NCBI RefSeq assembly: GCF_003075435.1
Contig: NZ_QCZJ01000042.1
Location: forward strand, 1 to 35,819
DNA length: 35,819 nt
Origin: Terrimonas sp.
Lineage (GTDB): Bacteria; Bacteroidota; Bacteroidia; Chitinophagales; Chitinophagaceae
Direction: 5' to 3'
Every line of letters begins with the position of its first letter. The first letter of the stretch is position 1. Below are positions 1-35,819 of this stretch, piece after piece. The notes beneath the pieces are model-generated. The model saw only the letters and a program-made list of their open reading frames with translations. It was not told the DNA's origin and did not search any database. A program made the translations under genes and the position numbers.

Positions 1-410
1 AACAAAACCTGGGTGGTGATGTATTGAATATAGTAAGTAAAAACGCATTGGTAAGCGGGCCGAATAATGCCGGTTATGGTTCTGCAAAAGCTGCGCAGTT
101 GCATTTGTCAAGACTGAATGCGGCCGAGCTTGGAAAAGATCACATAAGGGTGAATGTAGTAAATCCAGATGCTGTGATTTCCGGCAGTAATATATGGAGC
201 GGCGGCTGGGCTGAAGGTCGTGCAAAAGCGTATGGTATTAAAGTAGAAGAGCTGCCTAAATACTATGCAGGCCGCACATTGCTTAATGAAATTATTTTAC
301 CGGAAGATATTGCCAATGCATGTTTTGCTTTTGTGGGCGGTCTGCTGAATAAATCAACAGGTAATGTATTGAATGTTGATGGTGGTGTGGCGATGGCGTT
401 TGTGAGATAG
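1..410 (+). CDS. C-terminal part of bifunctional rhamnulose-1-phosphate aldolase / short-chain dehydrogenase (5' end outside window)
   Basis: The frame is open from base 3, so the ATG-less beginning is the window edge and not a real start. The visible 135 or so residues are the C-terminal short-chain dehydrogenase half. They hold the catalytic YxxxK as YGSAKAA, the segment NVVNPDAV after the active site, and the terminal NVDGG-type SDR ending. The close wording around KNALVSGPNNAGYGSAKAA and GGWAEGRAKAYGI is what I know from the roughly 700-residue bifunctional proteins in which an N-terminal class II aldolase cleaves rhamnulose-1-phosphate and the SDR domain oxidises the lactaldehyde formed. 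The aldolase half is not visible, so the substrate is inferred from family resemblance. The protein is cytoplasmic. A stand-alone SDR is less likely because of the long specific match. Confidence 0.8.
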   Translation, partial: QNLGGDVLNIVSKNALVSGPNNAGYGSAKAAQLHLSRLNAAELGKDHIRVNVVNPDAVISGSNIWSGGWAEGRAKAYGIKVEELPKYYAGRTLLNEIILPEDIANACFAFVGGLLNKSTGNVLNVDGGVAMAFVR

Positions 411-685
411 GGGAGTAGCTTTACGAGTATAGGGGGCTTGTAAGGGAATGCAACTGTATGCAATGGCGTGAATTGCTCAATACCAATGCTATTGTGATTG
501 ACCTGAATAGTGAGCACACGAAAGAAGTCGATGACTATAAGAAAATTCAATGGCGCCAGGTAAAAACTACATTTTTAAAACTTATATACAAAGCATTTAA
601 TCATGCCTAACGCCAAACCCGTCCTATGTTGAGTGCTGGGCTTTTTATCGGGCATCTCCATCTGATAAGTCACAATTCTTTCGTT
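411..685. other. Intergenic stretch with one short unexplained reading frame
   Basis: Between the dehydrogenase stop and the end of the broken AraC gene there is no recognised gene. On the plus strand a frame is open from 419 to 610; with the ATG at 458 it would encode 50 residues including WRELLNTNAIVIDLN and DDYKKIQWRQVKTTF. The composition looks protein-like, but I recognise no family and there is no clear promoter. It may be the remnant of a longer gene. No convincing terminator was seen. Confidence 0.3.
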
Positions 686-1438
686 TCAGTTAAATGATTG
701 CCGGAATTCCAAAGGCGAGAGATTTGTCTTTTTTTTGAATAGTTTGCTAAATGATCGAGAATGTTCAAAACCAAGCTCATAAGCAATTTCACTGATTGAA
801 AGATACGTCGTTGATAGTTTTTCTTTTGCTTTTTTAATCAGCTTTTCGTGAATGTGTTGTTATGTACTTTGCCCTGTCAGCATTTTCAATAAACTGCTTA
901 AATATTTTGGCGATATATTTAATGTACCTGCGATATATTGAACTGACGGCAAACCTTTTGTTGCCAAATCTTCGTTGTTGAAATAGTTTGTAAGCAAATT
1001 TTCTAATTGGTCAAGGATTTGATGATTTGATTTGTCTTTTGTAATAAACTGGCGATTGTAAAAACGTTCAGAATAATTGAGCAATGTTTCAATATGCGAA
1101 ATAATAATGTTTTGACTAAACCTGTCAATATTAGCGTGATATTCTTGTTTGATGTTCTCTACAATATCGTTTAGTATTTTTTCTTCTTTGTCCGGTAAAA
1201 ACAATGCCTCATTTACCGAGTAATCAAAAAACTCATATCGTTTGATTGTTTTTCCAAGTGATGTATTCCAAAGGAAGTCAGGGTGAATGAGTAAAATCCA
1301 CCCCGAACGTTCTTGATTTATTATCTCATTTGGATTCTGTTCAACTCTTAAAACCTGATTAGGGGATAAAAAATACATTACACCCTCGTCAAAGTCATAT
1401 TGTTGTTGTGTGTCCCTTCGTCCAATCCCATGTTGTCT
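686..1438 (-). pseudogene. AraC-family transcriptional regulator, 5'-truncated and interrupted by a nonsense codon
   Basis: Reading from about 1438 down to the stop at 686-688, one frame encodes most of an AraC regulator: a cupin-like sensing part (DFDEGVMYFLSPNQVL), the helical linker (NYSERFYNRQF), and two helix-turn-helix motifs (GLPSVQYIAGTLNISPKYL and SISEIAYELGFEHSRSFSKL). The frame is broken by TAA at 860-862, where relatives usually have Gln (TGQST-stop-QHIHEKL), so CAA to TAA is the likely lesion. Upstream the frame closes at 1439-1441 just where the IS66 remnant begins, so about the first 80 residues are gone. It is clearly related to the intact regulator at 27895-28812, sharing NEAL.L and ERFY.RQF. 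Translation from ATG 1378 would give only 172 residues, without the second DNA-binding helix set. Confidence 0.85.
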
Positions 1439-1439
1439 T

Positions 1440-2848
1440 TAAATTTTAGAGGTGCGAGCTTTGCCAGATGGAAAATCAAAATCAATCAAAGGCGGAATCG
1501 ATGCGCCGGCATATAGAACAACAAACATACTGTGATAAAAACCACGCTGAAAAATCATTTGAAAAAAAGCAGACCGCACTTGCTGTAAAGCACCCCGGTC
1601 GTAATCCATTACCGGACAGCCTTCGCCGTGAGGTAACCACGTTACAACCAGATGAAGATCTAAGCACCTTAAAGTCAGTAGGCAAAGAAGTAACCGAGCA
1701 GTTGGAGTATCAACCCGGTGAATTGTATGTAAAACAAATTATCCGCCCTGAGTATATAAAACCGTCCGCTTATGGCTTAAACGCAAAGCGCGTGATAGCA
1801 CCATTGCCCGCTATGCCATTAGAAAAGTCTATTGCAGGCGCATCATTGCTTACGCATTTACTGGTGAGCAAATTTGTAGATCACCAGCCGGTATATCGCC
1901 AATTAGAAATATTTAGACGACAAAACGTTACTATCAATCACAGCACGGTATCGGGCTGGATAAAAGATGCAGTTGCACTTATAGAACCAGTATACAACCT
2001 GCATTGTAAAGATGTTTTAAACAGCAGCTACCTGAATGCAGACGAAACAACCATAAAAGTTTTAGATAAGGACAAAAAAGGAACTACGCACCAGGGATAC
2101 TACTGGGTATATTACGATACCGGGCAAAAACTGGCATTGTTCGATTACCAGCCTGGCAGAGGAGCCTTATACCCGAAGGCAATGTTGCATAACTTCAAAG
2201 GCTACCTGCAAACAGATGGCTATAATGCTTACGAGACCTTCGACAAAGTAGAAGGTGTAACTACTTTATGTTGCTGGGCACATGCACGCAGAAAGTTTTT
2301 TGAAGCCCTGCAGTATGATAAATACTATGGACAGATGCTGTTAAGCCAAATACAATCATTGTATAAAATAGAAGAATGGTGCAGGGATCACCATTATACA
2401 CCGGAGCAAATAAAAGCATACGGCGGGTAGTATGCCGTACCCATACTTGAGAATATGCACGGCAATATGCAGGAATTTTTGACCAAAACACTTCCCCAAA
2501 GTCCGTTGGGGAAAGCAATTACCTATACACTCAAGAGATGGGAGAAACTATGCGTATATACGAGCGATGGCATATTGCAGATAGATAATAACCTGGTAGA
2601 AAACAGTATCCGTCCGGTGGCACTGGGCAGAAAGAACTATTTGTTTGCCGGTAGCCACGAAAGAGCCCAGGATACAGCAATGCTGTACAGCCTGTTTGCC
2701 ATCTGTCGCCTGCGCAACCTTAACCCGGAGCAATAGCTTACATAATCTGTTTGAAAAAATCAAAAACACCCCGAAAGAAAACTTACACTTACTGCTACCG
2801 CAAAATTATACAGCGGATTTTAATAAACATTGACGGGGTTCGTCAATG
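1440..2848 (+). mobile_element. Remnant of an IS66-family insertion sequence
   Basis: The stretch holds only the TnpC-type transposase, without the tnpA and tnpB genes that full IS66 elements carry. It sits against the truncated end of the AraC pseudogene, which marks the left limit at roughly 1440. The right limit is uncertain. Just after the last coding remnant there is a perfect 8-bp inverted repeat, CATTGACG (2828-2835) and CGTCAATG (2841-2848), separated by 5 bases. I could not identify matching terminal inverted repeats or a target duplication, so both borders are approximate. Confidence 0.6.
1468..2833 (+). pseudogene. IS66-family transposase (TnpC-like), decayed
   Basis: The first piece (1468-2430) carries the zinc-binding/linker part (HPGRNPLPDSLRRE, GKEVTEQLEYQPG) and much of the DDE catalytic core: NADETTIKV with the first Asp, LQTDGYNAY with the second, and CCWAHARRKFFEA. 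The second piece (2455-2736) continues in the same frame and carries IDNNLVENSIRPVALGRKN with the catalytic Glu. Three lesions are visible. The usual N-terminal coiled coil of about 60 residues is missing. TAG at 2428-2430 separates the two pieces. TAG at 2734-2736 stands where relatives have Trp and is followed by a one-base shift, after which the C-terminal tail (LHNLFEKIKNTPKENL) reads in another frame to 2833. It should not be functional. The DDE residues themselves are intact. Confidence 0.9.
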
Positions 2849-3349
2849 GGATACTTTCCTTTTGATCAAAGCAAAGAGAGATGGAGTATGTACATATTGA
2901 AGAAATATATTTTGCCCTGGCTGTACAGGGCTAAAATATTGACAGGTAAGGCATAGCTAAATGAGACAAATTATACTGCATACAAAAATCTCATCCCGTT
3001 AGTAGTGTTTATATCAAAATGGAATTTTTTTCTCAATTTACCAGATGGTGAAAACTTATGGTAATGGGGCCTGACAAAATAACGAATCTTCAGTGGCAGA
3101 TCAAACAAAGCTGGATCGATTCATGTAGGGAACCAGTTCTTAATATGCGATAGCCTATTAACAATGCAAAGGAAAAATAACACATCGCCAACCAGATTTT
3201 TGAGATCACAGGATAGTAATCTGTATTTTATCTTATTAATCAATGTTATTCCATGCAACTCCTGTTGCAGCAGTAACTATTAGCTTGCATAATTTTTGTG
3301 GATACTATTTCGGATGAAGATATGGTAAGATTTGAGCGTGATAAACATA
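2849..3349. other. 500-bp region without a recognisable gene
   Basis: AT-rich sequence between the IS66 remnant and the stop of the lipoprotein gene. Only very short frames are open on either strand. The one point of interest is a 12-base match (AGTAATCTGTAT, 3215-3226) to the right half of the two putative AraC operators near 28.9 and 32.9 kb. I looked on the minus strand for the lost N-terminal part of the AraC pseudogene and did not find it. Confidence 0.5.
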
Positions 3350-5812
3350 CTACAATTGAATGCAGGTTTCAGAATTTAATACAGTATAGCAAGCACTAAC
3401 AGTTTTATTTGCCCAGTTCGGAACGAATCTTAAAGCGCCACTATATAGTTCATTACCTAATAAACCATACACCTTGCCACTACCTGTTATAGATACGCTG
3501 GAATTTGTAACGACTACACGCAGGGTTGTTTTTATCAGAGGAGTATTGTAATTATGCTGTCCTGTGAGTGTAAAGTCATTCGCTCCACGGTAGCTACCGC
3601 TTAGGGCAACGCTTACAAAATACAAATCTATGGAGCCGGTAATGGACACACCGTTGTTATTGGCCCTTGTGGTAACATTAGCAAAGGTAAAAGTATGCCC
3701 CCCGATAGGTACTGAAGCGTTAAAACTACCTGCCAGGTTAATTTCGGTAGCGGTTATAGATCCCTCCAGCTTCCTGTTTCCAAAAGGCCGCAGATCAAAA
3801 ATACCGCTGAAATGAATTCCGTTCTTCTTTGAAATACTGATGATGCCGTTGGCATGAGGAAGAGATGTTGCGCCGAACAACATGATGCCGGCATTGGCTT
3901 CTCCTTCCAGCAGAAAGTCCCCGGAAGTGAGTTTCCCTTTTACGCTTAACCACCCTGCATAAGGAACCTGCACTTTACCTTCCAGTTCAAATCCTTCTCC
4001 CTGTTTTACTGAAAATTTCATATCCGCTGTTGGTAATCTAAACCCATTTCCCAAATCAATCTCTACACCTGCTTTCAGCATTCCTGAAAAAGCTATTTTC
4101 TGGTTGATAAAGCTTCCTGTAATTGCTGCTTCTCCAAGTCCGAACGGCAATATAATATCACCATGCATGGTAATTCCCTCTTTACTATCAAGCTTTAGGT
4201 TTAGGTTAGCGGCCCCTAATTCTACCCCATCAACTATAAAGCTGTGGTCAACCACTTTTGTAAGTGTACACCTTTCCCTGCTTAAAACGCCTTTGGTTTC
4301 GCCTTTAAGATGAAAAGGACCAACCTCCATATCTCTGTTGGTGCCAATTTCAATGCTGTCTTTGTTGATATAAAAATATGCCAGCCCCAAATCAAGGTCT
4401 CCATAAAATGGCAGGACTATTCTGGCGCTTTCTTCCCGGTAAATACTAAAATTATCTTTTGCAGGACCAACACTCAGGTAAAAAAAGTTGGAAACCGCTG
4501 GTATGGGGACTAATAAAATGTGTTTTTTTATATCATCACCAAACAGATCAGTTAATAAAACGCCATTTTGTTGTCCTCCAAATCGCAGATAAGAAAGAGA
4601 TGGGTCACTGATAATGGCCCTATAGCCAGGGCGTTGAAATTGAAAAGTAGCGTTTACTAGTTCAAGGTTTATGTCAGCGTTAAAAACGTCCACTCCAACA
4701 ATATTATTCAAGTTTGCAAGCGAGTTAAAAATGCCATCAGCTACAGGGTTCGCCAATGGATCAATTGACCCCGTAACATTTATCATGTATCCATGATCCT
4801 GTTTGTCATTCAGATAATCCAGAATGGCATCATAATTATCCTCAACTGATAATGCTGGAGCCGGTACAATTGTTTTTTGAGGAATGTGGATATACATATC
4901 TCCGGTAACCTGTAATAAACCTTTGGTTAGAGGTATCGGAATGTTTGCCAATCTTAGATAAAAATGAGAAGAAGCTTTTTCGAAACTATTATAACCATAT
5001 TTACTTATGAAATACTCATTGTTAGCGATTTTGAAATCATAGGGAGTTGAGGTGAACCTGGCCTGGTTTGAAATTCCAACAATTGCCTGCATATCAACCA
5101 TTGGTACATATACTCCTATTGCTTCCTGGGCAGTTTGACTAACCGTTTCCCAATATATTGCCGCTTCGTCATTGCCTTCAATTTCAGAAGGCAAATCAGG
5201 CATCGAAATTTCCCCTTTCAAAAGTATCGCGGGGTCAAGTGGATCCAGGTAAAATTCCTTAAAATGATAACGAAGCTTATTCAGTTTATGTCTTAACTCA
5301 AACTTCGCATCTCTTGATTCATTATAAAGTTTGAAACGCAAGTATCTTGTTTCCGGGTTCAGGGGAACTTCAGTACCATAGTTATTAATATAATATTGGC
5401 CTGTTTCGTATTCTATATGACCTTCTATCTCTTTCCATACATATGTTTTTAGCATTTCCCCGAATAATCCCACATCAGGAAATTTTACCATGGTGGTGCC
5501 GGAAATTGAAGTAACGACTCCACCCGGCCCCGTTATTACTTCAAACCTGCCTTCTCCTATTTCAAATTCCAGGTCTTCACTTGTTTTGGTACCCAATGTT
5601 CCGCTAAACTCGTATCCATTTTCAGTTTCTGTTATATTATCGGCAACTATGGTGAAACCGCCCTGGCCGGGAGTGGGATCATTTAACTCCACTATAACCG
5701 GATCTGGTTTTACCATATCCTTTTGGCAGGAAAAGCAAAACACGACCGCTAATACCAGGCTGATCGTTTTGAAGGAGGAGGCATAACAATTCATAACAGC
5801 ATCTTTTGGCAT
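3350..5812 (-). CDS. Large secreted lipoprotein, family not recognised
   Basis: The protein has 820 residues; an internal ATG at codon 7 (5794) is a better start because the signal peptide follows directly. A hydrophobic stretch (SLVLAVVFCF) ends in FSCQKD, so Cys29 is a probable lipidation site, and the next residues are acidic and proline-rich, as in Bacteroidota surface lipoproteins. The rest is rich in Gly, Ile, Val, Thr and alternating polar residues. Many short strands of the pattern hydrophobic-x-GxI/LxG appear in the last 350 residues (for example EGSITATEINLAGSF, GVSITGSIDLYFV), which suggests a repetitive all-beta fold such as a beta-solenoid or an AsmA-like sheet. I recognise no enzyme motif. 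The gene lies 100 bp behind the hybrid regulator on the same strand and could be co-transcribed with it. Function unknown. Confidence 0.85.
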   Translation of the reverse strand: MPKDAVMNCYASSFKTISLVLAVVFCFSCQKDMVKPDPVIVELNDPTPGQGGFTIVADNITETENGYEFSGTLGTKTSEDLEFEIGEGRFEVITGPGGVVTSISGTTMVKFPDVGLFGEMLKTYVWKEIEGHIEYETGQYYINNYGTEVPLNPETRYLRFKLYNESRDAKFELRHKLNKLRYHFKEFYLDPLDPAILLKGEISMPDLPSEIEGNDEAAIYWETVSQTAQEAIGVYVPMVDMQAIVGISNQARFTSTPYDFKIANNEYFISKYGYNSFEKASSHFYLRLANIPIPLTKGLLQVTGDMYIHIPQKTIVPAPALSVEDNYDAILDYLNDKQDHGYMINVTGSIDPLANPVADGIFNSLANLNNIVGVDVFNADINLELVNATFQFQRPGYRAIISDPSLSYLRFGGQQNGVLLTDLFGDDIKKHILLVPIPAVSNFFYLSVGPAKDNFSIYREESARIVLPFYGDLDLGLAYFYINKDSIEIGTNRDMEVGPFHLKGETKGVLSRERCTLTKVVDHSFIVDGVELGAANLNLKLDSKEGITMHGDIILPFGLGEAAITGSFINQKIAFSGMLKAGVEIDLGNGFRLPTADMKFSVKQGEGFELEGKVQVPYAGWLSVKGKLTSGDFLLEGEANAGIMLFGATSLPHANGIISISKKNGIHFSGIFDLRPFGNRKLEGSITATEINLAGSFNASVPIGGHTFTFANVTTRANNNGVSITGSIDLYFVSVALSGSYRGANDFTLTGQHNYNTPLIKTTLRVVVTNSSVSITGSGKVYGLLGNELYSGALRFVPNWANKTVSACYTVLNSETCIQL

Positions 5813-5912
5813 GATTTAATAGCTTCAAAGCAACAACATATCATGCCAGCGCTATATAACACAGGTCGCAAAGAGTAGCAAAAATGTCGCGCCATTGCTG
5901 ACTTACACTGAA

Positions 5913-8879
5913 TTATGTATCACCGGCTTTAGCCTGTGCCGGTGTAATACCATATTGCTGTAAAAAAACCTTGCTGAAGTAAGATGGACTACTGAAACCT
6001 ACCTTGTAACTGATTTCAGCAATGGTGCCTGCATTTTGTCTGATCATTTCCATCGCCTTGTTCAACCGGTATGACCTGATAAATGCTGTGGGAGATTGAT
6101 TGGTAAGGGCATTCAGTTTTCTATGTAACTGGGAACGACTCATGCCCGCTTCTTTTGCCAGGTGAACAACGCTGAGGTTTTCATCACTCATCTGTTCTTC
6201 CACCACCTGCATTATTCTCTGTAAAAAAACCTCTTCCATTGAAGGAATGACAATGTCTTTAGGTTTCAGTATTAGCTCTTTCCTGTATTTTTCCTGTAAT
6301 AGTTTCCGGCTCTCCAGCAGATTACTAATTCGTAGCAGCAGTTCTTTTGGGGAAAATGGTTTAATCAGGTACTCGTCTGCCTTTTGTTGCAGTCCCATTA
6401 TTTTATCCTCAACCGATGCTTTAGCTGTGAGTAATATTAACGGTATATGGCTGGTTCTTGCATCTTTTTTCAATGCTTCGCATACTTCATAACCATTCTT
6501 TTCCGGCATCACAACATCACTTATAATCAGGTCGGGAATGATTTCATTAGCCGTTTTTATGCCATCTGCCCCGTTGGTAGCTTCTGCTATAGTATACTTA
6601 TGATGCAGAATATCCTTTACATACAGCATTACATCTTTATTGTCTTCAATCACCAGTATAAGGGGCGCTTTTTCTTTTGTTTCGTCCGACAAAGAGTTGC
6701 CTGGCAGGACTGCCTGAACTTCATCAAAGCCGGGAGTGATTTGTTGTGCCGGTTGCAACATTTCATGGTTTTCCGGCAAGGGTAATGAAACAACTATTTC
6801 GGTGCCTTCGCCTGGCTTGCTGAAAGCAGCGATATCCCCATTGTGCAGGCGAACCAGTTCTTTTGATAAAGCAAGGCCGATACCGCTTCCGGCATAATGG
6901 GACTTTTGTGCTTCAGCTCCCTGGTAAAACCTGTTGAATATGTGCGGAATATCTTTTTCGTCAATGCCTATACCTGTATCCTGTACCTGTATATCACACC
7001 AGGATATACCTTCCCTTTCAACAAGACGGATTGATACAGTTATTTTTCCGTTCTCATTGGTGAATTTGAATGCATTCGATAACAGGTTGATCATAACGGT
7101 TTCTATTTTTTCCCTGTCAACCGGTATTACCAGGTGCTGAATAGCTGAATCAATGCTCAGGTTAATTTGTTTATCGGCTGCCATCGATGAGAAATTCGTT
7201 GTTACCCCGCGCACCAGTGAAACAATATCCAACGTAGTAATACTCATCTCAAGGTTGCCTGATTCCAGTTTAGACGAATAGAGCAACTGGTCAACGAGGC
7301 CGAGCAACCGCCGGGCGCTTCGCTCTACCATTCCCAATTGTTTAATCATCTGAAGGTCGCTGGTTGAAGCGTGTATGGTTTCGATGGGGCCCAATATTAA
7401 TGTAAGCGGAGTTCTGAACTCATGTGATATGTTGGAGAAGAAACGTGATTTCATCTGTTCCAACTCTTTCTCTTTTTCCAGCAAGCGAAGGTTTTTGCGG
7501 CCGATTGTACGTTCCCGGAAATATAACGGCAGCAATACCGCTGCAATTAAAGTGCCGGCCAACACATAAGCCCTGCGCCTGAATGTTGCGGCTTCCTGTT
7601 GCTCACGGAGCAGGATGATCGTGTTATCTTTTTTTTCTGCTTCGTATCGTTCACGCAATTCTTCTGCTTGTTTTGATTTTTCAGCATTAAAGAGCGAGTC
7701 TTTGATAGCCGTATGACTTACAAGGGCGTCATATGCTTTCGCGTAATCTTGCTGTGCACTGTAAATTCTGGATAGAATGGAATATGCGAGTTTTTGGTCA
7801 TAAAGCAACTCATTATCAATGGCGAGGTTGAGTTGTTTTTTTGCATAATATGAAGCAGAATCAAATTTTTTCTGTGAGAGATAATTTTCAGCCATGTGCC
7901 CGGAAGTATATACGTTTTGATAGCTGTAACCCATTTCCTCCGCCAGTGCAAAAGCCTCTTTCAAAAATATAGTTGCTTTTTCGTATGCCTTTTGCCCGGA
8001 ATAATAACTTCCAATATTGTCGAGATTGGTAATGATCAGATCATGATTGTTGATCCGCCGGGCTATTTCGAGCGACTGATCATAATAGTGCAAAGCAGAA
8101 TCGGATCGGCCTGACTGACTGTGCACAGACCCCAGGTTTACCATTGACCAGGCCTGAAGATTTTCATTTTTAATTTTAGTGCTTAGGTTAAGCTCCTGGT
8201 GCATATACTCCAACGCTTTATCCCGATTACCCATTTCCTCAAAAGTTACTCCCAGGTTTCCAAGTAACATGGCCAGCGCTAAGTCATCCTGTAGTTCTGT
8301 ATAATATTGTTCTGATATGAGAAAGTTTTCAATTGCTGCTGCATAACGCCCTTTAATACTGTTGAGTATCCCGAAGTTTTGGTGACCACGAGCCAGCATA
8401 GTTTGAAAATTGATTTCCTTCGCAATAGTTAGCGATTGCTCTGCTGCAAGAGTAGCGCTGTCATAATTGCCTTTTTGATAATGCAGGAGATATAATTGGT
8501 TGTAGCTGCGGGATATCAGCTGCTTATCTTTAATAGTCTCGCTTATACTGATGGCTTTACGGCAATACTCAAACCCTTCTGCGTGTGCGCCATTGGTACT
8601 GCTTGTGTAAGACATTAACAGCAGGCAATTTGCCAGGATCTCGTTATAGCCTGATTTTGGCAACAGGTTATACGCTTCTTTAGCCAGGCTATCCGCAAGT
8701 TTAATATCGGTTCTCAAATAACTTTCGGCAAGTTGTATCAATGTATCCACGCTGGCTGTATCTGCCTTATTGGCGGTTTCAAAGCTATAAATCACTTGCG
8801 TATTACCCCAGCTTAGTTCTGTTAATGCGAGAAAGAAAATCAGCAAGCCGACAAGTATATATCGTTCAATAATTATCAT
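5913..8879 (-). CDS. Hybrid two-component regulator: TPR sensor, histidine kinase, receiver, AraC DNA-binding domain
   Basis: A 988-residue one-protein signalling system. Residues 1-26 are a signal or first membrane segment. Residues 45-395 form TPR-like helical pairs (GNLGVTFEEMGNRDKALEYM, NLGSVHSQSGRSDSALHYY). A short coiled coil and a membrane segment (about 436-454) follow. The HisKA H-box SNISHEFRTPL places the phospho-His at 486; the ATPase has its N-box near 588-611, G1 DTGIGID at 634-640 and G2 GSGIGLAL at 664-671. The receiver spans 738-858, with acidic pair E745/D746, phospho-acceptor D788 and K840. Residues 880-985 are an AraC-type double helix-turn-helix (LSVVHLAKEAGMSRSQLHRK, IAEISYKVGFSSPSYFSK). 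All catalytic residues are present. In this family the sensor faces the periplasm and the output acts on nearby genes, so the downstream lipoprotein is a candidate target; that is inference. Confidence 0.95.
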   Translation of the reverse strand: MIIIERYILVGLLIFFLALTELSWGNTQVIYSFETANKADTASVDTLIQLAESYLRTDIKLADSLAKEAYNLLPKSGYNEILANCLLLMSYTSSTNGAHAEGFEYCRKAISISETIKDKQLISRSYNQLYLLHYQKGNYDSATLAAEQSLTIAKEINFQTMLARGHQNFGILNSIKGRYAAAIENFLISEQYYTELQDDLALAMLLGNLGVTFEEMGNRDKALEYMHQELNLSTKIKNENLQAWSMVNLGSVHSQSGRSDSALHYYDQSLEIARRINNHDLIITNLDNIGSYYSGQKAYEKATIFLKEAFALAEEMGYSYQNVYTSGHMAENYLSQKKFDSASYYAKKQLNLAIDNELLYDQKLAYSILSRIYSAQQDYAKAYDALVSHTAIKDSLFNAEKSKQAEELRERYEAEKKDNTIILLREQQEAATFRRRAYVLAGTLIAAVLLPLYFRERTIGRKNLRLLEKEKELEQMKSRFFSNISHEFRTPLTLILGPIETIHASTSDLQMIKQLGMVERSARRLLGLVDQLLYSSKLESGNLEMSITTLDIVSLVRGVTTNFSSMAADKQINLSIDSAIQHLVIPVDREKIETVMINLLSNAFKFTNENGKITVSIRLVEREGISWCDIQVQDTGIGIDEKDIPHIFNRFYQGAEAQKSHYAGSGIGLALSKELVRLHNGDIAAFSKPGEGTEIVVSLPLPENHEMLQPAQQITPGFDEVQAVLPGNSLSDETKEKAPLILVIEDNKDVMLYVKDILHHKYTIAEATNGADGIKTANEIIPDLIISDVVMPEKNGYEVCEALKKDARTSHIPLILLTAKASVEDKIMGLQQKADEYLIKPFSPKELLLRISNLLESRKLLQEKYRKELILKPKDIVIPSMEEVFLQRIMQVVEEQMSDENLSVVHLAKEAGMSRSQLHRKLNALTNQSPTAFIRSYRLNKAMEMIRQNAGTIAEISYKVGFSSPSYFSKVFLQQYGITPAQAKAGDT

Positions 8880-9157
8880 GAATCCAGAAAATGATATAAG
8901 TAAGATACAACAGTTTTCACCTGTTGTCCCTCAATCATATATATTGCATAAATAAATCTTGACATTGTTGCCATCATATATACACACTTTCAAGTATTAA
9001 TCATACCAACTACAATACTGGAAAAGTATTCCGATAAAAATCCTGAAAACGAATTCCTGTTCCGAAAAAGCCTGTTTGTAGGAATACAGGCGTATAACAG
9101 GAAAAGTTGCAAGAGCTCCTACAACGTTCATAGTTGGTAGATGTCTGTATGTTTAAA
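8880..9157. promoter_or_regulatory. Upstream region of the hybrid regulator with a 7-bp inverted repeat
   Basis: A 278-bp gap between two minus-strand genes should contain the regulator promoter. ACAACAG at 8907-8913 and CTGTTGT at 8921-8927 form a perfect inverted repeat with a 7-base spacer, 27 bp before the start codon. A second, weaker pair is GCCTGT/ACAGGC at 9070-9091. Either could be an operator or simply an RNA hairpin. No poly-T tract reads as a terminator for the upstream TPR gene. Confidence 0.35.
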
Positions 9158-10585
9158 TTAGTCATTACCATGTTTTATTTTTTTCTTTGATTCTTTCAAA
9201 ATTTTCCTTGCAGCTGATTCCCTGATTTTTTTGTTCTTTTCAACTAATTGTACGCGAACATATTTTTCAAGCTTATGATGAATGGGGATTAGGATAGCAG
9301 CTATAATCACAAGAATCAATAGCATTAAAAAACTATTGTGGTGTGTTAAGCTTTCTAAAGTGGGATGAATTAAAAGATTTATAAACTCAAATACTATTAG
9401 TAATCCTATTTGTCCGACAAACTTTATAAATGATTGATTCACTATAAACGTCCTGCTCAGCATGAGAAAAATTGTTACAAAAGTTACAAGTCCGATCGCG
9501 ATTAAGGAAAATTCAATATTTCTGTGGCGTAGCTTTTTTATTTCTTCTTGCTTTTGAGCAATTTCCCTGTCTTTAAGTTTTTCAGTAAAAGTTAAATCTA
9601 AAAGTTGATTATTTTGATCTAATGCTGAAAGCATTCTGCTACAGCTATCTTTGAGCTGCAAATAATGATATGCCTTGATCAGATTATTTTCAATCTTATA
9701 TGTTTTTTGAAGTAAGTCGGCATTTTTTATAAGCAAATCAATATACTTAAAATTGGTTGAAAGTTGCAAACTTTGGGTAGCATATTTTTTGCATGAATCG
9801 TATAAGTTTAGCTTAAAAAAGAGATATCCGTATTCATGGAATGAGCTGGCTAAATGTCTGTTATCTTCAGTTTCCTGACTAAACTGTATAGCTGTTTCAA
9901 AATAACTTTTTGCTTTATTCAAAAATCTTAACGACGAATCTCTAAGGTATAGTTGTGTATAGCTTTTTGCATAATCAATATAAATAGCAGCACGGATATA
10001 ATTCGTATCCTTTGAGGTAACGTTGCGTTCCTTGCCAAATAAATAATTTGAATTTTCTGATTTACTCAGATAATAAAGAGAAGAATCTGGCTCCTCCAAA
10101 CTTAAATAAAGAAGCCCAATATTTTCATATATATATGTCAAAGATCGATTGTTTTCTTTTTCCTTCCCAATAAGTTCACCTTTCCTTAAATACTCCATAG
10201 CTAAATCATGGTAGTTTAACATGCTATAGTTGAATCCAATATTATTGTATAATTGTGGTAGTAGGTGATCTATTTTAGAGTTGTTCTCAGCTATTTTTAT
10301 CCCGGCTAAATATTTTTCGATTGCTTTGGTATAATCACTTTTTAGAAAATAGTAGTTGCCAAAAATTCTATATGAAATTGTTTGGAACGAGTCATTTTTT
10401 AGCGAAATTGATTTCTCTAATAATTCCTGACTAATATTAAACATACTATCTGACATTCCAGATTTGTAAAATTGGTCATTTAATTTTAATAGGGAATAAA
10501 ACTCAGCAGGACTTGGATTTTGCCCTAAAACCACAACCGAAATACCGGTAGTAAATAAAGAAAAAAATAGCTGCTTAATATTCAT
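9158..10585 (-). CDS. TPR-repeat membrane protein without a kinase domain
   Basis: 475 residues. Residues 1-21 look like a Sec signal peptide (IKQLFFSLFTTGISVVVLGQ). Residues about 30-330 are TPR-like repeats (for example LLPQLYNNIGFNYSMLNYHD, YIYENIGLLYLSLEEPDSS). A charged coiled coil (about 335-355, KLKDREIAQKQEEIKKLRHR) leads into three hydrophobic segments at about 358-377, 388-406 and 419-435. The C-terminal 40 residues are strongly basic (RESAARKILKESKKKIK). The design of periplasmic TPRs, coiled coil and membrane anchor resembles the sensing half of the neighbouring hybrid regulator, but no HisKA, ATPase, LuxR or AraC output is present. It may be an accessory sensor or a regulator that lost its output; the gene ends cleanly, so truncation is not obvious. 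Function unknown. Confidence 0.85.
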   Translation of the reverse strand: MNIKQLFFSLFTTGISVVVLGQNPSPAEFYSLLKLNDQFYKSGMSDSMFNISQELLEKSISLKNDSFQTISYRIFGNYYFLKSDYTKAIEKYLAGIKIAENNSKIDHLLPQLYNNIGFNYSMLNYHDLAMEYLRKGELIGKEKENNRSLTYIYENIGLLYLSLEEPDSSLYYLSKSENSNYLFGKERNVTSKDTNYIRAAIYIDYAKSYTQLYLRDSSLRFLNKAKSYFETAIQFSQETEDNRHLASSFHEYGYLFFKLNLYDSCKKYATQSLQLSTNFKYIDLLIKNADLLQKTYKIENNLIKAYHYLQLKDSCSRMLSALDQNNQLLDLTFTEKLKDREIAQKQEEIKKLRHRNIEFSLIAIGLVTFVTIFLMLSRTFIVNQSFIKFVGQIGLLIVFEFINLLIHPTLESLTHHNSFLMLLILVIIAAILIPIHHKLEKYVRVQLVEKNKKIRESAARKILKESKKKIKHGND

Positions 10586-11313
10586 GGGAGTTAATTAAGG
10601 TGACGTATGCTTGTATGTATGTTATTAGTCGAAACTGTTAAAAATTATCAGGCATCCAGGATATTTATTTTGACATTATGTTATAAGATATATAGTAGGC
10701 ATCCGCATATTCGTCGAAAAAAGACATCGCATCTCCAGTAATACGGCTGCTTTCAATAAAGCCACTATTTTTTTGAACTATGTGTTCGGGTAGTGGTAGG
10801 CAATCTTAGATGAAGGATTAATTAATTTTTTCAATTTAGCGATATTTTATAAATGGGCAAAGTCTCAAATATGGTCGGTACATTGCTGCCGCTATTTTAA
10901 TGCTTTTTTACGTTCATTTAAAAGCTGAATTTTCAAATACGTTACTTAAATTCCCTGATGCGTAACATTCAGTAAATAATCATCCCATAATTTTGTTGCT
11001 GCTAAAAATATTAAGCCTGGGCATACAGACTATTACGCAGTTGGTTTTAGGGGTAGGTAGTTATACATATTGCCCGACATTATTTTCCCGGAAATAAAAC
11101 GGCAGCGTTTTTTTGTTTTCTGAAATCGAGAGCTGCTGCTTTTTAGCCAGCCTTAGCTGTGGTAGTGGTAGCACCATATATAGAACTGAGCTTATTGTGA
11201 ACTGCAAGACTAATTAACTGAGCGAATCAGCGGTTTTTATTTCCGTTATACTGTATCTGAGCCTGGTGCATAATTTCGTCCTTTTAACATCATTTATCCT
11301 TTGAATTTGCTGT
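10586..11313. other. 728-bp AT-rich region without a recognised gene
   Basis: No frame longer than about 40 codons stands out. On the minus strand, 11061-11177 would encode 38 residues (MVLPLPQLRLAKKQQL through FRENNVGQYV), which look protein-like but match nothing I know. The region probably also contains the promoter of the TPR gene that starts at 10585. No repeats or strong terminators were noticed. Confidence 0.4.
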
Positions 11314-11540
11314 ATGGAGAATATCAATATGTTAACCGATTTTCCGGATAGCGAGCCACAGCAGTACTACAAAAAGACAGCAGAAAATATTGCAGAGTTT
11401 TACACCGGAGGCGCGTATGTATATATCAGCAACGCAAAAACAGAACTGTACGTTTTACTTCTCCCGGGTTAAAAGCTAATGGTATTGTAGAAGATGAGAT
11501 TATGCAATGGCTACAAAAAATTAAAATTAAATTTTCATAG
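11314..11540 (+). pseudogene. Small frameshifted ORF, family unknown
   Basis: ATG at 11314 opens a 52-codon frame ending at TAA 11470-11472 (…DFPDSEPQQYYKKTAENIAE…YVLLLPG). In the frame shifted by one base, directly after that point, a second piece reads KANGIVEDEIMQWLQKIKIK up to TAG 11538-11540. Together they would make a protein of about 75 residues, so a one-base deletion or insertion around 11465-11475 is the simplest reading. It may instead be a true 52-residue protein followed by chance coding. I do not recognise it. Confidence 0.35.
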
Positions 11541-11576
11541 TTCTGACGGTTCCCTTTTATAACAGAGGCAGTTCAC

Positions 11577-11816
11577 TCAGGATGTAAACAAAGCTGTTGC
11601 AGTTTCAACAATGGCTTTAATAAGTTCAGTATCCGGCATATTTTCACGCTCAGGTACAATGGCGCGATAATATTGTTCATCGCCAGGCTCAAGGATAATT
11701 GTTTGCGAAGGCAATGTTACCATTATGCGGTGACTATAACCGTAAGATTGCAGTTCGGCAGGGAAAAGAAGGGCTTCATTTTTATAAATCACAGGCAATT
11801 CAAATGTTTCTTTCAT
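11577..11816 (-). CDS. Small protein of unknown function (79 aa)
   Basis: The start chosen is the ATG at 11816, because the 13 codons upstream to 11855 look like untranslated leader and MKETFELPVIYKNEALLFPA is a natural beginning. The protein is soluble with no signal or membrane segment. It contains a central ILEPGDEQYYRAIV segment and an acidic C-terminal helix. Proteins of this size and style recur in Chitinophagaceae genomes, but I can name no family. It is convergent with the broken ORF at 11314-11540 and lies about 330 bp beyond the end of acs on the same strand. Confidence 0.6.
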   Translation of the reverse strand: MKETFELPVIYKNEALLFPAELQSYGYSHRIMVTLPSQTIILEPGDEQYYRAIVPERENMPDTELIKAIVETATALFTS

Positions 11817-12143
11817 GATTGATCGTAATGCAAAATTACGTTTGCTGGAAATCAAATTTTATTCTGGATTACGTTATGCATTGTTACAAAGCCAGTAACT
11901 TTTTTTAACCATGAGCCTGTGGAGTGTCAGACAAGCTAAAATTGAGGGTTTAATTGAGTTTTATAATTAGTAACATTTTTATAAATAAAACTGCATGTAA
12001 TCTTCTTCAAATATATTACGGGGAAAATCCGGGCGATATCCCGGAAAAACGTGGATTGATTTTGACGCACTCTCAAAAGTTATTACAGACATTACCCATT
12101 GCTGCATTGCCACTGCGCCGTGATGCCTCTCTCTCATACACTT

Positions 12144-14081
12144 CTACACCTTCCCCTTCTTTATATCATCCACCACCCCCGGGTCAAGTAATGTTGATGT
12201 ATCGCCCAGTTTTTCTATTTCTCCTTCGGCTATTTTACGCAATATCCTGCGCATAATTTTACCGCTTCTTGTTTTGGGTAAGCCATTTACAAATTGTATC
12301 CTGTCTGGTTTTGCAATGGGCCCTATAATGCGGGAAACTGTTTGCAATATGTCTTTGCGCGTTTCATCCTCACTTCCGTGAAAGCTGCTAACAATTACAT
12401 ATGCATAAATACCCTGCCCCTTTATATCGTGGGGATATCCAACAACAGCGCTTTCCACCACGCTGGCGTGCATATTAATAGCATTTTCCACTTCCGCGGT
12501 TCCAATGCGGTGACCGCTCACATTCAATACATCATCTACCCTACCGGTAATACGATAAAATCCTTCATCATCCTTCATCGCACCATCACCTGTAAAATAT
12601 AAATTTTCGTAAGTAGCAAAATAATTGGTGCGGCAACGCTCATGATCACCATAAGTTGTTCTGAGTATACCAGGCCATGGGGCTTTCATACAAAGATTTC
12701 CCTTGTACAAACCTTCTTCATTTTTTTCTGTTATTTCCACCCCCCTGTCATCCACCAGCACAGGTTGTACGCCTGGTAGTGGCAATGTAGCCCATGAAGG
12801 TATTGCAGGTGTAACCCCTGCAAGATTGGTAATAAGTATGCCGCCTGTTTCTGTTTGCCACCATGTATCAACTATCGGGCATTTTTTCTTTCCGATGTTT
12901 TCATCATACCAATGCCATGCTTCCTCATTAATGGGTTCCCCAACCGTACCCAACACTTTCAGCGAAGAAAGATCTTTATCTTTTATCGGATCAAGTCCGT
13001 AGCTCATTAAACTGCGAATGGCTGTTGGTGCGGTATACAGAATGTCTATTTTATATTTATCCACTATCTCCCAAAATCTTCCTGCATCCGGCCAGGTAGG
13101 CACACCTTCAAACATAACAGAAGTAGCTCCTGCACTTAACGGCCCATATAAAATATAGCTGTGCCCGGTGATCCATCCAATATCCGCTGTACAAAAATGT
13201 TTCTGCCCCTGCTGGTATTGAAATGTATTTACAAAAGTATAGTTGGTCCAAACCATGTAACCGCCGCAGGTATGCACCACACCTTTGGGCTTGCCTGTGC
13301 TGCCTGAGGTATACAGGATAAATAAAGGATCTTCGGCATCCATTTCTTCAGCAGGAAAAGAAACCGTTCCGTTCTTCTCCACCTGCCCTTCTGCATGTTC
13401 CATTTCATCTTCCCACCAAACATCCCTGCCTTTCAGCATAGATACGGGTGTTCTTGTACGTGTATATACAATTACTTTTTTCACCACTTTATTTCCTATC
13501 AACGCATCATCAATAATACTCTTCAAAGGAATATCTTTTGCGCCGCGGTAAGCGCCATCACAGGTTACAATATATTCTGCTTTCGCGTCTTCAAGCCTGT
13601 CTGCAATACTTTGTGCGGAGAAACCTCCGAATATTACACTATGTATGGCACCGATCCTTGCACAACCAAGTACAGCGTAAGCAAGCTCTGGCACCATGCC
13701 CATATATATACAAACCCTGTCGCCTTTTTTTACACCAAGGTTTTTTAGTACCTGGGCAAACTGGCAAACCCTTTTATGCAGGCGTGCATAGGTAACAACT
13801 CTTACCCGGTCTTCCGGGTTATTGGGTTCCCATATAATAGCAGGCTGATCGGCCATCTCAGGCAAATACCTGTCAATGCAATTTTCTGTGATATTGAGCT
13901 TTGCACCTTTAAACCATTCAACCTTAGGTTCCGTAAAATTCCAGTCTAATACCTTATCCCACTTTTTTCTCCACTGAAAATTATTGGCAATATCAGCCCA
14001 GAAGTTCTCCGGATCTTCTACACTTTTTTTGTATGCTTCCTTGTATGCTTCGTAAGATTTGATCTGGTATGGATATGACAT
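12144..14081 (-). CDS. acs: Acetyl-CoA synthetase (acetate-CoA ligase, AMP-forming)
   Basis: 645 residues, the normal length for Acs. The enzyme makes acetyl-CoA from acetate, ATP and CoA through acetyl-AMP in the cytoplasm. Visible marks are the AMP-binding P-loop YTSGSTGKPKG (257-267), the TAD..WITGHSY segment (298-309), the acetate-pocket motif DTWWQTETGG (405-414), the hinge region GRVDDVLNVSGHRIG (513-527) and the C-terminal PKTRSGKIMRR with Lys608, the residue that Pat-type acetyltransferases modify in other bacteria. Start at the ATG 14081, because MSYPYQIKSYEAYKE matches the usual N-terminus. It is transcribed away from the MHS transporter across a 147-bp shared upstream region, which suggests that uptake of a short carboxylate and its activation are regulated together. 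Confidence 0.96.
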   Translation of the reverse strand: MSYPYQIKSYEAYKEAYKKSVEDPENFWADIANNFQWRKKWDKVLDWNFTEPKVEWFKGAKLNITENCIDRYLPEMADQPAIIWEPNNPEDRVRVVTYARLHKRVCQFAQVLKNLGVKKGDRVCIYMGMVPELAYAVLGCARIGAIHSVIFGGFSAQSIADRLEDAKAEYIVTCDGAYRGAKDIPLKSIIDDALIGNKVVKKVIVYTRTRTPVSMLKGRDVWWEDEMEHAEGQVEKNGTVSFPAEEMDAEDPLFILYTSGSTGKPKGVVHTCGGYMVWTNYTFVNTFQYQQGQKHFCTADIGWITGHSYILYGPLSAGATSVMFEGVPTWPDAGRFWEIVDKYKIDILYTAPTAIRSLMSYGLDPIKDKDLSSLKVLGTVGEPINEEAWHWYDENIGKKKCPIVDTWWQTETGGILITNLAGVTPAIPSWATLPLPGVQPVLVDDRGVEITEKNEEGLYKGNLCMKAPWPGILRTTYGDHERCRTNYFATYENLYFTGDGAMKDDEGFYRITGRVDDVLNVSGHRIGTAEVENAINMHASVVESAVVGYPHDIKGQGIYAYVIVSSFHGSEDETRKDILQTVSRIIGPIAKPDRIQFVNGLPKTRSGKIMRRILRKIAEGEIEKLGDTSTLLDPGVVDDIKKGKV

Positions 14082-14228
14082 ATGGCTCAGAAAATTTTGA
14101 ATTATTCAGGATTAACAATATTCAGCTGTTACGAACATGTTGCAATGTCCTTATTTTCGCTCATAAGGAAAAATGAAATTTCGGATAAACATATTTAGTA
14201 TATTCAACCCTTCAATCGATTGCATTAA
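14082..14228. promoter_or_regulatory. Divergent promoter region between acs and the MHS transporter gene
   Basis: A 147-bp gap must hold the promoters of both divergent genes. A near match to the Bacteroidota -7 box (TATTTTCG against TAnnTTTG) lies near 14152. No clear inverted repeat was found, so no regulator can be proposed. Confidence 0.35.
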
Positions 14229-15764
14229 ATGTCTACGTCAAATAAAAGTATCTGGAAAATTATCGGAGCCTCATCAGTCGGAACTTTAATAGAGTGGTAT
14301 GATTTTTATATTTTCGGTAGTCTTGCCACGGTTATTGCCAGCCAGTTTTTTCCGAAGGATAATCCTACTGCTGCATTGCTTTCTACATTAGCCACATTTG
14401 CCGCAGGCTTTATTGTACGCCCGTTTGGCGCTTTAGTATTTGGAAGATTGGGTGATATAGTAGGCCGCAAATACACGTTCTTGTTAACGCTGATTATTAT
14501 GGGAGGCTCAACCTTTGCCATAGGATTAATACCCTCTTACGAAAGCATTGGTTTTGCAGCGCCCATCATTGTATTGATATTGCGGTTGCTGCAGGGGCTT
14601 GCATTAGGAGGAGAATATGGTGGCGCAGCAACGTATGTGGCAGAACACGCGCCAGCCAACAAAAGGGGCTATTATACTTCGTGGATACAAACCACTGCAA
14701 CACTTGGTTTGTTTGTATCGCTGGGTGTAATATTATTGGTGCGACAAAGTTTAGATAGCGATCCCGCTGTTTCAATAAGAAAGTTCAACGACTGGGGCTG
14801 GCGTATTCCTTTCCTGGTTTCTATTCTGCTGGTCATAGTATCTATTTACATCAGGCTAAAAATGAATGAGTCACCCTTGTTTGCCAAACTTAAGGCCGAA
14901 GGAAAAACATCTGTAAATCCATTGAAAGAAAGCTTTGTACACAAAGCCAATTTGAAAATGGTATTGCTGGCATTGTTTGGCGCTACTATGGGGCAGGGTG
15001 TGGTTTGGTATACCGGGCAATTTTATGCGCAGAATTTTATTGAAACTGTTTGTAAAATTGATTTCGGCCAATCACGTACCATACTGATATGGGCTATACT
15101 TTTTGCCACGCCATTCTTTGTGGTGTTTGGCTCATGGAGCGATAAAGTGGGAAGAAAATGGATAATGCTGGGAGGAATGCTGCTCGCTATTATATTCTAC
15201 AAACCTATTTACAAACAATTTCTTTCTTTGTCTGATACTACAGCCTACCAGGCAATTACACCGACATCTGCCGGAGAGCCGCAGATAAAAAGAGATACTG
15301 TGGCGAATAATATCATCACCACAACATCTGTAAAAAAAATATTTACTGACGGTTACGCCTACACGCAGAAAAATGTGGATACCGTATTTGCTGACCTGTC
15401 AAAACCTGTAGCACAGGCACCTGTAATGTATATTGATAAAAAATTACCCGCAGGCACTTACTGGACATTCGTTTTCCTGGTATTTGTGCAGGTGATTTTT
15501 GTAACGATGGTATATGGCCCTATTGCCGCCTTTCTTGTTGAAATGTTTCCAACAAGAATACGATATACCTCCATGTCGTTGCCATATCATATAGGCAATG
15601 GTGTGTTTGGCGGGTTAACACCATTTATCGCATTATTACTTACTACCATCAACACCGGCGATAAGCTGGTTGGTTTAATGTATCCTATTATTGTTTCGGC
15701 AATATGCTTTGTAATAGGCGCATTATATGTGAGCAATAAGATTGATCCGGATGTGAGTGATTAG
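14229..15764 (+). CDS. MFS transporter, metabolite:H+ symporter type
   Basis: 511 residues with about 12 hydrophobic segments. The N-terminal GTLIEWYDFYIFG (18-30) and the loop 2-3 motif GRLGDIVGRKYTF are signatures of the MHS group of the major facilitator superfamily (ProP, KgtP, ShiA relatives), as is LRLLQGLALGGEYGGAATYVAE. This group imports carboxylates, osmolytes or shikimate with protons through the inner membrane. Residues about 325-405, between two membrane segments, form a polar insertion that the E. coli members lack; it carries no transport motif and may be a periplasmic loop. The position opposite acs suggests acetate or a related acid as substrate, but this is inference. A small two-helix protein follows on the same strand. 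Confidence 0.88.
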   Translation: MSTSNKSIWKIIGASSVGTLIEWYDFYIFGSLATVIASQFFPKDNPTAALLSTLATFAAGFIVRPFGALVFGRLGDIVGRKYTFLLTLIIMGGSTFAIGLIPSYESIGFAAPIIVLILRLLQGLALGGEYGGAATYVAEHAPANKRGYYTSWIQTTATLGLFVSLGVILLVRQSLDSDPAVSIRKFNDWGWRIPFLVSILLVIVSIYIRLKMNESPLFAKLKAEGKTSVNPLKESFVHKANLKMVLLALFGATMGQGVVWYTGQFYAQNFIETVCKIDFGQSRTILIWAILFATPFFVVFGSWSDKVGRKWIMLGGMLLAIIFYKPIYKQFLSLSDTTAYQAITPTSAGEPQIKRDTVANNIITTTSVKKIFTDGYAYTQKNVDTVFADLSKPVAQAPVMYIDKKLPAGTYWTFVFLVFVQVIFVTMVYGPIAAFLVEMFPTRIRYTSMSLPYHIGNGVFGGLTPFIALLLTTINTGDKLVGLMYPIIVSAICFVIGALYVSNKIDPDVSD

Positions 15765-15983
15765 CTGGCAGCTATCAGCCGTCAGCTATCGGCTGTGAGC
15801 GAAAGTGACAGGTGAATAGGCAACTTGCCTGCCGGCAGACAGGTAGTAAATTAGTGAGACGTGAAATGTAAAACGACAGAACCGCGTTTGAAGCTCGTGC
15901 CCTACCTGAAACTTGCAACCAGAAACCTTTCTAACTTTTAACCCGCTGACAGCTGATCGCTGACAGCTCAAAGCTAAAATCAA
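15765..15983. repeat. Intergenic DNA with dispersed repeat units
   Basis: The 219-bp gap contains several short repeated phrases. Bases 15770-15800 match, inverted, 31192-31222 with 27 of 31 identities (a tandem of the unit CAGCTATC with variants). A second cluster of CTGACAGCTGATCGCTGACA type lies at 15951-15975. Bases 15853-15880 (GTGAGACGTGAAATGTAAAACG) recur with changes at 16198-16226, on the other side of the next gene. Such short degenerate repeats between genes are common in this family of bacteria; no terminator is clear. Confidence 0.55.
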
Positions 15984-16199
15984 ATGAACCTGTTAAAAAA
16001 ATATCTCGGCATAATATGGATGCTGCTTGGCCCTGTGGCATTATACTATTTGATTAAAACCGCTTTGCAACAAATAGCGCATCATCCCGTTATTGATACC
16101 AAGATTCAGTGGGGGGTGTTTATTGCAGTGTTTTTCCCGATAGCTATCGGACTGATGATTTTTGGCTGGTATGCGTGGAAGGAAGAATATAAGAGATAG
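15984..16199 (+). CDS. Small membrane protein with two transmembrane helices
   Basis: 71 residues: a basic N-terminus (MNLLKKYLG), helix 1 about 9-27 (IIWMLLGPVALYYLI), a short polar loop, helix 2 about 43-65 (WGVFIAVFFPIAIGLMIFGW), and a charged tail KEEYKR. I recall proteins of this layout next to MHS-type transporters in other Bacteroidota, which would fit a small transporter partner, but I could not check this. It starts 219 bp after the transporter stop, with repeats in between, so co-transcription is possible but not certain. Confidence 0.7.
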   Translation: MNLLKKYLGIIWMLLGPVALYYLIKTALQQIAHHPVIDTKIQWGVFIAVFFPIAIGLMIFGWYAWKEEYKR

Positions 16200-16233
16200 T
16201 GAAACGTGAGACTATAATGTAAAACGGACTTAT

Positions 16234-16241
16234 TATTTTTG
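16234..16241 (+). promoter_or_regulatory. Candidate promoter -7 box upstream of gldA
   Basis: TATTTTTG fits the Bacteroidota consensus TAnnTTTG exactly. It ends only 4 bp before the gldA ATG at 16246, so a transcript from it would be leaderless or nearly so, or would initiate translation at a later codon. Judged from the motif alone. Confidence 0.35.
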
Positions 16242-16245
16242 CCGG

Positions 16246-17190
16246 ATGTCTATCGAAGTAAAAAATCTTTTCAAAGTTTATGGCGAACAAAAAGCTGTAA
16301 ACAATATTTCTTTCTCTGTTAATAAAGGAGAGATAGTAGGTTTTCTTGGTCCTAATGGCGCAGGAAAATCCACCACTATGAAAATACTCACCGGCTACCT
16401 GCAGCAAACATCCGGCGAAGCGTTGGTATGCGGAATGAATATAGCCACCCATTCTCTTGATACCAGGAAAAAAATCGGATACTTGCCGGAATCGAATCCT
16501 TTGTACTATGATATGTATGTAAAGGAATATTTAGGCTTTATTGCAGACGTACATAAAGTTGCTGATAAGCACAAGGCCATCAACAGAACTATTGACCTGG
16601 TTGGTCTTGGCCCGGAAAGAACAAAAAAAATAGGCCAGCTTTCAAAGGGATATAAACAAAGGGTTGGGTTAGGCGCTGCTTTAATTTACGAACCCGAAGT
16701 ATTGATATTGGATGAACCAACAACTGGCCTTGATCCAAATCAGATCATAGAAATACGGGAAGTCATCCGCCGGCAGGGACAGGATAAAACTGTGCTATTT
16801 TCTTCTCATATTCTGCAGGAAGTGGAAGCAGTGTGCAATCGTGTAGTGATCATCAACAAAGGTGAGTTGGTTGCTGACGATACGCTCACTAACCTGCAAT
16901 CGGGCAATAATGCTGCTCACCATATTATTATTGAATTTTCTGCTCCCGCCCCGCAGGATTTTTTTGCAGGTATTGCAGAAATCGCTGCCTTACAGTTTTT
17001 GGAAAACAATCAATACAAATTATCAACTATCAGTCCCGAACAATTGCGCAGGCATGTTATTGAAAGAGCTTTGCAGCATAATCTCAATATCACCGGCATC
17101 CGCAGCGAAAGCCAAAGCCTGGAGCATATTTTTAAGACGTTGACAAAAACAACACCCCGGGACTTTACGGGTCTCTCCAAAGAAGAATAG
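16246..17190 (+). CDS. gldA: ABC transporter ATP-binding subunit, GldA type
   Basis: 314 residues. Walker A GPNGAGKST (35-43), signature LSKGYKQR (132-139, a variant of LSGGQ), Walker B VLILDEP with Glu157, and the switch His188 (SSHIL) are all present, so it should hydrolyse ATP. The N-terminus SIEVKNLFKVYGEQKAVNN and GYLPESNPLYYDMYV closely follow GldA, the ATPase that with GldF and GldG forms an ABC transporter associated with gliding motility in Bacteroidota. The C-terminal 100 residues are a less conserved domain typical of this subgroup. GldF and GldG are not next to it in this window, so the name rests on the sequence style; another Nod/CcmA-type ABC ATPase is the alternative. It lies between the transporter region and eno on the same strand. 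Confidence 0.78.
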   Translation: MSIEVKNLFKVYGEQKAVNNISFSVNKGEIVGFLGPNGAGKSTTMKILTGYLQQTSGEALVCGMNIATHSLDTRKKIGYLPESNPLYYDMYVKEYLGFIADVHKVADKHKAINRTIDLVGLGPERTKKIGQLSKGYKQRVGLGAALIYEPEVLILDEPTTGLDPNQIIEIREVIRRQGQDKTVLFSSHILQEVEAVCNRVVIINKGELVADDTLTNLQSGNNAAHHIIIEFSAPAPQDFFAGIAEIAALQFLENNQYKLSTISPEQLRRHVIERALQHNLNITGIRSESQSLEHIFKTLTKTTPRDFTGLSKEE

Positions 17191-18728
<1,538 letters not shown>

Positions 18729-18733
18729 AAAAG

Positions 18734-18778
18734 TTACTGGTTGCAGGTTAGTGTGTTCAACACCAGTAACCTGCAACC
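18734..18778. terminator. Inverted repeat after eno
   Basis: GGTTGCAGGTTA (18739-18750) pairs perfectly with TAACCTGCAACC (18767-18778) across 16 bases; a second, overlapping pair is TTACTGG (18734-18740) with CCAGTAA (18763-18769). The stem begins 6 bases after the eno stop and ends 13 bases before the next start codon. There is no T-run, so it may be a processing or stabilising hairpin, or a member of the dispersed repeat family (similar phrases occur at about 15900-15925), rather than a true terminator. Confidence 0.5.
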
Positions 18779-18791
18779 TGAAACAGTTAAT

Positions 18792-19088
18792 ATGGATTTG
18801 CTTAAAAAAATACCAGGCTGGTTAAAAAATAAATATATGCTTACCGCAACAGGGTTTGTGGTTTGGCTGCTGTTTTTTGACCATAATGATATTTTTATGC
18901 AGATGGAAAGAAGAAGTGAGCTAAGAGATTTGGAAAAAGGGAAAAGTTATTATTCTGAACAGGTGAATGCCCTCAAAAAGGAGCTTTCTGAATTAAAGGG
19001 CGACCCTGCATCCACAGAAAAAGCGGCAAGAGAAAGATATATGATGAAAAAGGATAATGAAGATCTTTTCATTATAGACGAAAAATAG
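18792..19088 (+). CDS. FtsB/DivIC-like septum formation initiator protein
   Basis: 98 residues from ATG 18792; an upstream in-frame TTG would place 17 extra residues inside the inverted repeat and is rejected. There is a short cytoplasmic N-terminus, one membrane helix about 14-29 (LTATGFVVWLLFF), then a charged coiled coil (RSELRDLEKGKSYYSEQVNA) and the family ending AARERYMMKKDNEDLFIIDE. This is the bitopic divisome protein type that pairs with FtsL and FtsQ at the division site. The ending with YMMKKDNEDLFII fits the Bacteroidota DivIC group. The position directly after eno is the usual one for this family in many bacteria, which supports the call. Confidence 0.88.
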   Translation: MDLLKKIPGWLKNKYMLTATGFVVWLLFFDHNDIFMQMERRSELRDLEKGKSYYSEQVNALKKELSELKGDPASTEKAARERYMMKKDNEDLFIIDEK

Positions 19089-19265
19089 CCGTACTAAATT
19101 TTTTTGCTTTTTTACAATATTACTTTCACTACCTCGTTTTATATGGCATAAGCTAATCCCGCCTTTTGGACAAACGCCGTTAAATCCGTACAAGAATCTA
19201 AATATCCTCCTAAACCGTAGAGTTTTTTATTTAATTGATTTGATGACAGTCTAAATGGATTGCTT

Positions 19266-19499
19266 ATGGATATTTATACGCCTGAAAACATGATACGATA
19301 CTTATACAAAGAAACCTCAGCAGAAGAAACAGCAGCTATTAAGCACGCTTTGGATACGAATTGGATACTTCGTGAAAAATTTGAAGCTATTAAAAAAGCA
19401 GCTAACGGACTCAATTCTATGATTCAGTCTCCAAGGCCTTCTGTTATTCAATCTTTATTGAATTATGCGGGAGTAAGCAAAGAAGTAGAGCATCAGTAA
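19266..19499 (+). CDS. Small conserved-looking cytoplasmic protein
   Basis: 77 residues from ATG 19266 (a TTG two codons earlier is possible). The sequence MDIYTPENMIRYLYKETSAE followed by EETAAIKHALDTNWILREKF looks like the N-terminal part of anti-sigma-factor-like or zinc-finger-type regulators of Bacteroidota (short helix, then an acidic E-x-x-A helix), but the metal-binding Cys and His residues are absent and no membrane segment follows. Residues 60-77 are polar. I recognise the style from Chitinophagaceae genomes, but know of no assigned function. A strong terminator follows 35 bp after the stop. Confidence 0.65.
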   Translation: MDIYTPENMIRYLYKETSAEETAAIKHALDTNWILREKFEAIKKAANGLNSMIQSPRPSVIQSLLNYAGVSKEVEHQ

Positions 19500-19837
19500 G
19501 TTTTCAAAATCAACTCGTTAGCAATTTTGCTACTAAAACTTATGTGTATTTATCTCAAGCCTGAGCAACACACATAAGTTTTTTTATTTCCCTGGGATAT
19601 TAATATCAATGGTAATCCGGATATTGTCTGTGCGATGAAATCCTGTACAACAGACATTCGTTAAGCATACCAAATACAATAAAACAGATATGACTGATAT
19701 GCACAGGATGTATCAGGTTAATCAGTAATACGAGTATCTTCCATATGCTGTTTAATAGAAGAATATCCACGTGTGATATTACCTGCTTTTTCTTACGGAC
19801 AAGCGACACTCATTTAATATCTTCGCTTCCTTAATAA
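19500..19837. other. Intergenic region between the small protein gene and nth
   Basis: 338 bp. It contains the terminator at 19535-19586. After that come phrases such as GATATGACTGATATGCACAGG (split here as GATATGACTG and ATATGCACAGG) with ATCAGGTTAATCAG near 19686-19725, resembling dispersed degenerate repeats. A TATCTTCG box at about 19817-19824 lies close to the nth start and partly fits the promoter consensus. No gene is visible; a 67-codon minus-strand frame here is built from the repeats. Confidence 0.45.
19535..19586 (+). terminator. Rho-independent-like terminator
   Basis: AAAACTTATGTGT (19535-19547) pairs with ACACATAAGTTTT (19570-19582), a perfect 13-bp stem with a 22-base loop, followed by more T residues to 19586. 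The A-rich left side and T-rich right side make it potentially active in both directions. It ends transcription of the small protein gene. Confidence 0.75.
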
Positions 19838-20485
19838 ATGACGCTTCAGCAACGCTATAATTTCGTTATTTCCTGGTTTCAGCAACATGTTCCCGAAGCT
19901 GAAACGGAATTATTATACGATAACCCTTACCAACTGTTGGTAGCAGTTATTCTTTCTGCTCAATGCACCGATAAACGGGTAAATCTTACTACACCTGCAA
20001 TATTTCAGCGTTACCCCGATCCTGAAACACTTGCCAGGGCAGATTTTGAAGAGCTTTTTCCTTATATCAGGAGCATTTCTTACCCCAATAACAAAACAAA
20101 ACACCTGATCGGCATGGCAAATATGCTGGTAAAGGATTTTAATGGCGAAGTGCCATTAACCGTAGATGAACTTGTTCGCCTGCCGGGTGTTGGACGAAAA
20201 ACAGCTAATGTAATTACCTCAGTGGTTGATAAACAACCTAATATGGCGGTAGATACCCATGTTTTCAGGGTATCAGCACGGATAGGGCTTACCCGCAATG
20301 CCAAAACACCGCTGGCTACTGAAAAACAGTTGATTAAGCATATTCCGGCAGCACTTATCCACAAAGCACACCACTGGCTTATATTGCATGGCAGGTATAT
20401 CTGTGTCGCCCGTAATCCCAAATGCGAAATATGTGGTTTACAGCAAGCCTGCAAGTATTTCGGGAAAAACAAGGCATCTGTATAG
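19838..20485 (+). CDS. nth: Endonuclease III (DNA glycosylase/AP lyase)
   Basis: 215 residues, the normal length. It removes oxidised pyrimidines and nicks abasic sites in base-excision repair. The helix-hairpin-helix LPGVGRKTANV (115-125) holds the catalytic Lys121, and the second catalytic residue Asp139 sits in AVDTHVFRVSAR. Four cysteines, 189, 196, 199 and 205 in the spacing C-x6-C-x2-C-x5-C, form the 4Fe-4S cluster site. The start at ATG 19838 gives the usual N-terminus. A terminator-like hairpin 74 bp after the stop separates it from uppS. Confidence 0.95.
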   Translation: MTLQQRYNFVISWFQQHVPEAETELLYDNPYQLLVAVILSAQCTDKRVNLTTPAIFQRYPDPETLARADFEELFPYIRSISYPNNKTKHLIGMANMLVKDFNGEVPLTVDELVRLPGVGRKTANVITSVVDKQPNMAVDTHVFRVSARIGLTRNAKTPLATEKQLIKHIPAALIHKAHHWLILHGRYICVARNPKCEICGLQQACKYFGKNKASV

Positions 20486-20544
20486 GAAATTCCGGCAGAT
20501 TGATGACCAGGCAAAATTGCTGGCTCATTCCTGCCTAATCTTTA

Positions 20545-20552
20545 TATCTTTG
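20545..20552 (+). promoter_or_regulatory. Candidate -7 box of the uppS promoter
   Basis: TATCTTTG matches the Bacteroidota TAnnTTTG consensus exactly. Transcription starting 5-8 bases later would begin at the foot of the hairpin at 20559-20584. A TTG at 20517-20519 is the nearest upstream candidate for the -33 box, but at 25 bases the spacing is wider than the usual 19-21. Confidence 0.4.
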
Positions 20553-20558
20553 CGCCGC

Positions 20559-20583
20559 AAGTCAGATGATGTCTGACTTTTTT
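20559..20583 (+). terminator. Hairpin with T-run just upstream of uppS
   Basis: AAGTCAGA (20559-20566) pairs with TCTGACTT (20572-20579), 8 bp with a 5-base loop, and is followed by T20580-20583. It looks like the terminator of nth. Because a candidate promoter box lies immediately before it and the uppS ATG is only 11 bp after it, it could also be the 5' end of the uppS message. Confidence 0.6.
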
Positions 20584-20594
20584 AAATTGTACCG

Positions 20595-21359
20595 ATGTCA
20601 TTGATGGATAAAATTGATAGATCCAGGCTACCACAGCATATTGCCATTATAATGGATGGTAATGGAAGATGGGCGCAGGAAAAAGGAGAAGACCGCCTGT
20701 TTGGCCATTATCATGGTGTGGAAAGTGTACGCAATATTGTTGAGGGTGCAGCAGAACTTGGTGTAAAATACCTCACCTTATATGCTTTCAGCACTGAAAA
20801 CTGGGACAGGCCTGAACCGGAAGTAAATGGATTAATGATCCTGCTGGCAGATACCATCCGCCAGGAAGTTGGTACACTTAATAAAAACAATATCCGCCTT
20901 CAGCTCATCGGCAATATTGATATGCTGCCCGGATATGCCAGCAAAGAGCTGCTTGAAGCCGTTGAATTAACAGGTAAAAATGATGGGCTTACGCTGATTA
21001 TTGCTTTAAGCTATAGTTCACGTTGGGAACTGGTAAATGCCGTAAAACTTATTGCCACTGATGTACAGGCTGGAAAATTGGCTCCCCGGCAGATCAGTGA
21101 GCATACTTTAAGAAATTATTTATCAACAAGTGCATATCCTGATCCGGAATTAATGATAAGAACAAGCGGCGAATTCAGGATAAGCAATTTTTTATTATAT
21201 CAGCTTGCTTACGCTGAGTTGTATTTTACAGATACGCGTTGGCCTGATTTCCGGAAGGAACATTTATATGAAGCAATTATTAATTTTCAACAACGACAAA
21301 GGAGATTCGGAAAAACAGGAGAGCAAATAAAAGGCAATGCCGCTACTGATGCGCATTAG
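20595..21359 (+). CDS. uppS: Isoprenyl (undecaprenyl) diphosphate synthase
   Basis: 254 residues. It builds the C55 lipid carrier for peptidoglycan and O-antigen from farnesyl diphosphate and isopentenyl diphosphate by cis-prenyl transfer at the membrane face. The P-site motif HIAIIMDGNGRWA contains the Mg-binding Asp21; the FSTENW motif (residues about 65-70), ALSYSSRWE, and the C-terminal RTSGEFRISNFLLYQ with AYAELYF follow in the usual order. In the RTSG.xRxSNF motif, Phe replaces the more common Gln or Lys, which I would not expect to matter. It is the first gene of a group with bamA 77 bp downstream. Confidence 0.94.
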   Translation: MSLMDKIDRSRLPQHIAIIMDGNGRWAQEKGEDRLFGHYHGVESVRNIVEGAAELGVKYLTLYAFSTENWDRPEPEVNGLMILLADTIRQEVGTLNKNNIRLQLIGNIDMLPGYASKELLEAVELTGKNDGLTLIIALSYSSRWELVNAVKLIATDVQAGKLAPRQISEHTLRNYLSTSAYPDPELMIRTSGEFRISNFLLYQLAYAELYFTDTRWPDFRKEHLYEAIINFQQRQRRFGKTGEQIKGNAATDAH

Positions 21360-21436
21360 CTGCTGTAATCCTTAATTGTTTTAACAAACCATTTTAATTA
21401 ATCCCGTTAATTTGCCGGGCGAAACTTAAAAAACGG

Positions 21437-24181
21437 ATGCAAAAAATCTGCACGATTTTCACTATTTTACTTGGATTAAGTTTTATTTCAACCAAAACTA
21501 ACGCACAGGTAAATGATACAATACCAACTACCTCAGTTGACCCTGCGTTAATGGGTATATTCAATCAAACCATTCCCAAAAAATATACAATAGCCGAAAT
21601 AAAAGTTACAGGCACCCAGTACTTTGATCCCAATCTCGTTACTTCTATTTCAGGATTAAATGTGGGTGATGAAGTAAGAATACCCGGAGGCGATAATTTT
21701 TCAAAGGCTATTGAAAAACTCTGGGGACAAAATTTATTTGCCGACATTGAAGTATACATTACTAAAGTTGAAGGCGACAGAATATGGGTGGAGATTGCGG
21801 CGGTAGAACGCCCCCGCTTATCAAAAGTGATTTTCAGAGGTGTAAAAAAAGCTGAAGCAACTGATCTTAAAGAAAAAATTGCTATTACGGCAAGCCAGGT
21901 TGTAACAGAAGCTAGAAAACAAAACGCTATTGAAGCCATTCAGAAATTTTATATCGATAAAGGTTTCCAGGGCGCATCCGTAAATGTGATAGAAAGACCT
22001 GATACTGCATATACCAATGGCGTTGATTTGATTTTTGTGGTGGAGAAAGGCGCTAAGGTGAGGATAAATGATGTGCTGATCACCGGTAATGAAAATATTA
22101 GCGATCTTAAATTGAAAAAGCAATTAAAGGGTACCAAAGAAAAAACAAGACTTACCCTTTATGAAGATAAAACGCAGAGTCCTTATGGTAATGAAGAAGC
22201 CATTTCCTTTAAGGAATACATAAAAAATTACGGATATTTATCTCCTACAAAAACGCTCGATTATTTAGATCCTTATTTCCGGTTTAAGATTTTCAGTTCC
22301 GCTAAATTTAATGAGAAGAAATACCGCGAGGATAAAGAAAAATTACTGGAATACTACAACTCCATGGGATACCGTGATGCAGTTATTGAAAAAGATACAC
22401 TTTTCTATAGCAAAAAAGGTAACCTTAACGTGGCTTTAAAAGTAAACGAAGGACATAAGTACTATTTTGGAGATGTGACCTGGAGAGGAAATACAAAATA
22501 TTCTGATTCCTTATTGTCCGTAATTCTGGGCATTAAAAAAGGTGATGTATATAATATTGAAACCTTAAACAAACGCCTTGGCAAGCAGCTTTCTGCTGAT
22601 GGCGGCGGTGATGTGAGCAGCCTTTATTCAGATAATGGCTATTTGTTTTTCCGTGTAGACCCTGTTGAAACTTCTGTATACAACGATACTATTGATCATG
22701 AGATACGCATTACAGAAGGACCACAGGCTACTATTAAAAGAGTAACCATCTCCGGTAATGATAAAACCAAGGAACATGTGGTAAGAAGGGAATTAAGGAC
22801 TTTGCCTGGTGATAAGTTCAGCAGGGATCTTTTAATCCGTTCTCAAAGGGAAATTGCTAACCTGGGATACTTTAACCAGGAAAAGATCGGTATTAATCCT
22901 GTACCTAATCCAGATGATGGAACTGTGGATATAGGGTACACGCTTGAAGAAAAATCGTCTGACCAGTTAGAGCTTAGCGCCGGCTGGGGTGGTGGTATAG
23001 GCTTAACAGGCACTGTGGGCGTTGTATTTAACAACTTCTCTATCCGCAATATTTTCAAAAAATCTTCGTGGAGCCCGCTACCTTCAGGTGACGGACAGAA
23101 GCTGAGTCTTCGTTTCCAATCTAACGGTCGCTATTTCCGCTCAACCAACTTCTCGTTTACAGAACCATGGCTGGGTGGCAAAAAAAGAAATTCATTTACA
23201 GTAAGCCTGTATAGCTCTAAATATGCTAACGCATGGGATCCTTATACGTATAGGTATACCAACGAAAGAGCCGATTCATCTTATCTTAAAGCTTTTGGCG
23301 CGTCTATTTCTTTGGGGAAACAATTAAAGTGGCCGGATGATTATTTTACATTGATATACGCGCTGAATTACACGCAGTATAAATTAAAGAATTACCCGGG
23401 CTTCTTTGCTGGTTTATCAACCGCAACTTCAAACATTGTAAACCTGAAGCTTACTTTATCACGTTCATCTATAAATCAGCCTATATTCCCAACAGGCGGG
23501 TCCAGCTTCATGGTCAGTGGTGCATTTACACCACCATATTCTTTGTTCAGAAGCGAAACAAGTCTTAAGAATACAGAAAATAAATATAAGCTGGTTGAGT
23601 ACCACAAATGGCGTGTAAACGCAGAGTGGTATGTGCCATTGGGCAGACCATCGGGCGAAGAAAAAAACAGGCAATTTGTGTTGAAGTTCGCGGCTAAATA
23701 TGGTTTTATAGGCAGGTATAACAAAAACCTTGACATATCACCATTTGAACGTTTCCAGGTGGGTGACGCCGGCTTAACCAACAACTTTGGTATTTTGGGT
23801 TATGATATCATTGCACACAGAGGCTATCCTGTGTATAATAATTCTGATCCAACCATTAACCCCGACCAGCAATCTACCACAACCTTCTTCACTATATTTA
23901 ATAAGTATACAATGGAGTTAAGGTATCCTTTTGCTACTAATCCCAGCAGTACAATATATGGTTTGGCCTTTTTTGAAGCAGCAAACGGATGGTATGAGTT
24001 TAAAGACTGGAATCCCTTCCGCTTACGCCGCTCTGTAGGCTTAGGCGCAAGATTTTACCTGCCTATGTTTGGCCTGCTTGGATTTGACTATGGACTTGGG
24101 CTTGACCGCCTTTCCGTTCCGGGGGCAACCTTTAAAGATGCAACAAGGTTTACCTTTATGCTTGGCTTTGAACCGGAATAA
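21437..24181 (+). CDS. bamA: Outer-membrane protein assembly factor BamA (Omp85 family)
   Basis: 914 residues. The signal peptide (residues 1-23, cleavage after NA before Q) is followed by five POTRA repeats between about 50 and 515 (YTIAEIKVTGTQYFDP, LSKVIFRGVKKA, VRINDVLITGNENIS, YYFGDVTWRGNTKYS, IKRVTISGNDKTKE), and a beta-barrel from about 520 to the end. The barrel contains the lid-loop region and closing strands typical of BamA (RFTFMLGFEPE at the C-terminus rather than a final aromatic). The protein inserts beta-barrel proteins into the outer membrane. POTRA3 carries an insertion around 240-300, as often seen in Bacteroidota. It lies between uppS and two Skp-type chaperone genes, the common Bacteroidota arrangement. 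Confidence 0.95.
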   Translation: MQKICTIFTILLGLSFISTKTNAQVNDTIPTTSVDPALMGIFNQTIPKKYTIAEIKVTGTQYFDPNLVTSISGLNVGDEVRIPGGDNFSKAIEKLWGQNLFADIEVYITKVEGDRIWVEIAAVERPRLSKVIFRGVKKAEATDLKEKIAITASQVVTEARKQNAIEAIQKFYIDKGFQGASVNVIERPDTAYTNGVDLIFVVEKGAKVRINDVLITGNENISDLKLKKQLKGTKEKTRLTLYEDKTQSPYGNEEAISFKEYIKNYGYLSPTKTLDYLDPYFRFKIFSSAKFNEKKYREDKEKLLEYYNSMGYRDAVIEKDTLFYSKKGNLNVALKVNEGHKYYFGDVTWRGNTKYSDSLLSVILGIKKGDVYNIETLNKRLGKQLSADGGGDVSSLYSDNGYLFFRVDPVETSVYNDTIDHEIRITEGPQATIKRVTISGNDKTKEHVVRRELRTLPGDKFSRDLLIRSQREIANLGYFNQEKIGINPVPNPDDGTVDIGYTLEEKSSDQLELSAGWGGGIGLTGTVGVVFNNFSIRNIFKKSSWSPLPSGDGQKLSLRFQSNGRYFRSTNFSFTEPWLGGKKRNSFTVSLYSSKYANAWDPYTYRYTNERADSSYLKAFGASISLGKQLKWPDDYFTLIYALNYTQYKLKNYPGFFAGLSTATSNIVNLKLTLSRSSINQPIFPTGGSSFMVSGAFTPPYSLFRSETSLKNTENKYKLVEYHKWRVNAEWYVPLGRPSGEEKNRQFVLKFAAKYGFIGRYNKNLDISPFERFQVGDAGLTNNFGILGYDIIAHRGYPVYNNSDPTINPDQQSTTTFFTIFNKYTMELRYPFATNPSSTIYGLAFFEAANGWYEFKDWNPFRLRRSVGLGARFYLPMFGLLGFDYGLGLDRLSVPGATFKDATRFTFMLGFEPE

Positions 24182-24242
24182 TATTTGAGAGCAATGCTGT
24201 ATTTTACAGTGTATTTTCAGCATAACTTTTAAAATAACGTTT

Positions 24243-24755
24243 ATGAAGAAACTATTATTTATTGCCTGCATATGTTTTGCTGCTGTTGCGGCAAATGCGC
24301 AACGCTATGCTATCCTTGATACCAAATTCATTTTAGATAAACTTCCGGAATATAAAGAAGCGCAGAAACAACTGGATCAGTTCAGTACCGCATGGCAAAA
24401 AGAGCTGGATGGCTTACAGAATAATCTCGATAAAATGTACAGGGATTTTGATGCCGAACAGGTAATGCTGAGTGATGATTTAAAGAAGAAAAGAGAAGAT
24501 GAACTCTTTAATAAAGAAAAAGAATTGCGTGATCTGCAGCGTAAACGTTTTGGTTTTGAGGGAGATCTGTTTAAAAAACGGCAGGAACTCATAAAACCCA
24601 TACAGGATAAGGTTTATAATGCAGTGCAGAAGCTGGCTGTGGAAAAAGGTTACGATTTTATTTTAGACAAAAGTGAAGGAATTACCGTTATCTTTGCCGA
24701 CCCCAAATTAGACCGCAGCGAAGATATTTTGAAAATGCTTGGGGCATCTAAATAA
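24243..24755 (+). CDS. Skp/OmpH-type periplasmic chaperone, first copy
   Basis: 170 residues with a signal peptide (KKLLFIACICFAAVAANAQ). The body has the start strand RYAILDTKFILDKLPEYKEA, a long highly charged coiled coil (about 45-125) and the closing strand GYDFILDKSEGITVIFADPK, the order of the Skp family that holds unfolded outer-membrane proteins between SecYEG and BamA. The gene is 61 bp behind bamA, which supports the role. A second, more divergent copy follows. Confidence 0.93.
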   Translation: MKKLLFIACICFAAVAANAQRYAILDTKFILDKLPEYKEAQKQLDQFSTAWQKELDGLQNNLDKMYRDFDAEQVMLSDDLKKKREDELFNKEKELRDLQRKRFGFEGDLFKKRQELIKPIQDKVYNAVQKLAVEKGYDFILDKSEGITVIFADPKLDRSEDILKMLGASK

Positions 24756-24835
24756 ATGTTAAAGGCTTTTATTAACCAAACTAACTGAATCATTTTTTCA
24801 TCTAAACATACAATTAAAAGCACATTAAAATTAAT

Positions 24836-25384
24836 ATGAAAAAGGTTTTATCCCTGGTAGCGGCAAGTTTTGCACTGGTATTGATTGGAAACTATGCGAA
24901 TGCCCAGAATAAGTTCGGGCACGCCAGCATTGAAGATGTGGTATATATTCTGCCTGATATTAAGAAGGCGGATTCCATTTTGCAGAAGTTTCGTAAAGAT
25001 TCGCTTGAAAACGCTCTACCGTTTTATTTAAATGAATACAAACGTAAAGATTCAATAGCCAAATCACCCGCTACACCTGCAGCTATTAAACAAACTGTTC
25101 AAAACGAAGCAGCGCAATATGCTCAAATTTTGCAGAACTGGGACCAGTTCATGCAAAGTGAATTACAGCGTAAACAGAGTGAAGTATATGGGCCTTATTT
25201 CTCCAAGGCATATGAACTGATCAATACAGTTGCTAAAGAAAACGGGTATACCTGGGTATTTAAACAGGATGCTTTACTCGTTGCTCCCCAAACTGATGAT
25301 CTCCTGCCTTTGGTAGCTAAAAAATTGGGGGTTAAGCTGCCTCCGGCAGCCACAGAACCGGCAACAGGCGGAGCAAAAAAATAA
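24836..25384 (+). CDS. Skp/OmpH-type periplasmic chaperone, second copy
   Basis: 182 residues with a signal peptide (MKKVLSLVAASFALVLIGNY…ANAQ). The fold order is the same as in the first copy: strand FGHASIEDVVYILPDIKKAD, a helical arm, and the strand GYTWVFKQDALLVAPQTDDL. The arm is shorter and richer in Ala and Pro (SIAKSPATPAAIKQ), and the C-terminus carries a Pro/Ala/Gly-rich tail. Tandem Skp paralogues after bamA are common in Bacteroidota, and they might form mixed trimers; that is inference. Two hairpin terminators follow. Confidence 0.9.
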   Translation: MKKVLSLVAASFALVLIGNYANAQNKFGHASIEDVVYILPDIKKADSILQKFRKDSLENALPFYLNEYKRKDSIAKSPATPAAIKQTVQNEAAQYAQILQNWDQFMQSELQRKQSEVYGPYFSKAYELINTVAKENGYTWVFKQDALLVAPQTDDLLPLVAKKLGVKLPPAATEPATGGAKK

Positions 25385-25408
25385 GTCTTACCTAAAAATA
25401 TTTATATG

Positions 25409-25435
25409 AAGACGTTCTGAAAAGAGCGTCTTTTT
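25409..25435 (+). terminator. Terminator after the skp genes
   Basis: AAGACG-TTCT and AGAGCGTCTT form an imperfect stem around a GAAA loop (about 25409-25432), followed by a run of five T. It lies 25 bp after the second chaperone gene and should end the uppS-bamA-skp message. Confidence 0.7.
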
Positions 25436-25510
25436 GGTATATTTAAAATTGTTGCTGATTAGTGGATACACCAACCAGGGCATGAAGGAAGAAGCACAAA
25501 AATATTCCAG

Positions 25511-25534
25511 CCGCTCGTTAAGGAGCGGTTTTTT
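25511..25534 (+). terminator. Second terminator before murI
   Basis: CCGCTC (25511-25516) pairs with GAGCGG (25523-25528) around GTTAAG, then six T. With the previous terminator 75 bp away, the segment in between could be a small RNA ending here, but no promoter for one is obvious. The remaining bases to 25681 contain degenerate ATTAAG/CTTAAT repeats near 25598-25647. Confidence 0.7.
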
Positions 25535-25681
25535 ATTTGCCACACACTAACGGGAACCGCATTAATTCGTAACAACAATATCTGTTTTGAAAACCATTAA
25601 GAAGTTAAGGTGCATTAAGGCTCTTTTCTTAATTTTCTTAATTCCTGAATGTTTATTTAGAAGAAGCCGTTTCTTTGTTGT

Positions 25682-26548
25682 ATGAATCAACAGCCTATTG
25701 GTGTATTCGATTCCGGCTACGGCGGATTAACGGTTTTGAAAGAGATTATAAAAAAACTGCCGCAGTACGATTATGTTTATCTGGGTGATAATGCCCGTGC
25801 GCCCTATGGTACCCGCTCATTTGAAAGTGTTTACCATTATACATTAGAATGTGTGCAATGGCTTTTTAACAAAGGATGCCCGCTGGTAATATTGGCCTGC
25901 AATACCGCTTCTGCCAAAGCATTGCGCACCATACAGCAAAATGATCTTCCCAAAATAGCTCCCGGCAACCGTGTGCTGGGCGTAATTCGCCCTACCACAG
26001 AAAAAATTGGTGATTATACCCAAACAAAACAGGTGGGTATACTGGCAACAGCAGGTACTGTATTATCTGAGTCGTATATCATTGAAACCAATAAGTTTTA
26101 CCCTGGGGTAACCGTATTTCAGCAGGCCTGCCCTATGTGGGTGCCGTTGGTGGAGAATAATGAGCATAATAGTAAAGGCGCTGATTATTTTATTGAAAAA
26201 GACCTGAATGCGCTTCTTGATCAATCAAAAAACATAGATACCATATTGCTTGCCTGCACGCATTATCCCCTGCTGAAGCATAAAATACAGCAGTTTTTAC
26301 CTGAAGGAATCAGCCTTTTATCGCAGGGAGAGATTGTGGCAGACAGCCTTGAGGATTACCTGGTTCGCCACCCTGAAATAGAAGAAAGATGCAGCAGGCA
26401 GGGTAAGCTGGCGTTTTTTACCACAGATTCACCGGCAGATTTTGACGCACACGCTACGATATTTTTAGGCAGGAAAACTCATGCAAAACACGCCGATATG
26501 GACGAGGTAAAACTTACGAAAAAAAATGCCCGGGGATTTCATAGTTAG
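25682..26548 (+). CDS. murI: Glutamate racemase
   Basis: 288 residues, the usual length. It makes D-glutamate for peptidoglycan precursors. The N-terminal IGVFDSGYGGLTVLKEI supplies Asp10 and Ser11, YLGDNARAPYGTRS is the next conserved block, and the two catalytic cysteines are Cys73 (LACNTASAKA) and Cys192 (LLACTHYPLL) with His194. All are present. The start is the ATG at 25682. The gene lies after the skp pair, an order I associate with Bacteroidota, although here two terminators separate them, so murI probably has its own promoter. Confidence 0.95.
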   Translation: MNQQPIGVFDSGYGGLTVLKEIIKKLPQYDYVYLGDNARAPYGTRSFESVYHYTLECVQWLFNKGCPLVILACNTASAKALRTIQQNDLPKIAPGNRVLGVIRPTTEKIGDYTQTKQVGILATAGTVLSESYIIETNKFYPGVTVFQQACPMWVPLVENNEHNSKGADYFIEKDLNALLDQSKNIDTILLACTHYPLLKHKIQQFLPEGISLLSQGEIVADSLEDYLVRHPEIEERCSRQGKLAFFTTDSPADFDAHATIFLGRKTHAKHADMDEVKLTKKNARGFHS

Positions 26549-26952
26549 GTATCTAACTTCAACCGTGCCGGTATTCCCGAACAAGACACTTTGCAATTAT
26601 GCAATCAAAGTTTTAATCTTCACACTAAAGAAATCCTTTAGCATCACCATGCCGAAAAAATTGCGAAGTTTACAAAGTTCGTACGCATTAACCTTTACTC
26701 ATGGTAATCAAACAGACCCGGAGGGGTTATACCTTATGCCTGGCATATTTTATCATACAAAAAATTGAAATACACCTTAAAAGCGAAATCCATGAAAAAA
26801 TACCTGAAATATGGTTGTGAACCCTTACCTTTGCCGTCCTTTCATCCAGCCTGGGCGGAAAGGGTGTGGTGACCCGTCTGCAAAAGGTAAATGGCTTTGA
26901 AAACTGCCCGCTTCTCCGGGCTATTATTCAAAAAGTGAAAAAGTAAAATAAA
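26549..26952. other. 404-bp gap between murI and rpmH
   Basis: No gene is supported. A frame overlapping the end of murI continues to 26768, and its inner ATG at 26649 would give 39 residues (MPKKLRSLQSSYALTF…), and another short frame starts at 26791; neither resembles a known protein. A GC-rich mini-hairpin GCCCG-CTTCTC-CGGGC at 26906-26921 lies 31 bp before rpmH and may be part of its leader. The rpmH promoter must be in this stretch but was not pinned down. Confidence 0.45.
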
Positions 26953-27108
26953 ATGAAACGTACATTTCAGCCGCATAAGCGCCGTCGTAAAACAGTACAT
27001 GGTTTCCGTAAACGTATGCAAACCGCAAACGGCCGCAAAGTATTGGCAAGCCGTCGTAAAAAAGGCCGTAAAAAGCTTACTATTTCCGACGAGAAAGGAG
27101 CAAAATAA
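26953..27108 (+). CDS. rpmH: 50S ribosomal protein L34
   Basis: 51 residues: [19 protein letters not shown], then [20 protein letters not shown], the strongly basic, highly conserved L34 sequence (PSxxKRxRxHGFRxRMxTxxGRxVL). The tail [12 protein letters not shown] is a lineage-specific extension. It is a structural protein of the large ribosomal subunit. The following genes rnpA and yidD complete the classical rpmH-rnpA-yidD order, here with a terminator-like hairpin between rpmH and rnpA. Confidence 0.97.
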
Positions 27109-27157
27109 TATAGCCTGTGATTTGCTTTAGTGCGGATCATTTCAATAAAAATCATTC

Positions 27158-27182
27158 ATAGCCCTGTTTCAGGGCTATTTTT
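27158..27182 (+). terminator. Terminator-like hairpin between rpmH and rnpA
   Basis: ATAGCCCTG (27158-27166) pairs with CAGGGCTAT (27170-27178), a perfect 9-bp stem with a 3-base loop, followed by T27179-27182. It has all the marks of an intrinsic terminator and ends only 8 bases before the TTG start of rnpA. Confidence 0.8.
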
Positions 27183-27190
27183 GTATACTA

Positions 27191-27598
27191 TTGGCAAAGA
27201 AATTTACTTTAAAAAAAACAGAGCGGTTAAAAAGCCGTAAAAGCATAGAAAGACTATTCAATGCCGGTGATAATTTCTTTATTCATCCTTTTAAAGTATA
27301 TTATACAGTTGAGCCGGGCAATGATGCCCTGCTGCTGCAGATGGGCGTAGCTGTAAGTACAAGAAATTTTAAGAAAGCCGTTGACCGCAACAGGATAAAA
27401 AGAATTACCCGCGAAGCGTACAGGCTGCAAAAAAATACACTTCAGCAATTACTGATCAATAAGCAGAAACACCTCAATGTTTTTTTTGTATTTGTTGGGA
27501 AGGAATCGCCGTCTTTTGTACAGATCCATGAAAAACTAAGTTTAATTTTGGAAAGACTTATTCAAAAAATGGATGAAAAAAATACTCCAAATACTTAG
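27191..27598 (+). CDS. rnpA: Ribonuclease P protein component, TTG start
   Basis: 135 residues. It binds the RNase P RNA and helps it cleave tRNA precursors. The family core is clear: [16 protein letters not shown], then VYYTV…[14 protein letters not shown] and the RNA-binding signature [14 protein letters not shown]. No ATG or GTG stands upstream in frame before a stop at 27146, and the first in-frame ATG would delete the conserved N-terminus, so TTG 27191 is the start that fits ([13 protein letters not shown]). There is no visible ribosome site, and a hairpin with a T-run ends 8 bases earlier. The last 26 bases overlap yidD. Confidence 0.93.
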
Positions 27599-27803
27599 CC
27601 TGCCTTTTATCTGGCTGATCAGGCTATACCAGGTTGTTATATCTCCCATGCTTGGCCCCAAGTGCAGGTTTACACCAACATGCTCGCAATATGGCATTGA
27701 AGCATTTAAAAAACATGGGTTGATAAAAGGACTATGGCTTACAGTTAAACGCATAAGCCGTTGTCATCCCTGGGGCGGGCATGGGTATGACCCGGTGCCG
27801 TAA
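27573..27803 (+). CDS. yidD: Membrane protein insertion efficiency factor YidD
   Basis: 76 residues: an amphipathic or membrane-associated N-terminus ([20 protein letters not shown]), then the family core [19 protein letters not shown] with the two conserved cysteines, and the ending [17 protein letters not shown]. YidD helps YidC insert inner-membrane proteins. It begins inside rnpA, 26 bp before the rnpA stop, in the universal rpmH-rnpA-yidD neighbourhood, so the two are translated from one message. A 14-bp palindrome GCAATATATATTGC lies just after it (27815-27828). Confidence 0.95.
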
Positions 27804-27894
27804 AACAGTAACCGGCAATATATATTGCAGTAAAGATCCCGGGCTAATACTGATTACAGAACAATATCGTATTGAATTGTTTTAAAATGATCCC

Positions 27895-28812
27895 TTAATT
27901 TAAGGACCTGTATTCATTGGGCGTCATTCCTGTTTTTTGTTTGAACAGGCGCGTAAGATGTTGCGGGTATCTAAAGCCCATTTCAAAGGCAATTTCATTT
28001 ATGGTTTTATTGCTGTCGAAAACTTTGTCCTTAGCAACATCAATAATCTTGTTCTGAATGTACTCCTGCGCAGATTTCCCGGTTTCTTTCTTAATTAAAT
28101 CGCCGAAGTAATTGGCAGATAAATTGAGTTGATCGGCACAATAGGCAACAGACGGCAGTCCGGTTTCCATTGGCCTGTCAGATGAAAAATAGCCGTTCAA
28201 CAACTCCTCAAATTTTTCCAGGATTCCTTTATTGACATTTTCCCGGGTCATAAACTGGCGGTCATAAAACCGCTCGCAATAATTCAGGAACAGTTCAATG
28301 TTAGATGCAATCAATCTTCGGCTATGCTTATCCACCGGGTGTTGCAATTCCGTTTCAATTTTTGAAAACACATCCAGTACGAGTCGGCGCTCCCTGGCCG
28401 ACAAATGCAGGGCCTCATTGGTATTGTAGCTAAAAAAACTATATTCATTAATGCCCTTAGAAAGCGAAGAGCCACGTATCAGCTCCGGATGAAAAACCAA
28501 TGCGTGGCCTATTGGCTGGTACAGGTCTGTTTTATTTTCCACATCCAATACCTGCCCGGGAGATATAAAAACCAATGTCCCCTCCTGGTAGTCATAAGTT
28601 GCACGCCCGTATTTCAAATCGCCGCACTTTACATCCTTCAGGAAAACACAAAATAAACCAAAGTTCATTTTAGAGCCTGTTCTTTTGTGCGCTTTTGAAA
28701 AATCAATCACACTCACCAGCGGATGCAGGGTTTCGTGATTGTTGAATTTATTATAATCATCAACCGTATTAAAATTAATCACATTGTTCATACCTGTTGC
28801 TTTTACTACCAC
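27895..28812 (-). CDS. AraC-family transcriptional regulator, intact
   Basis: 305 residues, or 298 from the ATG at 28791 (MNNVINFNTV), which I consider equally likely. The N-terminal 170 residues are a cupin-like ligand domain (LVFISPGQVLDVENKTDL), followed by the linker helix NYCERFYDRQF and two helix-turn-helix motifs at about 213-300 (LPSVAYCADQLNLSANYFGD and TINEIAFEMGFRYPQHLTRL). It is a paralogue of the broken regulator at 686-1438. It is divergent from the reductase/hydrolase cluster starting at 28956, and a putative direct-repeat operator lies between them at 28857-28895, 45 bp from its own start, so it probably controls the cluster and itself. The ligand is unknown. Confidence 0.92.
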   Translation of the reverse strand: MVVKATGMNNVINFNTVDDYNKFNNHETLHPLVSVIDFSKAHKRTGSKMNFGLFCVFLKDVKCGDLKYGRATYDYQEGTLVFISPGQVLDVENKTDLYQPIGHALVFHPELIRGSSLSKGINEYSFFSYNTNEALHLSARERRLVLDVFSKIETELQHPVDKHSRRLIASNIELFLNYCERFYDRQFMTRENVNKGILEKFEELLNGYFSSDRPMETGLPSVAYCADQLNLSANYFGDLIKKETGKSAQEYIQNKIIDVAKDKVFDSNKTINEIAFEMGFRYPQHLTRLFKQKTGMTPNEYRSLN

Positions 28813-28856
28813 TAAAGTACATATTCATATTATCCTTTGGCCCATGCCGGTTGCAT

Positions 28857-28895
28857 ATCAGTAATATTGGTAGTAAAAACAGTAATCTGTATACC
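28857..28895 (+). promoter_or_regulatory. Putative AraC operator, copy 1 (direct half-sites 21 bp apart)
   Basis: ATCAGTAATATTGGTAGTAA, five bases, then GTAATCTGTATACC. The two half-sites CAGTAATATTGGTA (from 28859) and CAGTAATCTGTATA (from 28880) are direct repeats 21 bp apart, two turns of the helix. A copy with 35 of 39 identical bases lies at 32867-32905. It ends 60 bp before the aldo/keto reductase start. Known AraC-family sites have this geometry; binding by the adjacent regulator is inference. Confidence 0.7.
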
Positions 28896-28940
28896 CGTAA
28901 CCTGGATGGAGGTCACGAATTTTGTCTATGTAATAATTGA

Positions 28941-31108
<2,168 letters not shown>

Positions 31109-31231
31109 TATTATACATCAAATAGCCATAAGCAATCAGTAGTCAGCCATCGGCACGCGTTTGATTGCACACAAACCGTAGACGCATAAGGGCTGACATC
31201 TGATAGCTGAAGGCTGATAGCTTTTATACAC
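31109..31231. repeat. Dispersed repeat between the reductase and DUF4440-like genes
   Basis: Bases 31192-31222 are an inverted copy of 15770-15800, with 27 of 31 identities. The flank 31137-31160 (AGTAGTCAGCCATCGG) carries a further degenerate unit. The repeat interrupts an otherwise tightly packed gene cluster but need not stop transcription, since no T-run follows. Confidence 0.6.
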
Positions 31232-31705
31232 ATGAAATATGTTTTATTCGGATTGCTGCTGATAGCAAGCATGCAAGGGTTGTATGCACAGGAAAATACT
31301 TCCGGCAATATTTCAAAAGCAGAGCAGGAACTGCTTGATCTTTCAAAGAAAAAATGGCAGTGGATGGCAGAGAAAAATGTGGATGAACTGGCTGATTTAT
31401 TTCATGATAAATCAGTGTATGTACACATGGGTGGCTCATGGGGAAAGCAACGTGAACTTGACGTGATCAAAATCGGGGGGATATGGTATAAGAAAGCCGA
31501 TGTGCATAATGCGTCCGTTAACATAATCGGGAATACTGCTATCCTTTTAAACAGGATCACACTCCTGGCAGTAGTAGGAGGTAATGAAGTAACCAACCCG
31601 TTTATAGTTACCGAAGTGTATGTAAAAGTAAATGACGCATGGAAGCTCGGTTCTTTGTCTTTTACAAGACTGATGACGCTGGACAATAATACAGTAAACC
31701 ACTAA
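31232..31705 (+). CDS. Secreted NTF2-like (DUF4440-type) protein
   Basis: 157 residues. The signal peptide MKYVLFGLLLIASMQGLYAQ is followed by a small alpha+beta domain: helices ISKAEQELLDLSKKKWQWM and VDELADLFHDKSVYVHMG, then strands around SVNIIGNTAILLNRITLLAV, VTEVYVKVNDAWKLGSLSF. This is the cone-shaped NTF2/SnoaL-like fold, which often binds small hydrophobic molecules or acts as an isomerase or dehydratase. The C-terminal W-x-L-x-S-x-SFT is characteristic of DUF4440. No catalytic triad can be claimed. It starts after a repeat-filled gap and is followed 11 bp later by the hydrolase gene, so the two are probably co-transcribed. Confidence 0.82.
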   Translation: MKYVLFGLLLIASMQGLYAQENTSGNISKAEQELLDLSKKKWQWMAEKNVDELADLFHDKSVYVHMGGSWGKQRELDVIKIGGIWYKKADVHNASVNIIGNTAILLNRITLLAVVGGNEVTNPFIVTEVYVKVNDAWKLGSLSFTRLMTLDNNTVNH

Positions 31706-31716
31706 AACCAATTTTA

Positions 31717-32790
31717 ATGAAAATATTGATCAATTGGGGCATAGCATGCTTTTTGCTGACAATAAGTATATCGGTTCCGGCGCAGAAAAGTATAAAGCAG
31801 AAGCCGCTGGTGATTGAAGAGCAAGGGAGCTTTGCTGTAGGTGGAACGGTAATCACCAATCCCGGAAAATACGACCCGGTTAAACGTACCCCTGAAGGAC
31901 AAACATTTCATGGCGATCATGCTTATGTGTTTTACCAGATTCCGGTGAAGGCACGTAAATATCCATTAGTGATGTGGCATGGTATCGGGCAATTTTCCAA
32001 AACATGGGAAACCACACCGGACGGTCGCGAGGGTTATCAGAATATATTTTTACGCAGGCGGTTTGGTGTTTATTTACTGGATCAGCCACGGCGCGGTAAT
32101 GCAGGCAGGAGTACGACCAATGCCGTTATTGAAGCCACTCCCGATGAACAAAACTGGTTTGGAACATTCCGGCTTGGTATCTGGCCGGACTATTTTCCCG
32201 GTGTGCAGTTTTCAAAAGACCCGGAAACACTGAACCAGTATTTTCGCTCTATGACGCCCAGTATAGGTCCCATTGATTACAATGTAAATATCAATGCAGT
32301 TGCTGCACTGTTTGATAAAATCGGCCCCGGCATTCTTGTTACACATTCACATTCGGGGGGAATGGGCTGGCTTACCGCTATTAAAAACCGGAATGTAAAA
32401 GCTATAATTTCTTATGAACCCGGCAGCGGTTTTGTGTTTCCAGAAGGCGGGGTTCCCGAACCCATACCCAGCTCTGCAGGAGCACTGGAAGCCGCAAGTG
32501 TGCCTATGAATGACTTTATGTTGCTTACTAAGATTCCTATTGTGATCTATTATGGAGATAATATTCCGGAAACGTTATCTGACAATCCCGGTGCAGATGG
32601 ATGGAGAGCTCGTTTGGAAATGGCAAGGTTATGGAGAGATGCGGTAAACAGCCATGGCGGTGATGTAACCGTGGTACATCTGCCAGAAGCAGGGCTTAAA
32701 GGGAATACGCATTTTCCGTTTTCAGATTTGAATAACATAGAAGTTTCAGATTTGATGAGCAAATGGCTTAAGGAAAAAGGTCTGGATTAG
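31717..32790 (+). CDS. Secreted alpha/beta hydrolase, esterase-713-like
   Basis: 357 residues with a signal peptide (INWGIACFLLTISISVPAQ). Oxyanion-region VMWHGIGQFSKTWETTPDGR and the phrase FGVYLLDQPRRGNAGRST strongly recall the esterase 713 group of alpha/beta hydrolases. The nucleophile elbow reads THSHSGGMG with Ser213 the expected nucleophile. The acid residue and the His near the end (NTHFPFSD) complete a plausible triad. The usual GxSxG is replaced by SHSGG, as in relatives I recall. It should cleave an ester or lactone outside the cytoplasm; the substrate is unknown. A 39-bp operator-like site and a hairpin follow before the next gene. Confidence 0.85.
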   Translation: MKILINWGIACFLLTISISVPAQKSIKQKPLVIEEQGSFAVGGTVITNPGKYDPVKRTPEGQTFHGDHAYVFYQIPVKARKYPLVMWHGIGQFSKTWETTPDGREGYQNIFLRRRFGVYLLDQPRRGNAGRSTTNAVIEATPDEQNWFGTFRLGIWPDYFPGVQFSKDPETLNQYFRSMTPSIGPIDYNVNINAVAALFDKIGPGILVTHSHSGGMGWLTAIKNRNVKAIISYEPGSGFVFPEGGVPEPIPSSAGALEAASVPMNDFMLLTKIPIVIYYGDNIPETLSDNPGADGWRARLEMARLWRDAVNSHGGDVTVVHLPEAGLKGNTHFPFSDLNNIEVSDLMSKWLKEKGLD

Positions 32791-32866
32791 ATGCCGTAGC
32801 CACCCTGCTATAAAGTATGCATATATTCAGATGCGTTATCTATCCTGTTGTTCAGATCTTTCGTCA

Positions 32867-32905
32867 ATCAGTAATATTGGTAGTAATCTCCGTAATCTGT
32901 ATACC
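32867..32905 (+). promoter_or_regulatory. Putative AraC operator, copy 2
   Basis: The same layout as the site at 28857-28895: ATCAGTAATATTGGTAGTAA, five bases, GTAATCTGTATACC, with half-sites 21 bp apart. It ends 46 bp before the flavodoxin ATG, in the same orientation to the gene as copy 1 has to the reductase gene. It suggests a second regulated promoter inside the cluster. Confidence 0.7.
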
Positions 32906-32907
32906 AT

Positions 32908-32933
32908 AAAGTTCTATCGCTCTTTAGAACTTT
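32908..32933. promoter_or_regulatory. 9-bp inverted repeat in the flavodoxin leader
   Basis: AAAGTTCTA (32908-32916) and TAGAACTTT (32925-32933) are perfect inverted repeats around 8 bases. They start 2 bp after the operator and end 18 bp before the start codon. They could be a second protein-binding site or an RNA hairpin controlling the message; no copy exists before the reductase gene, so it is particular to this promoter. Confidence 0.55.
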
Positions 32934-32951
32934 GTGTCTTTAGAAGGAGCT

Positions 32952-33584
32952 ATGATGAAAAGGATAATAAGATTTTGTGTGATGATACCGGCAGCAATAT
33001 TCATACTTTCCGGTTGCTCAAAAGCACAAACCGTGGAAAAAGAAAAAGCTGAGTTACTGAAAAATAAAAATATACTGATCATTTATTTATCCCGAACCAA
33101 AAACACAAAGGCCGTAGCCGAGATCATCCATAAAAACGTTGGGGGCAAATTAGTAGCGCTGGAATCAGAAACACCATATCCCGAACACTACCAGACTATG
33201 GTAGATCAGGTGGTAAGAGAAAACAGTACCGGATATTTGCCACCGCTCAAAACAAAGATTGATAGTATAGAAAAATACGGTATGGTATTTATCGGTTTCC
33301 CAACCTGGGGAATGCAGCTACCACCACCAATTAAAAGTTTTCTGCACGAATATGATTTAAGCGGTAAAACCGTAATCCCATTCAATACAAATGGGGGTTA
33401 CGGTATCGGCAGCAGTTTTCAGACAGTAAAACAATTATGCCCGAACAGTATGGTGTTAGACGGGTTCTCCACGAAAGGCGGTGTGGAACGTGACGGAATA
33501 TTGTATGTAATGAAGGGCGAAAAAGAAAAACAGGTGCAAACGGAAGTAAAGAAATGGTTGCAGAAAATCAGCATAAAAAATTAA
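32952..33584 (+). CDS. Lipoprotein flavodoxin
   Basis: 210 residues from ATG 32952 (32955 is also possible). The signal MKRIIRFCVMIPAAIFILSG ends in SGC-SK, a clear lipobox, so the protein should be anchored to a membrane outside the cytoplasm. The body is a flavodoxin fold with the phosphate-binding loop IIYLSRTKNTKAVAEII in place of the TGxT loop, FIGFPTWGMQLPPPIKSFL (the tryptophan loop) and FNTNGGYGIGSSF (the second FMN loop). It should carry FMN and act as a low-potential electron carrier or NAD(P)H:quinone-type reductase (the group includes NAD(P)H-quinone reductases and YqeG-type flavodoxins). It is followed 11 bp later by the decarboxylase-type gene. Confidence 0.87.
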   Translation: MMKRIIRFCVMIPAAIFILSGCSKAQTVEKEKAELLKNKNILIIYLSRTKNTKAVAEIIHKNVGGKLVALESETPYPEHYQTMVDQVVRENSTGYLPPLKTKIDSIEKYGMVFIGFPTWGMQLPPPIKSFLHEYDLSGKTVIPFNTNGGYGIGSSFQTVKQLCPNSMVLDGFSTKGGVERDGILYVMKGEKEKQVQTEVKKWLQKISIKN

Positions 33585-33595
33585 ACCGACACTAT

Positions 33596-34315
33596 ATGAA
33601 AGCAATACTACTACTTATAGCAATAGTTGGTATAACGGGTAATGTAAATGCCCGGCAGGAAATGACAACAGAAGATGCATTAAGCCATAAAGAACAAAGT
33701 ATTATTTCCATCGCTGCGTTAACTGCAAAGGGCGATCCGTACGAACTAAAAACAGCACTGAATACGGGTCTTGATGCCGGGCTAACGGTAAATGAAATAA
33801 AAGAAGTATTGGTGCACCTGTATGCCTATTGCGGATTTCCGCGCAGTATCAGGGGATTGCAAACATTTATGCAGGTACTTGATGAACGGAAAACAAAAGG
33901 CATTGCCGATAGCCCCGGCAGCGATGCTTCGCCCATTGACCAAACCGGTAGTAAGTATGAGCGTGGTAAAAGGATTTTGGAAGAATTGACCAAAACGCCA
34001 CAACCCGAAATTCTTACAGGCTATTCAGCTTTCGCACCGGTAATAGACATCTTTTTGAAAGAACATTTGTTTGCCGATATTTTTGAACGCGATGTATTGA
34101 CCTGTATCCAAAGAGAATTAGTAACGATTTCTGTAATGGCCGCTATTGGTAATGCAGAACCCATGTTGCGCTCACATTTATCTATTTGCCTGAATACAGG
34201 TTTAACTCCCGAACAACTGAAGCAGTTTGTAACTGTAATTAAAGCAACAATAGGGAAAAGAGAAGCAAGATCAGCACATAAGGTTTTAGAAGAAGTGTTA
34301 AAAAACAAGCAATGA
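33596..34315 (+). CDS. Secreted carboxymuconolactone-decarboxylase family protein, tandem domains
   Basis: 239 residues from ATG 33596; an earlier in-frame ATG at 33554 lies inside the flavodoxin gene and gives no signal peptide. The signal is ILLLIAIVGITGNVNA. Two CMD domains follow: the first around 30-105 (HKEQSIISIAALTAKGDPYE, NEIKEVLVHLYAYCGFPRSI), the second around 145-235 (RELVTISVMAAIGNAEPMLR, PEQLKQFVTVIKATIGKREA). The first carries a single Cys (AYCGFP), so the CxxC of the peroxidase-type AhpD is absent and a hydroperoxide role is not supported. The family also includes real gamma-carboxymuconolactone decarboxylases. It overlaps the next gene by 4 bp in an ATGA arrangement, which argues for one message. 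Confidence 0.87.
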   Translation: MKAILLLIAIVGITGNVNARQEMTTEDALSHKEQSIISIAALTAKGDPYELKTALNTGLDAGLTVNEIKEVLVHLYAYCGFPRSIRGLQTFMQVLDERKTKGIADSPGSDASPIDQTGSKYERGKRILEELTKTPQPEILTGYSAFAPVIDIFLKEHLFADIFERDVLTCIQRELVTISVMAAIGNAEPMLRSHLSICLNTGLTPEQLKQFVTVIKATIGKREARSAHKVLEEVLKNKQ

Positions 34316-35394
34316 AATCAGCATATTTAAACATGAAAAAGATCACATCAATAGTTGCAATAGTAACCTCCATAGCAGGAGCAGATATGGTGCATGCGCA
34401 ATCCGGCCAACAGGAGCGTCTACAAAATCCTTTTGCGCTGGTATATGATGGGGCAATAACTAAAAATGAAAAAGGAAAAGTGAATATTCATCCTGTTACC
34501 TATAAACTGAACGGGATTGATATTGCCGCCAATGTTTATACACCTGCAGATTACGATGCCTCAAAAACATATCCTGCTGTAGTGGTAGCGCATCCTAATG
34601 GAGGCGTGAAAGAACAGGTTGCTGGCTCATATGCCCAACAGTTAGCCGGACAGGGATATATTACTATCGCCGCAGATGCTGCCTATCAGGGAGCAAGTGG
34701 CGGAGAGCCACGCCATACGGACAAACCTGCAAACCGAATTGAGGACATCCATGGCATGGCTGATTTTATTACGCAATATCCGGGGGTTGATGCAGACCGT
34801 TTGGGCGTTTTAGGCATTTGTGGTGGTGGTGGTTATACATTAGCCGCAGCCAAAAGCGATAAACGTTTTAAAGCAGTTGCTACATTAAGTATGTTCAATT
34901 CAGGCGAAGTACGACGGAACGGTTTTATGAATTCACAGGTAAACACCATCCAGGAGCGCCTGCAACGGGCAACAGCGGCCCGCGAACAGGAAGCTGCAGG
35001 TGGCAAAATCATCTATGCAGGTGTAGCAAGCATAACAGATGAAGAAATTGCAAAAACTTCAACCGATCTGTATCGTGAGGGATATGAATACTATTATAGA
35101 AAATATGTATGTCCCGGCTCAACCTTTTTATACACCATGAGTAGTTTGCTAAACCTGATGACATGGGACGCAACAAACCAGATTGAATTGATTAACCAAC
35201 CCCTGTTGATGATCGCAGGAAGCAAAGCTGACACAAAATATATGACAGACGAAGCATTTGCCAAAGCAATCAACGCAAAGAGCAGGGAGCTGTTTGTTGT
35301 TGAAAATGCTACCCATATACAAACTTACTGGAAACCGGAGTATGTATCACAGATAGTAAATAAACTGGTGAAGTTTTATAAAACCAATCTTTAA
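34312..35394 (+). CDS. Secreted dienelactone-hydrolase-like alpha/beta hydrolase with Cys nucleophile
   Basis: 360 residues from the ATG overlapping the previous stop, or 353 from ATG 34333, which begins directly with the signal peptide (MKKITSIVAIVTSIAGADMV…HAQ). The nucleophile elbow is LGICGGGGY with Cys170 instead of Ser, as in dienelactone hydrolase, and the acid and base are Asp307 (AGSKADT) and His335 (ENATHIQTY). VVVAHPNGGVKEQ forms the oxyanion region. The combination suggests a hydrolase for strained lactones or activated esters in the periplasm; the substrate is unknown. The insertion about 195-285 (aromatic YEYYYRKYVCPGS) makes a large cap domain. The cupin gene follows after 9 bp. 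Confidence 0.87.
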   Translation: MKSAYLNMKKITSIVAIVTSIAGADMVHAQSGQQERLQNPFALVYDGAITKNEKGKVNIHPVTYKLNGIDIAANVYTPADYDASKTYPAVVVAHPNGGVKEQVAGSYAQQLAGQGYITIAADAAYQGASGGEPRHTDKPANRIEDIHGMADFITQYPGVDADRLGVLGICGGGGYTLAAAKSDKRFKAVATLSMFNSGEVRRNGFMNSQVNTIQERLQRATAAREQEAAGGKIIYAGVASITDEEIAKTSTDLYREGYEYYYRKYVCPGSTFLYTMSSLLNLMTWDATNQIELINQPLLMIAGSKADTKYMTDEAFAKAINAKSRELFVVENATHIQTYWKPEYVSQIVNKLVKFYKTNL

Positions 35395-35403
35395 AATTTA
35401 AAA

Positions 35404-35697
35404 ATGAAGGATCTTAAAAATATAGTGATGTCACTTTTTTGGGGAACGTTGATGCTGTCCTGTAAACAACAAAACCCGGCGGGGCAACCGAAACCGGAAG
35501 GTCCGGTCTTTGCAAAAGGAGAAAAGATAACAAATGACAACTTTGCCGGTACCGTGTGGCTGAACCGCTTAATTAATGCGGACAGTCTTAACCCAAATGC
35601 CGTAGGCAGTGTAATTTTTGAACCCGGCGCCAGAACCAAATGGCATAGCCACCCTGCCGGGCAGATAATATTAGCATTAGATGGTATCGGGTATTAG
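35404..35697 (+). pseudogene. Lipoprotein cupin, cut short by an IS5-like insertion
   Basis: 97 residues as read. MKDLKNIVMSLFWGTLMLSC is a lipoprotein signal with the Cys at position 20. The first half of a cupin barrel follows: FAGTVWLNRL, VIFEPGARTKWHSHPAGQII and LDGIGY. The metal motif HSHPxGQ is present, but the second cupin motif and the other half of the barrel are missing; relatives continue for about 60 more residues with a further His. The TAG at 35695-35697 coincides with the end of an insertion sequence starting there, so the stop comes from the insertion and not from the gene. Confidence 0.85.
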
Positions 35698-35819
35698 ACC
35701 TCTTGTATTAATTGAAAAAGGCATATAATTCATAATTGTAAATGCCAGCGATTAAATTTACTCTTAATCCAAAACGTTTTCTTCTGTTACGGTATCGTTC
35801 GCCCAGTATTTTGAATACT
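35694..35819 (-). mobile_element. IS5-family insertion sequence, partial at the right edge
   Basis: The border with the cupin gene is marked by the change after the cupin residues GIGY: TTAG (35694-35697) fits the YTAR target of the IS5 subgroup, and AGACCTCTTG would be the terminal repeat. The element runs beyond the window, so the second terminus and target copy cannot be seen. Confidence 0.65.
35708..35819 (-). CDS. C-terminal end of an IS5-family transposase (5' part outside the window)
   Basis: On the minus strand the frame from the window edge to TAA at 35708-35710 encodes the ending VFKILGERYRNRRKRFGLRF-like sequence: here GERYRNRRKRFGLRVNLIAG and IYNYELYAFFN. The block YRNRRKRFGLRxNLIAGIYN is the hallmark of the C-terminus of many IS5-type DDE transposases. 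Only about 37 residues lie in the window. Whether the transposase is intact cannot be judged. Confidence 0.85.
   Translation of the reverse strand, partial: VFKILGERYRNRRKRFGLRVNLIAGIYNYELYAFFN

Follow-up and report, generated by a model that had tools for sequence, protein, structure and literature searches.

Direct-repeat operators very probably bound by an AraC-type regulator lie at a fixed distance from Bacteroidota -7 promoter elements in a Terrimonas sp. gene cluster

A gene cluster of Terrimonas sp. contains two nearly identical sites, one between an AraC-family regulator gene and an aldo/keto reductase gene and one upstream of a flavodoxin gene, to which the neighbouring regulator very probably binds. 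The window that we analysed is one whole contig, 35,819 nucleotides long, of a 6.18-Mb draft genome in 82 contigs. What is new here is that the operator lies at a fixed distance from the Bacteroidota -7 element. The sites, their conservation, their tie to one regulator subfamily, and this fixed promoter geometry were computed directly; from them we infer binding, activation, autoregulation, and the kind of inducer. To the explanation as a whole, that these are the regulator's direct-repeat operators and that they serve class II activation of the enzyme genes and autoregulation of araC in response to a carbonyl or other electrophile, we assign a probability of roughly 0.8.

The two sites are as follows:

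28857-28895, plus strand: operator 1 (predicted), half-sites at 28859-28873 and 28880-28894, direct repeats 21 bp apart
32867-32905, plus strand: operator 2 (predicted), half-sites at 32869-32883 and 32890-32904

A preliminary description of this DNA had claimed that these 39-mers share 35 of 39 bases, and both the coordinates and the count are exact; all four differences fall within the 5-base spacer. They are the best 39-mer pair anywhere in the window. In 100 windows simulated with a first-order Markov model, with pairs seeded on shared 14-mers, the best pair matched at 20-29 of 39 positions (one simulation had no seed). The halves of operator 1, CAGTAATATTGGTAG and CAGTAATCTGTATAC, are identical at 10 of 15 positions, and those of operator 2, CAGTAATATTGGTAG and CCGTAATCTGTATAC, at 9 of 15. 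Operator 1 is flanked by araC, whose start codon is at 28791 on the minus strand, and by the aldo/keto reductase ORF (ATG at 28956), and operator 2 lies before the flavodoxin (ATG at 32952) in the same orientation to its downstream gene, just as had been proposed.

A weight matrix trained on 77 related sites (described below) gives operator 1 a score of 55.5 bits and operator 2 a score of 54.4, with the next best place in the window at -2.7. The self-similarity of this matrix is maximal at a shift of 21 (r = 0.49; next 0.22), as direct-repeat half-sites would give, so that the 21-bp repeat claimed earlier is found in both sites and in the matrix; 21 bp is the classical spacing for AraC sites. 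The matrix also has a weaker palindrome-like component (r = 0.42 at one offset), which leaves the half-site orientation short of proof. The motif suggested for the half-site starts needs one correction: the second half of operator 2 starts with CCGTAAT, so the motif letter R has to become M. Two other readings of the region were dropped: a site made of three GTAAT units, the middle one of which lacks conservation in the orthologue profile, and a third, inverted half-site for looping (TGGTAGTAAAAGCA, 28798-28811, minus strand), where the profile is merely T-rich.

Around the operators lie the following genes:

27895-28791, minus strand: AraC-family regulator gene, 298 aa, with a beta-rich N-terminal domain and a helix-turn-helix C-terminal domain
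28956-30005, plus strand: aldo/keto reductase 1 (Pfam Aldo_ket_red, 1.4e-62)
30125-31108, plus strand: aldo/keto reductase 2, full length (Pfam Aldo_ket_red, 1.2e-76; below the cut-offs of the NCBIfam families listed)
31232-31705, plus strand: DUF4440/SnoaL-like protein
31717-32790, plus strand: alpha/beta hydrolase (weak family match, under the Pfam cut-off)
32952-33584, plus strand: flavodoxin (Pfam Flavodoxin_4)
33554-34315, plus strand: carboxymuconolactone-decarboxylase-like (CMD-like) protein
34312-35394, plus strand: alpha/beta hydrolase 2
35404-35697, plus strand: cupin ORF (positions 10-67 of 130 of profile NF049940), shortened by a repeated element near the contig end

Reductase 1 begins with what we take to be a Tat-like signal. 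Its ORF stops at an in-frame TAG (30003-30005), and the frame stays open for about 37 codons more, to 30116; this is probably a broken gene, or else a sequencing error. Because of this early stop, the working reductase behind operator 1 may be reductase 2.

The regulator matches Pfam HTH_18 (1.5e-18) and also HTH_AraC, and both families were found in all 10 members of the regulator alignment, the window protein included, in keeping with a C-terminal domain of two helix-turn-helix motifs. By sequence, the match to AraC_binding is weak. In an AlphaFold2 model of the regulator (mean pLDDT 84.7, pTM 0.63), which is weak at residues 56-67, the N-terminal part is beta-rich and the C-terminal part helical. 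In Foldseek searches, the N-terminus matched RhaR with target-normalised TM-scores of 0.68-0.72 and AraC regulatory domains with scores of 0.54-0.60, and the C-terminus matched solved AraC-type DNA-binding domains. The model thus points to an N-terminal cupin-like domain for ligand binding or dimerisation. The top-ranked full-length matches have low TM-scores of about 0.3, perhaps reflecting a different arrangement of the domains.

If the sites belong to this regulator, the motif should be restricted to a few promoters near it, and at the thresholds used the organism's own genome has it at just these two promoters. A genome-wide search with a 37-mer at up to three mismatches returned two matches, operators 1 and 2, and the reversed-pattern control returned none. 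With a looser pattern at up to two mismatches there were seven matches (both operators with none, five places with two) versus three in the control; weaker sites would slip past such pattern searches.

Across 147 genomes of the family, the motif follows the regulator. A 33-base pattern with at most three mismatches occurs in 12 of them, the window genome included, and its reversed control in none; a degenerate pattern with at most one mismatch occurs at 66 places in 46 genomes, compared with four reversed-control matches in the 147. Close orthologues of the regulator (at least 51% identity) are present in 48 genomes, from a search that scored at most 16 candidates in most genomes and whose match list covers the identity range used. 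The motif is present in 42 of these 48 genomes and in only 4 of the 99 without such an orthologue (G005, G031, G036, and G041), leaving six with the orthologue alone and 95 with neither (Fisher p = 1.4e-25, a guide only because the genomes are related). The motif rate in genomes lacking the orthologue (4/99) is about that of the reversed control (4/147).

This association also holds at the level of single genes: 39 of the 66 strict pattern matches sit immediately upstream of a close orthologue. Of the 59 regulator copies with 54% identity or more, 39 have the pattern right in front of them, and for 14 of the other 20 the weight matrix finds a site there, bringing the total to 53 of 59. The remaining six (L161, L165, L172, L175, L150, and L156) have no adjacent site above the threshold and are perhaps regulators of diverged specificity; degraded or shifted versions of the site are still present at the usual distance in L165, L175, and L156. 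No operator was found at 23 paralogue loci, one with a regulator at 51% identity and 22 at 40-48%, where the best score is 0.2 bits. There are 27 pattern matches that do not lie beside a listed orthologue; we fetched 20, of which 16 score above 14 bits, and the four below (L146, L152, L154, and L157) look like chance.

We also searched genome contigs more widely, with the window regulator aligned with nine orthologues as the query, and took the best 80 of at least 587 confirmed stretches, a choice that makes this set of loci lean to close relatives. Judging from the genus and family names in their titles, the 80 loci presumably span several classes of Bacteroidota. In 77 of the 80, araC has the site upstream of it, on the opposite strand, with matches at 24 or more of 33 consensus positions; the highest counts are 20 in the remaining three and 21 in shuffled regions. 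The distance from the operator to the araC start codon is 63-75 bp in 72 of the 77 and 57, 59, 83, 116, and 166 bp in the others. Among the three loci that lack an araC-adjacent site, L050 and L089 have one elsewhere in the stretch and L091 has none above 14 bits in its whole stretch. Over 821,045 bases, the weight matrix gave 98 matches above 14 bits, comprising the 77 training sites and 21 others; the reversed sequence gave none. Together with the 53 of 59 close copies in the separate family sample, these counts bear out the expectation that the motif would precede orthologous regulators, and, along with its confinement to few promoters, they support the regulon originally claimed to link regulator and enzymes.

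Several individual loci are worth recording. On a Hymenobacter plasmid (L016), araC, the site, and reductase sequence follow in the same order as in the window; the reductase behind that operator (5068-6358) is unannotated and aligns in two pieces, and may be broken too. In some relatives, several operators occur within a few kb (L147 at 2457 and 3274; L084 at 90, 3118, 4897, and 6589). In L148, the matches at 1549 and 1570 overlap with a 21-bp offset, which would give three half-sites in a row. L007 has its site on the other strand, at the same place as L153. The title of locus L077 names Rickettsiales; this contig may have been mis-binned.

We aligned the 77 regions on their operators to obtain a profile of the promoter. 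Three blocks are strongly conserved: the operator itself, letters like GAACTTTG at columns 58-65, and TAAwTTTG on the other strand at columns -40 to -47; the profile is also T-rich at columns -58 to -55. An excerpt of PMC9723704 places the -7 element of Flavobacterium psychrophilum, TAnnTTTG, at -12 to -5. The two outer blocks of the profile resemble this Bacteroidota -7 element, and they yield three probable elements in the window:

28812-28819, minus strand: probable -7 element of the araC promoter, TACTTTAG, with 5 of the 6 fixed letters of TAnnTTTG (from the 77-region profile)
28917-28924, plus strand: probable -7 element of the reductase promoter, GAATTTTG, 5 of 6 fixed letters, 21 bp behind the operator 40-mer 28856-28895
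32927-32934, plus strand: probable -7 element of the flavodoxin promoter, GAACTTTG, 5 of 6 fixed letters, 21 bp behind the operator 40-mer 32866-32905

The sole departure of GAATTTTG and GAACTTTG from TAnnTTTG is a G for the first T, and columns 58-65 of the profile have the same G.

The gap between operator and -7 element is nearly constant. From the operator 40-mer to the downstream element (NAnnTTT[GA]) it measures 21 bp at 66 and 20 bp at five of the 77 araC-adjacent sites; of the 21 further sites of the 80 loci, which lay outside the training of the matrix, 16 have 21 bp and four have 20 bp. Both window operators have the 21-bp gap. The divergent element (TAnnTTT[GA], with a gap of 36 bp) accompanies 62 of the 77 araC-adjacent sites versus none of the 21 others, as expected if only araC-adjacent sites serve two promoters. 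With the -7 element set at -12 to -5, both window promoters have one half-site at -70 to -56 and the other at -49 to -35, positions near those of araI1 and araI2. No TTTG-like -33 block is seen in the profile of the 77 regions. This geometry fits an AraC-type activator bound in place of the -33 element. We prefer class II activation because of the fixed distance to the -7 element and the missing TTTG-like -33 block, an argument from geometry.

A mechanism can be proposed on this basis. A dimer of the regulator most likely occupies each site as two direct-repeat half-sites that lie 21 bp, or two helical turns, apart. The gene-proximal half-site would end at about the -33 position, at its fixed distance from the -7 element, and the bound regulator most likely recruits RNA polymerase to the reductase and flavodoxin promoters in a class II manner. 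Operator 1, which also lies upstream of the divergent araC promoter, probably serves autoregulation. The inducer would be found among reactive carbonyls or related electrophiles; this reading follows from the genes served, taken at the level of gene families, and the DUF4440, cupin, and carboxylesterase neighbours do not by themselves point to aldehydes.

The same operators could belong to the regulator and yet be used for repression, with the inducer releasing it. Lying against one promoter and between two divergent ones, the operator is placed so that a bound dimer could get in the way of polymerase, and the same geometry could serve a repressor. We consider this unlikely: the operator ends 20-21 bp short of the -7 element rather than covering it, and there is no conserved TTTG-like -33 block for polymerase to use alone. 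It also counts against repression that AraC-type regulators are as a rule activators when they bind a direct repeat next to the -35 region.

It is very improbable that a different factor, such as an alternative sigma factor or a global regulator, reads the motif and that the nearness of araC is incidental. Such a factor would account for the tight coupling of the motif to the -7 element, as in an extended promoter, but not for the way in which the motif tracks the close orthologue genome by genome, with 39/66 strict matches directly upstream of it, nor for its absence from the 23 paralogue loci and its two copies only, at the thresholds used, in the window genome. Less probable still is that the two sites are alike merely because a promoter segment was copied recently within the cluster, with no regulatory role. 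The window pair (35/39) is more alike than any of 19 same-locus site pairs from the 80 loci, the best of which share 34, so there may have been recent copying or gene conversion between the promoters. Yet the identity does not go past the operator ends, and from there to the -7 element the two sites have different sequences of the same length, 21 bp; the site is kept in orthologues that presumably come from several classes, and flavodoxins in L018, L025, L026, and L029 have sites of their own. Activation by the neighbouring regulator is the reading that we carry forward.

To describe the predicted regulon, we took as first ORF the longest within 450 bp of each site, a mechanical choice that found one at 73 of the 77 araC-adjacent and 15 of the 21 other sites and by which some assignments will be wrong. 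The first ORF is an aldo/keto reductase at 43 of the 73 araC-adjacent sites; with window reductase 2 added, the 74 proteins include 44 aldo/keto reductases, nine carboxylesterases, and eight DUF4440 proteins. Behind the other sites, the 16 proteins (15 plus the window flavodoxin) include five aldo/keto reductases, five Flavodoxin_4 proteins, and two CMD proteins. At the second sites of L018, L025, L026, and L029 the first ORFs are flavodoxins 59-67% identical to that of the window. A scan of eight more ORFs behind sites, one from L018 and seven drawn from a list of 29, gave an Ahr-like aldehyde reductase (L160), a PaoA-like aldehyde dehydrogenase subunit (L148), SDRs (L142 and L171), a CMD-like protein (L174), aldo/keto reductases (L151 and L018), and a 77-aa ORF that matched nothing (L155). 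Of these eight, only L142 and L171 reached a curated cut-off among the families shown, for one SDR subfamily each. Homologues of the other cluster proteins come and go among the 80 loci: the DUF4440/SnoaL-like protein has one (at least 35% identity) in 49, the alpha/beta hydrolase in 29, the CMD-like protein in 25, and alpha/beta hydrolase 2 in 19.

The closest parallel in gene arrangement is E. coli YqhC, an AraC-type activator that is divergent from and adjoins aldehyde/aldo-keto reductase genes (yqhD-dkgA); in addition, a DkgA-like reductase lies behind the operator in L018. YqhC has one binding site in the spacer shared with yqhD-dkgA, according to an excerpt of PMC8249747, and it acts in response to glyoxal and furfural, according to one of PMC5297802. 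In contrast, BLASTP similarity of the window regulator to YqhC is limited to the helix-turn-helix region (26% over 80 residues), and the window cluster has flavodoxin, DUF4440, CMD-like, and hydrolase genes. The yqhC-yqhD spacer does not contain our operator (its best score is -41.1 bits), and there is no YqhD-like gene among the window cluster ORFs scanned. We file the window regulator as an AraC-family regulator with its own operator and not as YqhC.

E. coli AraC at araI1-araI2 binds direct-repeat half-sites two helical turns apart, the proximal one against the -35 region. The window system shares this direct-repeat layout, and Foldseek finds similar N- and C-terminal folds; it differs in half-site sequence and in its Bacteroidota-type -7 element, and nothing in it speaks for a sugar ligand or for DNA looping. 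E. coli RclR, annotated as responding to hypochlorite, is another AraC-type regulator that controls a stress-defence set, but its identity is 20% over 150 residues, and the RclR region of E. coli has no match to the operator (best -15.4 bits). In the open-access literature we found no description of this operator or regulon, nor the string GTAATCTGTATA. Queries combining AraC, Bacteroidetes or Flavobacterium, and the enzyme names returned no open-access paper, and a broader regulon search returned work on rhamnose. Open-access work on aldehydes and furfural included E. coli papers, some of them on YqhC or glyoxals, and its titles and abstract openings do not announce this regulon.

The cluster likely arrived behind yidD by horizontal transfer. 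DNA similarity of five genus relatives (of 11 found) to the window stops at 27799-27804, the end of yidD, and the regulator cluster starts where it stops (27799-35819), behind rnpA-yidD; the stretches fetched from these five relatives contain no homologues of the cluster proteins. We compared 12 genus genomes, counting the window's own: leaving that one aside, regulator identity reaches 76% at best, and three genomes give no match at the threshold used. A quick tree places the window regulator close to sequences of Chryseobacterium, Flavobacterium, and Pedobacter, though not with strong support. The contig's last 128 bases (35692-35819), where the cupin ORF is cut, have six further copies in the genome, five of which lie at contig ends, and are probably an insertion sequence.

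Taken more broadly, these results may describe a phylum-wide, partly mobile regulon for defence against carbonyls and electrophiles in Bacteroidota, in which an AraC-type activator would replace the -33 element at a spacing that hardly varies, and whose regulator and operator would travel together with a set of enzymes that changes; we put the odds of this wider picture to be about even. The finding offers a defined regulator-operator pair with a precise promoter layout in a phylum whose promoters depart from the textbook kind. A simple motif suffices to read the regulon from genomes, and a tractable relative would allow direct tests of the activation model and of the carbonyl-stress hypothesis.
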